Source: Paeniglutamicibacter terrestris
GTDB lineage: Bacteria; Actinomycetota; Actinomycetes; Actinomycetales; Micrococcaceae
Assembly: GCF_012271785.1 (NCBI RefSeq)
Contig: NZ_JAAWVT010000003.1
Location: forward strand, 124,001 to 188,000
Length of the DNA stretch: 64,000 bases
Direction: 5' to 3'
Below are positions 1 through 64,000 of this stretch, in pieces. Every line of letters begins with the position of its first letter. The first letter of the stretch is position 1. A program made the translations under genes and the position numbers. The notes under the pieces were generated by a model. It saw only the letters and a program-made list of their open reading frames with translations. It was not told the origin of the DNA and did no database searches.

Positions 1-1519
1 CTTCGCGGTGTACCCGGACCAGCGATCCGCTCTCATCAAGGTCGTAGAAACCCACGGCCAGGCGATGCGGGCGGATCGTGGGGTAGGCCTCGATGGCGCT
101 CTGGGTGATGGCGAAGGAAGTGATCACTCCGGATTCATCGGTATCGATCACCGCGCGCAGGGTATTTACGCCCGCGGTTTCCAGCCATGCGGCCGACCAG
201 GCCGAGAGATCGCGGCCCGAAGCGGCCTCCAGCTCACGCATCAAATCCGGAAGTTCGGTATTACTCCACGCGTGCTTGGCGAAGTAGCTTCGCACGCCGG
301 CCATGAACTGCTCCTGACCTACCCAGGCGACCAGTTGGCGCAAAACCGAGGCGCCCTTGGCGTAGGTGATGCCGTCGAAGTTCACCTGCACGTCTTCCAG
401 ATCGTTGATCTGCGCGACGATCGGGTGAGTGGAGGGCAGCTGGTCCTGACGGTAGGCCCAGTTCTTCTCCATGATGTTAAAGGTGGTCCACGCGGAGGTG
501 AATTCGGTGTTCTGCGCCGCGGCGAGTGTTGACATGAACTCGGCGAAGGACTCGTTCAGCCACAAATCGTTCCACCAGCGCATGGTGACCAGGTCGCCGA
601 ACCACATGTGAGCCAGTTCGTGCAGCACCGTGATGGCGCGGCGTTCAACCATGGCGTCGGTGGGTCGCGAGCGGAAGACGTAGGACTCTAGGAAGGTGAC
701 GGCACCGGCATTTTCCATCGCCCCGGCGTTAAACTCGGGCACAAAGAGCTGGTCGTACTTCTCAAAGGGGTAGGGCGTGCCGAACTGTTCCTCGAAGAAC
801 TCGAAGCCCTGGCGGGTCAGGGTGAAAATGTTCTGAGCGTCCAGGTGCTCCATGAGCGAGGCGCGGGCAAAAACACCCAGCGGGATGACTCGGCCATCGC
901 TGCTGGTCAGCTCGGAACGCACGGCCTTGTACGGGCCGGCGATTAGCGCGGTGATGTAGGAGGAGATGGGCGCGGTGGGGGCAAAGGCCCAGGTCTTGGC
1001 GCCGGGGTGCGCGGGCACTGGCGCCGGGGTGGTGGCGTTGGAAATGACGTCCCAGTGTTCCGGCGCGGTAATGGTGAAGGCGAAGGTGGCCTTCAAGTCT
1101 GGTTGTTCAAAAACGGCGAACATGCGTCGAGCATCCGGAACCTCAAATTGCGAGTAGAGGTAGACCTCGGAATCAACGGGGTCAACAAAGCGGTGCAGGC
1201 CCTCGCCGGTGTTCATGTACAACGCATCGGCGTCGATCACCAGGGTATTTTCCGCCGCCAGATCCGAAAGACTGATGCGTACCCCGTCCGATACCGTGGC
1301 CGGATCCAGCTCGGTCCCGTTCAGGTTCACGGAGCGGACGGCGGCCGTCACGGCGTCGATGAAGGTGCTGCTGCCGGCGGTGGCGGAGAAACGTACCGTG
1401 GTCCGGGAACCGAAGATGGTGTCGGAAACGGTTAAATCCAGCTCGACATCGTAGGAGTGCACGGTGATCAGTGCGGCCCGGGCGCGGGCCTCTTCGCGAG
1501 TGAGGTTCATTCCTGGCAT
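1..1519 (-). CDS. pepN: Aminopeptidase N, M1 family (3' end outside window)
   Basis: This zinc metallopeptidase removes N-terminal residues from peptides in the cytoplasm. The window holds about 506 N-terminal codons; the gene runs off the left edge. The substrate-binding motif GAMENAG lies near residue 264 and the zinc motif HELAHMWFG (HExxH) near residue 298, followed by the distal glutamate in NESFAEF, so the catalytic core is intact. I chose the ATG at 1519 because AAAGG lies 10 bases upstream; a second in-frame ATG at 1510 (MNLTREEA) is possible. It is divergent from the aspartate dehydrogenase gene. The same neighbourhood (pepN, DsbA-like, rpiB, nei, tig, clpP) exists in mycobacteria. 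Family assignment is firm. Confidence 0.95.
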   Translation of the reverse strand, partial: MPGMNLTREEARARAALITVHSYDVELDLTVSDTIFGSRTTVRFSATAGSSTFIDAVTAAVRSVNLNGTELDPATVSDGVRISLSDLAAENTLVIDADALYMNTGEGLHRFVDPVDSEVYLYSQFEVPDARRMFAVFEQPDLKATFAFTITAPEHWDVISNATTPAPVPAHPGAKTWAFAPTAPISSYITALIAGPYKAVRSELTSSDGRVIPLGVFARASLMEHLDAQNIFTLTRQGFEFFEEQFGTPYPFEKYDQLFVPEFNAGAMENAGAVTFLESYVFRSRPTDAMVERRAITVLHELAHMWFGDLVTMRWWNDLWLNESFAEFMSTLAAAQNTEFTSAWTTFNIMEKNWAYRQDQLPSTHPIVAQINDLEDVQVNFDGITYAKGASVLRQLVAWVGQEQFMAGVRSYFAKHAWSNTELPDLMRELEAASGRDLSAWSAAWLETAGVNTLRAVIDTDESGVITSFAITQSAIEAYPTIRPHRLAVGFYDLDESGSLVRVHRE

Positions 1520-1705
1520 GGTCTGACGTGCCTTTCGATGGTTGCCGGTCTGCAATAACTGTTTTTTGCTGCACGCGCTAGTGGGCGGGCCCCATGGGGA
1601 TGCACCGGTAGCGGGGAATGTGAAACAAACCTTGAACAGTGTGCCCATTCTCTCACCAACACCCCTCGGTGTCGCAAGTGGCGAAGTGCTGGTTGGATAG
1701 ATGTC

Positions 1706-2497
1706 ATGGCTATGGGTGTGGTTTTGCTGGGGTATGGCGCGATCGGTCGGGCGGTTCACCGCTCGCTGGCCGAGCATCAGGAGGATGTTGAGGTGCTGCG
1801 CATCGTGGACCGCGCGGTTCTGGAGGGCGGGGCACAGAATGCCGCAACGGCCCTTGGCGACGCGATCGCCGGCGCACAGCTGGTGATCGAGTGCGCCTCG
1901 CCCGCCGCCGTGCGCAGCTACGGCCCGGGCATCATCGGATCCGGGAGCCATCTCCTGGTGGCCTCCCTCGGGGCGCTGGTTGACCCCCAGCTGGCTCAGT
2001 GTTTGTTGCACGATGGGCCCGGGCGTTGTTACCTATCCACCGGAGCCATCGGGGGACTGGACCTGATCCGCGCCACGGCAGCAACGATCGAGCAGATTAC
2101 CCTGTGTACGCGCAAGGCGCCGCTGGCACTGCTGCACCCCGGCCTTCCCGAGCATCTTCGCTCCCTGCTCGCTGGGCTGCGGCCAGAACATGGCCCAGAG
2201 CAGGTCTTGAGCGGCAGCGTTGCCGACGCCATCAAGCTGTTTCCTTCCAACATCAACGTCGCCGCAGCCCTGGGTTTGGCCGCGGGGAATATGGCTCTGG
2301 TGCGGGTGCAAATCATCGCCGATCCGACCGCCCGCCGTACCACCCACAGCATTAACGTCCAGACCAGCAGCGGGAAATATAGTTTCGAGATTTCCAACCT
2401 TCCCGATCCCGCCAACCCCGCCACCAGCGCCCTGACCGCGCGCTCGATGGTCTCCGGAGTGCTGCGTCTGGCCGGCCGCGGACCGCACTTCATCTAG
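1706..2497 (+). CDS. nadX: L-aspartate dehydrogenase (NadX-like)
   Basis: The 263-residue protein has a Rossmann nucleotide-binding motif at residues 9-14 (GYGAIG) and the family motifs STGAIGGLDLI (mid-protein) and FPSNINVAAALGLA. It lies close to the usual length of the L-aspartate dehydrogenase family. That family oxidises L-aspartate to iminoaspartate with NAD(P), feeding NAD synthesis, or runs in reverse. No quinolinate synthase genes lie beside it, so the physiological role is inferred. The ATG at 1706 is used; the in-frame ATG at 1712 could be the start of a leaderless transcript, since a GATAGAT-like -10 lies just upstream. It stands alone between divergent pepN and the DUF1648 gene. 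Confidence 0.85.
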   Translation: MAMGVVLLGYGAIGRAVHRSLAEHQEDVEVLRIVDRAVLEGGAQNAATALGDAIAGAQLVIECASPAAVRSYGPGIIGSGSHLLVASLGALVDPQLAQCLLHDGPGRCYLSTGAIGGLDLIRATAATIEQITLCTRKAPLALLHPGLPEHLRSLLAGLRPEHGPEQVLSGSVADAIKLFPSNINVAAALGLAAGNMALVRVQIIADPTARRTTHSINVQTSSGKYSFEISNLPDPANPATSALTARSMVSGVLRLAGRGPHFI

Positions 2498-2584
2498 GGC
2501 GAGAGGAATGAAACCCATTCAATGTTCTGGATAGGCTGTGGGTAAATCCAACAATCCACAACAAGCAGGGGGACCCAGCCCACC

Positions 2585-3601
2585 ATGAGTGCACCATCTC
2601 ATCAACCAGCACCGTCATCCGCCCCACGATCGTGGGCACTGTGCCTAGGTACCATGCTCGTGATGCTGGTGGTGCACCTGGGCAGTACGGCCCTCTGGCA
2701 CCAGCGGCTGCCCGATCCGCTGGCCACGCACTGGAACGGTGCTCTGGTGGCCGATGGGGCAGGCGGCATCCTCACCCACCTGTTGGCCGGCAGCTTCGTC
2801 CTGGTGTTGCTCGGGATCCTCATGCCCTTCAGTGCCCGCTCGGCCGCGGGGTCGCGCACCGGTGCACCACTGCTGGTGGGCCTGGGCAATGCCCTGCTGG
2901 TGATCATCGGCGGCATGCTGCTCTCCGGTCTCATCGGGCAACTTGATGCACCCGAGGCGCTGGGCACCAGCATGGATTTCCGCGTGCTGATCGCCGTCCT
3001 ACTGCTGGGGATCGGCTGGGGTGTGGCCTCCGCCTTCCTGGTTCGCGCGGCACTACCCGCAGAGCCCGCCATGAGCGAACATCTGCTCGGCGAGCCGGCG
3101 GCTGCCACCGTGGCGTTTACTCCGGGGACCGTCATCAGCTCCACCGTGCGGATGCCCAAGGTGCTATTGCTGGTACTCGGCGCCCTCATTGCCGCGCTGC
3201 TAGTCTTCACATTCACCACCCGCACCGAAGGCGCGTTGGTCAATTGGTCGCTGCTCCCCGCTGCCGTCATCGTGCTGCTGGCTTCAGTGCTCTTCCTGAG
3301 CGGACGCGTGGTGGTCGATGAACAAGGCATCCGCGTCTACGGTGGTGGCCTTGTCAAGCTGCTGCACGTGCGCCCCGAGCACCTGGTCAGTGCCGAACAC
3401 CGGGACATTAGCCCGTCCGAATTCGGTGGCTGGGGTCTGCGCATCAGCGGTGCGGGAGTGGCCTTCATTACCGGGGCCGGTCCCGGAGTCATTGTGCAGC
3501 GCAAACGCGGGGCGGCGCGCATCTATTCCGTGGCCACCACCGAAGATGCGCAGAAGATGGCGCTGGTACTGAATTCATTAAGCACCACCAACCCCCTCTA
3601 G
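2585..3601 (+). CDS. DUF1648 domain membrane protein
   Basis: The 338-residue protein has a hydrophobic segment near residues 17-36, then the DUF1648-type motif LPDPLATHWN, then about five more hydrophobic segments (near residues 65-85, 98-120, 131-156, 196-215 and 222-240). A hydrophilic C-terminal domain of about 95 residues ends the protein. DUF1648 occurs in SdpI-like and other membrane proteins of Gram-positive bacteria; the function here is unknown. It is a single gene followed by rpiB after an 83-base gap. Confidence 0.7.
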   Translation: MSAPSHQPAPSSAPRSWALCLGTMLVMLVVHLGSTALWHQRLPDPLATHWNGALVADGAGGILTHLLAGSFVLVLLGILMPFSARSAAGSRTGAPLLVGLGNALLVIIGGMLLSGLIGQLDAPEALGTSMDFRVLIAVLLLGIGWGVASAFLVRAALPAEPAMSEHLLGEPAAATVAFTPGTVISSTVRMPKVLLLVLGALIAALLVFTFTTRTEGALVNWSLLPAAVIVLLASVLFLSGRVVVDEQGIRVYGGGLVKLLHVRPEHLVSAEHRDISPSEFGGWGLRISGAGVAFITGAGPGVIVQRKRGAARIYSVATTEDAQKMALVLNSLSTTNPL

Positions 3602-3684
3602 CTGTCATCGACTTAGTAGCACGGCGTGCCCGGGGCTAGGCTGGTTTCTGCACCACACCCCCTCCATGCCTAAGGACACCACTC

Positions 3685-4158
3685 ATGCGCGTTCACATTG
3701 CCACCGATCACGCGGGCCTCGAGCTCAGCGCCCACCTCATCAACCACCTGCGCTCCCAGGGCTTTGACATGGTTGACCACGGGCCGGCGGCTTACGACGC
3801 CGAAGATGACTACCCGTCCTTCTGCATCAACGCGGCCCTAGCAGTGGTGGCCGACCAGAACGCTGGTCTGGACTCACTGGGTATCGTGCTGGGCGGATCG
3901 GGCAACGGCGAGCAGATCGCTGCCAACAAGGTGGCTGGCATTCGTGCCGCCCTCGCTTGGAATCTGGACACCGCCCGACTGGCCCGCGAACACAACAACG
4001 CCAACGTTGTTGCCGTCGGCGGGCGCCAACACTCCCTAGAGGAAGCCACGGCCATCATCGAGGCATTCCTCGCCGAGCCCTTCTCCAACGTTGAACGCCA
4101 CATTCGCCGCATCTCCAAGATTGCGACCTACGAAACCACCGGCGAGGTTGTGGCCTAA
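3685..4158 (+). CDS. rpiB: Ribose-5-phosphate isomerase B
   Basis: This enzyme interconverts ribose 5-phosphate and ribulose 5-phosphate in the pentose phosphate pathway. The 157-residue product begins MRVHIATDHAG, the phosphate-binding start of the RpiB/LacAB family, and carries LGGSGNGEQIAANK, the family's active-site loop. The actinobacterial form has Ser/Gly there instead of the Cys of E. coli RpiB. The helix NVERHIRRISKI at the C-terminus is also typical. TAAGGA lies 9 bases before the ATG. It is followed by nei with a 20-base gap, so the two probably form one transcript. The same pairing is conserved in mycobacteria. Confidence 0.95.
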   Translation: MRVHIATDHAGLELSAHLINHLRSQGFDMVDHGPAAYDAEDDYPSFCINAALAVVADQNAGLDSLGIVLGGSGNGEQIAANKVAGIRAALAWNLDTARLAREHNNANVVAVGGRQHSLEEATAIIEAFLAEPFSNVERHIRRISKIATYETTGEVVA

Positions 4159-4178
4159 GTCAAGGTCAATCGCCCACC

Positions 4179-5138
4179 ATGCCCGAAGGCCACTCGGTAC
4201 ACCGCCTGTCCCGCCAATTTGACGACGTCTTTGGCGGGCAGGTCCTCACCATCTCCTCCCCGCAGGGCAGATTTGCGCCCGCGGCTGCCCTGATTGATGG
4301 GCAACGGTTGATCAGCTCCCGGGCCCACGGAAAGCAGCTGTTTCTCGGGTTCGGAAACGACCTGGTATTGCGGGTGCATCTGGGGCTCTATGGCGCCTGG
4401 AGTTTCGGCGGGGACGAGCATTTCTCCGGCGCCTCCTCGATTGGTGCCCCGCGCAAGGTGGGGGAACGGGAACAGGGCCCCGCTGCCGCACCCGGTCCCT
4501 ACAACGGTCCGCCGGAACCGGTGGGAATGGTGCGCGCCAGATTAGTCTCGGCCCACGGCTGGGCCGACCTTCGTGGCCCCAGCGCCTGTGAGGTCCTGAC
4601 TGTCGAGCAGGCACTGGCCGTGCGCGCCAAGCTGGGTCCGGATCCGCTGGTGGCAGCGGCCGGGGAATTTGAGTTGAGTAAGGGGCGGGGAAGTGCCCAG
4701 GCGCACCAGGCCGATGCCCGAACTGCCCGCAAGGACTTCGTGGCACGCCTGAGTCGCAAGCGCACCCCCATCGGAACCACGCTCATGGATCAGGGAGTGC
4801 TGGCTGGCGTGGGAAATATCTACCGTGCCGAGGCCCTGTTCCGGCGGGGAATTGACCCCTTCATGGTGGCCAGCGAGCTGTCGGTGCGCGCGGCAGGGAT
4901 GCTGTGGGATGACATCGCAGAAATTATGTCCGATGGTGTTCGCGACGGAAAGATCATCACCACTCGCGTGAACGATCGCGGTGCCGGGGACCTCTGGCCG
5001 GATAACGCCTACTACACCTACCAGCGTCAGGGCCGAGGGTGCAGGTTATGCTCCGCCACCATCGCACTGGCGGAGGTTGGCGGTCGCAAGCTCTACTGGT
5101 GCCCCGGCTGCCAACGGGTCAAGTCGAGCCGTCCCTGA
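4179..5138 (+). CDS. nei: Fpg/Nei family DNA glycosylase (endonuclease VIII-like)
   Basis: This base-excision repair enzyme removes oxidised bases and cuts at the abasic site. The start MPEGHSVHRL gives the catalytic Pro2 and Glu3 of the family. The helix-two-turn-helix region contains LMDQGVLAGVGNIYRAEALF, and the C-terminal zinc finger has CRLC and CPGC pairs (near residues 289-312). The start resembles the mycobacterial Nei1 type (Rv2464c), which also sits beside rpiB. At 319 residues it is slightly long; the extra residues form an Ala/Gly/Pro-rich insert near residues 85-115. Cleavage preference cannot be read from sequence. Confidence 0.9.
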   Translation: MPEGHSVHRLSRQFDDVFGGQVLTISSPQGRFAPAAALIDGQRLISSRAHGKQLFLGFGNDLVLRVHLGLYGAWSFGGDEHFSGASSIGAPRKVGEREQGPAAAPGPYNGPPEPVGMVRARLVSAHGWADLRGPSACEVLTVEQALAVRAKLGPDPLVAAAGEFELSKGRGSAQAHQADARTARKDFVARLSRKRTPIGTTLMDQGVLAGVGNIYRAEALFRRGIDPFMVASELSVRAAGMLWDDIAEIMSDGVRDGKIITTRVNDRGAGDLWPDNAYYTYQRQGRGCRLCSATIALAEVGGRKLYWCPGCQRVKSSRP

Positions 5139-5177
5139 CCTCGCACGATCACGTGAATCGGGACGAGAACCGTCGAT

Positions 5178-5207
5178 TTGCGCGGCGCCGAAAGATGGTG
5201 CTAAAGT
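5178..5207 (+). promoter_or_regulatory. Candidate promoter of tRNA-Gly
   Basis: TTGCGC (5178-5183) and TAAAGT (5202-5207) are 18 bases apart and lie about 35 bases before the tRNA. The match to sigma-A consensus is moderate and the call rests on position. Confidence 0.5.
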
Positions 5208-5241
5208 CTAATCCGTTGCCACCGACAAGGTGAGCAAATGC

Positions 5242-5312
5242 GGGGATGTAGCTTAGTGGTAAAGCCTCAGTTTTCCAAACTGATGATGCGGGTTCGATTC
5301 CCGTCATCCCCT
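5242..5312 (+). tRNA. tRNA-Gly (anticodon TCC)
   Basis: The cloverleaf can be drawn completely. The acceptor stem GGGGATG pairs with CATCCCC, and the anticodon stem TCAGT/ACTGA encloses the loop TTTCCAA with anticodon TCC at 5274-5276. The T arm has TTCGATT. The discriminator is T at 5312; the following bases are CCG, so CCA is not encoded. Confidence 0.95.
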
Positions 5313-5317
5313 CCGGT

Positions 5318-5360
5318 AAAGAGTGTTTTGGTTTCCATGGAAACCGAAACACTCTTTTTC
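5318..5360 (+). terminator. Strong terminator after tRNA-Gly
   Basis: A near-perfect 19-bp hairpin whose centre is the palindrome GGTTTCCATGGAAACC is followed by a T-rich run. It separates tRNA-Gly from tRNA-Pro. The 207 bases between it and tRNA-Pro hold no convincing gene; a TAGACT at 5548-5553 may be the -10 of tRNA-Pro. Confidence 0.85.
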
Positions 5361-5567
5361 TTTGCCCCGCTGCTGGCGGTGGATCAGATGCTTTGCGGCC
5401 CCGAACTAGGGCCGCAGCGGGAGCTCTTGACCCAAGCGGGAGCCCGAATTTGGTTTTCCGCGAAATGCTTGTATGGTTGTTCCGCGCCGTCGACGAATTC
5501 CAAACTTCTGGTCGACGGGCGATTAGTAGAAATATGTTTATTCCGCATAGACTGTTTCTGCACTAAT

Positions 5568-5642
5568 CGGGGTGTAGCTCAGCTTGGCTAGAGCGCGCGC
5601 TTTGGGAGCGTGAGGTCGCAGGTTCGAATCCTGTCACCCCGA
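5568..5642 (+). tRNA. tRNA-Pro (anticodon TGG)
   Basis: The acceptor stem CGGGGTG pairs with CACCCCG. The anticodon stem CGCGC/GCGTG (one G-T pair) encloses TTTGGGA with anticodon TGG. The T loop is TTCGAAT, the discriminator is A at 5642 and CCA is not encoded. Confidence 0.95.
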
Positions 5643-5650
5643 CTCTGTAT

Positions 5651-5683
5651 TCAACCCCGTAACGGAATCCGTTACGGGGTTGA
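5651..5683 (+). terminator. Perfect 16-bp inverted repeat between tRNA-Pro and tig
   Basis: TCAACCCCGTAACGGA (5651-5666) is perfectly repeated in inverse at 5668-5683. No T run follows, so it may terminate the tRNA transcript weakly, mark its processing, or fold in the tig leader. Confidence 0.6.
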
Positions 5684-5724
5684 AGTCCAGCTCAGACCAA
5701 ACAACACACCAGGAGTACACCGCT

Positions 5725-7101
5725 GTGAAGAGCGCCGTCGAAACCCTCACCCCCACCCGGGTCAAGCTCACTGTTGAAGTTCCTTACGAGGAACTGAAGC
5801 CGCGTATCGCTGAGGCCTACAAGACCATCGCCAAGCAGATCCAGGTTCCCGGCTTCCGCGCCGGCAAGGTCCCGTCCCGCATGATTGATCAGCGCGTCGG
5901 CCGTGGCTACGTCCTGGAAACTGCCATCAACGAAGGCATGAACACCTACTACCAGCAGGCCGTCACCGAGAACGAAATCGTTCCGCTGTCGCGTCCCGAG
6001 GTAGAAATCACCGAGCAGCCCTCCGCTGAGGTTGCCGGCGAAGGCCAGCTGGCCTTCCAGGTCGAAATCGACATTCGCCCGAGCATCGAACTGCCTGACT
6101 ACAAGGGCCTGGCAGTCACCGTTGAAGCCAGCGAAGCCGGCGACGCCGACATCGAAAAGGCACTGGATGACCTGCGCGGTCGCTTCGGCACGCTCAAGTC
6201 CATCGAGCGCCCGGCCGCCAACGATGACTTCATCACCTTGGATTTGACCGCTACGGTCGAGGGCGAAGAGGTCGATTCGGCCACCGGCCTGTCCTACCAG
6301 GTTGGCGCAGGCACCATGCTTGAGGGCATGGACGAAGCAGTCACCGGCCTGTCCGCAGGCGAAGACGCTACGTTCGTCACCAAGCTGGCCGGCGGCGAGC
6401 ACGCAGGTGCCGACGCACAGGTCACCGTCGTGGTTACCGCCGTCAAGGAGCGCGAGCTTCCCGAGGCCAACGACGACTTCGCACAGCTGGCGTCCGAATT
6501 CGACACCATGGCCGAACTGCGCGAATCCTTGGCTAAGGATGCAGCGGAGTCCAAGGTTGTTGAGCAGGGCGTTGCGGCTCGCGACTTGGTTCTCGAGCAG
6601 CTCTTGGCACTGGTTGAGGTTCCGGTTCCGGAGTCCGTCATCGCCGAGCAGGTTGAGCAGCACTTCGAACAGGGCGCCCACAACGAGGGCGAAGAGCACG
6701 ACACCGAAGAGCACCGCGCCGAGGTCAGCGAGAACACCGCCAAGGCCTTCAAGAACGAGATCGTTCTCGACGCAGTGGCCGAAGCAGAGAAGATTGGCGT
6801 TGCCCAGTCCGAACTGATCGACTACATCGTGCAGACCGCAGGTCAGTACGGCATGGACCCGAACCAGTTCGCGCAGATGCTCGACGGTGCCGGCCAGGTC
6901 CCGATGCTGGTTGGCGAAGTTCGCCGCCGCAAGGCACTTGCCAAAGTCCTGGAACTGGCAGTTGTCACCGACAGCAACGGCAACGTTGTGGATCTCTCCG
7001 ACTTCGTTCGCCCGGGCGACGAAGCAGAGAACGCCTCCTCGGCGTCGTCCGCTTCCTCTGCCTCATCAGCCTCATCGGCTTCGGCAGCATCCGCTAAGTA
7101 G
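5725..7101 (+). CDS. tig: Trigger factor (ribosome-associated chaperone and PPIase)
   Basis: Trigger factor binds ribosomal protein L23 and shields nascent chains. The 458-residue product shows the N-terminal ribosome-binding signature [20 protein letters not shown] central FKBP-type PPIase domain starts at [14 protein letters not shown], and a helical C-terminal domain follows. The GTG at 5725 is chosen because AGGAG precedes it at proper spacing; a longer reading frame from TTG 5680 starts inside the hairpin and is unlikely. The tail is an Ala/Ser repeat (ASS five times, codons 7033-7080), longer and more regular than usual. clpP1-clpP2-clpX follow, a classical pairing of folding and proteolysis genes. 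Confidence 0.97.
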
Positions 7102-7132
7102 TGCGGCGCCGCTGACGCGGCAAGAGTTTCCC

Positions 7133-7174
7133 AGCGTGGAGTCACCTGTAAAAGGTGGCTCCACGCTTCTTTTA
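7133..7174 (+). terminator. Terminator after tig
   Basis: AGCGTGGAGTCACCT (7133-7147) pairs with AGGTGGCTCCACGCT (7153-7167) with one mismatch, followed by TCTTTT. This ends the tig transcript before the clp genes, which have their own 175-base leader. Confidence 0.85.
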
Positions 7175-7348
7175 TGTGAGCTTTTAAGCCTACGGCGATG
7201 GCATCAGCCCCGACCATGCGCCGACAGCGAACAGTTGGACTTAGGCCCCCAAATCCGCTGGCCAAGGCAGTAATGTTCAAGGAAGTAAAGAGCCAGTGAC
7301 TCGACGGACAGAACATCGGGTCACGGCATCACGGAGAGGTATCAGAAC

Positions 7349-7969
7349 ATGTCCAGTGACTCCCGCACTCCCACGATGGCTTCGGTAGATCCGGCCGCAC
7401 GTGAGGACTACATCTACAATCGTCTCCTCAAGGAGCGCATCATTTGGTTGGGCACCGAGGTGAGCGATGCTAACGCAAACGCCATCTGCTCCCAGCTTTT
7501 GCTGCTCTCCGCAGAGGACCCGGACAAGGACATCTGGCTGTACATCAACTCACCGGGTGGTTCCATCACCGCCGGTATGGCGATCTACGACACCATGAAC
7601 TACATCCCTAACGATGTTGTCACTGTCGCCACCGGCCTGGCCGCCTCGATGGGCCAGTTCCTGCTCTCCTCGGGTACCCCGGGTAAGCGTTACGCCACCC
7701 CGAACGCCCGCATCCTGATGCACCAGCCCTCTGGTGGCATCGGCGGTACCGCCTCGGATATTCGTATCCAGGCAGAACTGATCCTGCACATGAAGAAGGT
7801 CATGAGCGAGCTGACCGCGGCCCAGACCGGCCAGAGCCTCGAGACCATCCTCAAGGACAACGAGCGCGATAAGTGGTTCACCGCCACCGACGGACTCGCT
7901 TACGGCTTCTTTGACCACATCGCCCAGTCCGCCGGCATTGTTTCCGGTGGCGGCGGAGTCTCGAAGTAA
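7349..7969 (+). CDS. clpP1: ATP-dependent Clp protease proteolytic subunit 1
   Basis: This is one of two ClpP paralogues that form the mixed ClpP1P2 barrel typical of actinobacteria. The 206-residue product carries the catalytic Ser100 (GLAASMGQ) and His125 (ILMHQPSGG), with the acidic residue in the TDGLAYGF region. GGAGAGG lies about 9 bases before the ATG at 7349. clpP2 follows after 44 bases, so the pair is probably one transcript. The unfoldase gene clpX lies just downstream. Confidence 0.96.
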
Positions 7970-8013
7970 CGCGACGGCACCCGGCAGACCTAACTGATTT
8001 CCCAGGAGTAACG

Positions 8014-8676
8014 ATGAATTTCACCCCGCATGCCACCTCCGGCGAAATGCCGTCGGCGCGCTACATCCTTCCGCAGTTCGAGGAGCGTACCCCCTACGGG
8101 TTTAAGCGCCAGGACCCGTACGCGAAGCTTTTCGAAGACCGCATCATTTTCCTGGGCACCCAGGTTGATGACGCTTCGGCCGACGATGTCATGGCTCAGC
8201 TGCTGGTCCTCGAATCCATGGACCCCGAGCGCGACATCACCTTGTACATCAACTCACCCGGTGGCTCGTTCACCGCGATGACGGCGATCTACGACACGAT
8301 GCAGTTTATTCGTCCAGAGATCCAGACCGTCTGCTTGGGTCAGGCCGCCAGCGCAGCAGCGGTATTGCTCGCCGGTGGTACCCCGGGCAAGCGCTTGGCG
8401 CTTCCCAACGCCCGTGTGCTGATCCATCAGCCGGCCATGGGTGGCGGCGAACGCGGTACCGCGAGTGACCTGCAGATCCAGGCCGAAGAGGTCATGCGCA
8501 TGCGCGCTTGGCTGGAAAACACCTTGGCCGGGCACAGCAACAAGACCGCTGAGGAAGTCGGCAACGACATCGAACGCGATCTTTACATGACCGCTGCGGA
8601 GGCCAAGACCTACGGCCTGATCGACGAGGTGCTCTCACCTCGTAAGATCAAGCCGCAGAGCACCATTACTCGCTAG
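8014..8676 (+). CDS. clpP2: ATP-dependent Clp protease proteolytic subunit 2
   Basis: The second ClpP subunit has Ser113 ([11 protein letters not shown]) and His138 ([11 protein letters not shown]) in place. Its N-terminus ([22 protein letters not shown]) is longer than that of ClpP1 and is typical of actinobacterial ClpP2, where the propeptide is processed during assembly. AGGAG lies 5-6 bases before the ATG. At 220 residues it is of normal length. It works with ClpP1 and the ClpX encoded 169 bases downstream. Confidence 0.96.
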
Positions 8677-8690
8677 AAATAGCGGCACAC

Positions 8691-8747
8691 CGAACGGGCG
8701 GCCATCGCTGGAGGCGCGAAATATGCGCACCATGGGCCGCCCGTTCG
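8691..8747 (+). terminator. Inverted repeat after clpP2
   Basis: CGAACGGGCGGCC (8691-8703) is perfectly repeated in inverse at 8735-8747 around a 31-base loop. There is no long T run. It probably ends or attenuates the clpP transcript before clpX. Confidence 0.65.
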
Positions 8748-8844
8748 CCCATTCTGTCCTAGCTCTGTCATAGAGTTAAGGCAGTTCAGCATTTCCGGTT
8801 CTTGTGGCCGGTCATACCGGTACCAGGCAAAGGGGACCAATTCG

Positions 8845-10137
8845 ATGGCACGCATGGGTGAAGGATCCGATCTGCTCAAGTGCTCCTTCTGCGGGAAGAG
8901 CCAAAAGCAGGTTCGCAAATTGATCGCCGGTCATGGGGTCTACATTTGCACCGAGTGCATCGAACTCTGCAACGAGATCATCGAGGAAGAGCTCGCCGAG
9001 GTGGAAGAGGGCGTCGCCTTCGAACTGCCCAAGCCCAAGGAGATCTTCGGTTCGCTGCAGGAATACGTCATCGGGCAAGAGGGCGCCAAGCGTTCCCTGG
9101 CCGTGGCCGTGTATAACCACTACAAGCGCATTCAGGGTGGTGCGGCGGCAAAGTCCGTTTCCACGATCACCGAATCGGACAGCTTCGACGATGTTGAGGT
9201 AGCCAAGTCCAACATTCTGCTCATCGGTCCCACCGGTTGCGGCAAAACCTACCTGGCGCAGACGCTGGCCAGGCGCCTGAACGTTCCCTTCGCCGTGGCC
9301 GACGCTACCTCGCTGACCGAGGCGGGTTATGTGGGCGAGGACGTTGAAAACATTCTGCTGAAGCTTATTCAAGCGGCAGATTACGATGTCAAAAAGGCCG
9401 AACAGGGCATCATCTACATCGACGAGATCGACAAGATCTCGCGTAAGTCCGAGAATCCCTCAATCACCCGTGACGTTTCCGGCGAGGGAGTGCAGCAGGC
9501 ACTGCTCAAAATTCTCGAGGGCACCGTGGCAGCTGTGCCGCCGCAGGGCGGGCGCAAGCACCCGCATCAGGAATTCATCCAGCTAGACACCACCAACGTG
9601 CTGTTCATCGTTGCCGGCGCCTTTGCCGGACTGGAGGAGATCATCTCCTCGAGGGCAGGGCGTAAGGGGATCGGCTTCGGTGCTCCGCTTTCGGCGCTGA
9701 AATCCGAGGTTGCCTCGTATTCCGATGTTCGCCCGGAGGACCTGCTGAAGTTCGGGCTGATCCCCGAGTTCATCGGTCGGCTTCCGGTGATCACCACCGT
9801 GGAAAAGCTTGACCGCGAGGCCTTGATCCGGATCCTGTCCGAGCCCAAGAACGCACTGATTAAGCAGTACCAGAAGATGTTCCGCATGGACGGGGTGGAG
9901 CTGACCTTCGAGCAGGGTGCCCTGGAAGCCATCGCCGATAAGGCCTTGGCCCGTGACACCGGTGCCCGCGGTCTACGCGCCATCCTTGAAGAGACGCTCA
10001 GCGCCACGATGTTCGAGATGCCGAGCCGCGAGGATGTTGCCGAGGTCGTGATCAGCGCCGAGGTGGTGAACAACGGTGCGGAACCAGCCTTAATCTCCGC
10101 ACAGGTTGCCGATAAGCGCGGCAAGAAGTCCGCTTAA
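8845..10137 (+). CDS. clpX: ATP-dependent Clp protease ATP-binding subunit ClpX
   Basis: ClpX is the AAA+ unfoldase that feeds substrates to ClpP1P2. The 430-residue product has the N-terminal zinc-binding domain with Cys13, Cys16, Cys35 and Cys38. The Walker A motif GPTGCGKT is at 128-135 and Walker B is IIYIDEIDK. The loop GYVGEDVEN follows Walker A, and the ClpP-binding loop region contains IGFGAPL. AAGGGG precedes the ATG at 8845. The order tig-clpP1-clpP2-clpX is conserved in actinobacteria. Confidence 0.97.
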
Positions 10138-10147
10138 CCCATTTTTC

Positions 10148-10188
10148 GGCTCAGCAGCATCCGGTGCTGTGCCGGTGACTGCTGAGCC
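10148..10188. terminator. Inverted repeat after clpX
   Basis: GGCTCAGCAG (10148-10157) is inversely repeated at 10179-10188. A T run lies on its left side but not on its right, so on the plus strand it is at most a weak terminator. Confidence 0.5.
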
Positions 10189-10228
10189 ACATCAGCATTC
10201 TCACCTCTTAAATAGAAGGAGCAGTACG

Positions 10229-10873
10229 TTGTCCGAGAAGACTCAAGTAGATTTTTGGTTCGACCCGACCTGCCCATTCGCCTGGGCCACCTCTCGCTGG
10301 GTGCTCGAGGTTAAAAAGGTTCGTGACATCGAGGTCGCCTGGCACGTCATGTCGCTTTCGGTGCTCAATGATGGCCGCGCCGATTTGCCCGAGGAATACC
10401 GCGCACGTGTGGCCAAGGGCTGGGGACCGGTTCGGGTGCTGATCGCAGCCGCGCAGGCCCACGGGGATCAGGTACTGGGTGATTTGTACACCGCCATGGG
10501 TGAATTGCTGCACTACGAAAAGGTCGGCGACTACACCGAGGTCATCACCCGCGCACTGGCCACCGCCGGTCTGGAACCAGAACTGGCTCAGGCAGCAAAC
10601 GTCACGGATTACGATGACGCGCTGCGCGCCAGCCACGAGACCGGCATCTCGAAGGTGGGCCAAGACGTTGGCACTCCCGTGCTTGCACTGAACGGCACGG
10701 CGTTCTTCGGCCCGGTCATCACCCGCGTACCAACCGGTGAAGAAGCCGGAAAGCTCTTTGATGCCGCAGTCACCTTGGCCTCATTCCCGTACTTCTTTGA
10801 GATCAAGCGCAGCCGCACCGAAAGCCCGCAGTTTGATGTTGAATCCAGCCAGAGCGCGGTTGCCAGCAAGTAA
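10229..10873 (+). CDS. DsbA-family thioredoxin-fold protein (mycothiol-dependent nitroreductase-like)
   Basis: The 214-residue protein has [16 protein letters not shown] at its start and the cis-proline region [10 protein letters not shown] near residue 150. Between these lies an inserted helical domain, as in the FrnE/Rv2466c group of DsbA-like oxidoreductases. Rv2466c is a mycothiol-dependent reductase next to rpiB and pepN in mycobacteria, which fits the context here. The active-site motif reads Cys-Pro-Phe-Ala, so there is only one cysteine. That would suit a monothiol mechanism with mycothiol, but this is inference. The TTG start is supported by AGAAGGAG about 7 bases upstream; no ATG or GTG is as well placed. 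Confidence 0.8.
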
Positions 10874-10918
10874 GCGCAAAAGCGTGTCAATGGCTTAACC
10901 CGCCAACAAAGATGGTTT

Positions 10919-10958
10919 GGGGCCGGTGTGCAGAACAATATTTGCACCGGCCCCTTGC
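10919..10958 (+). terminator. Terminator after the DsbA-family gene
   Basis: GGGGCCGGTGTGCA (10919-10932) pairs with TGCACCGGCCCC around an AT-rich loop and is followed by TTGCC. The stem is strong and the T tract poor. Confidence 0.7.
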
Positions 10959-11345
10959 CGTACCCGGGACACGGGGCGTATAAAAGTTGTACGCACCACT
11001 ACCGGAATGATGCGGAATAAAAACCGAATTCGCGGTGACGAACTACTGGAATCTCTTTTAGTTCGGCTGCAGCAGCGATGCAGCAAGACCCACGCAAAGA
11101 GGATTTTGTTCGGTTCTCTAGATCAACGCTGGACGAGAACCACCACCGAGTCGAAGCCCCTCCGACATTCATTTGTCAGCCGAAGGGGCTTCCCCTCTGT
11201 CCGGGACACTTTTGGGTTCAGCCCGGGACCGAGCCAGTCAAGAAACGACGAAGGGCGCCGCACCCATCTTCCGCGTGAACAAACACGCAGCAGATCGGTA
11301 CGGCGCCCTTCATGGTGTCCGCGGGGGACACCGGCACGCCAATAA
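10959..11345. other. Gene-free stretch with several inverted repeats
   Basis: I see no convincing gene here; the reading frames present have no family-like composition. It holds four inverted repeats: CGAACTA/TAGTTCG (11039-11065), GAAGCCCCT/AGGGGCTTC (11153-11192), GAAGGGCGCCG/CGGCGCCCTTC (11250-11311) and GTGTCC/GGACAC (near 11316-11332). The third reads, on the minus strand, into a T-rich stretch and is likely the valS terminator. Confidence 0.5.
11240..11311 (-). terminator. Probable valS terminator
   Basis: On the minus strand, downstream of the valS stop, the 11-bp arms 11301-11311 and 11250-11260 pair around a 40-base loop that has its own small stem. TCGTCGTTTCTT follows. Confidence 0.6.
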
Positions 11346-13973
11346 TTAGGCTTGGACGGCGTCTTCTGCCGGAGCCAGCACAACGTCGCTAACGCTCAGA
11401 TCGCCATCGGCGGCGACCAGAGTCATGTCGCTGGCATTACCGGCGGCCAACAAGTCGCCCAGACCAGCGCGCAATAGCTCCAGCGTCGACTCCGGTGCGG
11501 AAATCACCCCGGAGAGAACAGCGGTGCGCTGCTTAACCTTCGCCTCGGACTTGGACTTGCGGATACCGGAGAGTGCCTCGCCGACGACGGGCAACACCGC
11601 GGTATTGGCACCCTCGATGGCATCGGCCAGGTGAGCGGAACCGGGCCATTCGGCGCGGTGAACCGAACCCGCACGCCACCAGCCCCAGACCTCTTCGGTG
11701 GCGAAGGGCAGGAACGGGGCGAAGAGACGCAGCACCGAATCCAGGGTCGTGGCCAAGGTGGCCAGCACGCTGGCCTGTTCCTGATCACCACGGGCACCGT
11801 AGGCACGATCCTTGATCAGTTCCACGTAGTCATCGGTGAACGACCAGAAGAACGACTCGGTGATATCCAGCGCGCGGGCGTAGTCGTAGGCATCAAAGGC
11901 GCGGGTAGCGTCATCGATGACCTGCGACAGGCGAGCGAGCAGGGACTTGTCCAGGCCATTGGTGATGATCGAGGCATCCCCGGAAATGACGTTGGCTTCG
12001 GTAGCACCGAGGTTCAACACAAACTTCGAAGCGTTGAGGATCTTGATCGCCAGGCGGCGACCGATCTTCATCTGGTTGATCTCGTACGCGGTGTCGGCGC
12101 CCAGCTTGGCGCTGGCAGCCCAATAACGCACGGCATCGGAACCATAGTCGTTCAGCACGTCGGTGGGGACCACCACGTTGCCCTTGGACTTGGACATCTT
12201 CTTACGATCCGGATCCAGGATCCAACCGGAAATCGCCGCGTGCTTCCACGGGGCCACATCGTGCAGCGCGTCGGCGCGCACGGCCGTCGAGAAGAGCCAG
12301 GTGCGGATGATGTCGTGCCCCTGCGGGCGCAGGTCAAACGGGAAGACCTTGGAGAAGAAATCTTCGTCCCGGTTCCAACGACCAACAATCTGCGGGGTCA
12401 ACGAGCTGGTGGCCCAGGTATCAAGCACATCGGCATCCCCGGCGAAGCCGCCGGCAACATTGCGCTGTGCTTCGCTGAAGCCCGGTGCGGTATCCGCGGC
12501 CGGGTCAACCGGCAGCATCTCATCGGTGGGCAGGATCGGGTGCTCGTAGTCGGGCTCACCGGAGGCATCCAGTGGGTACCAGACAGGCACCGGCACGCCG
12601 AAGAAGCGCTGGCGGGAAACCAACCAGTCACCGTTGAGGCCGGAGATCCAGTTTTCATAGCGTGAGCGCATGAACGCCGGGTGGAACTCGATCTGTTCGC
12701 CACGTTTGATCAAGCGGGCGCGGCGTTCCTCGTCGCGTCCACCATTGCGGATGTACCACTGACGTGAGGAAACAATTTCCAAGGGCTTGTCGCCCTTTTC
12801 GAAGAAGTTCACCGGGTGGGAGATCTTCTTCGGCTCGCCATCGAGCAGGTTGGCGGCGATCAGGAGATCAACAACGCCCTCCTTGGCGGAGAACACGGTC
12901 TTACCGGCGATGGCTGCGTAGGCTTCGGCGCCGGCTTCGGTGGTGATCCACTCCGGCTTCTCGGCGATCACGCGGCCGTCGCGGCCGATGATGGCGCGGG
13001 TCGGCAGCTGCAGTTCACGCCACCAGGTCACGTCGGTCAAATCGCCGAAGGTACACACCATCGCGATGCCCGAGCCCTTGTCGGCCTTGGCCAACGGGTG
13101 CGGGTAAACGGTGACGGGTACATCAAAGAGCGGGGAGGTGACGGTCTTGCCGAAGAGCGGCTTGTAACGCTCATCGTCGGGGTTTGCTACCAGAGCTGCG
13201 CAGGCGGCCAGCAGTTCGGGACGGGTGGTCTCGATGAAGATTTGCGTGCCATCTTCGGCGGTGAACGGGTAACGGTAGTACGCGCCGGGCATCTCGCGGT
13301 CTTCGAGTTCGGCCTGGGCCACGGCGGTGCGGAAGGTGACATCCCACAAGGTGGGCGCCTCGGACATGTAAGCGTCGCCGGCGGCCAGGTTAGCCAGGAA
13401 GCCACGCTGCGAAACCGCGCGCGAGACATCGTCGATGGTGCGGTAGGTCAAATCCCAGTCAACGGACAGGCCCAGGGTGGAGAAGAGGTGCTCAAAGACC
13501 TTCTCGTCCTCCACTGCCAGCTCTTCACACAGCTCGATGAAGTTCTTGCGGCTCACGACATCCCAGTCGCGCTGGTTCTTCGCCGGGGTGGCCGGCGGGC
13601 GGTAACCCTCAACGTAGGAGTAGGTCGGGTCGCAACGCACACCGTAGAAGTTCTGCACGCGACGCTCGGTGGGCAGACCATTGTCGTCCCAGCCCATCGG
13701 GTAGAACACGTTCTTACCGTTCATCCGCTGGTAGCGGGCCAGCACATCGGTCTGCGTGTAGGAGAACATGTGTCCCACGTGCAAGGATCCCGACGCCGTC
13801 GGTGGGGGAGTATCGATCGAGTAGACCTGCTCGCGCGTGGTCTCGGTGTTGAATTTGTAGGTGCCTTGTTCGCGCCAGCGGGCGCCGAGGCGTTCCTCGA
13901 GGCCCTCAAGTACGGGCTTGTCGGGAACGGAAACGATGACGGGCGTGTCTGTGCCCAAGGTGTCTTCTGCCAT
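11346..13973 (-). CDS. valS: Valyl-tRNA synthetase
   Basis: This class I enzyme charges tRNA-Val and edits mischarged threonine. The 875-residue product has the HIGH-type motif HVGH (SGSLHVGHMFSYTQTD), the KMSKS loop (KKMSKSKGNV), the CP1 editing domain between them, and the anticodon-binding domain after it. The start MAEDTLGTDTP at 13973 is preceded by GGGAGA about 10 bases away. Further upstream in-frame ATGs (13982 and beyond) fall in a Pro/Gly/Arg-rich region that does not look coding. A perfect 9-bp hairpin (13994-14033) sits in its leader. No T-box was found for this gene, in contrast to ileS. Confidence 0.96.
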   Translation of the reverse strand: MAEDTLGTDTPVIVSVPDKPVLEGLEERLGARWREQGTYKFNTETTREQVYSIDTPPPTASGSLHVGHMFSYTQTDVLARYQRMNGKNVFYPMGWDDNGLPTERRVQNFYGVRCDPTYSYVEGYRPPATPAKNQRDWDVVSRKNFIELCEELAVEDEKVFEHLFSTLGLSVDWDLTYRTIDDVSRAVSQRGFLANLAAGDAYMSEAPTLWDVTFRTAVAQAELEDREMPGAYYRYPFTAEDGTQIFIETTRPELLAACAALVANPDDERYKPLFGKTVTSPLFDVPVTVYPHPLAKADKGSGIAMVCTFGDLTDVTWWRELQLPTRAIIGRDGRVIAEKPEWITTEAGAEAYAAIAGKTVFSAKEGVVDLLIAANLLDGEPKKISHPVNFFEKGDKPLEIVSSRQWYIRNGGRDEERRARLIKRGEQIEFHPAFMRSRYENWISGLNGDWLVSRQRFFGVPVPVWYPLDASGEPDYEHPILPTDEMLPVDPAADTAPGFSEAQRNVAGGFAGDADVLDTWATSSLTPQIVGRWNRDEDFFSKVFPFDLRPQGHDIIRTWLFSTAVRADALHDVAPWKHAAISGWILDPDRKKMSKSKGNVVVPTDVLNDYGSDAVRYWAASAKLGADTAYEINQMKIGRRLAIKILNASKFVLNLGATEANVISGDASIITNGLDKSLLARLSQVIDDATRAFDAYDYARALDITESFFWSFTDDYVELIKDRAYGARGDQEQASVLATLATTLDSVLRLFAPFLPFATEEVWGWWRAGSVHRAEWPGSAHLADAIEGANTAVLPVVGEALSGIRKSKSEAKVKQRTAVLSGVISAPESTLELLRAGLGDLLAAGNASDMTLVAADGDLSVSDVVLAPAEDAVQA

Positions 13974-13993
13974 GTTCCCCATTCTCCCATGAG

Positions 13994-14033
13994 GGCGGGC
14001 ATTCCCCCCAGTTGACCCGGGTTGATGCCCGCC
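13994..14033 (-). promoter_or_regulatory. Hairpin in the valS leader
   Basis: GGCGGGCAT (13994-14002) is perfectly repeated in inverse at 14025-14033. It lies between the alpha-glucosidase stop and the valS ribosome-binding site. It could end the upstream transcript or affect valS translation; no T run is present. Confidence 0.45.
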
Positions 14034-14060
14034 ACAACGTCGGCGTCGGTTCACAAAGGA

Positions 14061-15749
14061 CTAGGGGGCGATCCAGATCGTTGTTTCCCCCGCAAGCTGC
14101 CCCGGGCCCGGTTTAGTGGCACCGCTGCTGACCACGATCTTGCTTTCATCCACGGAAGGGGGCAGATCAACAGGCGCAGCGCCAAAATTGGTGAGCACCG
14201 CCCAGCCGTTGGGTCGTTCGTAATGTGCCAGCGTGGCCTCGGGAGCCGAAATCCAAGACAGCTCCTCGTGAGTCTGCAACCGTCGGCGCCAGGTGAGGGC
14301 ACTGCGGTAAAGCTCCAGCGTGGAGCCGGGCACCGCCTCCTGGGCATCAACCGCATGCTCGGCGAACCATGCTGGCTGCGGCAACCAGGGTGCGGCACCA
14401 AAACCAAAGTTCGTTTCCCTTGCCTTCCACGGCAGCGGCACCCGGGTGCCATCACGGCCCTTGACGGTGTTTCCGGTGCGGAACCACGTGGGATCCTGCA
14501 GGGCATCTGCCGGCAGATCTGCCACCTCAAAGAGTCCAAGCTCCTCACCCTGGTAGAGGTACGCCGAACCGGGCAGACCCAACATGAATAGCGTTGCTGC
14601 CCGTGCCCGGCGCAATCCGCGCACCGGATCGCTGGCCGGTTCACTGCCGCCGGAAAGCAGCCAGGCTTCCAGTGCCGGGGCATCGGTGCCATCGGGAAGT
14701 GAATAACGCGAGGCGTGGCGGATGACGTCGTGGTTGGAAAAGACCCAGGTGGAAGACGCCCCGGAAGCCTGAGCTTCGGCCAGACAGCGAGCCACGATGC
14801 TGCGGAATTCGGTGGCGGCGAAGGGGGCCTGGAGTAGGTCGAAGTTGAAGGCCTGACCCAGACCGGTGGGCTGGGCGTAACGCAGCCGGCGGTGGGTGAA
14901 GGGCACCCAGGCCTCGGCGACGGCAATGCGGGGCGGGTCATATTCGTTGAGCACCGAGCGCCAGCCGGCGTAGATTTCATGCACCTCGTCGCGGTCAAAG
15001 AGCACATCGGTGCCGTCATCAACCAGGATCTCCAACGAAGGCTTGGAACGCAGCGGCAGTTTCATGTCCTTCACGAGGGCATGGGCCACATCAACGCGGA
15101 ATCCATCCACACCACGATCGGCCCAGAAGCGCAGCGTGGTGTGGAAGTCCTCGCGGACCTCTGGGTTCTCCCAGTTCAGATCCGGTTGTTCGGAGGCGAA
15201 GAGGTGCAGGTACCACTGCCCCGGCGCCCCGGCATTTTCCCCGGTGGTTTCATTAATGCGGGTCCAAGCCGGTCCGCCAAAGTGTGATGGCCAGTCCGAT
15301 GGTGGAAGCTCACCGTTTTCGCCCAGCCCGTCGTGGAAGTGATAGCGGGCCCGTTCGGGGGAGCCCGGGGCGGCGGCCCGTGCGGCGGTGAACCAGTCAT
15401 GACGGTTGGAGGAGTGGTTGGGCACCACATCGGCGATGACCCTGATGTTTGCCGCATGAGCCGCTGCAACCATGGCATCAAAGTCAGCCAGGGTTCCCAG
15501 CCGTGGGTCAACGTTGCGGTAGTCATCCACGTCGTAACCGCCATCGGCCAACGCCGAGGGGTAAAACGGGGAGAGCCAGATCGCGTCGATGCCCAGCTCC
15601 TGGAGATAACCCATGCGCGATGTCACGCCCGGCAAATCGCCCAGTCCGTCGCCCGTGGCATCGGCAAAGCTGCGTGGGTAGATCTGGTAGACGGCCGCTT
15701 GGCGCCACCAATTGGCATCGGGTGCGGCGTTTGAAACGTGCTCATTCAT
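14061..15749 (-). CDS. Alpha-glucosidase, GH13 family
   Basis: The 562-residue enzyme starts VYQIYPRSFADATGDGLGDL, typical of oligo-1,6-glucosidase/alpha-glucosidase (GH13 subfamily 23/30 type). It has the catalytic triad: nucleophile Asp220 (GFRVDVAHAL), acid/base Glu279 (IAVAEAWV) and Asp341 (FSNHDV). There is no signal peptide, so it should hydrolyse imported maltose, sucrose or similar alpha-glucosides in the cytoplasm. Its ATG overlaps by one base (TAATG) the stop of a permease relic, so it was once the last gene of an import-and-hydrolysis operon. A promoter-operator at 16015-16058 probably still drives it. Exact substrate cannot be read. Confidence 0.9.
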   Translation of the reverse strand: MNEHVSNAAPDANWWRQAAVYQIYPRSFADATGDGLGDLPGVTSRMGYLQELGIDAIWLSPFYPSALADGGYDVDDYRNVDPRLGTLADFDAMVAAAHAANIRVIADVVPNHSSNRHDWFTAARAAAPGSPERARYHFHDGLGENGELPPSDWPSHFGGPAWTRINETTGENAGAPGQWYLHLFASEQPDLNWENPEVREDFHTTLRFWADRGVDGFRVDVAHALVKDMKLPLRSKPSLEILVDDGTDVLFDRDEVHEIYAGWRSVLNEYDPPRIAVAEAWVPFTHRRLRYAQPTGLGQAFNFDLLQAPFAATEFRSIVARCLAEAQASGASSTWVFSNHDVIRHASRYSLPDGTDAPALEAWLLSGGSEPASDPVRGLRRARAATLFMLGLPGSAYLYQGEELGLFEVADLPADALQDPTWFRTGNTVKGRDGTRVPLPWKARETNFGFGAAPWLPQPAWFAEHAVDAQEAVPGSTLELYRSALTWRRRLQTHEELSWISAPEATLAHYERPNGWAVLTNFGAAPVDLPPSVDESKIVVSSGATKPGPGQLAGETTIWIAP

Positions 15750-15850
15750 TATGTGACGGATCCTCTCATGACACCGGAAGTAACCCAGCGTTGGGCGAAT
15801 AGATAGACCAGCAGCGGTGGGGCCATCGCCGTGAGAAAGGAGGCGAAGGC
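15749..15850 (-). pseudogene. 3' remnant of a carbohydrate ABC transporter permease
   Basis: Read on the minus strand, the last 33 codons give AMAPPLLVYLFAQRWVTSGV and end MRGSVT-stop. This is the characteristic C-terminus of MalG-type sugar permeases. Upstream of the AFASF codons the frame turns into Arg/Pro/Ser-rich sequence with no transmembrane character, and no start or EAA loop exists. The stop overlaps the alpha-glucosidase ATG, as in intact sugar operons. The rest of the permease, its partner permease and the binding protein are missing; a deletion is the simplest explanation. Confidence 0.8.
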
Positions 15851-16014
15851 GGTAGGCCGTGACCGGGAAGCCTGATCTCCCCGCGCTGGCGGGAGTCTGC
15901 TGCCACCTAGAACGGTCCCGTAGGACGACGCCCAAGCGGGCAGCTTCCTCGGTCCCTCTTAGGACGCGCTACGGACAGTGCGGCACCAGGAGGGGCAGTC
16001 AGGGTCATTCATTA
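15851..16014. other. Leader/scar region of the alpha-glucosidase transcript
   Basis: I see no gene here. GC-rich sequence with a small CCCGC/GCGGG hairpin (near 15877-15889) lies between the permease relic and the promoter. It is where the deletion junction should be. No B12 box or other riboswitch core was recognised. Confidence 0.4.
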
Positions 16015-16044
16015 TTTTTACGTCAAAACTAATCCATGTGTCAA
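16015..16044 (-). promoter_or_regulatory. Promoter driving the alpha-glucosidase
   Basis: On the minus strand a perfect TTGACA -35 (16039-16044) is followed after 18 bases by TAAAAA (16015-16020). The -35 overlaps the palindromic operator, which fits repression by the divergent ROK protein. Confidence 0.65.
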
Positions 16045-16058
16045 GCGCCACATGGATT
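16031..16058. promoter_or_regulatory. Palindromic operator, probable ROK-regulator site
   Basis: AATCCATGTG (16031-16040) is perfectly repeated in inverse at 16049-16058 with an 8-base spacer. The minus-strand TTGACA begins inside it. The site lies between the ROK gene and the alpha-glucosidase, so sugar-controlled repression of the latter is inferred. Confidence 0.65.
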
Positions 16059-16146
16059 GATGAATTGCTGCCATTTTGTCTCCGTTCAGGCGAGGTTATG
16101 GCGGCGTGGTTCGATGTTAATGCTCGGTGTGAAATAAACTAACCGC

Positions 16147-17349
16147 ATGTCAACACCATCCATGGCGAGCAGCGACCCGATCACTACCCGCAGCCAGCCC
16201 AAGCTCCACGGCCGGGTAGCCGGCGCGGGGCTAGCACTGAGCGAACCGGAACTAGAGGTGGCCCGGGCGATTCTGATCCACGGTCCATGCTCCCGTGGGG
16301 CCCTTTCCCAGCGGCTAAAGCTCAGTGCCGCCAGCTTGACCCGGCTGAGTAAGCCGTTGCTGGACGCCGGAATCGTGGGAGAAAGCGACCTGGTCCTCGA
16401 CGGTAGTGTGGGGCGCCCTGTCCGTTTGCTCGATATCAGCCAAGAGACCAGCTTCTTTGTCGGCATCAAAATCACCGGAACGATGGCGCAAGGGGTACTG
16501 ACCGACCTGCGCGCTCACACCCTGGCCAGCGCCGAACATGAGCTGGGGACACACGAGGTGGCAGAGGTCATGGATGCGCTGGTACGGCTTATCAACGACC
16601 TGCATCAGCAGAGTGGCCGGGAAATAGCCGGGGTAGGCATCTGCATCGGTGGCCAGATCTCCGAGGGAACACTCATCGCCCGCGCTCCGTTCCTGGGCTG
16701 GCGCGATGTCCCGTTGGGTGAACTACTTCACCAGCGCACGGGGTTACCGGTGCTGGTCGAAAACGACGTGACAGCACTGGTTGCCGCAGAACAATGGTTT
16801 GGTGTGGGACGCGAAGTCGCAGATTTTGCTGTGGTGACCATTGGAGCCGGTGTCGGGTACGGATTGGCCATTCACCGTCAGGTGGTGCGCGGCCGCGACA
16901 CGGGGCTCGGTCTGGGCGGACATTTCCCCCTTGATCCCAACGGGCCGGTGTGTCGTGAGGGGCATCGCGGATGTTCCACCGCCATGCTCACGATCCCCAG
17001 CATCTGTGCGCAGATCTCCACCGCACTGCTGCGTGAGATCGACTATGCCCAGGCCCTCGAGCTGGCCGAGCAGGGCAACAAGGTGGCCAGCTCGGTGCTG
17101 CAGGCAGCGGCGGTGGCGCTCGGACGGTTCCTTGCCGCCGCCGCAAATCTGACAATGGTTAATGTGGTGGTCCTGGGTGGGGAAGGCGTCGAACTTTTCA
17201 CCAGGTTCGAGGCCATGGTGCGCGCGGCACTGGCCGCCGACCGTGATCCCGAGGCCCAAGACGTCCGGATTGCCGTCCTGGGTGTCGAGTTCGATTTATG
17301 GGCACGAGGTGCAGCGGCCGTGGCCATTCAAAAGTACGCCTTCATCTAG
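16147..17349 (+). CDS. ROK-family transcriptional regulator
   Basis: The 400-residue protein has an N-terminal winged helix (near residues 35-90, with SRGALSQRLKLSAASLTRL) and the RPVRLLDI linker. The ROK sugar-binding/kinase-like fold includes VGICIGG, the ENDVTALVAAEQWFG block and the zinc-type motif CREGHRGC. ROK repressors sense sugars or sugar phosphates. Divergent orientation to the alpha-glucosidase and the palindrome between them point to control of that locus. The ATG at 16147 has TAAACT exactly 6 bases before it and no Shine-Dalgarno sequence, so the mRNA is probably leaderless. Confidence 0.88.
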   Translation: MSTPSMASSDPITTRSQPKLHGRVAGAGLALSEPELEVARAILIHGPCSRGALSQRLKLSAASLTRLSKPLLDAGIVGESDLVLDGSVGRPVRLLDISQETSFFVGIKITGTMAQGVLTDLRAHTLASAEHELGTHEVAEVMDALVRLINDLHQQSGREIAGVGICIGGQISEGTLIARAPFLGWRDVPLGELLHQRTGLPVLVENDVTALVAAEQWFGVGREVADFAVVTIGAGVGYGLAIHRQVVRGRDTGLGLGGHFPLDPNGPVCREGHRGCSTAMLTIPSICAQISTALLREIDYAQALELAEQGNKVASSVLQAAAVALGRFLAAAANLTMVNVVVLGGEGVELFTRFEAMVRAALAADRDPEAQDVRIAVLGVEFDLWARGAAAVAIQKYAFI

Positions 17350-17436
17350 CACCGCCACCTCGGCCGAGGCAGCGCCCACGATGCTGGATCGGACGTGATG
17401 CTGGAACATTGCTCCACCGCGACCTATGGTTCAGCC

Positions 17437-17835
17437 ATGGGTACCTTTCGCTTGCTACGCGCATATGAACCGGCCGATGGGGGTTATCGGATCCTGATTG
17501 ACCGACTCTGGCCACGGGGACTGAGCAAGGAGCGTGCGGCGCTGGATGATTGGGCCAAGGACGTGGCCCCATCGACCGAGTTGCGTGTGGCCTTCAGCCA
17601 TCAGACCGAGCACTTTAGCGAGTTCACCGATCACTACCGCCACGAACTCGAACTCGGATCCGCCGCGGCCGGGGCCAGCAGATTGCTGGAAATTGCCGAG
17701 CAGCAGCCGGATGTGGTGCTGCTCTACGCGGCCCGCGACATCGTGCACAACCACGGCCTAGTGCTGCTCGACTTCCTTCGTCAGGCCCAAGCGGAGGTGG
17801 CTGGCACGATGGGAAACCCCGGTACGGCAGACTAA
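17437..17835 (+). CDS. DUF488 family protein (YeaO-like)
   Basis: The 132-residue product contains the family core RILIDRLWPRGLSKERAALD followed by KDVAPSTELR, and VVLLYAARD near the C-terminus. DUF488 proteins are widespread small cytoplasmic proteins of unknown function. The ATG at 17437 is chosen over an earlier ATG at 17395 because TATGGT lies 6 bases before it, matching the leaderless pattern, and because family homology starts at RLLRAYEP. It is a single gene between the ROK regulator and an SDR gene. Confidence 0.8.
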   Translation: MGTFRLLRAYEPADGGYRILIDRLWPRGLSKERAALDDWAKDVAPSTELRVAFSHQTEHFSEFTDHYRHELELGSAAAGASRLLEIAEQQPDVVLLYAARDIVHNHGLVLLDFLRQAQAEVAGTMGNPGTAD

Positions 17836-17899
17836 GGCACAGCGCCACGAATCGACATTGTGCTTGGGCATCAACCATCGGGCTGGATAGTCTTTGTAC

Positions 17900-18670
17900 A
17901 TGTCAACACAGAACTCAGCCATTCAGCATGCAGCCCTCGTCACCGGAGCCTCCAGCGGCATCGGGGAAGCCACCGTCCGCGCCCTGAGCGCCCGCGGGTG
18001 GAAGGTCTTTGCCGTGGCCCGCCGCGCCGAACGACTTGCGGCGCTCGCCGAGGAAACCGGTGCTATATCGGTCCCCGCGGATGTCACCGACGATGACCAG
18101 GTGGCCGCGCTACTGGCCACCGTTGAAGCAGCCGGTGGCATCAACACCCTGATCAATATCGCTGGCGGTGCCCGCGGCGCCGACTACCTGGGCGAGGCCA
18201 AGAACGAGGACTGGGACTTCATGCTCCAGGCCAACGTCATGGGCACCATGAAGATCACTCGCGCCTTCCTGCCGATGCTCCGAGCACACGGCGAGGGCAC
18301 GGTACTGAACCTGACCTCAACCGCCGGACTGGTCAGCTACGAGGGCGGGTCGGGCTACAACGCGGCCAAGGCCGCCCAACGAGCACTCACCCAAGCGCTA
18401 CGCCTGGAAGAAGTTGTTAATAACATCCGGGTCATCGAGGTGCTCCCGGGATTGGTGCAGACCGAGGAATTTGCCCTCCGGCGTCTTGGTGGAGATAGCG
18501 AAAAGGCGGCGAAGACCTACGCGGGTGTGGCCAAACCGCTCACCGCCGAGGACATCGCCGACATCGTCTCCTATGCCGTGAACGCTCCGCACCACGTGAA
18601 CCTCGACGAGATCGTGGTGCGACCGGTGGCGCAGGCCGCGGCTCACAAGCTGATCCGAGACCAGGCATGA
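17900..18670 (+). CDS. Short-chain dehydrogenase/reductase
   Basis: The 256-residue protein is a classical SDR. The cofactor motif TGASSGIG is at residues 15-22. Next come NIAGGA, the catalytic serine in LTSTAG, and YNAAK with the Tyr-x-x-x-Lys pair. Substrate is unknown. TAGTCT lies exactly 6 bases before the ATG at 17900 and no Shine-Dalgarno is present, so it is probably leaderless. Its last codons overlap the chelatase gene by four bases (ATGA), making it the first gene of that transcript. A fragment of a related SDR C-terminus survives at 30205-30321. Confidence 0.88.
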   Translation: MSTQNSAIQHAALVTGASSGIGEATVRALSARGWKVFAVARRAERLAALAEETGAISVPADVTDDDQVAALLATVEAAGGINTLINIAGGARGADYLGEAKNEDWDFMLQANVMGTMKITRAFLPMLRAHGEGTVLNLTSTAGLVSYEGGSGYNAAKAAQRALTQALRLEEVVNNIRVIEVLPGLVQTEEFALRRLGGDSEKAAKTYAGVAKPLTAEDIADIVSYAVNAPHHVNLDEIVVRPVAQAAAHKLIRDQA

Positions 18671-19404
18671 GCGAGGCTTTCTCCCCTGGGGACCGCCCCT
18701 TGCACGTGGTGGCCTGCGCCCATGGAACGGATAATCCCACCGGCCGGCAGTTGATCAATGCACTGCGGGCGGATCTGGCCACCCAGCTTGCCGCCGAGGG
18801 GCTGCACGCGGTGGTGCATGAGGCCTATGTTGATGTGCAGGAGCCCGGACTGGAATCGGTGCTCACCGCACTGCCGGCAGGTGAGCCAAGCATCGTCGCC
18901 CCGCTCTTGCTCTCCGAGGGGTTTCATACCTCGGTGGACATCGCGAACGCGGTGGCCACGCGGAGCCACACCAGCTCCAGTGCGCCGCTGGGACCGGACC
19001 CACGCCTGGCCACGGTGCTGGCAGCGCGCCTCACCGAGGCCGGATATCAACCCGGGGATGCGGTGGTGCTCGCTGCCGCCGGAACCCGTATCCAGGCCGG
19101 GGCCGCGCAGGCGGCAGCAATGGCAGAGCTTCTGGCCACGGAACTAGGACAAGAAGTGAGTATCGCCTATTGCTCGGCTGCCACCCCTGCGGTGCCAGAT
19201 GCGGTGGCGGCGGCGCGCGCGGCCGGTGCCACACGAGTGGGCATTGCCGCCTTCCTGCTTGCCCCCGGATTCTTCCATGACCGGCTGGCCACCACCGGGG
19301 CCGACTATGTCTCGGAAACACTGCTCCCGAGCTTAACAATCGCGAAATGTGTCGCCACAAGACTCGCTGACGCCCGCGAATCGGTCTGTGAAGACGCCGA
19401 ATAG
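18667..19404 (+). CDS. Sirohydrochlorin chelatase (CbiX/SirB family)
   Basis: The 245-residue protein starts LHVVACAHGTDNPTGRQLI, the CbiX N-terminal motif with the metal-binding His. It carries the second-half histidine in PLLLSEGFHT and a duplicated half containing FLLAPGFFHD. Such enzymes insert Fe(II) or Co(II) into sirohydrochlorin. Next to sulfite reductase and a siroheme synthase, iron insertion to form siroheme is the likely role. The start overlaps the SDR stop (ATGA), so it is translationally coupled. Confidence 0.85.
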   Translation: MSEAFSPGDRPLHVVACAHGTDNPTGRQLINALRADLATQLAAEGLHAVVHEAYVDVQEPGLESVLTALPAGEPSIVAPLLLSEGFHTSVDIANAVATRSHTSSSAPLGPDPRLATVLAARLTEAGYQPGDAVVLAAAGTRIQAGAAQAAAMAELLATELGQEVSIAYCSAATPAVPDAVAAARAAGATRVGIAAFLLAPGFFHDRLATTGADYVSETLLPSLTIAKCVATRLADARESVCEDAE

Positions 19405-19435
19405 GACCTCATGTGACCTCATGACGCGTTAGGTC
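19405..19435 (+). promoter_or_regulatory. Direct repeats upstream of sulfite reductase
   Basis: GACCTCATG occurs twice (19405-19413 and 19415-19423), exactly 10 bases apart, and AGGTC at 19431-19435 is an inverse half-copy. They lie directly upstream of the -10 TAGAGT (19468-19473). The arrangement suits an activator or repressor of the sulfur operon, but the regulator is not identified. Confidence 0.5.
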
Positions 19436-19480
19436 GGGGGCGTTGGCGGGCGACGGCGCCGCGCCCCTAGAGTCGTGGCC

Positions 19481-21196
19481 ATGACACAGGCAACTCACAC
19501 CCCGGCCAGCACACGGCCCACCCGCCCGGCGGGCAAACCGCACGGACAGTGGAAGATTGATGGCACCGAGCCGCTGAACGCCAACGAGGCGTTTAAGGCC
19601 GATGACAACGGGCTGAATGTGCGCGAGCGCATCGAAAACGTCTACGCGCACGGCGGATTCGACTCCATCGAACCCGACGACTTGCACGGCCGCTTCCGCT
19701 GGTGGGGTCTTTACACCCAGCGGAAGCCCGGCATCGACGGTGGGCGCACCGCAACACTTGAGCCACACGAACTCGAAGACCGCTACTTCATGCTGCGCGT
19801 GCGCATCGATGGCGGAACCCTGAGCACGACGCAGCTGCGCACCATCGGGGAAATTTCCCGCGACTTTGCCCGCGACAGCGCGGATGTGACTGACCGGCAG
19901 AACATTCAGCTGCACTGGATCGACGTGGTCGATGTCCCAGAAATCTGGCGCCGACTCGAGGCCGTGGGACTGGACACCACCGAGGCCTGCGGAGACGTAC
20001 CGCGGGTGATTCTCGGTTCCCCCGTCGCCGGCATCGCGAAGGACGAGCTGCTGGACCCGACCCCGGTCATCGCCGAAATCCGCGAACGCTTCATCGGGGA
20101 CCCCGAACTGGCGAACCTGCCGCGCAAATTCAAGACCGCCATCTCCGGGCACCCCTCCCAGGATGTGGTGCACGAAATTAACGACATCTCGCTGATCGCC
20201 GTGAATCACCCGGAATTCGGTCCCGGTTATGACCTGTGGGTCGGCGGCGGATTATCCACCAGCGCCAGGTTGGCCGAACGCCTCGGTGCGTTTGTGAGCC
20301 CGGAGCGCGCCGCGGAGGTGTGGCTGGGCGTCGTCTCGATCTTCCGCGACTACGGCTACCGACGCCTGCGCAACAAGGCGCGGCTGAAGTACCTGATGAA
20401 TGATTGGGGACCAGTGCGCTTCCGAGAGGTACTGGAAAACGAGTACCTGGGCTATGCGCTGCCCGACGGACCGGTGCCGCCCAAGCCCACCACTCCCGGA
20501 GACCACGTGGGCATCCACGAGCAGAAGGATGGGCGCTACTTCATTGGTGCCTCGCCCAATGCTGGTCGGCTCTCCGGCACGCTGCTTCTTCAGCTGGCGG
20601 ATCTCTTGGAGTCTCACGGCTCCACCCGGCTGCGCACCACCCCGCACCAAAAGCTGCTCGCTCTGGACATCCCGGCCGCATCGGTGAAGGCGGCCGCAGC
20701 GGAGTTGGACGCGCTGGGTTTGGCCACGGCGCCCTCGATCTTCCGCCGCTCGGCCATCGCGTGCACCGGCATCGAATACTGCAAGCTGGCGATCGTTGAT
20801 ACCAAGGACACCACCATCGCCGCGGTGGCCGAACTTGAGGAACGCTTCGCCGCCAAAACGGCGGTGCGCTTGCCGGCAGCCCTCTCCCTGCACGTGAACG
20901 GTTGCCCCAACTCCTGCGCCCGAATCCAGACCGCCGACATCGGGTTGAAGGGGCAGCTGTTGCCCGATGGCAACGGTGGGATGAGTCCCGGATTCCAGGT
21001 TCACCTGGGCGGGGGACTGGCCTCCAGCTCACGTGAGGAGGCCGGCCTGGGCCGCACCGTGCGCGGGCTGAAAGTCACCGCCGATGAGTTGCCGAACTAT
21101 ATCGAGCGCGTACTGGAAAACTACTCGGCGGGGTCCACCGAGGGCGAATCCTTCGCCACCTGGTCCCACCGAGCCGCCGATGAGGAAGTCCTATGA
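19481..21196 (+). CDS. sir: Ferredoxin-dependent sulfite reductase (siroheme/4Fe-4S)
   Basis: This enzyme reduces sulfite to sulfide with six electrons from ferredoxin. The 571-residue product has two ferrodoxin-like half domains and the siroheme/4Fe-4S cysteines in CTGIEYCKLA and NGCPNSCARIQ. The neighbouring cysH and cysDN make assimilatory sulfite, not nitrite, the expected substrate. The ATG at 19481 has TAGAGT 7 bases upstream and no Shine-Dalgarno, suggesting a leaderless mRNA; a GTG at 19475 is the alternative. Direct repeats lie just upstream. The stop overlaps cysH by four bases. Confidence 0.92.
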   Translation: MTQATHTPASTRPTRPAGKPHGQWKIDGTEPLNANEAFKADDNGLNVRERIENVYAHGGFDSIEPDDLHGRFRWWGLYTQRKPGIDGGRTATLEPHELEDRYFMLRVRIDGGTLSTTQLRTIGEISRDFARDSADVTDRQNIQLHWIDVVDVPEIWRRLEAVGLDTTEACGDVPRVILGSPVAGIAKDELLDPTPVIAEIRERFIGDPELANLPRKFKTAISGHPSQDVVHEINDISLIAVNHPEFGPGYDLWVGGGLSTSARLAERLGAFVSPERAAEVWLGVVSIFRDYGYRRLRNKARLKYLMNDWGPVRFREVLENEYLGYALPDGPVPPKPTTPGDHVGIHEQKDGRYFIGASPNAGRLSGTLLLQLADLLESHGSTRLRTTPHQKLLALDIPAASVKAAAAELDALGLATAPSIFRRSAIACTGIEYCKLAIVDTKDTTIAAVAELEERFAAKTAVRLPAALSLHVNGCPNSCARIQTADIGLKGQLLPDGNGGMSPGFQVHLGGGLASSSREEAGLGRTVRGLKVTADELPNYIERVLENYSAGSTEGESFATWSHRAADEEVL

Positions 21197-21915
21197 GCAC
21201 CACCGAGCCAAAGTCCGCCGAGGTTATAGCCGCCGACCGCGCGCTGGCCGAAGCCGGTGCCGCCGAATTGGGCTTTGACGCCTCCGCCACCGAAGTTATC
21301 GCCTGGGTGGCGCGAAACTTCACCACGGAGCAGGTGGCAGTCGCCTGCTCGATGGCCGATGCCGTGCTCCCGGCGGTGGTTGCCGAACAGCTCCCCGGGG
21401 TCGATGTGCTCTTCCTGGAGACCGGCTATCACTTCCCCGAAACCCACGCGACCCGCAATGAGGTGGCAACCACCTTGGACGTGAGGATCATCGATGTGCT
21501 GCCGGTGCGTACCGTCGAGCAGCAGGATGCCGAATTGGGACCCAAACTGCATCAGCGCGATCCCGCCGCCTGCTGCAAGCTACGCAAGATGGAGCCACTG
21601 GCCAAGGCGCTTGCCGGTTACCGGCTCTGGTTCACCGGAGTCCGCCGCGAGGAGGCACCGACGCGCACCAACACCCCGCTGATCACCTGGGATCAGGCAC
21701 ACGGGTTGATCAAGGTCAACCCGCTGGCCGCCTGGAACTTCGATGAACTCACCGGCTACGCCGCGGCCAACAGCGTCCCGGTGAACCTGCTGCTGGCTAA
21801 CGGCTACCCGTCGATCGGCTGTGCCCCGTGCACCGCCCCGGTGGCCGAAGGTGAAGATCCGCGCGCCGGCCGCTGGGCCGGGGTTGCCAAGACCGAATGC
21901 GGTATCCACCAATGA
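21193..21915 (+). CDS. cysH: Phosphoadenylyl-/adenylyl-sulfate reductase
   Basis: The enzyme reduces activated sulfate (APS or PAPS) to sulfite. The 240-residue product has two cysteine pairs, CC (AACCKLRK) and CxxC (GCAPC), that bind a 4Fe-4S cluster and mark the APS-using type. The catalytic cysteine is in TECGIHQ at the C-terminus. No APS kinase gene lies nearby, which agrees with direct APS reduction. It overlaps sir by four bases and cysD follows. Confidence 0.93.
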   Translation: MSTTEPKSAEVIAADRALAEAGAAELGFDASATEVIAWVARNFTTEQVAVACSMADAVLPAVVAEQLPGVDVLFLETGYHFPETHATRNEVATTLDVRIIDVLPVRTVEQQDAELGPKLHQRDPAACCKLRKMEPLAKALAGYRLWFTGVRREEAPTRTNTPLITWDQAHGLIKVNPLAAWNFDELTGYAAANSVPVNLLLANGYPSIGCAPCTAPVAEGEDPRAGRWAGVAKTECGIHQ

Positions 21916-21962
21916 GCCTGGCCCGCACCCCCTACCAGTACCCACTTTCGAAGGAGTCCGAG

Positions 21963-22916
21963 ATGAGCAGCACCGCACCGGGGATCACCCCACCGCTCGC
22001 TCGCGCGCAGCAAAGCAGCACCCCTGCCACCGACGTGCTCAACGCGTTGGAAGCAGAATCCATCCACATCCTGCGCGAAGTGGTGGCCGAATTTGAACGT
22101 CCGGCCATGCTGTTCTCCGGCGGCAAGGATTCGGTGGTGATGTTGCACCTGGCCACCAAGGCTTTCTGGCCCGGAGTTGTTCCCTTCCCGGTGCTGCACG
22201 TGGACACCGGGCACAACTTCGATGAGGTCATCGAGTTCCGCGATCGCACGGTCAGCGAGCTGGGGCTGCGCCTGGAGGTGGCGCGCGTGCAGGATTACAT
22301 CGACGATGGCCGGCTCTCCGAACGTGCCGATGGCACCCGGAACCCGCTGCAAACCACGCCGCTGCTTGACGCCATCGCCGAGCATAAATTTGACGTCCTT
22401 TTTGGTGGCGGACGCCGCGACGAGGACAAGGCCCGGGCCAAGGAACGAATCCTCTCGCTGCGCGACGAGTTTGGCCAGTGGGATCCGCGCAACCAGCGCC
22501 CCGAACTGTGGAACCTGTACAACGGGCGCCACACCCCGGGACAACACGTGCGCGCCTTCCCCATCAGCAACTGGACCGAGCTGGACATCTGGCGCTACAT
22601 CGAACGCGAAAACATCGCCCTTCCTTCCCTCTACTACGCCCACGAACGTGAGGTTTTTGAACACGCGGGGATGTGGCGGGCCGTGGGCGAATTCAGCGCC
22701 CCTGGACCCGGGGTTGCGACCGAGCTCAAGACGGTGCGCTACCGCACCGTGGGGGACATGTCCTGCACCGGCGCGGTGCTCTCTGAGGCCAACACCGTCG
22801 CGGAGGTGATCCGCGAGGTCGCCACCACCACCATCACCGAACGTGGGGCCACCCGGGCGGATGATCGCATCTCCGAGGCCGCCATGGAAGATCGCAAGAA
22901 GGATGGGTATTTCTAA
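21963..22916 (+). CDS. cysD: Sulfate adenylyltransferase subunit 2
   Basis: CysD joins ATP and sulfate into APS, driven by the CysN GTPase. The 317-residue product has the PP-loop motif LFSGGKDSVV, followed by VLHVDTGHNF and the C-terminal ATRADDRISEAAMEDRKKDGYF-type tail (first and last parts visible). AAGGAG six bases before the ATG at 21963 decides this start. An in-frame ATG at 21912 overlaps the cysH stop and could give 17 more residues. The stop overlaps the cysN ATG (TAATG). Confidence 0.94.
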   Translation: MSSTAPGITPPLARAQQSSTPATDVLNALEAESIHILREVVAEFERPAMLFSGGKDSVVMLHLATKAFWPGVVPFPVLHVDTGHNFDEVIEFRDRTVSELGLRLEVARVQDYIDDGRLSERADGTRNPLQTTPLLDAIAEHKFDVLFGGGRRDEDKARAKERILSLRDEFGQWDPRNQRPELWNLYNGRHTPGQHVRAFPISNWTELDIWRYIERENIALPSLYYAHEREVFEHAGMWRAVGEFSAPGPGVATELKTVRYRTVGDMSCTGAVLSEANTVAEVIREVATTTITERGATRADDRISEAAMEDRKKDGYF

Positions 22917-24346
22917 TGAGCACCACGAATCTGGACAGCCCGGCGGACACTGCATTGGATAGCACCTTGGACATCAACTTAGACACCACCGACACCACCA
23001 CCGACACCACCACCAACACGGCGCAGCTCGGTCGCCGCGGACTCTTCCGCTTCGCCACCGCCGGCTCGGTGGATGACGGCAAATCAACACTCGTCGGCCG
23101 GCTGCTGCACGACGCCAAGGTGGTCCTCGCCGACACCCTGGAAACCCTGGCGCGCACCTCCGCGGCCAACGGTTTCGGCGGCGGGGACGGCACCCTGGAT
23201 CTGGCGTTGCTCACCGACGGGTTGCGCGCCGAACGCGAACAGGGCATCACCATCGACGTGGCCTACCGCTACTTCTCCACCGGCGAGCGTTCCTTTGTGC
23301 TCGCCGACTGCCCGGGACACGTGCAGTACACCCGCAATACCGTCACCGGTGCCTCCACCGCCGACGCCGCCATCGTCCTCATCGACGCCCGCAAGGGCGT
23401 GCTGGAGCAGACCCGGCGCCACCTAGGCGTCATTGGCCTGCTGCGGGTACCCAACGTGATCATCGCGGTGAACAAGATTGATCTGATTGATTACGATGCG
23501 GACCGCTTCGCGAGCATCGCCGCGGACGTGGCACGGGTTGCCGCGGGGCTGGGCCTGCCGACCCCGCACACGCTGCCGGTCTCCGCGCTGGTGGGCGATA
23601 ACGTGGTGCAGCGCTCCGCCCATACTCCCTGGTATACCGGTGAGACGTTGCTGGGGCTGCTCGAATCTCTGCCCACCCGCGATGAGCAGGACACCGTGGC
23701 CGAGGACTTCCGCTTCCCGGTCCAGCTGGTCGTGCGCCCCCAAGGCGCGCTGGCGCCGGGGTTGGACGCCGGGGACTTCCGCGATTACCGCGCCTATGCC
23801 GGATCCATCGCCGCTGGCTCCATCACCGTGGGGGACCCTGTCACCATCGCCACCCCCGGGCAACCACGCCGGGAAACCACCATCGTGGGGATCGACGCCG
23901 CGGGGGTGGCACTGAATTCGGCCAGCGCGCCGGCCTCCGTGGCGTTGCGGCTGAAAGACGAGCTGGACATTGCCCGTGGGGATACCATCGCCGCGGCCGG
24001 CACCCTGCCCGACTCCTCTGCGGATCTGCATGCGCAGCTGTGCTGGCTGGCACCGGTGCCGCTGCGTCCCGGGGCCACGGTGATGATCAAACACGGCAGT
24101 GCCACGGTGCGCGCCAAGCTCACCACGATCCGCGGGAAGTTGGATCTGGAGGACTTCGGGTTGCTACCCGCCGCGACGCTGGAGCTGAACGACATTGGCG
24201 CGGTGGTGCTGCGCTTGGCCCGCGAATTACCCACCGAGCCCTATGCCCGCCACCACCGGACCGGAGCGTTTTTGGTGATTGATCCGCAGAGCGGGAACAC
24301 GCTGGCCGCCGGTCTGGTGGACGAAGCCCCGAAGACTGCGGGCTAA
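22916..24346 (+). CDS. cysN: Sulfate adenylyltransferase subunit 1 (GTPase)
   Basis: CysN is the EF-Tu-like GTPase partner of CysD. The 476-residue product has G1 GSVDDGKSTL, the G3 DCPGH, G4 NKID, and two beta-barrel domains. There is no fused APS kinase domain. Residues 4-38 form an acidic Thr/Asp-rich extension with near-repeats of Asp-Thr-Thr (codons about 22982-23020), not part of the GTPase fold. It overlaps cysD by one base and is followed by the ABC transporter genes after 64 bases. Confidence 0.94.
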   Translation: MSTTNLDSPADTALDSTLDINLDTTDTTTDTTTNTAQLGRRGLFRFATAGSVDDGKSTLVGRLLHDAKVVLADTLETLARTSAANGFGGGDGTLDLALLTDGLRAEREQGITIDVAYRYFSTGERSFVLADCPGHVQYTRNTVTGASTADAAIVLIDARKGVLEQTRRHLGVIGLLRVPNVIIAVNKIDLIDYDADRFASIAADVARVAAGLGLPTPHTLPVSALVGDNVVQRSAHTPWYTGETLLGLLESLPTRDEQDTVAEDFRFPVQLVVRPQGALAPGLDAGDFRDYRAYAGSIAAGSITVGDPVTIATPGQPRRETTIVGIDAAGVALNSASAPASVALRLKDELDIARGDTIAAAGTLPDSSADLHAQLCWLAPVPLRPGATVMIKHGSATVRAKLTTIRGKLDLEDFGLLPAATLELNDIGAVVLRLARELPTEPYARHHRTGAFLVIDPQSGNTLAAGLVDEAPKTAG

Positions 24347-24410
24347 GACACACGCTGATGCGGGCTGTTGGATACACGTTATACATCTCGATGACGAAGG
24401 AGAGCTGATC

Positions 24411-25538
24411 ATGGATACCACCAGGTACACCGCCGCGGCGCAGGCCACCGGGCCCGCCCGCCGGGCGCTACTTGCCGGCGGCACCGGGCTGCTGGGCCTG
24501 TTGGTCCTCGGAGCCGCTGCCACCACCACCGTGCCGCGGCCAGGATCCACCGCCACGGCTCCCGCCACCGCTGCCACCACGCTGCGGCTGGGCTACTTCG
24601 CGAACCTCACCCACGCCCCGGCGCTGGTGGGTCAGAGCAAGGGCCTTTTTGCCGCGGAACTTGCCGGCTCCGGGACCACCGTGGCCACCAGCATCTTCGG
24701 TGCGGGTCCGGCCGCCGTGGAGGCGCTGAATGCCGGCGCCATCGACGCCGCCTATCTGGGGCCCAACCCGGCCATCGCCGCCTACGCCTCCAGTGGTGGG
24801 CGCGGTTTGCGGGTGCTGGCCGGCGCCGCGGCCGGTGGTGCCCAATTGGTGGTGCGTAAGGAATTGGCCGATGCCGCGCGCAGCGATGTTGGTGTCCTGC
24901 GCTCAGCCACACTGGCCACCCCGCAGCTGGGCGGCACCCAAGATGTCGCACTGCGCACCTGGTTGACCGCGCAGGGGCTGAGCACCGATGTACGCGGCGG
25001 GGACGTCTCCATCACCCCGACGGCCAACGCCCAGACCCTCGAGCTCTTCCGCTCCGGGGCCATCGACGGGGCCTGGCTGCCCGAACCGTGGGCCTCTCGG
25101 CTGGTGCTGGAGGCCGGCGCCGCGGTGTTAGTCGATGAGGCTGAGCTCTGGGACGGGGCAGAAACCGGTGCGCCGGGACTCTTCCCCACCACGGTGCTCG
25201 CCGTCTCCCCGAACTTCGCCGCCGCTCACCCGCTAACGGTTGACGCCCTGCTGCGGGGCCACCTTGCCGCCCTGCACTGGCTGAACACCACAGATCGTCG
25301 GGAGGTCAGCACGTTGTTGAATGCCGAACTGTCCGCGAGTGCCGGGGCTCCGCTGGCCCCGAAAGTGATCAACCGGGCGCTGAGCTCCCTGAGCTTTACC
25401 GCCGACCCGCTGGCCGGGGCCTACCCGCGCCTGCTCCAAAATGCTGTGGATGCGTCCTTGGCCGAATCCGCAAACCTCGATGCTCTGGTGGATGACTCCT
25501 TCCTGGCCCGGGCACGCAAAGAGCGAGCGGACGCATGA
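24411..25538 (+). CDS. ABC transporter substrate-binding protein (sulfonate/sulfate type)
   Basis: The 375-residue protein has an Arg-Arg pair before a hydrophobic segment (residues 18-40, ALLAGGTGLLGLLVLGAAA), consistent with Tat or Sec export; no lipobox Cys is seen. The mature part begins LRLGYFANLTHAPALVG and continues with GPAAVEALNAGAIDAAYLGP, as in SsuA/TauA/nitrate-type binding proteins. Its position between cysDN and cysG points to a sulfur compound as ligand, probably an alkanesulfonate or sulfate; this is inference. GAAGGAG precedes the ATG at 24411. Confidence 0.85.
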   Translation: MDTTRYTAAAQATGPARRALLAGGTGLLGLLVLGAAATTTVPRPGSTATAPATAATTLRLGYFANLTHAPALVGQSKGLFAAELAGSGTTVATSIFGAGPAAVEALNAGAIDAAYLGPNPAIAAYASSGGRGLRVLAGAAAGGAQLVVRKELADAARSDVGVLRSATLATPQLGGTQDVALRTWLTAQGLSTDVRGGDVSITPTANAQTLELFRSGAIDGAWLPEPWASRLVLEAGAAVLVDEAELWDGAETGAPGLFPTTVLAVSPNFAAAHPLTVDALLRGHLAALHWLNTTDRREVSTLLNAELSASAGAPLAPKVINRALSSLSFTADPLAGAYPRLLQNAVDASLAESANLDALVDDSFLARARKERADA

Positions 25539-26257
25539 GCATCCTCATCGAGAAACTTTCCAAGGACTACGGTGGAGCCCCGGTGCTCTCCTCCATCAGC
25601 ACCAGCATCGCGCAGGGCGAATTTGTGGCGGTGCTGGGCGCATCGGGCTGCGGCAAATCCACCCTGTTGAACATCGTCGCCGGTCTTGAGCCCCCCACCG
25701 CCGGAGCCGTGACGGTGCCGGCGGGCGGAGCCGCCTTTATGTTCCAGGATGCGGCACTGCTGCCCTGGCTCACCGCACGGGCCAACATCGAACTCGCCCT
25801 TCAACTGCGCGGGGTGCCGCGCGCGCAGCGCAAGGACCAGGCACAGCAACTGCTGGAACTGGTCCACCTGGGCGACGCCGGATCCAAACGCCCCCACGAA
25901 CTCTCCGGTGGCATGCGCCAGCGCGCCTCCCTGGCCCGCGCACTGGGTCAGGACAAGCCGGTGCTGCTGATGGATGAACCGTTTGCCGCCCTCGATGCAA
26001 TCACCCGAGATTTGCTGCACGAGGAACTGGAACGGATCTGGCTGGCGCAACGTCGCACCGTGCTCTTTGTGACCCACAATGTGCGTGAGGCTGTACGGCT
26101 GGGCCAGCGTGTTCTGCTGCTCTCCTCACGCCCCGGCCGCCTGGCCGCGCAATGGGACATCGACCCCCTGGTCCGCACCGATCCAGCCGCCCAAGCGGCG
26201 CTGACCCAGGAGATCACCCAGGCACTACGCGAGGAGATCCGCCATCATGCCCACTAG
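25535..26257 (+). CDS. ABC transporter ATP-binding protein (sulfonate/sulfate type)
   Basis: The 240-residue ATPase has Walker A GASGCGKST (residues 32-40), the Q-loop FMFQDAALLPW, the signature LSGGMRQR, Walker B VLLMDEPFAALD and the switch His in FVTHNVREA. It is of the SsuB/TauB subfamily. It overlaps the binding-protein gene by four bases and the permease gene by eleven, so the three are translated together. Confidence 0.92.
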   Translation: MSILIEKLSKDYGGAPVLSSISTSIAQGEFVAVLGASGCGKSTLLNIVAGLEPPTAGAVTVPAGGAAFMFQDAALLPWLTARANIELALQLRGVPRAQRKDQAQQLLELVHLGDAGSKRPHELSGGMRQRASLARALGQDKPVLLMDEPFAALDAITRDLLHEELERIWLAQRRTVLFVTHNVREAVRLGQRVLLLSSRPGRLAAQWDIDPLVRTDPAAQAALTQEITQALREEIRHHAH

Positions 26258-27155
26258 CCCCACCCTCTCCGGAGCACCGCGTACGCAGAGTCAGGCGCCG
26301 GAAACCGATACCCTCAGGGAACTTGAGGCGGGCCTCGACTCGCTCCAGGACGCCCCCGTCGCAACGCGTATTAACGCCGGACGGATTCTTTTGCCCGTGG
26401 GCACCGTGCTGGGACTGCTGAGCCTGTGGCAATTGGCCGCCTGGTTCGGTTCCCCACGCGAAGACCTTTTCCCCGGCCCGCTGCAGGTGCTGGGCACCGC
26501 CGGCGAATTGGCGGCCGATGGGCGCCTGGGCGAAGCGGTTGGCACCTCGCTCCAGCGCGGGGTGCTCGGTTTCTTGCTGGCCCTGGCCATCGGCACACCG
26601 TTGGGGCTGCTGCTCGCCGGGGTCCCGACGCTACGCCGAGGCATCGGCCCGCTGATCTCCGGACTGCAGGTCCTGCCGTCCGTGGCCTGGGTGCCGGCCG
26701 CCATCATCTGGTTTGGCCTCACCGACGCCACCGTCTACTTTGTGGTGCTGATGGGCGCCACCCCATCGATTATCAACGGGCTGCTCTCCGGGGTTGATAC
26801 CGTCCCGCCGCAATACCGGCGCCTGGGCACGGTGCTGGGTGCCAGCCGCCTGCAGGGCCTACTGCGCATCGTTTTGCCCGCGGCACTGCCCGGCTACCTT
26901 GCCGGACTCAAACAGGGCTGGGCATTTTCCTGGCGCTCGTTGATGGCCGCGGAGATCATCGCGGTGGGCGGATCGATCGGTTTTGGCCTCGGTTCGCTGC
27001 TGCAGCAGGGCCGGGATCTGTCCCAAATGGCCATGGTGGTGTCGGCGATCCTGGCCATCCTCATTGTGGGCATCGCCATCGAACTGCTGGTCTTCTCCCC
27101 ACTGGAGCGCCGATTGCTGCGCCGCCGCGGACTAGCGGCCGGTGCCTCACGATGA
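26247..27155 (+). CDS. ABC transporter permease (sulfonate/sulfate type)
   Basis: The 302-residue protein has an approximately 45-residue cytoplasmic N-terminus, then about six membrane segments. The EAA loop region reads GASRLQGLLRIVLPAALPG, and LKQGWAFSWRSLMAAEIIA follows, as in SsuC/TauC/NrtB permeases. It pairs with the ATPase and binding protein immediately upstream. Its stop overlaps the upstream ATG of the cysG-like gene. Confidence 0.92.
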   Translation: MPTSPTLSGAPRTQSQAPETDTLRELEAGLDSLQDAPVATRINAGRILLPVGTVLGLLSLWQLAAWFGSPREDLFPGPLQVLGTAGELAADGRLGEAVGTSLQRGVLGFLLALAIGTPLGLLLAGVPTLRRGIGPLISGLQVLPSVAWVPAAIIWFGLTDATVYFVVLMGATPSIINGLLSGVDTVPPQYRRLGTVLGASRLQGLLRIVLPAALPGYLAGLKQGWAFSWRSLMAAEIIAVGGSIGFGLGSLLQQGRDLSQMAMVVSAILAILIVGIAIELLVFSPLERRLLRRRGLAAGASR

Positions 27156-27199
27156 GCCAGCACCACCTCCATGCACATCACGAAGCGAAGGAAGAAGCC

Positions 27200-28498
27200 A
27201 TGTCAGCATCGGCGAGCGAGCCCATCCACCCGCTAGCGCTGCGCCTTCGGGGCAAGGCCGTCCTCTGCGTCGGAGCCGGAAAGGTAGCCCACCGTCGGCT
27301 GAGTGCCCTGCTTGAGGCCGGCGCACGTATCACCGTCATCGCTCCCGCTGCGGTACCGGAGATCCGTGCCCTGGCCGAGTCCGGAGCACTGACCTGGCGC
27401 CAGCGAGGTTATGAGCCCGGGGACCTGGAGGGCATGTGGCTGGCCCACACCGCCACCGGGGACCCAGCGCTGGACGCCCGGGTGAGTCAGGATGCCGAAG
27501 AACGCCGGATCTGGTGCATCAACGCCGCCGATGCCCAGGCCTCCAGCGCCTGGACCCCGGCGATTACCCGGACCAGCGAAGGAATCACCATTGCGGTGAG
27601 CGCCGGCGGAGACCCGCGCCGCGCCGCCGGACTGCGCAACGCCATTGCCTTGGCCGCTGACACCGGATTACTGCCGCTGCGCCGCCGGCGCACCGGCCCC
27701 GGATCGGTGGCCCTGGTCGGTGGCGGCCCGGGAGATCCCGGGCTGATCACCGTCACCGGGCGCCGATTGCTGGCGGCCGCCGATGTGGTGGTCGCCGACC
27801 GGCTGGGCCCGCGCGCTCTGCTGCGCGAACTGGACCCTGCGGTGAAAATCATCGAGGTCGGCAAGGCCCCGGGCGACCACCTGGCCACCCAGGATCAGAT
27901 CAACGAGGTGCTCGTGCGTGAGGCCCGCGCGGGAAACCGCGTCGTGCGGCTCAAGGGCGGGGACCCATTTGTCCTGGGCCGCGGCGGAGAAGAAGCAGAC
28001 TATTGCCGGGCCCACGGTGTATCGGTGGAGATCATCTCCGGGGTCACCAGCGCCATCTCGGTCCCCGCAGCTGCCGGTATCCCCGTCACGCACCGCGGTG
28101 TGGCTACCGGATTCTCGATGGCCACCGGGCACGACGAGCTTTGCGAACTGCCCGCACGGGCCGATCACACGCTGGTTCTGCTGATGGGGGTGGGACGGCT
28201 GGAACGCAATACCGCCACCCTGCTGGGCCGTGGCTTGGCTGCCGACACCCCAGTGGCCATCATCGAACGTGGTTACAGCCCCGATCAACGCGTGACCATC
28301 GGAGATCTGGGCACCATTGCCGCCACGGCCACCCGCATCGGGGTGGCAAACCCTGCGGTGATCGTGATCGGCGACGTCGTGCGGCTCAGCCCGCATGCCG
28401 CCGGAATCCTGGAGCCGAGCCAGCAGCCAGCCGCCGCCGTACCCCACGCCATTGATGCGAGACGGGTGCAGCACCGCGTGCCGCAACCCGTCGGCTGA
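27200..28498 (+). CDS. cysG: Siroheme synthase: uroporphyrinogen-III methyltransferase with precorrin-2 dehydrogenase domain
   Basis: The 432-residue fusion has an N-terminal NAD-dependent precorrin-2 dehydrogenase domain (LCVGAGKVAHRRL, then AVSAGGDPRRA). A C-terminal SAM-dependent uroporphyrinogen-III C-methyltransferase follows (VALVGGGPGDPGLITV, VVRLKGGDPFVLGRGGEE). It converts uroporphyrinogen III to sirohydrochlorin; iron is then added, probably by the CbiX-type chelatase at 18667. AAGGAAG about 6-9 bases before the ATG at 27200 supports this start. An ATG at 27152, overlapping the permease stop, would add a His-rich 16-residue leader (MSQHHLHAHHEA) and cannot be excluded. Confidence 0.92.
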   Translation: MSASASEPIHPLALRLRGKAVLCVGAGKVAHRRLSALLEAGARITVIAPAAVPEIRALAESGALTWRQRGYEPGDLEGMWLAHTATGDPALDARVSQDAEERRIWCINAADAQASSAWTPAITRTSEGITIAVSAGGDPRRAAGLRNAIALAADTGLLPLRRRRTGPGSVALVGGGPGDPGLITVTGRRLLAAADVVVADRLGPRALLRELDPAVKIIEVGKAPGDHLATQDQINEVLVREARAGNRVVRLKGGDPFVLGRGGEEADYCRAHGVSVEIISGVTSAISVPAAAGIPVTHRGVATGFSMATGHDELCELPARADHTLVLLMGVGRLERNTATLLGRGLAADTPVAIIERGYSPDQRVTIGDLGTIAATATRIGVANPAVIVIGDVVRLSPHAAGILEPSQQPAAAVPHAIDARRVQHRVPQPVG

Positions 28499-28596
28499 GC
28501 GTTCCCCAACCGGCTCGTTACCACCACTTGGCCGTTGACCGCCGAAAAGTACCACTACCTACCTCGAATCTTTAGCTACCTAGGAGAACACCCGTC

Positions 28597-30102
28597 ATGA
28601 CGCAGCAGAACGCCACCGATGTGACCCCCGCCGCCTTTACCACCCGCCCGCTGCGTGTCGCCATCATCGGCGCCGGCCCGGCAGGCATCTACGCGGCCGA
28701 CATCCTCACCAAGGCGGAGCGTGACTTTGAGCTGGCCATCGACATTTTTGATAGGTACCCCGCACCCTATGGACTGATTCGCTACGGTGTGGCCCCTGAC
28801 CACCCGCGCATCAAGGGCATCGTTAAGGCACTGCATAAGGTTCTTGACCGCGGGGATATCCGCTTCTTTGGCAACGTGAACTACGGCGTCGACCTGACCT
28901 TGGCGGAGTTGAACGAGCACTACGACGCAGTCATCTTCGCCACCGGCGCCATCACCGACGCCGACCTGAACATTCCGGGCATCGAACTGGACGGTTCCTA
29001 TGGTGCCGCTGACTTCGTTTCTTGGTACGACGGCCACCCCGATGTGCCGCGCACCTGGCCGCTTGAAGCCAAAGAAATCGCGGTACTCGGCAACGGAAAC
29101 GTGGCCCTTGACGTGGCTCGGGTGCTTTCCAAGCACGCCGAAGACCTCTTGGTCACCGAAATTCCGGAAAACGTGTTCGCGGGTCTGAAGGATTCCCCGG
29201 TCACCGATGTCCACGTTTTTGGTCGCCGAGGACCGGCCCAGGTGAAGTTCACCCCGTTAGAACTGCGCGAACTCTCGCACAGCCACGACGTGGACATCGT
29301 GTTGTACCCGGAAGACTTCGAATTTGATGCCGCCTCCGATGCCGCCATCAAGTCCAACAACCAGATCAAGACGATGGTCGGCACGCTGACCAACTGGCTC
29401 ATCGAACAGGAAGAACGCGAAGAAAACGCCGACGTCGCACAGCCGTCGGGCGCTGCCGTGGCCGGACGCCAGCGCCGTCGGCTACACCTGCACTTCCTGC
29501 AGTCTCCGATCGAGGTCACCGGGGAGAACGGCAAGGTCACGGGGCTGACGTTTGAACGCCAGGAACTTGATGGAACCGGTCAGGCACGCGGGACCGGCGA
29601 GCAGGTGCACTACCCGGTGCAGGCGATCTACCGCGCCATCGGCTACTTCGGCTCCGCCTTGCCGGAGATTGAGTACGACGGGCGCACCGGCACCGTACCG
29701 AATCACGAGGGCAAGGTGCTTGATCGATCGGGCACCCACGTGCCGGGACTCTATGCCACCGGCTGGATCAAGCGTGGACCGGTGGGCCTGATTGGCCACA
29801 CCAAGTCGGATGCCGCCGAGACCATCGCCCACCTGATCTCCGATCTTTCGACGCTGCCGCTGGCCAGCAATGCGGCCCCCGATGCGGTGAGCGCACTTCT
29901 GGCCGCCAAGTCCGTGGCCTACACCAGCTGGGAAGGTTGGCTGGCACTTGACGCGCATGAGCAAGCCCTTGGCGCCGCCGCGGAGCCTGCCCCCACGAAG
30001 GGGGGTCCGGTTACTCGTGAACGCATCAAGGTGGTTGACCGCGCCGAGATGGTCGCAGCGTCCTCTACCGCCCAGGAAGCCTCGGCATCTCTGGCGGGTT
30101 AA
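28597..30102 (+). CDS. fprA: Ferredoxin-NADP reductase (FprA/adrenodoxin-reductase type)
   Basis: The 501-residue flavoprotein has the FAD motif IIGAGPAGIYAAD (residues 25-37), the signature FDRYPAPYGLIRYGVAPDH, and the NADP motif AVLGNGNVALDVARVL. The C-terminal FAD contact is GWIKRGPVGLIGHTKSDA. It moves electrons between NADPH and ferredoxin, which the sulfite reductase upstream needs; that link is inference from position. TAGGAG precedes the ATG. A 98-base gap with a TTGACC (28535-28540) may give it its own promoter. Confidence 0.92.
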   Translation: MTQQNATDVTPAAFTTRPLRVAIIGAGPAGIYAADILTKAERDFELAIDIFDRYPAPYGLIRYGVAPDHPRIKGIVKALHKVLDRGDIRFFGNVNYGVDLTLAELNEHYDAVIFATGAITDADLNIPGIELDGSYGAADFVSWYDGHPDVPRTWPLEAKEIAVLGNGNVALDVARVLSKHAEDLLVTEIPENVFAGLKDSPVTDVHVFGRRGPAQVKFTPLELRELSHSHDVDIVLYPEDFEFDAASDAAIKSNNQIKTMVGTLTNWLIEQEEREENADVAQPSGAAVAGRQRRRLHLHFLQSPIEVTGENGKVTGLTFERQELDGTGQARGTGEQVHYPVQAIYRAIGYFGSALPEIEYDGRTGTVPNHEGKVLDRSGTHVPGLYATGWIKRGPVGLIGHTKSDAAETIAHLISDLSTLPLASNAAPDAVSALLAAKSVAYTSWEGWLALDAHEQALGAAAEPAPTKGGPVTRERIKVVDRAEMVAASSTAQEASASLAG

Positions 30103-30204
30103 GTTGAGTGCAGCTCACTGTGCTGGGCAAGAGGTGAAGTGCGGGGTATTTTGCCGATGTTGCGGGCTCATGGAGAATTTTGAGCGCGGTGATCACCACT
30201 AGCG

Positions 30205-30321
30205 GCTGACAACGCCGCTGATGATGTGTCCTATGCTGTGAATACAGCGCATCGTGTGACTTTGGATGGGCTGGTGGAGTGTCAGGCGACGCAGGGTGGC
30301 ACCCACAAGCTCATCCGCAGA
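30205..30321 (+). pseudogene. C-terminal relic of a short-chain dehydrogenase
   Basis: Translated in one frame the stretch reads ADNAADDVSYAVNTAHRVTL and ends HKLIRR. The intact SDR at 17900 ends in the same way: ADIVSYAVNAPHHVNLDE, then AHKLIRDQA. No catalytic region, cofactor motif or start is present upstream, so only the last 40 or so codons survive. The relic lies between fprA and the alpha/beta-hydrolase gene. The preceding 100 bases hold nothing recognisable apart from a GGTGATCACC palindrome. Confidence 0.7.
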
Positions 30322-30358
30322 ATTCAGGCCACACCTTGCCCCGAGAGGCGCCTCCCAC

Positions 30359-32065
30359 GTGATCAAATCCATCGGCCCCTTCCTCACCAATGTACAGACG
30401 CGGCTGCCTCATCTAGCGTGCGGATTGGTGTTGGCATCGCTGGCACTCACGCCGTCGTTGGTTCCTCGCCCCACGCTCTTTCAAGGCTTCTTGGCTGGGC
30501 TATGGTTCATGATCGGCTTCGGACTGGGGAATCCAGTGCGGAACTTCGGGCGGTGGCTTCGCATGTTGCTGCCCGGGCGGTTGGCAAACTTTACCCCGTC
30601 GTTGCGTAGTGCACGGATCTTGCGCACGGTCGCCCTTTTTCTCCTTTTTGCCTACCTGTTGATCTATGCGAGCATCGTGGTGCACTGGCAGAACGAGGTT
30701 CGCGCACTGGTGGAGATGGACCCGGTGGATGGTGCCGCTCACGTGGTATTCGTCCTCGCGGCGCTGGTCACGATGGTACTGTGTTGGGGCATCGCACGGG
30801 GCATTTCTTCCATCGCGAGCCTGGCGGCTCGCCGAGTGGCCAAAGCGGGGGGCTCTGTGCGGACAGCTGCCTGGATGTGGTCGCTTACCTCGGTGCTGAG
30901 CACAGTGCTCCTGGCGGCGGTGCTAGTAGGGGGTGGATTGGTGACGGTGGGGAAAATTTACGCAGGGCGTGATGCCGGAACTCTCGATGGCAGTGTGCGC
31001 CCGATTCTTCCCACCCGATCAGGCTCCGGGGAATCAGCAGCCGCATGGGAAGGGTTGGGCCGCCAAGGCAGGGCCTTTGCTGGGGGCGGCCCAAGTGCCG
31101 ATGCCATCGCCAAGATCACCGGCACCGCCATTGACCCGGTACGCGTCTATGCCGGGCTTTCTCAGGGCGCGGATATGCTCGAGCGCGCGGCGTTGGTGGT
31201 TGATGAGTTGGAGCGTACCGGTGGCTTTGAGCGCGAGGTGCTGCTGGTAGCCACCCCGACCGGCTCCGGTTGGTTGGAGCCCCAAGCCATCGCCGCTTTT
31301 GAATACCTCTACGCCGGTGACACGGCGACCGCCTCGATGCAGTATTCCTATCAGCCCAGCTGGGTGTCCTTCCTCTTTGACCCCGAGCTGGCAGCGGCGT
31401 CGAGCACTGCCCTTTTTGATGCTGTGTATGAGCGCTGGGAACAGCTTCCGCGGGAGCAGCGGCCCCGGCTTGCCGTCTATGGCCTCAGCCTGGGGGCAGC
31501 GGGGATGCAGGGTCATTTCACCGGTCTAGATGAGATGCTTCAGCGCACCGATGCCGCCCTGTTCACTGGCCCTCCGGCAAATTCGGAGCCCTGGCGTACG
31601 CTGCAGAATACGCGTGATGACTCCAGCCCCATCTGGCGCCCGATTTACCACCAGGGGAAAAATGTGCGCTGGCAGTCCAAACCAGGCGACTTCTTGGAGC
31701 CCGCCGGAACATGGGAACAACCGCGGATCGGCTATCTTCAGCACGCCACCGACCCGATCACCTGGCTTGATCCAGCGGTGATATACCAACGCCCCGAATG
31801 GCTCGGCGCTAGTGCAGCGGAAGGCGGCCGCGGAGCGGACGTGAGCGATGCAATGATGTGGATGCCCGGTATCACGTACATGCATCTGGTGACCGACATG
31901 TTAGTCAGCGAGGCGGTGCCGCCGAGCCACGGACACAACTTCGGAGATGTGGCCCTTGATGCGTGGGCTCAAGTGCTTCCCGGTCACGGATTGAGTGATC
32001 GGCAGCTGGACGCGGTCCAGGAAATCATCGCGGGCATCAACACGCATGACCCGATCTGGGAGTGA
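30359..32065 (+). CDS. Alpha/beta-hydrolase family membrane protein
   Basis: The protein of about 568 residues has four to five hydrophobic segments in the first 200 residues. A soluble hydrolase domain follows, with the nucleophile elbow YGLSLGAAG (Gly-x-Ser-x-Gly), and the end GHNFGDVALDAWAQVLPGHG supplies the catalytic His region. This arrangement matches the actinobacterial alpha/beta-hydrolase family with an N-terminal membrane domain (Pfam Abhydrolase_9 type); substrates are unknown. The GTG at 30359 is chosen because GAGAGG lies 10 bases upstream. The longer frame from 30266 begins inside the SDR relic. It is convergent with the HNH gene, with only three bases between stops. Confidence 0.78.
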   Translation: MIKSIGPFLTNVQTRLPHLACGLVLASLALTPSLVPRPTLFQGFLAGLWFMIGFGLGNPVRNFGRWLRMLLPGRLANFTPSLRSARILRTVALFLLFAYLLIYASIVVHWQNEVRALVEMDPVDGAAHVVFVLAALVTMVLCWGIARGISSIASLAARRVAKAGGSVRTAAWMWSLTSVLSTVLLAAVLVGGGLVTVGKIYAGRDAGTLDGSVRPILPTRSGSGESAAAWEGLGRQGRAFAGGGPSADAIAKITGTAIDPVRVYAGLSQGADMLERAALVVDELERTGGFEREVLLVATPTGSGWLEPQAIAAFEYLYAGDTATASMQYSYQPSWVSFLFDPELAAASSTALFDAVYERWEQLPREQRPRLAVYGLSLGAAGMQGHFTGLDEMLQRTDAALFTGPPANSEPWRTLQNTRDDSSPIWRPIYHQGKNVRWQSKPGDFLEPAGTWEQPRIGYLQHATDPITWLDPAVIYQRPEWLGASAAEGGRGADVSDAMMWMPGITYMHLVTDMLVSEAVPPSHGHNFGDVALDAWAQVLPGHGLSDRQLDAVQEIIAGINTHDPIWE

Positions 32066-32068
32066 TGC

Positions 32069-33826
32069 CTAGGCCGCCCGAAGGGGACTGATGGCGGGGA
32101 AGAAGATCCAGTTTCGCCGCAGCAGTTGTTGCGGATCCCGGGACTTGGCCGCAAGCACATGCGGGATCCCGCGGATCATTTCAATCCGGAACTTTCCTGC
32201 GTGATAACTCTGGTGGCATGCCGGACAGAGCAGACAGCCTCGTGAGACATTGGTCCGCCCGCCCAGCATCCAGGGATCAAGGTGGTGCGCCTCGCAGCGA
32301 TTCGCTGACATGGTGCAGCCGGGATTGATACATCCCTTATCTCGCACCGCGATGGCTCGGCGTTGAGCCCGATTGAAGTATCTGCGTGTGCGCCCCAGTT
32401 CCAACGGGACGCCCGTGCCGTCCAAAACAATCGGGATGATCCCGGCATTGCAGGCGATGCGTCGGCAGGTTGCTGCGGAAATATCCTCGCCGTGATCGGT
32501 GAGACCAGCAGTCTCTAGCTGGCCCATGAACGTTGCCAGATCAACGGTGACATTCATGGTGAAGTTGGGGGCTAGCGGCATTTGATCCTCACCAGCTGAT
32601 CCGGTGATGGTGCCATCGGTGCTGCCAGCGCCGGGCTCCGGTGGGGCGGTGGCACTACGCAAGGCATCAAGCATAAATTGGTGAAGGCGTTTGGCTCGCT
32701 GCCGTGTGAGTGCTTGTTCGATGCTCTCGCCGGGTTGCATATTTATGGTTGGATCCAGTTGGACGGGCACGCCTACGTCGGTGAATTCGGCCGTGGGTCG
32801 TTGATCGACCGGAACCTTGGGGTCGATGGCCCATTCGGGGATTGTTGGAGCCTCATCGATGGGGGCCCGGGGCACAGTTCCGGCCTTGGTCCTCGGGCTG
32901 TTGAGGATGTCAGCCGCGGTGGCCAGTAATTCGTGGCCCTCCGCGGTGGTGATGACCTTGTATTCGTAGCCCTTGGCTGTATGGCCGAGGTAGTGGGCGC
33001 CGATAAAGAGGTCTTCGGTTCCCAATAGCTCCGTGGCAACTCGTCGCTCATCGAGGCGTTTGGCCTGGTCCTTGAGCAGTTTTGCCGTTCCCTGAGCGTT
33101 GCGAGTGCGTGCCGCCGCGGCTAGCTCGCCCTCCAACTCGCGGTCAGGTGTGAGGCCGCCTTGCCCATCGGCACGTTGCGGATCCAATGCTTCAAACCTC
33201 GTGGCGAGCGTAGCAAGCGCCTTGGGGTCCGCAGCGGCATCGGTAAGTACCTGACCCAAAAGCGGGTACTTGGGTGGAAGTTCGCGGCCGTTAAACCCGG
33301 TACGTGGCAACAGGTTCTCCGCGCTGCGTACCCGATGCTTGGCCTGAAAATGGGTGAGGTTGTGTTGTGCACTGAGAAAATCTGTTTCATCCCGGTAGAG
33401 CGGTTGGTGTCCCGATGGTGTTGGCACATCGTGGGGGAGTATCCCGGAAGAGGCGAAGTCGCTGGGCGTCGCCAGTGCCTGATTAACGGCGGCCAAGGAT
33501 TCTTCGGTGATGGTGTGAAGGGCGGCGGAGGTAGCCGATGAGGTGGCCAGCAGCTGACCGTAGCCCGTTTGCCGGTAGAGATCTTCGGTGAGTTTTACGA
33601 ACGTAGCGGCGCGTACCGGTGAGGAGCGAACCGTGGCTGCCGAGCGGTCAAGTGTGAGACGAACCAGAGGAACCAATAGGCCCAGCACGCGCAAGTCATC
33701 CGGTGCGGGATCGGCATCGGACTGACTCTGGATGGCTGGGTCGGAGCCTGCGCGGGGCAACAGTGCGGTGATCGCCTCCAACGCCGCGAGCGTGAGTGGT
33801 TCGTGTGTTTCCATGTCCACCAGCAT
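32069..33826 (-). CDS. DUF222 / HNH endonuclease domain protein
   Basis: The 585-residue protein has a long helical DUF222-type (13E12 repeat) region and a C-terminal HNH domain. The HNH core reads CINPGC, CEAHHLDPW, NVSRGCLLCPACHQSYH, giving the zinc cysteines and catalytic His. Such genes occur in many copies in actinobacterial genomes and are thought to be selfish or mobile; their targets are unknown. The ATG at 33826 has TATATAT 8 bases upstream, which suits a leaderless start; METHEPLT at 33814 is an alternative. It is divergent from ileS. Confidence 0.82.
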   Translation of the reverse strand: MLVDMETHEPLTLAALEAITALLPRAGSDPAIQSQSDADPAPDDLRVLGLLVPLVRLTLDRSAATVRSSPVRAATFVKLTEDLYRQTGYGQLLATSSATSAALHTITEESLAAVNQALATPSDFASSGILPHDVPTPSGHQPLYRDETDFLSAQHNLTHFQAKHRVRSAENLLPRTGFNGRELPPKYPLLGQVLTDAAADPKALATLATRFEALDPQRADGQGGLTPDRELEGELAAAARTRNAQGTAKLLKDQAKRLDERRVATELLGTEDLFIGAHYLGHTAKGYEYKVITTAEGHELLATAADILNSPRTKAGTVPRAPIDEAPTIPEWAIDPKVPVDQRPTAEFTDVGVPVQLDPTINMQPGESIEQALTRQRAKRLHQFMLDALRSATAPPEPGAGSTDGTITGSAGEDQMPLAPNFTMNVTVDLATFMGQLETAGLTDHGEDISAATCRRIACNAGIIPIVLDGTGVPLELGRTRRYFNRAQRRAIAVRDKGCINPGCTMSANRCEAHHLDPWMLGGRTNVSRGCLLCPACHQSYHAGKFRIEMIRGIPHVLAAKSRDPQQLLRRNWIFFPAISPLRAA

Positions 33827-34027
33827 GCGCCGGATATATAGGGCGTGGGGAAAGTGCGTGGGGAATGTGGATAAGTATTCCGCGTGAGATCGCGGCTCTG
33901 TCCCGCCTTGCCCGATGGGTTCGGTGCGAACGTTGGGCGGCAATCCCAGGAATGGAGCGAGTCATACAGCCGGGGATCAAACCAGCGGCTTAAACTAGGA
34001 GACTAGCCAGCGGACTAAAGCAGGGGA

Positions 34028-34058
34028 TTGAGCATGATGGGGGATCGCGCGCTAGACT
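34028..34058 (+). promoter_or_regulatory. Candidate ileS promoter
   Basis: TTGAGC (34028-34033) and TAGACT (34053-34058) are 19 bases apart and lie just before the T-box RNA, placing the transcript start near 34065. Confidence 0.5.
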
Positions 34059-34064
34059 GGAGGC

Positions 34065-34310
34065 ATTAGGACATCGACCCGGTTATCGCCGGTGAGTCCT
34101 CGGAAGAACAGCCGTTGTCGCCATCGTGCGCGTTGGCCCAGTAGAACCGAGCGGGTAAGCCCGTCACAGCTATTAACGAGCGGCGCGAAACACCTCGAAG
34201 CAATTCGGGGCGAATCGGGCAAGCGGGGTGGTACCGCGAGGTGAAGTGACCAATTTACTTCATTCTCGTCCCTGTGTTGGAGAACGCCTAGCGTGTAAAA
34301 ACGCCTTCGA
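34065..34310 (+). promoter_or_regulatory. T-box riboswitch (isoleucine) of ileS
   Basis: The canonical T-box GGGTGGTACCGCG is at 34226-34238. About 150 bases upstream, GGACATCGACC carries a candidate specifier codon ATC (34073-34075) for isoleucine, in the short Stem I typical of actinobacterial ileS. The T-box is followed by GCGAGGTGAAGT pairing with ACTTCATTCTCGT, but no T-run terminator. Control is therefore probably at translation, by hiding the ribosome-binding site unless uncharged tRNA-Ile binds. Confidence 0.92.
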
Positions 34311-34327
34311 TCCCAGGACTGCCGCAG

Positions 34328-37300
34328 ATGACCAGTTACCCCAAGGCCTCGACCGACCCGCATGGCACCACGCCATCCTCTCCCCGCTTCCCGGAGATTG
34401 AGGAACGGGTCCTTTCCTACTGGAAGAACGATGAGACCTTCCAGGCCTCCATCGATAATCGTGATGCCGGAGAAAACGGCGACAACGAGTTTGTCTTCTA
34501 CGATGGTCCGCCCTTCGCCAACGGCCTGCCGCACTACGGGCACCTGCTCACCGGCTACGTCAAGGACATGGTAGCCCGCTACCAGACCCAGCGTGGATCG
34601 CGCGTGGAACGCCGCTTCGGTTGGGACACCCACGGACTGCCGGCCGAACTTGAGGCCATGAAGCAGCTGGGCATGACCGACAAGGTGCAGATCGAGGCCA
34701 TGGGCATCGATAAGTTTAACGACGCCTGCCGCACCTCGGTGATGAAGTATGCCGGTGAGTGGCAGGAATACGTCACCCGTCAGGCGCGCTGGGTCGACTT
34801 TGAGAATGACTACAAGACGCTGAACGTCGAGTACATGGAATCGGTCATCTGGGCGTTTAAGCAGCTGTCCGACAAGGGCCTGACTTACCAGGGCTTCCGC
34901 GTGCTGCCGTACTGCTGGAAGGACGAGACCCCGCTGTCCAACCACGAGTTGCGGATGGACGATGATGTTTACAAGGACCGTCAGGACCAGACCGTCACCG
35001 TCTCCTTCGAACTGCTTGCCGGAGCATCGGAGATCTCCCAGGAGCTCGCCGGAGTCCAGGCCCTGGCTTGGACCACCACCCCCTGGACGCTGCCAACCAA
35101 CATGGCCCTGGCCGTGGGTCCGAAGATCTCCTACGTGGTACTGCCCGCCGGCGAAAACGGCGTGAAGGCCTCGGACGCGAGCGGAAACTTCCTGCTCGCC
35201 GAGGACCTGGTTGGTGCCTACGCCAAGGACCTGGGTTATGCCGACGCCAAGGCGGCCAGCGCAGCAATCAGCGCCCGCTACACCGGTGAACAGCTCGCCG
35301 GTATCACCTACGCACCGCTCTGGGACACCTTCACCGACACCGAGACGTGGAACACCGCCAAGGCCTGGCAGATCCTGGTGGCCGACTACGTCACCACCAC
35401 CGACGGCACCGGCATCGTCCACCAGGCACCGGCCTATGGTGAAGAGGATCAGAAGATCTGTGAGGCTGCCGGCATCCCGGTGATCCTCTCGATCGATGAA
35501 GGTGCAAAGTTCCTGCCGCTCTTTAAGGGTGGAGAACTGGAGCAGATCGTCGGTGTGCAGGTCTTTGACGCGAACAAGTCGATCACCGCGATCCTGAAGG
35601 ACTCGGCGAAGCTGATCAAGCAGGCTTCCTTCGAGCACTCCTACCCGCATTGCTGGCGCTGCCGCACCCCGCTGATCTACCGCGCGATCTCTTCCTGGTA
35701 CGTCCAGGTCACCGCGGTCAAGGACCGCATGCTGGAACTGAACCAGGGCATCAACTGGATCCCGGAGAACGTGAAGGAAGGCCAGTTTGGCAAGTGGCTG
35801 GCCAACGCCCGCGACTGGTCCATCTCACGCAACCGCTACTGGGGCTCCCCGATCCCGGTGTGGGAATGCGACGGCGAAAACTGCACGCACCGCGAGGTCT
35901 ACGGTTCGTTGGCCGAGCTGCAGGCCGGCTTCGGCCGACTGCCGCTGAACCTTGAGGGTCAACCGGATCTGCACCGCCCGTTCATCGACGAGCTGAGTAA
36001 AAAGCACGATGGCTGCGCCGAAAACGGCACCATGTACCGTGTGGAAGACGTGCTTGATGTCTGGTTTGACTCCGGATCGATGCCCTACGCCCAGGCGCAC
36101 TACCCGTTTGAGAACAAGGAATGGTTCGACACCCACCACCCGGCGGACTTCATCGTCGAATACATCGGGCAGACCCGCGGCTGGTTCTACACCATGCACG
36201 TGCTCTCCACCGCGCTCTTTGACCGCCCGGCCTACAAGAACGTGATCAGTCACGGCATCGTGCTGGGATCCGACGGACAGAAAATGTCTAAGTCGCTGCG
36301 CAACTACCCGGATGTTAACGAGGTGCTGGACCGCGACGGCTCCGATGCCATGCGCTGGTTCCTGCTCTCCTCCCCAATCCTGCGTGGTGGCAACCTGGTG
36401 GTCACCGAACAGGGCATCCGCGATGGCGTGCGTCAGGTCCTGCTGCCGATGTGGAACGTCTGGCACTTCTTCTGCCTGTACACCAACGCCGCAAATGACG
36501 GCGCCGGTTACACCGCGAAGCTCTCCTACTCCTCAAGTGACCCGCTGGATGCCTACATGCTGGCAGCTACCGGTGGATTGGTCCGCGACGTCACGGCCAA
36601 GCTGGACGCCTACGACATCTCCGATGCCGCAGAATCCATCCGCCAGTACATGGATACGCTGACCAACTGGTACGTGCGCCGGTCCCGCCAGCGCTTCTTC
36701 GACGAAGACACCGCTGCCTTCGACACGCTCTACACCTGCTTAGAAACCCTGACCCGCGTTTCGGCCTCGCTATTGCCGCTGGCGGCCGAGGAAATCTGGC
36801 GCGGACTCACCGGGGAACGCTCGGTTCACCTGGCCGATTGGCCCGACGCCGAGCTCTTTGGTGAGCACGCCGAGCTGGTGGCAGCCATGGAGGCCACCCG
36901 CCGCATCGCCTCGGTGGGTTCCTCGCTGCGCAAGGCGGCGAACCTGCGCGTGCGTCTGCCGCTGGCCGGCATGACCGTGGCAGCTCCCAACGCCGCGGCG
37001 TTGGAGGGCACCTTCGTGAGCATCCTGAAGGACGAGCTGAACCTGCGCAGCATCACGCTGATCGATGCAGCAACCGCCAACGCGGCCGAATACGGCATCA
37101 GCCAGCAACTAGTTATCAATGCCCGTGCCGCGGGCCCGCGACTGGGCAAAAATGTCCAGCTCGCCATCAAGGGTGCGAAATCTGGTGACTGGTCCGTGGG
37201 TGATGACGGTGTGGTCACCGCCGGTGGACTGGCTCTGCAGGAGCACGAGTACACGCTAGAAACCGTGGTGGCTCCCAGCATTGGTGAGGAATCGATCGCC

Positions 37301-37630
37301 GCAGCGGTGCTGCCCGGCGGCGGCTTCCTCGTCCTGGATACCGAGGTCACCGACGAGCTGGCGGCCGAGGGCCTGGCCCGCGACATGATCCGCGCCATCC
37401 AGTCCGCCCGCAAGGATGCGGACCTGTTGGTCAGCGATCGAATCCGCACACAGATCACCGCCGATGAGGCCACCGTGGCCGCGCTGCATGCCAACGCCGA
37501 ACTGATCAAGGGTGAAACGCTGAGCCTCGGGCTGGTGCTCATCAGCTCCGCGGACGCAAAAGCCCCCGTCGTTTCGGTGGAAACCGTGGCCAGCGCCGAA
37601 GTCGAGAAGGAAATGGGACCCAACGCATGA
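34328..37630 (+). CDS. ileS: Isoleucyl-tRNA synthetase
   Basis: This class I enzyme charges tRNA-Ile and edits valine. The 1100-residue product has HYGH as the HIGH motif ([20 protein letters not shown]), CP1 editing domain, KMSKS ([17 protein letters not shown]) and an anticodon-binding domain with a long C-terminal extension. The length and motifs fit the eukaryote-like long IleS type rather than the shorter E. coli type. AGGA lies 9 bases before the ATG at 34328. A T-box controls it. Its stop overlaps folC by four bases. Confidence 0.96.
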   Translation: [1100 protein letters not shown]

Positions 37631-38991
37631 GCGACACCTTTGACAAGTTCTCCGTAGCCAGCGTGTACGCCGAACTTCTGGCCCGCGCGCCGGAAAACAA
37701 GATCGAACCACGCATGGGCCCGATGTTCCGGGCCATGGAGATTCTGGGGGAGCCGAACAAGTCCTTCCCGATCATCCACATCACCGGCACCAACGGCAAG
37801 ACCTCCACGGCGCGGATGATCGAATCCCTGTTGCGCGCCCACGACCTGCGGACCGGACGGTATTCCTCCCCGCACCTGGTTTCGGTCACCGAACGCATCG
37901 CCATCGATGGGGAGCCGGTGGATGATGAGACCTTCGTGCGCATCTGGGACGAGATCCGCCCCTACCTGCAGATCGTTGATGACGAGCTGAGCGCGGCGGG
38001 TGAAAATCGGCTGACCTACTTCGAGGCGCTCACGGTGCTGGGTTACGCGATCTTCGCCGACACCCCGGTGGATGTGGCGATCATCGAGGTGGGCCTGGGT
38101 GGGATCACCGATGCCACCAACGTGGGTGATGGACAAGTCTCGGTCATCACCCCGATCTCCCTTGACCACGTGGAGCTCCTGGGTGATACCACGGAACTGA
38201 TCGCCCAAGAAAAGGCTGGCATCATCAAGCCCGGCGGCTTCCTGATCTCCTCCGCACAGCCGGCCGATGCCGCGCAGGTGCTGCTGGAACGTGCCCGCGA
38301 ACTTGAGGTGCCCTACCGCTTTGAGGGCATTGAATTTGGTGTCTCCTCACGGATTGTGGCCGTTGGCGGCCAACAGCTGGAGATTCAGGGTCTGGCCGGA
38401 CGCTACACCGATATCCTGTTGCCGCTGCACGGTGAACACCAGGCGCAGAACGCGGCGGTGGCCCTGGCCGCCGTTGAGGCGTTCATCGGCGGCGGAGAAC
38501 GCGAGCTGAATCAGGATTTGGTACGCACCGGCTTCGGTGCCACCACCAGCCCCGGCCGGCTCGAGGTCATCCGCAAGGCACCGACCGTGCTGTTGGATGC
38601 CGGACACAACCCCGATGGCATCCGTGCCTCGGCCGCCGCGGTGAAGGAGTCCTTCGGCTTCTCGAAGTTGGTCTTGGTCATCGGGATTCTGGCCGAGAAG
38701 GACGCCGAAGCGATGCTCGTTCAGCTCCGCGAGGCCTACCTGGACCTGGTTGATGACATTGCCATCACCCAATCCAACTCCCCGCGGGCCATCCCGGCCG
38801 GGGAACTGGCCACCCTGGCCCTGGAAGCAGGCTTTAACGAAGAAGACCTGTTCATCAGTGAACGCCTCGACGAGGCCCTGGAATGGGCGGTCGGGCGTGC
38901 CGAGTCCGGCGAGGACTTTGGCGGCGGCGTGTTGGTCACCGGCTCGATCACGCTGGTCGGCGAGGCCCGCATGTTGCTCGGAGGTGTCTAG
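37627..38991 (+). CDS. folC: Dihydrofolate synthase / folylpolyglutamate synthase
   Basis: FolC adds glutamate to dihydropteroate and extends the polyglutamate tail of folates. The 454-residue product has the Mur-ligase ATP motif HITGTNGKTSTARMIES and the folate-family loop GRYSSPHLVSVTERI. The Mg-binding and C-terminal ligase regions include LDAGHNPDGIRA. It overlaps ileS by four bases and is followed by the DUF4233 gene and ndk, an order conserved in actinobacteria (where valS often precedes folC instead of ileS). Confidence 0.95.
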   Translation: MSDTFDKFSVASVYAELLARAPENKIEPRMGPMFRAMEILGEPNKSFPIIHITGTNGKTSTARMIESLLRAHDLRTGRYSSPHLVSVTERIAIDGEPVDDETFVRIWDEIRPYLQIVDDELSAAGENRLTYFEALTVLGYAIFADTPVDVAIIEVGLGGITDATNVGDGQVSVITPISLDHVELLGDTTELIAQEKAGIIKPGGFLISSAQPADAAQVLLERARELEVPYRFEGIEFGVSSRIVAVGGQQLEIQGLAGRYTDILLPLHGEHQAQNAAVALAAVEAFIGGGERELNQDLVRTGFGATTSPGRLEVIRKAPTVLLDAGHNPDGIRASAAAVKESFGFSKLVLVIGILAEKDAEAMLVQLREAYLDLVDDIAITQSNSPRAIPAGELATLALEAGFNEEDLFISERLDEALEWAVGRAESGEDFGGGVLVTGSITLVGEARMLLGGV

Positions 38992-38996
38992 CTACC

Positions 38997-39458
38997 ATGG
39001 CAAAAATGACCAAGGCGCAACGTGAATGGCGTCCGGGGCAACCCAAGAAGCCGCGTTCCACGCGTGTGATGTTCGCCTCTACGGTGCTGAGTCTTGAGGC
39101 CTTTGTTGTGCTCTTCGCGACGCTCGCCATCTACGGGCTGAACCGTGAGACTCTTAATCCGGTGCTGATCATCGGCAGCGGTGTCACGGTGGCCATCATC
39201 TGCATTATGACCTGTGCGCTGCTGAAAAAACCGCTGGGCTATGCGATTGGCTGGCTGTTGCAGCTGATGTTGATCTTCTCCGGTTTTTTGCTCACCGAGA
39301 TGTTTTTCATCGGCGCAGCCTTCGCCGTGACCTGGTGGTACGCGGTGAGTAAGGGCCACGCCATGGATGTGGAGAGCGCCCGCCGTCTCCGCGAACAGGC
39401 GGCCTGGGATGCGGCACACCCGGAGCCGGATTCCGGCACCGGTGTAGCTCAACCGTAG
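38997..39458 (+). CDS. DUF4233 small membrane protein
   Basis: The 153-residue protein has a basic N-terminus, then four hydrophobic segments (near residues 25-45, 53-70, 78-97 and 99-115), and a charged C-terminal tail. Actinobacteria keep a DUF4233 gene between folC and ndk (Rv2446c in M. tuberculosis); its role is not known. It starts five bases after the folC stop and is probably co-transcribed. Confidence 0.82.
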   Translation: MAKMTKAQREWRPGQPKKPRSTRVMFASTVLSLEAFVVLFATLAIYGLNRETLNPVLIIGSGVTVAIICIMTCALLKKPLGYAIGWLLQLMLIFSGFLLTEMFFIGAAFAVTWWYAVSKGHAMDVESARRLREQAAWDAAHPEPDSGTGVAQP

Positions 39459-39510
39459 AATCAAAGCAGCGAGAACTAACTTTCACCTACAACACTAAGG
39501 AGTCGCCCCC

Positions 39511-39927
39511 GTGGCTATCCAACGCACCCTGATCCTGGTAAAGCCCGATGGCGTTAAGCGTCAGCTCACCGGCGTGATCCTGGCCCGCATCGAAGCCAAG
39601 GGCTACACGATCGCGGAATTGAAGCAGGTTTCGGCAACGCCGCAAATGCTGGCCGAGCACTACGCCGAGCACGAGGGCAAGCCGTTCTACCAGCCGCTGG
39701 TTGACTTCATGCTCTCCGGCCCGGTCGTCGCGATCATCGCCGAGGGGCAGAACGTCATCACCGGCTTCCGCTCACTGGCCGGCACCACCGACCCGACCAC
39801 CGCAGCCCCGGGCACCATCCGTGGGGATCTGGGCCGCGACTGGGGTCTGAAGGTTCAGCAGAACCTGGTTCACGGCTCCGACTCCGAAGAGTCGGCAGCC
39901 CGCGAAATCGGCATCTGGTTCGCCTAA
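39511..39927 (+). CDS. ndk: Nucleoside diphosphate kinase
   Basis: Ndk transfers the gamma-phosphate of ATP to nucleoside diphosphates. The 138-residue product begins TLILVKPDGVKR and has the active-site histidine in NLVHGSDS and GTIRGDLG before it. The GTG at 39511 has AAGGAG 9 bases upstream. It ends the ileS-folC-DUF4233-ndk group and is followed by a strong hairpin. Confidence 0.97.
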   Translation: MAIQRTLILVKPDGVKRQLTGVILARIEAKGYTIAELKQVSATPQMLAEHYAEHEGKPFYQPLVDFMLSGPVVAIIAEGQNVITGFRSLAGTTDPTTAAPGTIRGDLGRDWGLKVQQNLVHGSDSEESAAREIGIWFA

Positions 39928-39951
39928 ATCTCTAGCGCCGCACGGGTGCTA

Positions 39952-40022
39952 AAGAGGGTCCGGCCCGCAGTTCTTTTCCCTTTGACGGGAAGAAGTAACA
40001 GCGGCTCGGACCCTCTTGTTTG
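39952..40022 (+). terminator. Terminator after ndk
   Basis: AAGAGGGTCCG (39952-39962) pairs with CGGACCCTCTT (40007-40017), followed by GTTTG. The loop contains a second hairpin (TTCTTTTCCC/GGGAAGAA). It may also serve the convergent DUF2809 gene. Confidence 0.75.
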
Positions 40023-40060
40023 TGCCATCCAGGACCAGCGGTGCTCAGCTGCGGGCCGAC

Positions 40061-40465
40061 TTAGCTCCGGGAGCTAGAGCGGCGAGAGATAGTCACATCG
40101 ATGCCCAAAGCCAGGGCCGCACCCATGAAGTAGGCCAGCAAATCACGTGGCGCGAATCCGGTGCCCAGCACCAGCGCGCTGGGGGAGAAAACGCGGGCCA
40201 GCTCCGCGGGAATATGGGTGAGCTGCAGCAGTTCAATCAGCACACAGAACACCAGTGCAATGACAGCGTTGGAGAGCTGTGTGGCCCGTGGGCGCAGGAC
40301 CGTGAGCAGCACATAAATCAGCACCGCGTACAGCAGACCACCGGACACATCGGCCAGTAGTCCCGAACCACCAAAACGCGAGAGCAGCCCGATGCCGATG
40401 ACCGGGATCACCAGGGCGGCAGCCACCCAACGGCGGGTGCTGGCCTTAGGCGCCAAAGAAGGCAC
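40061..40465 (-). CDS. DUF2809-like membrane protein
   Basis: The 134-residue protein has about four hydrophobic segments and the features SNAVIALVFCVLIELLQL and APRDLLAYFMGAALAL, which match the DUF2809 family of small membrane proteins of unknown function. It starts with GTG at 40465 inside the last codons of the VKOR gene (20-base overlap), so the two are co-translated. Confidence 0.65.
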   Translation of the reverse strand: MPSLAPKASTRRWVAAALVIPVIGIGLLSRFGGSGLLADVSGGLLYAVLIYVLLTVLRPRATQLSNAVIALVFCVLIELLQLTHIPAELARVFSPSALVLGTGFAPRDLLAYFMGAALALGIDVTISRRSSSRS

Positions 40466-41075
40466 CGGGGAATCGTAGGACGATGGTGGCGGCGGTGATG
40501 ATCAGCATGACGATGACCATGACCCAAGTCCACTCGGCGGCGAAGCGGCGCAGTGCCGCCGGGGCCGGGATCACCGAGTGGATGATGTTGCGCGCGGTGG
40601 TGAAGAGGAACATCGGGATCATCATCGCCCAGACGATCATGCAGTACAGGCACAGGGCGTTGATTTCATACAGGGCCTGGGACCAGAGCCAGATGATGAA
40701 CACCATGGCCACGGTGATCCCGAGCTGGATGCCGATCCAGAACCAGCGGGCGAAGCGGGCCCCGGCCAGCAGTGCCATGCCGATGGTGATCACCAGACCG
40801 AAGCCGACGATGCCCAACAGCGGGTTGGGGAAGCCCAACAGTTCGGCCTGGGCAGACTTCATGACGGTGCCGCAGGAAACCCAGGGGTTAAAGTCGCAAC
40901 TGGTGATGTAATTGGGGTTCTTGTAGAGGGCCAGGCGCTCGAGCACCAGGATCCCGGCGGCGATCCAGGACACCGCCGCGCTGAGCACCAAAAAAATTCC
41001 GAACGGGCGATCCCGCGCCATGGCTGGCAGGCTCGCTTCACGCTCCCGGATCTGTGCTGCGTCGATGTGGCTCAT
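40446..41075 (-). CDS. Vitamin K epoxide reductase family protein (VKOR)
   Basis: Bacterial VKOR re-oxidises DsbA-like proteins using a quinone, making disulfide bonds outside the membrane. The 209-residue protein has four to five membrane segments, the loop cysteines in CDFNPWVSCGTVMKS and the quinone-side pair CLYC (LCLYCMIVW). AGGGAG five bases before the ATG at 41075 supports the start. Two hairpins (CCCGAG/CTCGGG near 41131-41148 and CCCAC/GTGGG near 41103-41118) lie in its leader. TAGACT on the minus strand (41181-41186) is a candidate -10. Confidence 0.9.
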   Translation of the reverse strand: MSHIDAAQIREREASLPAMARDRPFGIFLVLSAAVSWIAAGILVLERLALYKNPNYITSCDFNPWVSCGTVMKSAQAELLGFPNPLLGIVGFGLVITIGMALLAGARFARWFWIGIQLGITVAMVFIIWLWSQALYEINALCLYCMIVWAMMIPMFLFTTARNIIHSVIPAPAALRRFAAEWTWVMVIVMLIITAATIVLRFPGAFFGA

Positions 41076-41189
41076 TCGTACTCCCTTGTGGTGCTGTGTA
41101 TTCCCACGTGTTTGTGGGCATCGTGGTGCCCGAGTTTCACCTCGGGCGAGCGGGAAAATCATGCCCGTGACCCTGTTTGAAGTCTAATG

Positions 41190-41629
41190 CTCGCATGCTG
41201 CCTCGGCGTGCCCCAGCGCGCCGAGGGGTCCCGCGCTGCGGGTGGGGAACCGCCGAGGTTCTCGGCGCGTCGTTTATCGGCGTGTCGATGTGAGACAATA
41301 GCTATGGTTGTTCGTGGATCCACAGTCTGCTTTCAACCCAACAACAGGCTTTCAAGCCCCATCGCGATGCATCTGCTGCCAAGAGACCGCCTATACGAAG
41401 GTCGAAGCGAATACCGCGATATGGTCGCCGCAACGTAAAGCGGCTTGCTTGGAAAAGCGTTGTTGGTCTTACACGGATGCCGCGCCCCGCAGATGGTTGG
41501 CGCACCCGAGTAAGTCAGAAAATGACTTCCGCTGAGACACGTGGCCCATTCGGCCCGGTCCAGCGAACTAACCAGGGAAGACGAGCTATCTGTGGGAGCC
41601 ATCAACCCGCCGAGGAGCACTCTTTTAAC
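41190..41629 (+). other. Long leader region of rne
   Basis: No gene is seen between the VKOR leader and RNase E. A perfect CGCCGAG/CTCGGCG hairpin (41251-41267) precedes a weak -10-like GACAAT (41294-41299), which would give a 5' leader of about 320 bases. Long rne leaders are known in other bacteria and can serve autoregulation. The frame of RNase E stays open upstream to 41477 but lacks family-like sequence. Confidence 0.4.
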
Positions 41630-44600
41630 ATGGCACTGAATCGCGACGAATCTAAGGCAGCGATGGGCCAGGGGCCAAAGGCCCGGACCCGCACGTCCCG
41701 CCCGCGCAAGAACTTTAACGAACAGCCTCCGGCCAGCGTGCCGGTACGCCGGGCCATGACGCTTGCCGACCTCGACAACGCGGCGGCAGCTCCCTCCCGG
41801 ACTCGCGCCAACGTTGCCCCACGCAACTCCACCGCTCGTCGCGGAGCAGATAACCGTAACGCCCCGGCAAAGCGTGCCCCCGAGGCCACCGTTGAGTCGG
41901 TTGCCGCGGCAGCATCGGGCGAAGTCACCAACGCCCCGGCAAGCCGTAGTGCCAAGGCCGCCGTGCAGGCACCGGTTCTCACTGAGACCAAGACCGCAGT
42001 GGCTAAGGCACCGGCACGTCGTGGCCCACGCCGCGCCACCTCCGGAGTGACCTCCCCGGGTGCCGCAGCCAGCGAAGCACCGGCGGGCATTGTGGCCCCC
42101 GCGGCAACACTTGCGGCCAAGGTTCACTCGACCATCGAGTCGGTTCACGAAGCAGCACCCGAGCAGGAACAAGCCGCGAAGACCGGTGCCCGTCGCCCGG
42201 CCCGCGGTCGAAGCCGCAAGGCCTCCGCACCGGCATCCAACGCAGCGCAGACGGCCGAGGCTGAAGCAGTCGCGCCAGTTGCCGCCGCTACCGAGGAAGC
42301 AGCCGAGGACACCGTCGCGGAAGCCGCAGAGCCGGCCAAGTCATCACGCCGCCGTCCGGCCCGCAACTCTCGCGGTAACCGCAACGCTGCACCCGCCGAC
42401 GAGCAGGTCATCGAAGCCCCGGAAGCCCCGGCGGCCGTGGCTCATGAAACCGCCACCGAAGACGTTGTCACGGAGCCCGAATCGGTCACCATCTCCGATC
42501 CGTTCGCCATCCCGGAATCGGCCCTCTCGCTGATCTTCCAGGCTCCGAACCTGGCCGCGGCCGTGGAGCTTGAAGCCGATGCCGATGAGGATGCTGCGGC
42601 ATCTCGCCGCAACCGCAATGCCGCCTCCGAGGAGGAGTCGGGTGATGACTCTGGTGTTGTCTCGCGTCGTCGTCGTCGCCGCCGTCGTGGCGAGGCCGAC
42701 CTTGAACTCAGTGGTGGAGCCGAAAACGATCCGCCAAACACCATCACCCGGGTCCGTGCCCCGCGCGCCACCTTGGAACCGGTGGTTTCCAACAAGGTCA
42801 CCGCCGTACGCGGTTCCACCCGCCTCGAGGCCAAGCGTCAGCGCCGCCGCGATTCCCGCGAGTCGGGCCGTCGCCGTCAGGTCATCACCGAGGCCGAGTT
42901 CCTGGCTCGCCGCGAATCCGTTGACCGCCAGATGATCGTGCGCCAGCGTGAAGACCGGATCCAGATCGGTGTGCTCGAAGATGGCATCCTGGCCGAGCAC
43001 TTCGTCTCCAAGACGCAGCAGGATTCGCTGATCGGCAACGTCTATGTCGGTAAGGTACAGAACGTACTGCCGTCCATGGAGGCCGCCTTCGTTGATATCG
43101 GACGCGGACGCAACGCCGTGCTCTACGCCGGTGAGGTTAATTGGGACGTGGCGGGCCTTGACGGTCACCCGCGCCGCATTGAGCACGCACTGAAGTCCGG
43201 GGACACCGTCTTGGTGCAGGTCACCAAGGATCCGGTCGGCCACAAGGGCGCCCGCCTAACCAGCCAGATCTCCCTGCCGGGCCGCTACCTGGTGTACGTA
43301 CCGGGTGGCTCAATGACCGGCATCTCACGCAAGCTTCCCGACGTGGAGCGCAACCGCCTGAAGAAGATCCTGAAGGATCACCTGCCGGAAAATGCGGGCG
43401 TCATCGTGCGCACCGCCGCCGAGGGTGCTTCCGAAGAAGAGTTGATGAATGACATCAACCGCCTGCGCGCCCAGTGGGAAGGCATCGAGGCCGCCTCGAC
43501 CTCCACCAAGACGCTGGCTCCGGAACTGCTCTACGGGGAACCGGATCTGACCATCAAGGTTGTCCGCGATGTCTTCAACGAGGACTTCACCAAGCTCATC
43601 GTTTCCGGCGACGACGCCTGGGACACCATCGAGGCCTACGTGACCTACGTGGCCCCGGATCTGGTCTCACGACTGGAAAAGTGGGAGTCGGAAGCGGACA
43701 TCTTCACCGATTTCCGCATCGACGAGCAGATCCACAAGGCACTTGACCGCAAGGTCTTCCTGCCCTCGGGTGGTTCGCTGGTCATTGACCGCACCGAAGC
43801 GATGACCGTGGTTGACGTGAACACCGGTAAGTTCACCGGTTCCGGCGGCAACCTCGAGGAAACCGTCACCAAGAACAACCTGGAGGCGGCCGAAGAGGTC
43901 GTTCGCCAGCTGCGCCTGCGCGATATCGGTGGCATCATCGTCATCGACTTCATCGACATGGTCCTGGAATCCAACCGCGATCTGGTGCTCCGCCGACTGG
44001 TGGAGTGCCTGGGCCGCGACCGGACCAAGCACCAGGTCGCCGAGGTGACATCGCTGGGTCTGATCCAGATGACCCGTAAGCGCATGGGCACCGGTTTGCT
44101 TGAAGTCTTCGGCGAAAACTGCGAGGCCTGCAACGGCCGCGGCGTCATCACCCACGACGAGCCGGTGGAACACCACCGCACGTTCAACTCGGCCGGCGAA
44201 GCACACGCACCGAGCCAGCGTGCGGCCGAGAAGCCCTCGCGTGCCGAGCGTCGCCGTCGCAACCGTGGCTCCGAGGGAGAATCCGGTAACGATTCAGCTC
44301 ACGAGGTCAGCGAAGAATCGCCCGCAGCGGTTCCCGCAGCACTTGAGGCAAAGGCCACAGCAACGCGTAATGCCTTCGCGAACATTGCCGCAGCAGCCCT
44401 GGCCGCCCACGAGTTGGGACAGGTAGCGCCGGAAGAAGAAGGGGCTACGCTCACCGTTGCGGGGGAGTCCGTGGTGGTTCCCGCCGCACGACGTAACCGT
44501 CGTGCCGGATCCGAGACTCCTGCCCCGTCGCTGACCCTGGAGACGCTGGAAGCGGCGCTTCCGGATCATTCCCCCGCGGATCAGGCAGTGGAAGGTGACG

Positions 44601-45022
44601 AGGGAAGCGAAAGCGGATCCTCACGCCCCGCACGTAGCCGCAGCCGTCGCAAGCCGCGCGCCAAGACTCAGGAGAGCGCTACAGTTGTAGTTCCCTCTCC
44701 TGCTCCCGCCGCAGCCCCCGTCATCTCGGGTGTTGCCGGCCAAGCCTCCGACGAGGCGCCCGAACAGGCGTCAAGTCGCACGGCACCTAACAAGACTTCG
44801 GTCTCAGAGCCGGTGGCGCGCGTCAAGCGCAGCCGTCGTGCCATGAGCCCGCAAGGCGGTTCCGATTCTGCAGTTTCTGTGGCATCGGACACGCGAGCTA
44901 CATCGGGCACATCCCATGTGGCTTCACTCGCTGACCAAACGAAGTCCCCACAGCCGCAGAAAGCCGCGAATGCGCCGATCATGCTGGGTGTAGGGATGCC
45001 GGTCAACGAGTTGAAAGAGTAG
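41630..45022 (+). CDS. rne: Ribonuclease E/G
   Basis: RNase E starts bulk mRNA decay and processes stable RNAs. The 1130-residue product has an Ala/Arg/Glu-rich disordered N-terminal arm (about 430 residues) and an S1 domain (LIGNVYVGKVQNVLPSMEA). The catalytic core has VVDVNTGKFTG and the Mg-binding VIDFIDM, and the zinc-link is CEACNGRG. A second disordered C-terminal arm follows. Having disordered arms on both sides of the core is usual in actinobacteria. The ATG at 41630 has GAGGAG about 12 bases upstream; longer in-frame starts to 41477 are less likely. Confidence 0.93.
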   Translation: MALNRDESKAAMGQGPKARTRTSRPRKNFNEQPPASVPVRRAMTLADLDNAAAAPSRTRANVAPRNSTARRGADNRNAPAKRAPEATVESVAAAASGEVTNAPASRSAKAAVQAPVLTETKTAVAKAPARRGPRRATSGVTSPGAAASEAPAGIVAPAATLAAKVHSTIESVHEAAPEQEQAAKTGARRPARGRSRKASAPASNAAQTAEAEAVAPVAAATEEAAEDTVAEAAEPAKSSRRRPARNSRGNRNAAPADEQVIEAPEAPAAVAHETATEDVVTEPESVTISDPFAIPESALSLIFQAPNLAAAVELEADADEDAAASRRNRNAASEEESGDDSGVVSRRRRRRRRGEADLELSGGAENDPPNTITRVRAPRATLEPVVSNKVTAVRGSTRLEAKRQRRRDSRESGRRRQVITEAEFLARRESVDRQMIVRQREDRIQIGVLEDGILAEHFVSKTQQDSLIGNVYVGKVQNVLPSMEAAFVDIGRGRNAVLYAGEVNWDVAGLDGHPRRIEHALKSGDTVLVQVTKDPVGHKGARLTSQISLPGRYLVYVPGGSMTGISRKLPDVERNRLKKILKDHLPENAGVIVRTAAEGASEEELMNDINRLRAQWEGIEAASTSTKTLAPELLYGEPDLTIKVVRDVFNEDFTKLIVSGDDAWDTIEAYVTYVAPDLVSRLEKWESEADIFTDFRIDEQIHKALDRKVFLPSGGSLVIDRTEAMTVVDVNTGKFTGSGGNLEETVTKNNLEAAEEVVRQLRLRDIGGIIVIDFIDMVLESNRDLVLRRLVECLGRDRTKHQVAEVTSLGLIQMTRKRMGTGLLEVFGENCEACNGRGVITHDEPVEHHRTFNSAGEAHAPSQRAAEKPSRAERRRRNRGSEGESGNDSAHEVSEESPAAVPAALEAKATATRNAFANIAAAALAAHELGQVAPEEEGATLTVAGESVVVPAARRNRRAGSETPAPSLTLETLEAALPDHSPADQAVEGDEGSESGSSRPARSRSRRKPRAKTQESATVVVPSPAPAAAPVISGVAGQASDEAPEQASSRTAPNKTSVSEPVARVKRSRRAMSPQGGSDSAVSVASDTRATSGTSHVASLADQTKSPQPQKAANAPIMLGVGMPVNELKE

Positions 45023-45213
45023 GGATCTTGACGCCCGCGGGGTCAAGTTGTATTTGCCCCCGCAGCGCTTTTTAGCGTAGTCTAGATCCTCGGTGCGAAC
45101 GCCAGCTATCGGATTCTTCCGCTCGGCGTGCCAGCACAGCGCAATCCTCAGTTTCATTGAGGTAGTGATGCGCAGCAAGACATATTGAACGTCGAGTAGA
45201 AGTGAGTACCCAC

Positions 45214-45522
45214 GTGGTGTACGCAATTGTCCGCGCTGGCGGCCGCCAGGAAAAGGTTTCTGTTGGAGACCTCGTAACCCTTGACCGTCTGAAGGCTGCC
45301 CCCGGCGCCTCCATCGAACTTCCGGCCCTGTTGCTGGTTGATGGCGAGAAGGTAACTTCTGCAGCCGACGAGCTCGCCAAGGTTACGGTGACCGCTGAGG
45401 TCATTGAGAACCTTCGCGGTCAGAAGATTGTCATTCAGAAGTTCAAGAACAAGACCGGTTACAAGAAGCGCCAGGGTTTCCGCGCTTCGTTGACCAAGGT
45501 CAAGGTCACCTCGATCGCTTAA
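45214..45522 (+). CDS. rplU: 50S ribosomal protein L21
   Basis: The 102-residue protein begins [18 protein letters not shown] and ends [23 protein letters not shown], both diagnostic of bL21. I chose the GTG at 45214 because it gives the usual family start; a GTG at 45202 would add four residues. L27 follows after 48 bases, as in most bacteria. The 190-base gap after rne contains a CTTGAC/GTCAAG hairpin (45027-45048), possibly ending rne, and TAGTCT near 45078 as a candidate -10. Confidence 0.96.
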
Positions 45523-45570
45523 TTGCGGTTGTATCCAAGAATTCTCATTACCTGAAGGTAGGCACATTCA

Positions 45571-45825
45571 ATGGCACATAAGAAGGGCGCGAGTTCCTCT
45601 CGCAACGGTCGTGATTCCAACGCCCAGTACCTGGGCGTAAAGCGTTTCGGTGGTCAGGTTGTTTCGGCAGGCGAGATCATCGTTCGCCAGCGCGGCACCC
45701 GCTTCCACCCAGGCGCCGGCGTGGGAATCGGCAAGGACGACACCCTGTTCGCACTCGAAGCTGGAGCTGTCGAATTCGGCACTCGTCGCGGCCGCAAAGT
45801 CGTGAACATCGTTACCGCTGGCTAA
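45571..45825 (+). CDS. rpmA: 50S ribosomal protein L27
   Basis: The 84-residue protein starts [19 protein letters not shown], with the N-terminal tail that reaches the peptidyl-transferase centre, and contains [13 protein letters not shown]. No N-terminal cleavage extension is present, unlike in Firmicutes. It follows rplU and is cut off from obgE by a terminator. Confidence 0.98.
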
Positions 45826-45854
45826 TTAGCGCGTAACCGCATTCATTACACTGG

Positions 45855-45890
45855 AGAGGGTGGGCCGCACGGCTCACCCTCTTTGTGTTT
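45855..45890 (+). terminator. Terminator after rpmA
   Basis: AGAGGGTG pairs with CACCCTCT around GGCCGCACGGCT, followed by TTGTGTTTTT. It separates the ribosomal-protein transcript from obgE. Confidence 0.85.
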
Positions 45891-45975
45891 TTCCAAAACC
45901 CCTAGGTGTTTACCCCTTTTTGCCGCCAGTGTGCGGCATCGGAAACACCATCTTTTTTGCTAGGAGCTTTCAACC

Positions 45976-47547
45976 GTGGCAGCCTTCATCGACCGAGTGG
46001 TCCTCCATGTCTCCGGTGGTACCGGTGGGCACGGCTGTGTCTCCATCAAACGAGAAAAATTCAAGCCGCTGGGTGGTCCAGACGGTGGCAGTGGCGGTGA
46101 CGGTGGCAACGTGGTTTTGCGCGTAGACGCCCAGACCACCACGCTGCTGTCCTACCACCACTCACCGCACCGCCACGCCGGAAACGGCGAAGGCGGCAAG
46201 GGCGATCTGCGCCCGGGTAAAAACGGCGAATCGCTGGTCCTGCCGGTGCCCGAGGGCACCGTCGTTAAGACGCGTGACGGGGTCATCCTCGCGGACCTCA
46301 TCGGCGATGGCACCGAATACGTTGTTGCAGCAGGTGGCCTCGGTGGCCTGGGCAACGCCGGACTTTCCAGCCAACGCCGTAAGGCTCCCGGCTTCGCGCT
46401 GTTGGGCACCCCGGGCACCGCCGCCGAGGTCGTCCTTGAACTTAAGTCCGTTGCCGACGTAGCCCTCGTGGGCTACCCATCGGCCGGCAAGTCCTCGCTG
46501 ATCGCCGCGATCTCCGCAGCGCGTCCGAAGATCGCCGACTACCCGTTCACCACCCTGGTCCCGAACCTCGGTGTGGTTCAGGCCGGCGAGGTGCGTTACA
46601 CCGTGGCAGATGTTCCGGGTTTGATCCCCGGCGCCTCACAGGGCCGCGGCCTGGGCCTAGAATTCCTGCGCCACGTAGAACGCTGTGCAGCCTTGGTGCA
46701 CGTGCTTGACTGCGGTGCCCTGGAAACCGATCGAGACCCCGTCTCTGACCTGGAAACCATCCAGGCCGAACTCGACGCCTACGAGGTTGACTCCTCCTTC
46801 GCCGGTGCCGATGGACAGATCATCCCATTGAACGAACGCCCGCGTCTGGTGGCCCTGAACAAGGTCGACATGCCAGATGGCCGGGATATGGCCGAATTTG
46901 TACGCCCGGAACTGGAGAAGCGTGGCTACCGCGTCTTCGAGGTCTCGGCCATGAGCCGCGAGGGATTGCGTGAGCTCTCCTTCGCAATGTCCGAGCTGGT
47001 CACCGAGGCCCGCGCCAAGATCGAGGCAGCTCCGTTGCCCGTTGCCGTGGAGATGCTGCGTCCGCGCGCCACCAAGGCCAGCAGGGCCGGCTTTGTGATC
47101 CGCAAGGAAGAGCGTAACCTCGAGCCGCTGTTCCGCGTCATTGGCGAAAAGCCGGAGCGCTGGATCATGCAGACCGACTTCCGCAATGACGAGGCTGTGG
47201 GCTACCTGGCCGACCGCCTGGCCAAGCTGGGTGTTGAAAACCAGCTGTACAAGCTGGGCGCACGTCCCGGCGATGCAGTGGTCATCGGTTCCGAGGCTGA
47301 TGCAGTGGTCTTCGACTGGGAGCCGACGATGGCTGCCGGCGCCGAACTGCTCGGTTCACGCCGTGGCCAGGACGAGCGCCTGGCCGAATTTGGTGCCCGT
47401 CCCTCCCGTGAGGAGAAGAAGGCCCAGCACGAAGCGCGTAAGGACGCGAAGACTGCTGCACGCGACGACTTGGAAGCCGAACGCAAGGCCGGAATCTGGA
47501 CGGAGTCCGTGAACTACAAGCACCAGCTACCTAAGGCAGGGGAGTAA
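45976..47547 (+). CDS. obgE: Obg-family GTPase
   Basis: ObgE/CgtA binds the 50S subunit and links GTP levels to ribosome assembly. The 523-residue product has the glycine-rich Obg fold ([13 protein letters not shown] and [16 protein letters not shown]), the G domain ([27 protein letters not shown]), and the C-terminal OCT domain. The tail is basic and charged. The GTG at 45976 is preceded by AGGAG at 9 bases. proB starts ten bases after its stop, so the two are co-transcribed. Confidence 0.96.
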
Positions 47548-47556
47548 CCCAGCATC

Positions 47557-48696
47557 GTGAAAGCCACTAACCAGCCCTCGGGCATTACCCAGAGAACAGA
47601 CCTACCGCGTGCTTCACGCATCGTGGTAAAGGTCGGTTCCTCATCGCTCACCACCCTGTCCGGAGGTATCTCCGAGGAGGCGCTGAGCTCTCTGGTTGAT
47701 CGCCTGGCTGCGGTGCACACGTCGGGAATCGAGCTGATCCTCGTATCCTCCGGTGCCATTGCCGCAGGACTGGCTCCGCTGGATTTGGGACGGCGCCCAC
47801 GGGATCTTGCCACTCAGCAGGCCGCCGCGTCGGTGGGCCAAGGCCTGCTGATGGCCAGGTACACCCAAGCGTTTTCCGCCCATGGTGTGACGGTCGGACA
47901 GGTTCTGCTCTCCGCCGATGACCTGATCCGTCGTCGGCAGTACGCCAATGCGTTCCGCGCGTTGAACCGGCTGCTGGCTCTGGGCGTGGTGCCCATCGTG
48001 AACGAAAACGACACGGTGGCCACCCACGAGATCCGTTTTGGTGACAATGATCGGCTCGCGGCCCTGGTGGCGCACCTGGTCAAGGCCGATGCCTTGGTGC
48101 TGCTCTCGGATGTTGACGCGGTTTACGATGCCCCGCCAAACGCCGGGGGGGTGCGGGTACCTCGCGTAGATCGTGACGAAGACCTTGCCTCCGTGCGTGT
48201 TGGAAGCACCGGCGGAGCCGGACTTGGCACCGGCGGCATGGCCACCAAGATCGAGGCAGCTACCATGAGCGCGGAATCTGGTATTCCGGCGCTGGTGACC
48301 TCTACCGCTAACGCCGCCGCGGCGCTGGCCGGTGAGGACGTGGGAACATGGTTCTCCGCCCGTGGTGTCCGCCGTTCCACCCGCATGCTGTGGCTGGCCC
48401 ACCTAGCCTCCACGCGCGGGCGGTTGAAGCTTGATGCCGGAGCCGTTCGGGCGATCAGTGCCGGGACAGCATCGCTGTTGCCGGCGGGGATCATCGGCGT
48501 CAGTGGGTCCTTCGAGGCCGGGGATGCGGTGGAAATTACCGACGCAGCCGGTGCCATCATTGCCCGCGGTCTGGTGAATTTCTCCTCCGCGGAACTTCCG
48601 CAGATGCTCGGTCGCACCACCCAGGACCTCGGCGAGGACCTCGGGTCACAATTCGAACGTTCAGTTGTTCACGTTGATGATTTGGTGCTTGTCTAA
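47557..48696 (+). CDS. proB: Glutamate 5-kinase
   Basis: ProB catalyses the first step of proline synthesis, phosphorylating glutamate. The 379-residue product has VVKVGSSSLTT, the SSGAIAAG loop, NENDTVAT with the glutamate contacts, and GTGGMATKIEAA. A C-terminal PUA domain follows. It lies behind obgE with a ten-base gap. ProA, the next enzyme, is the next gene but has its own promoter. Confidence 0.96.
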   Translation: MKATNQPSGITQRTDLPRASRIVVKVGSSSLTTLSGGISEEALSSLVDRLAAVHTSGIELILVSSGAIAAGLAPLDLGRRPRDLATQQAAASVGQGLLMARYTQAFSAHGVTVGQVLLSADDLIRRRQYANAFRALNRLLALGVVPIVNENDTVATHEIRFGDNDRLAALVAHLVKADALVLLSDVDAVYDAPPNAGGVRVPRVDRDEDLASVRVGSTGGAGLGTGGMATKIEAATMSAESGIPALVTSTANAAAALAGEDVGTWFSARGVRRSTRMLWLAHLASTRGRLKLDAGAVRAISAGTASLLPAGIIGVSGSFEAGDAVEITDAAGAIIARGLVNFSSAELPQMLGRTTQDLGEDLGSQFERSVVHVDDLVLV

Positions 48697-48714
48697 CATT
48701 TTTTTCATATCGCT

Positions 48715-48758
48715 ACGGCCCGCCTACCCGATGTTGCTTAACATAGGAGGCGGGCCGT
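48715..48758 (+). terminator. Inverted repeat between proB and proA
   Basis: ACGGCCCGCCT (48715-48725) is perfectly repeated in inverse at 48748-48758. A T run lies before it rather than after it, so it is not a textbook terminator for proB. Confidence 0.5.
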
Positions 48759-48771
48759 GGTGTATCCACCG

Positions 48772-48777
48772 TAGAAT
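48772..48777 (+). promoter_or_regulatory. -10 box of a leaderless proA transcript
   Basis: TAGAAT (TANNNT) ends 8 bases before the proA ATG and no Shine-Dalgarno is present in between. Confidence 0.5.
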
Positions 48778-48785
48778 GGCTAACC

Positions 48786-50105
48786 ATGAGTCAGAACACC
48801 AGCACAGCACAGAATTTCACCGACGTTACCGCGCAAACCGGTGGTATTGAGGGTGCCACGGTGGCCGTGGGCAGACTGGCAGACCGGGCCCGCGCGGCTT
48901 CGCGCGTGCTGGCCCGAGCCGATAGGAATTGGAAGGATCGGGCACTGCTGGCCATCGCCGCGTCCCTGAACACTCATCGTGCCGCGATCATCACGGCGAA
49001 CGCCAAGGATTTAGAGGTCGGCCGGGCCAACGGAACCTCCGATGCGCTCCTTGACCGGTTGAAGCTAAATGACTCCCGGGTTGATGCGCTGATCTCGGCC
49101 CTCGAGGAACTGGCATCCTTGCCCGATCCGGTGGGTACGGTGCTGCGTGGCCAGACCTTGCCCAACGGGTTGCGCCTACGTCAGGTTCACGTGCCCATGG
49201 GCGTGATCGGTGCCATTTATGAGGCTCGTCCCAACGTCACGGTGGACATCGCCGGGCTGGCCCTCAAGAGTGGAAACGCTGTGCTCTTGCGCGGTGGCAG
49301 TGCCGCGGCCCATTCCAATGTGGCCTTGCTGGCGCTGATCCGTGATGCGCTGGAATCGGTGGGCCTGCCTGCCGACGCCGTGGCTTCGGTTGATGCGTGG
49401 GGTCGCGATGGAGCCGACGCGATGATGGCCGCCCGCGGCAAGATCGACGTACTGATTCCGCGCGGTGGCCGCGAACTGATCCAGCGCGTGGTCAGTACCG
49501 CGAAGGTTCCGGTCATCGAGACCGGCGAGGGTAATGTGCACATTTACCTGGATGAGTCGGCCGATGCTTCCATGGCAGCGCCGATCCTACTGAACGCCAA
49601 GACTCAGCGCCCCTCGGTGTGCAATACCGTCGAGACTCTGCTGCTGCACGCCAACGCGAAGGCGGCCAGCGAGGTCTTGGCAGCCCTGCACAAGGCGGGA
49701 GTTCGCCTGCACGTTGATGCCCGGGCCAAGGTGTTCGCCGGTGCGACCCCGACCATCGATGCCCAAGAGTCCGATTGGGACACCGAATACATGGATCTTG
49801 ATCTGGCGGTGGCGGTGGTAGATGACCTTGATGGTGCCATCGCTCACATCCGTCAGCACAGTACCGGGCACACCGAAGCGATTCTGACCAATGATCTGGC
49901 CCACGCCGAACGCTTTATTGCCGAGGTTGATTCGGCTGCGGTCATCGTTAATGCCTCCACCCGCTTCACCGACGGCGGGCAACTGGGCCTCGGTGCGGAG
50001 GTCGGCATCTCGACGCAGAAGATGCACGCTCGGGGCCCGATGGGCCTGCGCGAGCTCACCACCACCAAGTGGATTGTGCAGGGCGATGGGCATGTTCGTT
50101 CGTAG
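48786..50105 (+). CDS. proA: Glutamate-5-semialdehyde dehydrogenase (gamma-glutamyl phosphate reductase)
   Basis: ProA reduces gamma-glutamyl phosphate with NADPH to the semialdehyde, which cyclises toward proline. The 439-residue product has VIGAIYEARPNVTVDIAGL, GNAVLLRGGSAA and the catalytic cysteine in AKTQRPSVCNTVETLLLH. The end QKMHARGPMGLRELTTTKW is also typical. A -10 box 8 bases before the ATG suggests a leaderless mRNA. Confidence 0.96.
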   Translation: MSQNTSTAQNFTDVTAQTGGIEGATVAVGRLADRARAASRVLARADRNWKDRALLAIAASLNTHRAAIITANAKDLEVGRANGTSDALLDRLKLNDSRVDALISALEELASLPDPVGTVLRGQTLPNGLRLRQVHVPMGVIGAIYEARPNVTVDIAGLALKSGNAVLLRGGSAAAHSNVALLALIRDALESVGLPADAVASVDAWGRDGADAMMAARGKIDVLIPRGGRELIQRVVSTAKVPVIETGEGNVHIYLDESADASMAAPILLNAKTQRPSVCNTVETLLLHANAKAASEVLAALHKAGVRLHVDARAKVFAGATPTIDAQESDWDTEYMDLDLAVAVVDDLDGAIAHIRQHSTGHTEAILTNDLAHAERFIAEVDSAAVIVNASTRFTDGGQLGLGAEVGISTQKMHARGPMGLRELTTTKWIVQGDGHVRS

Positions 50106-50208
50106 CCACGTGCCAAGGTGGGTACGATAGAAGATAACAAGGCAAACAGCTAGATGACCGTGTCGGATGCCCCTGGGCATGCCGAACACATTAACACCCT
50201 GGAGAGAC

Positions 50209-50427
50209 ATGTTTACTCAGTCCCTAAACGCAGCCATTCTGGCATCCGAGAGCGCCGGTATGTCGACCCAAACCCACGCGATCATCGTCGGTGGCTGCAT
50301 CTTCTTGGGCTTCATGTTGCTGCTGTTGATCACCATGTCTTACACCAACGTCGGCAACCGCCACGAGATCAAGGCAGAGGCCGAAGACACGCACCGCACG
50401 CACACCAACAACCACGGCCATCACTAG
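50209..50427 (+). CDS. Small single-pass membrane protein
   Basis: The 72-residue product has one membrane helix ([19 protein letters not shown], residues 25-43) and a charged, His-rich tail ending [14 protein letters not shown] lies 2-7 bases before the ATG at 50209. A small membrane protein gene upstream of nadD is common in Micrococcaceae; the function is unknown. Confidence 0.7.
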
Positions 50428-50470
50428 TCGTCTGACGGCCGAAAGAACGGACCGCCCATTTCGCCTTGGT

Positions 50471-51061
50471 GTGATGGGCGGGACATTCGATCCAATTCAC
50501 CACGGCCACTTGGTGGCGGCGAGCGAAGTTGCCTCGGTATTCGACCTCGATGAGGTTGTCTTTGTTCCCACCGGTGAACCGTGGCAGAAATCGGACCGTG
50601 ACGTTGCCGAGGCCGAACATCGTTACCTGATGACGGTGATTGCCACAGCGGCTAACCCACGTTTCACCGTAAGCCGAGTAGATATCGATCGTCCGGGTCC
50701 CACCTATACGATCGATACACTGCGGGATTTGCGGGCGCAGCGTCCGGACGCCGAATTGTTCTTCATCACCGGAGCCGACGCGATGGCTCAGATTCTGGGT
50801 TGGAAGGACGCCGAGGAACTGTGGTCGCTGGCCCATTTCGTGGGAGTCACCAGGCCCGGTCACGAGTTGCCGGTGCTTGATCGCAGCGGTGTGTCGTTGA
50901 TGGAAGTTCCCGCGATGTCGATCTCCTCGACGGATTGCCGGGAACGAGTACGCACCGGGCATCCGGTCTGGTATTTGGTGCCGGACGGCGTGGTGCAGTA
51001 CATCGGCAAGTACAAGCTGTATAACAACAAGAACAACGCAGTAAACAACGGCCAGGGTTAA
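50471..51061 (+). CDS. nadD: Nicotinate-nucleotide adenylyltransferase
   Basis: NadD makes deamido-NAD from nicotinate mononucleotide and ATP. The 196-residue product has the nucleotidyltransferase motif [11 protein letters not shown] and the C-terminal [11 protein letters not shown]. The annotated start is uncertain: GTG 50471 and ATG 50474 leave almost no first beta strand. The frame stays open upstream and reads [10 protein letters not shown], so a non-standard start such as CTG 50432 may be used. An Asn/Lys-rich tail ([13 protein letters not shown]) ends the protein. It is followed by the Ala/Lys/Pro-rich gene after 11 bases. Confidence 0.93.
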
Positions 51062-51072
51062 CCGGGCCGGGA

Positions 51073-52716
51073 ATGGACAAGATGAGCGACGAGACCGGGC
51101 CCGCGCTCAGCAGGCGTGCCCTGCGGGAGGCGCGACGTGCCGAGGCCGAAGCCCAGCTTGCCAAGGATGCAACGGCACTGGGCGATCAGCAAGACGCTGC
51201 CGTAAAACCCAAGGCCGCCACCGATTCCGTTTCCGCGCCCAAGAGCCAGCCGCCGGTACCTACCAAGCCCGCTGCTCCGGGAAAGCCGACAACGTCTGCA
51301 GCGGCTGCGCCCAAGGCTAAGGTCCCGGCGGCTACGCCGGTGCAAAAGCCAGCTGCGGCACCCAAAGCTGCGGCAAAACCCGTCGCAGCCAAACCTGCAG
51401 CCAAGGTAGAGCCGAAGCCTGTCGTAGCTAAGCCGGTTGCTGGCAAACCAGTTGTTCAGCCAGTTCCGAAGTCAGAGGCTGCCAAGCCGACGGCCGCGGT
51501 CGAACCCAAGCCTGCCGCCACGGCTGATCCAGATGCCCCTTCACGCAGCCGACGTGCTGCTGCCGGAGAGGTTGACGCACTCTCGACGCGCACCGAACGT
51601 TCCTCGTTGCAGCGTGCTCGTGATCGCGATGCGTTGCGTACGCGCCGTCGGCTTCAGGCCGAGGTATCGGAACTTTCGGTGAAAAACCCGGCTCCCGCTG
51701 AGGATCCGGCCCCGCTGACGCGTAAGCAGATGCGCCTGCAGACCTTGGGAGCCGCCAAAGACGCAGCCAAGCCGGCAAATTCCGAGCCCGAACCGCGTGC
51801 TGCCCAGATTCCGGCTCAACAAGCCAAGAATGCTGCACCGTCACCCGAGGCAAAGCCTGCCGTTGACCCGGCGGCATCGGCCACCGACGCCGCCGCCGCA
51901 CGGCTCAGCGTTGAAGAGGCACTGGCCCTGCGTCGACGTTCAGGCGGCGCGGTTGGTATTGAGCCGTTGCTCTTGGCCCCCGAAGAAGATCTCGCGGAGG
52001 TCGATCTTGAGGTCCTGGCCCAGCAGCGTGAACTAGCTGCTCGAGCCGCGATCATTTCTCGTCGTGCCGCCGAACGCCTGCGCCTTGAGGAAGAAAACAC
52101 TCAGCGTGCCGGCTCTCGTCGTTCGGATCCCTTCACCGGGGCCATGAACCACCTGCGTGATGAAGAGATCGAGAAGAAACTGGTTAATACCGGTGTTTCT
52201 GGTCCCCTCACGCGAGGTTACAACCTGGCGATGACCGACCAGGGAACCATCGTTGATTCCCTGAAGAACCCCGCGGCCCCTGCCGCAAAGACTCCGGCAT
52301 CGGCGCCCGCAACGCCGAAGCCGATGACCCCGGCTGCGAAAGCCCCGGCGGTCACACCTGCGCACAAGCCGAAGGCTGCTACTCCGGCCCCGGCACCGGC
52401 TCGTGACTCCACGTCACCAGCCGCTTCACCAGCTGCCGCAGCAGCACCGGCGCGGAAGGGTGCGGAGAAGTCCGCTACCGCCGCTCCGAAGGCGGTGGCA
52501 GTTCCCGATCCTGGGGATGCCATGGCCGAGAATGTTGTCACTGCACCTGCCGGACCGCCTGTGCGTGCCGTGCGTGCTCAGGGGCTCGAACCCCTGGACG
52601 TGCAGACCGCGGGTATGCGCCGTGCCAACAACATGTATTTGATGGTCATCGCGGCTTTGTCCGTTGGAGGTGCGGCGCTTGTCGCCGGCCTCATTATGTT
52701 CCTGAACTCCATCTAG
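51073..52716 (+). CDS. Ala/Lys/Pro-rich protein with C-terminal membrane helix
   Basis: The 547-residue protein is mostly low-complexity Ala-Lys-Pro (residues 40-155 and 395-490). Between these are charged helical segments: ALSRRALREARRAEAEAQLA near the N-terminus, RARDRDALRTRRRLQAEVSE near residue 185, and EEALALRRRSGGAVGIEPLL near residue 290. One membrane helix (NNMYLMVIAALSVGGAALVA) ends the chain, so it is probably tail-anchored with a long disordered cytoplasmic part. Many actinobacteria have such a protein between nadD and rsfS; no function is assigned. The ATG at 51073 or 51082 starts it. Confidence 0.75.
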   Translation: MDKMSDETGPALSRRALREARRAEAEAQLAKDATALGDQQDAAVKPKAATDSVSAPKSQPPVPTKPAAPGKPTTSAAAAPKAKVPAATPVQKPAAAPKAAAKPVAAKPAAKVEPKPVVAKPVAGKPVVQPVPKSEAAKPTAAVEPKPAATADPDAPSRSRRAAAGEVDALSTRTERSSLQRARDRDALRTRRRLQAEVSELSVKNPAPAEDPAPLTRKQMRLQTLGAAKDAAKPANSEPEPRAAQIPAQQAKNAAPSPEAKPAVDPAASATDAAAARLSVEEALALRRRSGGAVGIEPLLLAPEEDLAEVDLEVLAQQRELAARAAIISRRAAERLRLEEENTQRAGSRRSDPFTGAMNHLRDEEIEKKLVNTGVSGPLTRGYNLAMTDQGTIVDSLKNPAAPAAKTPASAPATPKPMTPAAKAPAVTPAHKPKAATPAPAPARDSTSPAASPAAAAAPARKGAEKSATAAPKAVAVPDPGDAMAENVVTAPAGPPVRAVRAQGLEPLDVQTAGMRRANNMYLMVIAALSVGGAALVAGLIMFLNSI

Positions 52717-52757
52717 CGTCCACGTGCGACGCCCCCAATTACTCAAGGAGAACCCCT

Positions 52758-53171
52758 ATGAGCGCCCATGAACATTCCCTCAACATGATCAAGACTGCCG
52801 CCCTCGCCGCGGCAGAAAAGCAGGCAGAAAACCTGGTTGCACTTGACGTTTCCGAACGCCTTGGTGTCACCGACGCTTTCCTGATCGCCTCGGCTGCTTC
52901 CGAGCGCCAGGTCAACTCCATCGTCGATGAGATCGAAGATGAAATTGATGCCAAGTTCGACGTGCGCCCGGTACGTCGCGAAGGCCGCGGCCAGGGCCGC
53001 TGGGTTCTGCTGGACTACTCGGATGTTGTCATCCACGTTCAGCACAACGAAGACCGTGTCTTCTACGCTCTTGAGCGCCTCTGGGGCGACTGCCCGGTCA
53101 TCGAATTGCCGACCACCGGCGAGCCCGCCACCGATATGTCTCACATCGAAACGCTTCCAGACGTCCTGTAA
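52758..53171 (+). CDS. rsfS: Ribosome silencing factor
   Basis: RsfS binds ribosomal protein L14 and blocks subunit joining when nutrients are scarce. The 137-residue product has NLVALDVSERLGVTDAFLIA, RREGRGQGRWVLLDYSDVVIH and FYALERLWGDC, all family-diagnostic. AAGGAG lies in the leader. It follows the Ala/Lys/Pro-rich gene in the usual nadD-rsfS order. Confidence 0.96.
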   Translation: MSAHEHSLNMIKTAALAAAEKQAENLVALDVSERLGVTDAFLIASAASERQVNSIVDEIEDEIDAKFDVRPVRREGRGQGRWVLLDYSDVVIHVQHNEDRVFYALERLWGDCPVIELPTTGEPATDMSHIETLPDVL

Positions 53172-53182
53172 GACCCTTCGAT

Positions 53183-53212
53183 TTGCACCACACGATTTGT
53201 GTGGCCTATGAT
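53183..53212 (+). promoter_or_regulatory. Candidate promoter of tRNA-Ala
   Basis: TTGCAC (53183-53188) and TATGAT (53207-53212) are 18 bases apart, 33 bases before the tRNA. A CCACAC/GTGTGG hairpin (53188-53204) occupies the spacer and may end the rsfS transcript. Confidence 0.55.
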
Positions 53213-53244
53213 GGTTGAGTTGCCCGAAAGGGCGGCTCTCATTT

Positions 53245-53320
53245 GGGGGTATGGCGCAGTTGGTAGCGCGTCTGCATGGCATGCAGAAGGTCAGGGGTTC
53301 GAATCCCCTTACCTCCACCA
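53245..53320 (+). tRNA. tRNA-Ala (anticodon GGC)
   Basis: The acceptor GGGGGTA pairs with TACCTCC (one G-T pair). The anticodon stem TCTGC/GCAGA encloses ATGGCAT with anticodon GGC. The T loop is TTCGAAT and the 3' CCA is encoded (53318-53320). Confidence 0.96.
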
Positions 53321-53330
53321 AAATCAAAAA

Positions 53331-53374
53331 ATAGCAAAGGTCTCCGACTCAGGTCGGGGGCCTTTGCTGTTTCC
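53331..53374 (+). terminator. Terminator after tRNA-Ala
   Basis: AGCAAAGG (53333-53340) pairs with CCTTTGCT (53361-53368) and the inner CCGAC/GTCGG extends the stem; GTTTCC follows. The next 190 bases up to the operator region hold no recognisable gene. Confidence 0.8.
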
Positions 53375-53566
53375 TCAGGGGGGCGCAATTGGGGCCGATA
53401 AGGGCTCTTGCTTAGTCCCATGAATCGCCGATAGGCCCTCTAAGAACGTGAAGCGGGCGTAGCTGGATACCAACGCGCCGAGATAGTCGGTTTGCGGATA
53501 TGTAGTTGCTTTCGAAATCTCGCGACTGGCATCGCTCTTGCCGATACATTTCCACAATGTTCGAAC

Positions 53567-53628
53567 CTTGTATGGAATGATACAAGCTTCAAACCTTGTG
53601 CAAGCTAGTACAAGTCTGTAGCCTTGTA
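53567..53628. promoter_or_regulatory. Array of CTTGTA palindromes before the SatD-like gene
   Basis: CTTGTAT (53567-53573) is inversely repeated as ATACAAG (53580-53586). CTTG-TG-CAAG follows at 53595-53604. TACAAG (53609-53614) is inversely repeated as CTTGTA (53623-53628), ending two bases before the ATG. The arrangement looks like a multi-dimer operator, and autoregulation by the HTH protein that follows is the obvious hypothesis. Confidence 0.75.
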
Positions 53629-53630
53629 TC

Positions 53631-54236
53631 ATGATTGTCATCACCATTGATCAACGCAAGTCTCGCTCGGGGCCGGACAAGGTTGAATCCTTACTGAGCC
53701 GGCTGGCTAGCGACTACGAAGCGACGAGAGGCTTTGAAAGAACCGCGGGTGATGAGATTCAAGGGGTATTCGAGGACGGAACCGTCGCCGTCATATTGGC
53801 CCTTGACGTTGCGCATACCGGGGAATGGAGTGTGGGAATCGGAGTCGGTTCCGTGCAAACTCCGATGCCTCGGGAAACCCGTGCAGGGAGGGGCCCAGCC
53901 TTCGAATATGCCCGCGATGCGGTCGAACGGGCAAAAAATACCAGTGCCTCCTTGGCGCTGTCTGGCCCCGGAGACGAAGCCGAACGGCTCGAGGCCGAAT
54001 TGCAAATTCTCGCGTTGGTCAATGCGCGGCGGACCGATTCGTCGGCCGAAGCTGGCATATTGGTATCCAAGGGGCTGACTCAGCGGCAAGTCGCCGCCAG
54101 CCTTGAGATCTCACAACAGGCCGTCTCGGCACGCCTAACCTCGGGCCTTTGGTACGAGGCCGCCAGGCTCGCGGACGTCGCGGGACGGGCATTGGACAGC
54201 TATTCGATGACGATGGACGAAGGGGAGCCTGCATGA
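53631..54236 (+). CDS. SatD-like protein with C-terminal HTH
   Basis: The 201-residue protein starts with a strand ending in Asp7 (MIVITIDQRKS). It has GDEIQGVF at residues 40-47, then VGIGVGSVQTP and RAGRGPAFEYARDAVERAK. These blocks, in this order, match the SatD family. They also recall a class III nucleotidyl cyclase core (Asp, Gly-Asp, IGI-G, aArl), though key cyclase residues are not all visible. A helix-turn-helix follows (LTQRQVAASLEISQQAVSARL, residues 148-168). The ATG directly abuts palindromic operators and has no Shine-Dalgarno. It overlaps the membrane gene by four bases. Biochemical function is unknown. Confidence 0.7.
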   Translation: MIVITIDQRKSRSGPDKVESLLSRLASDYEATRGFERTAGDEIQGVFEDGTVAVILALDVAHTGEWSVGIGVGSVQTPMPRETRAGRGPAFEYARDAVERAKNTSASLALSGPGDEAERLEAELQILALVNARRTDSSAEAGILVSKGLTQRQVAASLEISQQAVSARLTSGLWYEAARLADVAGRALDSYSMTMDEGEPA

Positions 54237-54784
54237 ACTGGATTGCCTGGGCACTGCTGATTCTTGTCATTCCACTAGGCGCCCCACGTTACTTTGCCGA
54301 TTCCGGCCTACGCTGGCCACTCAAACAGTCGATTACCAGCTACCTGCTTGTGTCCGTGCTTGCGCTGGCCGGGATCGCCGCGGCTATCGGTAGCCACCTT
54401 CCCGCTGCGGCTTCGATCCCGCACGAACTGGTGATCGTGGCTAGTGTTGCCGCGGCAACACTAGGTGGAGGTCCCGTCACCGAGACGGTCTTCAGGCTTG
54501 CGGCATTCAAAGGCAACCTAGGGGCGCCCAATGCTTCCGAGGAAGAGGGGCCGAGTCCGCTGCGTGGAGGAATGTGGATCGGGTTGCTGGAACGTGCTGC
54601 TATAGCTTCGACGCTCTGGGCCTCATGGCCCGAGGGGCTAGCGGTGGTTCTTGCGGTCAAGGGGCTCGGCCGATTCTCCGAGCTGAAGCAACATGCAGCC
54701 GCCGAGCAATTCATCCTGGGGACGTTCGTCAGTGTCTTGTGGGCTTGCGCAGCTGTCGGCGTCGGCAGAGTCATCGGTTTCTAG
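54233..54784 (+). CDS. Membrane protein paired with the SatD-like gene
   Basis: The 183-residue protein has five or so hydrophobic segments, with the last near AEQFILGTFVSVLWACAAVG. The stretch AVKGLGRFSELKQHAAAEQF resembles the end of DUF3307-type membrane proteins, which often lie beside satD genes; that similarity is from memory and is weak. The ATGA overlap with the SatD-like gene indicates coupled translation. The 229 bases after its stop hold no convincing gene. Confidence 0.65.
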   Translation: MNWIAWALLILVIPLGAPRYFADSGLRWPLKQSITSYLLVSVLALAGIAAAIGSHLPAAASIPHELVIVASVAAATLGGGPVTETVFRLAAFKGNLGAPNASEEEGPSPLRGGMWIGLLERAAIASTLWASWPEGLAVVLAVKGLGRFSELKQHAAAEQFILGTFVSVLWACAAVGVGRVIGF

Positions 54785-55000
54785 CCCACCGGTTGGCAAT
54801 CCGTGGCCGCAGCGCTTGGAATCTATATGAATCATGACTGGCATCTAGCGTTGTACTCTCGTTCCCACTTTTTACTGGCCAGGCTGCGCTCCTCAACTGG
54901 GTTGCCGATGCGGTACCTGCGCGGTCTTGTTCTAGACCCATCGGAATCCCGAACATGGGCCCCTATGGCGTTCCGGCGTCAGCGGTTAGATTCAACCCAC

Positions 55001-55006
55001 TAGAAT
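55001..55006 (+). promoter_or_regulatory. -10 box of a leaderless PhnA-like transcript
   Basis: TAGAAT ends 7 bases before the ATG at 55014. An earlier in-frame ATG (55005) lies within this box and is therefore unlikely to be the start. Confidence 0.5.
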
Positions 55007-55013
55007 GAGGCTT

Positions 55014-55364
55014 ATGAGTGACGTTCTGCCATCGTGCCCCCAGTGTTCAAGCCCCTATACATACGAAATGGGTGCCTTGCTGGTGTGCCCCGAGTGCGCC
55101 CATGAGTGGTCCGCTGAAGCGGATGTCGTGGAAGAGCCACAGGAAAAAGTCATCAAGGATTCGGTTGGTAAGGTCCTGAGCGACGGCGACACCGTCACTA
55201 TCGTGAAAGACCTGAAGGTCAAGGGACAAGCCCAGTCCATCAAGGTCGGCACCAAGGTACGCAATATCCGCCTGGTCAACGGCACCGACGGTCACGATAT
55301 CGACTGCAAGGTCGATGGGTTTGGTCCCATGCAGCTGAAGTCGTCGGTCGTCAAAAAGGTCTAA
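55014..55364 (+). CDS. PhnA/YjdM-family zinc ribbon protein
   Basis: The 116-residue product has a zinc ribbon with CPQC and CPEC pairs (near residues 8-11 and 25-28). The conserved PhnA domain follows ([41 protein letters not shown]). Despite its name this family is not shown to act in phosphonate breakdown, and its role is unknown. It is a single gene with its own promoter and terminator. Confidence 0.9.
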
Positions 55365-55388
55365 CAAACCACCCTCCTCATTAGCTAT

Positions 55389-55428
55389 GCGCCGCCCTTC
55401 CCTAACACGGAGAGGTGGCGCTTTCTTT
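55389..55428 (+). terminator. Terminator after the PhnA-like gene
   Basis: GCGCC pairs with GGCGC with further pairs inside, followed by TTTCTTTCT. A second hairpin (GACCGCCAC/GTGGCGGT, near 55454-55490) follows within 30 bases. Confidence 0.75.
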
Positions 55429-55628
55429 CTGCCTTGAGACCTTCGACGGAGTTGACCGCCACCCCAGCTCTCTAAAGAGTGTGGCGGTGGTCGAAGAGAT
55501 CAAGCGCCGTGTTTCTACGATGGGGACGGGGAACTCAGGACGATTCCCTCTAAATTGAAGCTCCTGCCCATCAGTGCACGCGTAGTCTGATGAGAGGGGG
55601 GCTCCGAAGCTGGACACAAGGAGCCGTC

Positions 55629-56753
55629 ATGGAAAATCAAACGATCGACTTTCCAACGATCATCGTGGGAGCTGGCCAATGCGGATTGGCGATGGCTCAC
55701 GAATTGGTGCAGCGAGGCGAAGATTTTCTCGTGCTTGAGGCGGGCCCGACTCCTGGGAACTCGTGGCGCTCGCGTTGGGATTCTTTGGAACTGTTCACTC
55801 CCGCGGCTCATGATGCGTTACCGGGCAGCAAGTTCCCGGATAAACGTGTTTCCTACCCGACCGCAGGGGCGGTGGCGGATTATCTGGAAACCTACGCGAA
55901 GGCTAAGGGCGTCCCCGTTCGGACCTCAACAACCGTCACCGATGTGCGGGCTAGCGCCGACGGAGGTTTCTTGGTTCGGACAGCAGATACAACGTTCACA
56001 GCCCGTCGGGTAGTTATTGCGACGGGCGTTCACCAGCGTCCCAAAATTCCAGCGATAGCAGCGCAAATCTCCGCCGAGACGAGGCAGCTGCATTCGAGCG
56101 AGTATCGAAATCCTGCCATGGTTGCCGATGGTCCGGTTGCCGTGGTCGGTTTCGGAACATCTGGGGCCCAAATTGCCTGTGAATTGGTTGTCAGTCACCC
56201 GGTGGCCCTCTATGGAAATCCCACGCCTCATGTACCAGAAGCTCTCATCCGCTTTGCGCCAGCGCTCTATTGGCTGCTGGTCCATAGGTTGTTGACTCGC
56301 TCGACGCCCATGGGTCGGAAAGTCGCTAAGGGATTCTTCACCCGAGGTGCGCCGCTCATCCGAGTTTCGGTCAAAGACGTTCAAGCGGCCGGAGTACAGA
56401 CGGCTGGGCGAGTGGAATCAATACACGGTGGGAAGCTGATGACGAAGGATGGCACCCCCATGGAGGCATCCACCATCATTTGGGCTACTGGGTATCGCCC
56501 AGACTATTCATGGATTGATGGACTGCAGCTTGATGAGCTCGGCTATCCACTGCATCGCCGGGGGATCAGCACGCAGATTCCTGGGCTCGGATTCCTCGGG
56601 ATTCCTTTTCTCTACGGGTTAACGTCCGGAATTATCGGGGGAGTAGGTCGAGATTCCCGCTACCTGGCACGTCATTTGCATCCGTACAAGGAAGCTGGGC
56701 ACGCTGCGGACCCACCGTTTGGTCTCAACACGAGTGCAAGGGATCACGAGTAG
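55629..56753 (+). CDS. FAD/NAD(P)-binding flavoprotein (CzcO/monooxygenase-like)
   Basis: The 374-residue protein has an FAD motif IIVGAGQCGLAMAHEL (residues 10-25), an NAD(P) motif VAVVGFGTSGAQIACEL (near 169-185) and the family signature TIIWATGYRPDYSWI. This is the layout of flavin-containing monooxygenase-like and CzcO-like proteins. Substrate is unknown. AAGGAG five bases before the ATG fixes the start. Its base composition is noticeably lower in G+C than the housekeeping genes around it, so transfer is possible. It stands alone. Confidence 0.8.
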   Translation: MENQTIDFPTIIVGAGQCGLAMAHELVQRGEDFLVLEAGPTPGNSWRSRWDSLELFTPAAHDALPGSKFPDKRVSYPTAGAVADYLETYAKAKGVPVRTSTTVTDVRASADGGFLVRTADTTFTARRVVIATGVHQRPKIPAIAAQISAETRQLHSSEYRNPAMVADGPVAVVGFGTSGAQIACELVVSHPVALYGNPTPHVPEALIRFAPALYWLLVHRLLTRSTPMGRKVAKGFFTRGAPLIRVSVKDVQAAGVQTAGRVESIHGGKLMTKDGTPMEASTIIWATGYRPDYSWIDGLQLDELGYPLHRRGISTQIPGLGFLGIPFLYGLTSGIIGGVGRDSRYLARHLHPYKEAGHAADPPFGLNTSARDHE

Positions 56754-56795
56754 GCAGCGGCCCCGACATGCTAAGTTGGCCGTGGCGCGCGGTCT

Positions 56796-56824
56796 TTCGA
56801 AGGCGATTGGCTCGCGCCTTCGAA
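56796..56824. promoter_or_regulatory. Palindrome before the YggS-type gene
   Basis: TTCGAAGGCG (56796-56805) is perfectly repeated in inverse at 56815-56824. It lies 11 bases before the GTG at 56835 and 31 before the ATG at 56856. It could be an operator or the terminator of the flavoprotein gene. Confidence 0.5.
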
Positions 56825-56855
56825 GTTCCTATTCGTGAAAGATTCTTACCCCGCC

Positions 56856-57620
56856 ATGACACTTCCGTTGAACGCTTCCAGCCCGGCCGCCACGCACGCC
56901 AACTCCACAGAGGATTTTGCGCGAAACCTTGCTTCCATCAAGACACGCATCGATGTTGCCGCCCGAAAGGCCGGGCGTGACCCCGCTTCGATTCGGCTGT
57001 TGCCGGTCAGCAAGACAGTGCCGGAAGATCGCCTCCGCTTGGCGATCGCAGCGGGGATGGATTTCCTCGGAGAAAATAAAGTCCAAGAGGTTGCCCGTAA
57101 GGCAGAACTTCTTGCCGACATTCCTGGTCTGAAGTTCTCGGTTATCGGAAGCCTGCAAACCAACAAGGCAAAGTACGTGGCGAAATTTGCCGACGAATTT
57201 CAGGCTCTTGAAAACGTTCGCCAAGCAGCGGCGCTACAGAACCGTCTTGAGATCGAAGATCGCCAGCTAGATGTCTTCGTTCAGGTCAATACGTCCGATG
57301 AGGATAGCAAGTCGGGGCTCGCGCCGGCCGACGTGCAGGCATTTGTCGAAGAGCTCCCGCAATTCGACCGACTCCACATTAAGGGCCTGATGACCTTGGC
57401 ACTGTTCAGCGATGACAAGGATGCGGTGCGCGCATGCTTCGTGCGCCTTCGGGAGCTGCGCGACATGCTGCGCGACAGTGCTCCGGCGGGAATGCATATC
57501 GAGGAGCTCTCCATGGGGATGAGCGGTGACTTCGAGCTTGCCATCGAGGAAGGCTCGACGGTGGTTCGCGTGGGCCAAGGCATTTTCGGTGCCCGCGAAC
57601 TTCCGACCGTCAATAATTGA
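56856..57620 (+). CDS. YggS-family pyridoxal-phosphate-binding protein
   Basis: This family binds PLP without known enzyme activity and buffers PLP in the cell. The 254-residue product has LLPVSKTVPEDRLR with the PLP lysine, FLGENKVQE, FSVIGSLQTNKAKYV, and the C-terminal LSMGMSGDFELAIEEGSTVVRVG. The ATG at 56856 is used; a GTG at 56835 in the same frame would add seven residues, and neither has a clear Shine-Dalgarno. Elsewhere in actinobacteria this gene lies near ftsZ; here it stands alone before the nrd control region. Confidence 0.9.
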   Translation: MTLPLNASSPAATHANSTEDFARNLASIKTRIDVAARKAGRDPASIRLLPVSKTVPEDRLRLAIAAGMDFLGENKVQEVARKAELLADIPGLKFSVIGSLQTNKAKYVAKFADEFQALENVRQAAALQNRLEIEDRQLDVFVQVNTSDEDSKSGLAPADVQAFVEELPQFDRLHIKGLMTLALFSDDKDAVRACFVRLRELRDMLRDSAPAGMHIEELSMGMSGDFELAIEEGSTVVRVGQGIFGARELPTVNN

Positions 57621-57859
57621 CCCGGAGGCACCTCGGATAACACCGAGGGGCAATGGTCTTGCGGCCAAACGCACTATCAGTGACTCGCGGCTTCACATCG
57701 AGGGGACAAACGACGTGGACACCGGGCTTCGCCTACCGGTCTGGCCGAAGCTGTATCCGTGCCGGGAACAACTCTCGTCCCAAGGTAGATCTGTCAAATG
57801 ACCGCATTGCGCCATTTGCCATGACCTTGTGCGGGAAAGTGCGGATCCGGAACTGTCCT

Positions 57860-57907
57860 ACCCCACCAGTAGTGTTTCCCTAGGGGTTGCCGAACCACAT
57901 CTAGTGG
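57860..57907. promoter_or_regulatory. Tandem NrdR-like boxes
   Basis: The two 16-base sites share the TAGTG half of the NrdR box and lie 32 bases apart, three helical turns, as expected of NrdR box pairs. The second is part of a perfect CGAACCAC/GTGGTTCG palindrome (57891-57911). Matches to the consensus are about 10 of 16 each. Confidence 0.55.
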
Positions 57908-57983
57908 TTCGCGCCAATTCCATCGACACGCCGTGCTGAACGACACGCCAGATCTTTAAACGCCGCCCGAACACTCCACAGGT

Positions 57984-58057
57984 TGTGGATAGATTTTCGA
58001 ATTTACCGGATTCGCGGGGTTTAAAGAGGGACTGTTATCCACAAGGGGTGTGGACGA
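57984..58057. promoter_or_regulatory. DnaA-box cluster upstream of nrdHIEF
   Basis: TTATCCACA (58035-58043) is a perfect DnaA box. TGTGGATAG (57984-57992) and TGTGGACGA (58049-58057) are one- or two-base variants on the other strand. DnaA control of ribonucleotide reductase is known in E. coli; here it is inferred. Confidence 0.6.
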
Positions 58058-58115
58058 GTGGGAAGTTAAACCACAAGGGTGTAATACATCATGTTGGGGT
58101 CTACCTCCCCATTGC

Positions 58116-58131
58116 CTACTAGATGTAGTAT
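58116..58131. promoter_or_regulatory. Third NrdR-like palindrome
   Basis: CTACTAGATGTAGTAT contains the palindrome TACTA-GATG-TAGTA and matches the NrdR consensus at about 11 of 16 positions. It lies about 185 bases before nrdH. Confidence 0.5.
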
Positions 58132-58315
58132 TGAATCAGCTGGTGAGACCTAGTGCTCCAACTCCCTCAATGGGGAAATAAGTACGATCTCCACCTCTTT
58201 TAGGCATCATGGCTAACGAGAAAAATCAGTTCATGTGCTTTCCCCAGATTCGGGGGCGGGCATAGGGAGCCAGCACCAACACATACAAAGTTTTTGCACG
58301 AGGGGATCAACGGAA

Positions 58316-58561
58316 ATGACCGTCACGGTTTACACGAAGCCAGCATGCGTTCAGTGCAACGCGACCTACCGAGCTCTTGATAAAAAGGGCATCGTCTACC
58401 AAAGCGTAGACATCTCACAGGATCCGGCTGCTTTGGAGCGTGTGCGCGCCCTGGGATACATGCAGGCACCTGTTGTTATCACCGACGCCGATCACTGGTC
58501 GGGGTTCCGCCCAGACAAGATTGAAGAACTGGCCCTGACTCAGAGCGCATCCGTCGCCTAA
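58316..58561 (+). CDS. nrdH: Glutaredoxin-like protein NrdH
   Basis: NrdH supplies electrons to class Ib ribonucleotide reductase and is itself reduced by thioredoxin reductase. The 81-residue product has the CVQC active site (Cys11, Cys14) and the NrdH signature WSGFRPDKI. It is the first gene of nrdHIEF; nrdI follows after 48 bases. Confidence 0.96.
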   Translation: MTVTVYTKPACVQCNATYRALDKKGIVYQSVDISQDPAALERVRALGYMQAPVVITDADHWSGFRPDKIEELALTQSASVA

Positions 58562-58609
58562 CCAGCCACCAGCAGCCTTCACGATTCTAGTAATTTCGAG
58601 GCGATCACA

Positions 58610-59092
58610 ATGCCCACTTCAGCGTTGGCACGATCACGGGTGCATGACAACGCCATTGCGGCCGAAGTGCACACCAAGAATAATTTGATCTACTTCTCTT
58701 CGGCTTCCGGGTATACCCACCGCTTTGCAGAGAAGCTGGATCTGGAATGCGCGCGCATTCCGTTGAAGAGCCATGAACCTCATCTCGTGGCCGACGAACC
58801 ATTTGTGCTATTGCTTCCGACCTATGGAGGCGAAAAAGGCGAACGTTCCATCCCGCCACAGGTCGTCAAGTTTCTCAATGACGCGCGCAACCGGCATCTG
58901 ATAGCAGGCGTTATCGGCGCCGGAAACACAAACTTTGGAACGGCATACTGCTTAGCAGCACGCAAGATCGCAGCTAAATGCAACGTTCCGCTTCTGTATA
59001 AATTTGAATTGATGGGCACACCAGAAGATGTGACCCGCGTTCACCAAGGATTGGAAGTCTTTTGGACACGAAAGTCGCAGAACCTGAAATGA
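58610..59092 (+). CDS. nrdI: Flavodoxin-like protein NrdI
   Basis: NrdI is the flavoprotein that helps form the dimanganese-tyrosyl radical of NrdF. The 160-residue product has [14 protein letters not shown] (FMN phosphate loop), LLLPTYGGE and [11 protein letters not shown]. The first 20 residues are longer than usual, so a later start is possible. It overlaps nrdE by 31 bases if nrdE starts at TTG 59062. Confidence 0.94.
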
Positions 59093-61230
59093 AGCAAAAC
59101 GCCAAAGAAATGCCGGCAGCTTTTCAGGGACTGGGTTACCACGAACTGAACGCCATGCTGAACCTGTACGGGGCAGATGGTCGTATCCAGTTCGAGGCCG
59201 ACCGCGCCGCAGCCAACCAGTACTTCCTGGAGCACGTGAACAACAACACCGTGTTCTTCCATGACTTGGATGAGAAGCTCGAGTACCTGGTCAAGCATGA
59301 GTACTACGAGCGCGAGACGCTCGATCAGTACACCATGAACTTCATTCGCGATCTCTACCGCGGTGCCTACGCAAAGAAGTTCCGCTTTGAGACTTTCTTG
59401 GGCGCCTTCAAGTTCTACACCTCGTACACCTTGAAGACCTTTGACGGCAAGCGTTACCTCGAACGCTACGAAGACCGTGTCTGCATGGTGGCTTTGCACT
59501 TGGCTCGTGGCAACGAAGAGATGGCCGTCTCCCTGGTCGACGAGATCATTGAGGGCCGCTTCCAGCCGGCCACCCCCACATTCCTCAACGCTGGCAAGGC
59601 CCAGCGTGGCGAGCTCGTTTCCTGCTTCTTGCTTCGTATCGAAGACAACATGGAATCGATCTCCCGCGGCATCAACTCCTCGCTGCAGCTCTCCAAGCGC
59701 GGCGGCGGCGTCGCTCTTTCGCTGACCAACGTCCGCGAACACGGTGCTCCGATCAAGCAGATCGAGAACCAGTCCTCCGGCGTCATCCCCGTGATGAAGC
59801 TTCTCGAAGACAGCTTCTCCTACGCCAACCAGCTCGGCGCACGCCAGGGTGCCGGTGCCGTGTACCTGAACGCCCACCACCCGGACATCCTGCGCTTCTT
59901 GGACACCAAGCGTGAAAACGCTGACGAGAAGATCCGCATCAAGACCCTTTCCCTGGGTGTTGTCGTTCCGGATATCACCTTCGACTTGGCGCGCAAGAAC
60001 GAGGACATGTACCTGTTCTCGCCGTACGACGTCCAGAAGGTCTACGGAGTTCCTTTCAGCGACATCTTCGTCTCGGAAAAGTACTACGAAATGGTCGACG
60101 ATGCTCGCATCAAGAAGACCAAGATCAACGCGCGTGAATTCTTCCAGACCCTAGCAGAGATCCAGTTCGAATCCGGTTACCCGTACATCATGTTCGAGGA
60201 CACCGTAAACCGAGCCAACCCCATCAAGGGCAAGATCTCGATGAGCAACTTGTGCTCGGAGATCCTCCAGGTGTCGACCGCTTCGGAATACAACGAGGAC
60301 CTGAGCTACCAGACCGTGGGCAAGGACATCTCTTGCAACCTCGGCTCGATGAACATCGCCAAGGCGATGGACGGCAAGAACCTTGGTGCCTCGATCGAAA
60401 CCGCCATCCGTGCGCTCTCGGCCGTCTCGGACATGTCGTACATCAACTCCGTTCCTTCGATTGCCCAGGGCAACGCGAAGACTCACGCCATCGGCTTGGG
60501 ACAGATGAACCTCCACGGTTTCCTGGCTCGCGAGCGTATCCACTACGGTTCGGAAGAAGGGTTGGACTTCACCAACATCTACTTCTACACCGTCGTGTTC
60601 CACGCGCTGAGCGCCTCGAACAAGTTGGCCATCGAAACCGGAACGTCCTTCGACGGATTTGCGGATTCGAAGTACGCCTCGGGCGAGTACTTCGAGAAGT
60701 ACACCGATCAGGAATGGGTTCCGGCCACCGAGCGTGTGCGTGAACTCTTCGCCGGCATCGACATCCCGACTCAGGACGACTGGCGTGCGCTGAAGGCTTC
60801 GGTCATGGAGCACGGCATCTACAACCAGAACCTGCAGGCAGTCCCGCCAACCGGCTCGATTTCCTACATCAACAACTCGACCTCCTCCATCCACCCGGTG
60901 GCTGCGAAGATCGAGATCCGCAAGGAAGGCAAGATCGGACGGGTTTACTACCCGGCCCCGTACCTGACCAATGACAACCTGGAGTTCTACCAGGATGCAT
61001 ATGAAATTGGTTACGAAAAGGTCATTGACACCTACGCGGTTGCCACCCAGCACGTGGACCAGGGCCTGTCCCTGACGCTGTTCTTCAAGGACACCGCCAC
61101 CACGCGTGACATCAACAAGGCGCAGATCTACGCATGGCGCAAGGGCATCAAGACGCTCTACTACATCCGCCTGCGCCAGATGGCACTTGAGGGAACCGAA
61201 GTTGAAGGTTGCGTTTCCTGCGCACTCTAA
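59062..61230 (+). CDS. nrdE: Ribonucleoside-diphosphate reductase alpha subunit (class Ib)
   Basis: NrdE reduces ribonucleoside diphosphates to deoxy forms. The 722-residue product has the substrate-loop region [19 protein letters not shown], the radical-site cysteine in SMSNLCSEI, and [26 protein letters not shown] and the C-terminal redox pair CVSC. It lacks the ATP-cone of class Ia enzymes. The TTG at 59062 has GGAAG about 6 bases upstream; an ATG at 59089 that overlaps the nrdI stop by four bases (ATGA) is an equally reasonable start. A perfect hairpin lies after it, before nrdF. Confidence 0.95.
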
Positions 61231-61280
61231 GCGCTGCCGATTCACCACAGGTTGCAAGGTAGCGATACCCTAGCAACCGA

Positions 61281-61320
61281 GTACGTACGACGACGGGTGT
61301 GAACCCGTCGTCGTACGTAC
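61281..61320. terminator. Perfect 18-bp hairpin between nrdE and nrdF
   Basis: GTACGTACGACGACGGGT (61281-61298) is perfectly repeated in inverse at 61303-61320 around a four-base loop. No T run follows on the plus strand. It may stabilise the nrdE mRNA end, mark processing, or lower nrdF read-through. Confidence 0.7.
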
Positions 61321-61342
61321 ACCCGCTTTAACCAAAACTTGA

Positions 61343-62338
<996 letters not shown>

Positions 62339-62362
62339 GTCCTGATCTAACCGCTTCAGCTC

Positions 62363-62405
62363 AAGGGCGCCAGCATCCCACCACGGGAAGCTGGCGCCCT
62401 TTGCT
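62363..62405 (+). terminator. Terminator after nrdF
   Basis: AAGGGCGCCAGC (62363-62374) is perfectly repeated in inverse at 62390-62401, followed by TGCTGTTG. An 18-base perfect palindrome GCCAGCTAGCTAGCTGGC (62409-62426) follows immediately and may serve the convergent gene. Confidence 0.8.
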
Positions 62406-62454
62406 GTTGCCAGCTAGCTAGCTGGCTGAACCATGGCCATGACGATGGCAATAT

Positions 62455-62859
62455 CTACGCGTCCACGTCCGCAGCGCTGGCGGCAGCATAATTTGGGGTG
62501 AGCGCGGAAAACGCGCACAGCCAGCCGGCTGAGCGATGAATGAAGGTTTCTGTCACCCATTCATCGGCGGTGAAAGGGACGCCGCGCCAGCTGCCCCTAT
62601 TGGTGCCGTGGGCCAGGACCACCGCCACGTCACCATAGACACGTGCCTCAAGGACCTCAAAGGCCATTTCGGAGTGGCTCAGCTGTCCAGATTCGACCGC
62701 CGCCAAGAAATCGGCCCTTTTCCCAGGGCCTCCTTCCGGCGTGACCATAACCCAGTCCGGCTCTGCGAATGACCCGATCAGTGGGGCATCGTTGGCCACG
62801 ATCGCTTCGGCCCACCGATCGAGAAGATCTTGGAATGATGCGAGGCTATCAGTTTCCAT
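62455..62859 (-). CDS. SnoaL/DUF4440-like protein
   Basis: The 134-residue protein has the NTF2-like fold pattern of DUF4440: an N-terminal helix with RWAEAIVANDAPLIGSFAEPDWVMV, then VYGDVAVVLAHGT and FIHRSAGWLCAFSALTP. Such proteins bind small ligands or act as minor enzymes; the substrate is unknown. CATACT six bases before the ATG at 62859 suggests a leaderless start. Confidence 0.72.
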   Translation of the reverse strand: METDSLASFQDLLDRWAEAIVANDAPLIGSFAEPDWVMVTPEGGPGKRADFLAAVESGQLSHSEMAFEVLEARVYGDVAVVLAHGTNRGSWRGVPFTADEWVTETFIHRSAGWLCAFSALTPNYAAASAADVDA

Positions 62860-62909
62860 GTGATCAGTATGGGCTGGGCCCGGGGCCCGGGCAATGCCGT
62901 GTGCAGCGA

Positions 62910-63509
62910 TTAGTCGGTGCTTGACTTCTTAGTGGGCCTGGCGCGCACATGCATTCGTTCTCCCTGCGGGCCAAAGAGGGTCAGGAATTCCACGGCTTGC
63001 TCATCGGCTCGTCCGAACCAATGCGGGGTGCGGGTATTAAACTCGGCCGCCTCGCCAGCGGGCAAAACGATGTCATGTTCGCCGAGGCACAGCCGTAACT
63101 TTCCCTTCAGCACATAGAGCCACTCGTAGCCTTCGTGGACTTGCAAGTCGGGAACCGAGCGACTGCTGCCGGCCGGAAGGACGTTCTTGAAGGCCTGTAG
63201 TCCTCCGCCTGAATCCTTGCTCAGCGGCAAGATCGTCATGCCGTGGCGTTCGATGGGCTTGATGTGGATGCGAGGGTCTCCCGTCTGTGGTGCTCCCACC
63301 AGATCATCGAGCGGAACCCCGTGGGCGCGGGCCAAGGGAAGTAGTTGCTCGAGGGTGGGGCGGCGTTGGCCCGATTCAAGACGCGAGAGCGTGCTCAGCG
63401 AGATCCCACTGAGTGCCGAGAGTTCCTGAAGCGTCAGGTTGTTTCCGGTACGCAGCGCCTTCAAGCGAGGGCCAACGCGGGAGAGAGTGTCATCGATGTC
63501 CTGATCCAT
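62910..63509 (-). CDS. XRE-family regulator with cupin sensor domain
   Basis: The 199-residue protein has an N-terminal HTH (LTLQELSALSGISLSTLSRLE, residues 25-45) and a C-terminal cupin domain. The cupin has HEGYEWLYVLKGKLRLCLG and IVLPAGEAAEFNTRTPHWFG. XRE-cupin proteins usually repress a neighbouring oxidoreductase gene. Here it is divergent from a flavoprotein gene with palindromes between, so it probably controls both. The ATG at 63509 is used; an ATG six codons upstream is possible. Confidence 0.9.
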   Translation of the reverse strand: MDQDIDDTLSRVGPRLKALRTGNNLTLQELSALSGISLSTLSRLESGQRRPTLEQLLPLARAHGVPLDDLVGAPQTGDPRIHIKPIERHGMTILPLSKDSGGGLQAFKNVLPAGSSRSVPDLQVHEGYEWLYVLKGKLRLCLGEHDIVLPAGEAAEFNTRTPHWFGRADEQAVEFLTLFGPQGERMHVRARPTKKSSTD

Positions 63510-63516
63510 ATTCCCA

Positions 63517-63543
63517 TTTTGCCACATTAGCAAAAATGTTTGC
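63517..63543. promoter_or_regulatory. Palindromic operator between the XRE-cupin and flavoprotein genes
   Basis: TTTTGC (63517-63522) and GCAAAA (63530-63535) form a palindrome with a 7-base spacer. GCAAA (63530-63534) and TTTGC (63539-63543) form a second one that shares the middle half-site. This is the likely binding site of the XRE-cupin protein. Confidence 0.65.
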
Positions 63544-63620
63544 CATCTTTTGTGGGTTGGGCGCACGCTTAAAGAGCGCAAGCACGGGGCTTGGCAAGCG
63601 AAGCAATCGGAGAAAATCCC

Positions 63621-64000
63621 ATGAACACGAACGAGAATTTTTATGATGTGGCCATCATTGGTGGGGGAGCGGCGGGACTGGCTGCGGCCCAAGCGCTGGG
63701 CCGTTCACGTCGCAGCGTCGTGGTGATTGATGCGGGCCAGCCACGCAACGCTGTGGCGAAGGGAGTCCACAACTTCTTGACGCGCGATGGGGTTCCCCCG
63801 CTCGAGTTACTCCGCCTGGGGCGCGAGGAACTAGCGCCCTACGGGACCGAGTTCCGCTTTACCCGAGCCACGAGTTACTCCCGGGGCGTAGAGAACTTCG
63901 AGGTTACCCTCGAAGAGGGTGCAGTGGTTACGGCGGGGCGCATTATTTTGGCCGCTGGCATCCGCGACACCCTGCCAGAGATTGACGGTCTGGAGGCCTT
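63621..64000 (+). CDS. Thioredoxin-reductase-like flavoprotein (3' end outside window)
   Basis: About 126 N-terminal codons are present. They read VAIIGGGAAGLAAAQALGRS (FAD motif, residues 10-29), VVVIDAGQPRNAVAKGVHNF, and RIILAAGIRDTLPEIDGL. This matches the thioredoxin-reductase-like FAD/NAD(P) oxidoreductases commonly paired with XRE-cupin regulators in actinobacteria. The region with a redox CxxC pair, if any, is outside the window. CGGAGA lies 8-13 bases before the ATG at 63621. Confidence 0.85.
   Translation, partial: MNTNENFYDVAIIGGGAAGLAAAQALGRSRRSVVVIDAGQPRNAVAKGVHNFLTRDGVPPLELLRLGREELAPYGTEFRFTRATSYSRGVENFEVTLEEGAVVTAGRIILAAGIRDTLPEIDGLEA

Follow-up and report, generated by a model that had tools for sequence, protein, structure and literature searches.

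A SatD-like protein with a predicted cyclase fold, a candidate operator array and a conserved membrane partner in Paeniglutamicibacter terrestris

The SatD family (Pfam PF16264) reportedly takes its name from the sat operon of Streptococcus mutans. That operon is cited in a paper which attributes acid resistance, by family, to a SatD protein of Fusobacterium (PMC10326533). SatD genes followed directly by a gene for a membrane protein are found in public annotation, for example in Halorientalis, where the second protein is annotated with DUF3307. The initial annotation of the locus described here had considered such a pair to be undescribed. This does not hold for the arrangement itself, since public annotation already shows SatD beside a DUF3307 protein, but it stands with regard to an explanation. 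In the accessible text of the open-licence literature (including PMC10326533, PMC8504454, PMC11323703, PMC6942593 and PMC4886424), neither SatD with a membrane partner nor SatD as a cyclase fold is explained; the accessible part of PMC8504454 annotates a phage ORF as DUF3307. The DUF2652 proteins (PMC4886424) are comparable in being a cyclase-like set without an assigned function that also occurs in Actinobacteria; however, they belong to a different family, which that paper describes as single-domain but for one protein, and its main text contains 0 occurrences of SatD. The class III adenylyl/guanylyl cyclases (such as Rv1264, OaPAC and Ma1120) differ from the protein studied here, in which the cyclase-like domain is fused to a short helix-turn-helix (HTH).

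The stretch of DNA analysed (the window, 64,000 nucleotides) comes from a genome of 4.34 Mb in 31 contigs. On its + strand, a SatD-like ORF of 201 aa (53631..54236; supported by family profile matches and relatives) is followed by a membrane-protein ORF of 183 aa (54233..54784; supported by hydropathy, a model and adjacency). The two ORFs overlap by 4 bases, an arrangement repeated in 54 of the 80 named loci, these being the best 80 of at least 542 encoded relatives recovered by a collection scan with alignment. The features originally noted for the locus, namely a cyclase-like motif order, an HTH, upstream palindromes and an overlapping membrane ORF, were all found in place. We read it as a self-regulated two-gene operon, encoding an autorepressor with a cyclase-fold nucleotide/metal switch coupled to the membrane partner, and give this reading a probability of roughly 0.6. 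Autoregulation is its firmest step.

When compared with Pfam SatD, the window protein scores 21 bits (E 2.9e-4), below the curated cut-off of 29 bits, although it shares with the family an N-terminal domain with a GDE motif followed by an HTH-like region. The same model is matched by 61/72 relatives at E <= 0.01 (best 5e-9), and five distant relatives, found by the window family's own profile, reach 43.8-65.8 bits against the cut-off of 29. On these profile scores the window protein belongs near Pfam SatD, and the wider family consists of SatD homologues. A SatD match, whether window-type or of a second kind with ~40% identity, was found in 142/149 genomes of the taxonomic family; the membrane partner was matched in 15/15 genomes of the genus, weakly in one case. 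Among the matches listed, the nearest named relative is that of P. sulfureus, with 82% protein identity. The best 80 of the at least 542 relatives include proteins from Paeniglutamicibacter, Glutamicibacter, Kocuria, Citricoccus, Nesterenkonia, Rhodococcus, Gordonia and Actinopolymorpha. In a phylum sample of 296 genomes, 62 gave a hit at E <= 0.001; only ten, counting the source genome itself, gave strong hits (E <= 1e-39), and the majority of the weak hits match the HTH alone. The source genome also encodes a second, degenerate SatD relative (L071, G000:C7:17654-18211), which has Lys at position 7, no GDE and, in the stretch examined, no membrane partner.

A link between the window protein and class III cyclases had initially been drawn from motif order, and structure prediction bears it out. 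Residues 1-112 (53631..53966, + strand) are predicted to adopt the fold of a class III cyclase catalytic domain, as judged from the structure model, fold matches and residue invariance. Among the proteins matched by fold are cyclases, GGDEF proteins and GTP cyclohydrolase III. In the predicted structure, Asp7 (codon 53649-53651) lies inside the first strand (residues 2-8) and Gly40-Asp41-Glu42 (codons 53748-53756) form the turn between strands 33-37 and 42-47, while VGIGVG is located in strand 66-72 and PAFEYARDA at the start of helix 89-101. In class III cyclases, the corresponding places in the first strand and the strand-strand hairpin hold metal ligands, and the model puts the two SatD aspartates at these places. 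The conservation expected of Asp7 and Asp41 was borne out in full: both are invariant in 80/80 named relatives, as are R37, E42, R84, R95 and K102 (again among the best 80 of at least 542). The alignment used with the SatD model comprised the window protein and 71/80 named loci. The link is weak at the level of sequence profiles: SatD TAGDE aligns with KTVGDE of a cyclase at a probability of 29.6% over 29 columns, as compared with 1.1% for GGDEF and 0.2% for the membrane partner as negative control. Unlike class III cyclases, the window SatD is not matched by the Pfam Guanylate_cyc model at E <= 1. Furthermore, SatD appears to lack the transition-state Asn/Arg pair when GPAFEYARDA is set by eye against GPTVNLAARL of a cyclase from the same genome.

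These data bear on whether SatD is itself catalytically active, as a nucleotidyl cyclase or some other enzyme that converts nucleotides. Its product would then drive the partner, and DNA binding would do no more than set the operon's dose. The metal-site aspartates and the five further residues invariant in 80/80, the range of enzymes among the fold matches, and the loss of Asp7 in most relatives that lack a partner (see below) are all consistent with catalysis. However, GPAFEYARDA appears by eye to have no counterparts of the transition-state residues, and no defence profile of PADLOC-DB 2.0.0 was matched at E <= 0.1 by any of four proteins searched (the two window proteins and two distant relatives). 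We consider an active enzyme unlikely, and prefer the reading of an autorepressor whose cyclase-fold domain would act as a switch.

The membrane partner has approximately five hydrophobic segments, and its predicted model is all-helical (pLDDT 86.6). Comparison with solved structures revealed no clear relative of the model and no match by sequence. Co-occurrence of the two genes across genomes, proposed at the outset as a check, is clear: the partner is adjacent and on the same strand in 79/80 named loci (best 80 of at least 542), and in the single exception, L148, the contig ends at this point. The partner profile and model were built on an alignment of 67 sequences from the 80 named loci together with that of the window. 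A set of invariant columns defines a conserved C-terminal domain (LRGG..IG.LER ... K.L.R..E ... AE.F..GT..S; 54554..54772, + strand), which is common to the partners of distant SatD proteins. The partner profile hits the SatD neighbours in L056, L057 and L058 with domain E values of 7.8e-11, 2.7e-12 and 1.3e-6, and those in L225, L227 and L229 with 1.1e-14, 3.8e-12 and 1.6e-10; the neighbour in L226 is not significant (E 9.3). The C-terminal domain was thus detected beside distant SatD genes of Halorientalis, Sphingomonas and Fusobacterium vincentii, that of Natronosalvus being not significant. The window pair therefore resembles the SatD-DUF3307 pairs both in gene order and in this C-terminal membrane domain, but differs from them in that the window partner lacks a DUF3307 match. 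Indeed, it matches 0 Pfam families at E <= 1, DUF3307 (PF11750) included. No DUF3307 match was obtained for the partners of four other relatives at E <= 5, nor for the L056 partner. DUF3307 is carried by the L057 protein, where the model covers residues 8-117 of 251 and not the C-terminal domain, and is annotated in the Halorientalis protein. This suggests that SatD and the C-terminal domain form the constant pair, with DUF3307 probably an optional extension.

Some relatives of SatD lack a partner. Asp7 is kept in 124/124 non-redundant rows with a partner and is lost in 17/21 rows that are partnerless in the stretch examined, all but one of these having changed to Asn. A tree of 88 of the 145 non-redundant rows, including all 21 partnerless ones, groups the rows without Asp7 in one clade, which also contains L163 and L169 (partnerless, Asp7 kept), and this grouping implies one or two loss events. 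The remaining partnerless rows with Asp7 are L148, cut by the contig end, and L046, a true exception within the stretch examined. At L046, CTTGAT/ATCAAG sites are seen upstream by eye and no partner is found within the 1.5 kb examined; we take its next gene to encode a dihydroxy-acid dehydratase. In place of an operator array, 16/18 partnerless rows inspected by eye have a single CAAC/GTTG palindrome. These patterns hint at a metal site that works for the partner and is dispensable to the HTH.

A further possibility is that the cyclase-like domain is a dimerisation scaffold only, and that the partner binds SatD and frees it from DNA by sequestration at the membrane, without any nucleotide. The persistence of HTH and operator in partnerless relatives, most of them devoid of Asp7, speaks for such a scheme, as does the 4-base gene overlap in 54/80 loci. 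It nevertheless leaves unexplained why D7 is kept in every one of the 124 rows with a partner and D41 in 80/80 relatives (best 80 of at least 542), and we regard it as unlikely.

Three unstranded 20-bp palindromes precede satD, with starts exactly 28 bp apart, the last one ending 2 bases before the ATG. Unit 3 (CACAATGTTCGAACCTTGTA, 53553..53572), an imperfect palindrome recognised by sequence and by the 28-bp spacing, lies farthest upstream, and its half-sites at -77 and -64 are seen in part of the relatives. Unit 2 (TACAAGCTTCAAACCTTGTG, 53581..53600) lies over the -35 region in a conserved register (-49 and -36), and unit 1 (TACAAGTCTGTAGCCTTGTA, 53609..53628) over the -10 region (-21 and -8). 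The palindromes had been described as nested. Their presence up to the ATG is not in doubt, and relatives point instead to tandem TACAAG-N8-CTTGTA units; in the window itself the half-sites alternate evenly, and both descriptions fit. Place and register are kept among relatives, the kind of conservation that the initial annotation had asked for. In 73 of the 80 upstream stretches (those with the start read as ATG and at least 150 bases upstream), 118/160 forward and 93/139 reverse half-sites fall in a single phase of 28 relative to the start codon, as compared with approximately 37 forward and 30 reverse matches over all phases together in shuffled sequences. Relatives of the Micrococcaceae type have TTGT/ACAA and those of the Rhodococcus type TTGA/TCAA, most copies changing together, and another group has GGTTGA/TCAACC in the same register. 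The pattern CTTGTR-N8-TACAAG has two mismatch-free occurrences in the 4.34-Mb genome, both at satD. Allowing up to 2 mismatches gave 68 and 88 matches by strand, fewer than the 198 and 211 of a reversed control pattern, and there is thus no wider enrichment of the operator pattern in the genome. In a small clade with partner (L177, L189, L190 and L191), TTGT/TTGA sites are absent from this register; in their stead, visual inspection shows upstream repeats that contain GCAT, and the recognition helix reads QSSVSRRL.

The operator units would coincide with a promoter. A presumed -35 element, TTGTGC (53596..53601, + strand), occupies a conserved position (-35 to -30) and has TTGA[CT] as its counterpart in Rhodococcus-type relatives. 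A presumed -10 element, TAGCCT (53619..53624, + strand), fits the pattern TANNNT, of which T-12, A-11 and T-7 are conserved in 28, 29 and 31 of 32 upstream stretches, and in 30, 37 and 38 of 38 in a second set. The half-sites at -36 and -8 overlap the TTG at -35 and the TANNNT at -12. With TANNNT at -12, the transcript start would fall at the ATG, yielding a leaderless mRNA. A consensus promoter scan of the window found none at satD, where the -35 is poor.

The HTH spans residues 136-171 (54036..54143, + strand), as indicated by the model, HTH profiles and residue-base association. Its predicted helices comprise residues 136-146, 151-158 and 162-171, the last being the recognition helix (54114-54143, + strand), and profiles of sigma-70 region 4, MarR and other HTHs match the region weakly. 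The base after TTG could be typed for 108/145 non-redundant proteins, 37 being not typeable. Proteins with Gln162 have T at this position in 48/48 typed cases, and those with A have a residue other than Gln162 in 53/53; seven TTGT rows lack Gln162, five of which were typed by 2 to 1. The base before TTG, for which 82/145 rows were used, is C with Arg168 and G without in 80/82, the exceptions being L103 and L187. In L098 (Nesterenkonia), Ala168 occurs together with ACAAC. When placed on the tree, the T/A half-site base changes 7 times, as against 2 changes of Gln162. In five independent pairs on well-supported branches, residue 162 follows the base in about 1, is unchanged in about 4 and never goes in the opposite direction; the base before TTG provides 1 independent pair, and a sign test is non-significant for either association. 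The association between HTH residues and operator bases is thus strong row by row, with few independent changes, and appears thin tree-wise. It is what direct binding by SatD predicts and supports such binding, short of proof, and the self-regulation reading gains from it. That the palindromes are the target of another regulator, with the SatD HTH binding elsewhere, would agree with the frequent changes of half-site base without change at residue 162, but is very hard to reconcile with an exact array that is unique in the genome, travels with satD across genera and goes with residues 162 and 168 row by row.

Computation showed the gene order, the predicted fold, the invariance of the aspartates and an operator array that is conserved and unique, along with the row-by-row link between HTH residues and operator bases and the joint inheritance of the two genes. 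In the mechanism that we infer, SatD dimers would bind the three tandem palindromes through the half-site CTTGTA, covering the -35, the -10 and the start of the leaderless promoter, and would thereby repress their own operon. The N-terminal domain, with its class III cyclase fold and two conserved metal-site aspartates, would bind a nucleoside triphosphate and metal and so constitute the switch, to which the membrane partner may be tied either as signal source or as output. Repression would then be relieved, and the level of the partner raised, by changes occurring at the membrane or in the supply of nucleotides. A more far-reaching proposal, which we put forward tentatively and hold to be rather doubtful, is that SatD and its partner form a self-contained signalling module of Bacteria and Archaea, in which a nucleotide signal, produced or sensed by the cyclase-fold protein, is meant for a dedicated membrane effector with an unnamed C-terminal domain. 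In Actinomycetota, the cyclase-fold protein might in addition set the dose of the module via the operator array of 28-bp period. This would represent a new signalling class as opposed to a cAMP or c-di-GMP variant.

The SatD family, named but unexplained, can now be given a predicted fold and a probable mode of regulation, along with a partner domain that is conserved; together these make its function testable. Should nucleotide binding or conversion by the cyclase-like domain be demonstrated, bacterial and archaeal SatD pairs would amount to an unrecognised branch of nucleotide signalling. Operator and HTH together may also serve as a naturally occurring collection of DNA sites matched with recognition residues.

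Several features were observed around these loci. A tRNA-Ala(GGC) gene (53245-53320) ends 310 bases upstream of satD in the window, and such a gene is also found upstream of satD in 4/26 relatives scanned (L072, L073, L076 and L077). Following the pair, a 119-aa ORF (55005-55364) has a cysteine-rich start and is presumably of the PhnA zinc-ribbon type. In Tsukamurella (L228:3716-5430), genes annotated as SPFH-domain and NfeD lie just downstream of the pair in convergent orientation. We assume that genes of similar appearance downstream of Rhodococcus-type loci such as L097 and L108, on the opposite strand, and ~4 kb downstream in L088 and L103, on the same strand as the pair, likewise encode SPFH/NfeD proteins. 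Such neighbours hint at membrane homeostasis. On a Sphingomonas plasmid (L227:280-3567), the SatD pair is located near genes annotated as a glycosyl hydrolase 108 family protein and a 3TM-type holin.
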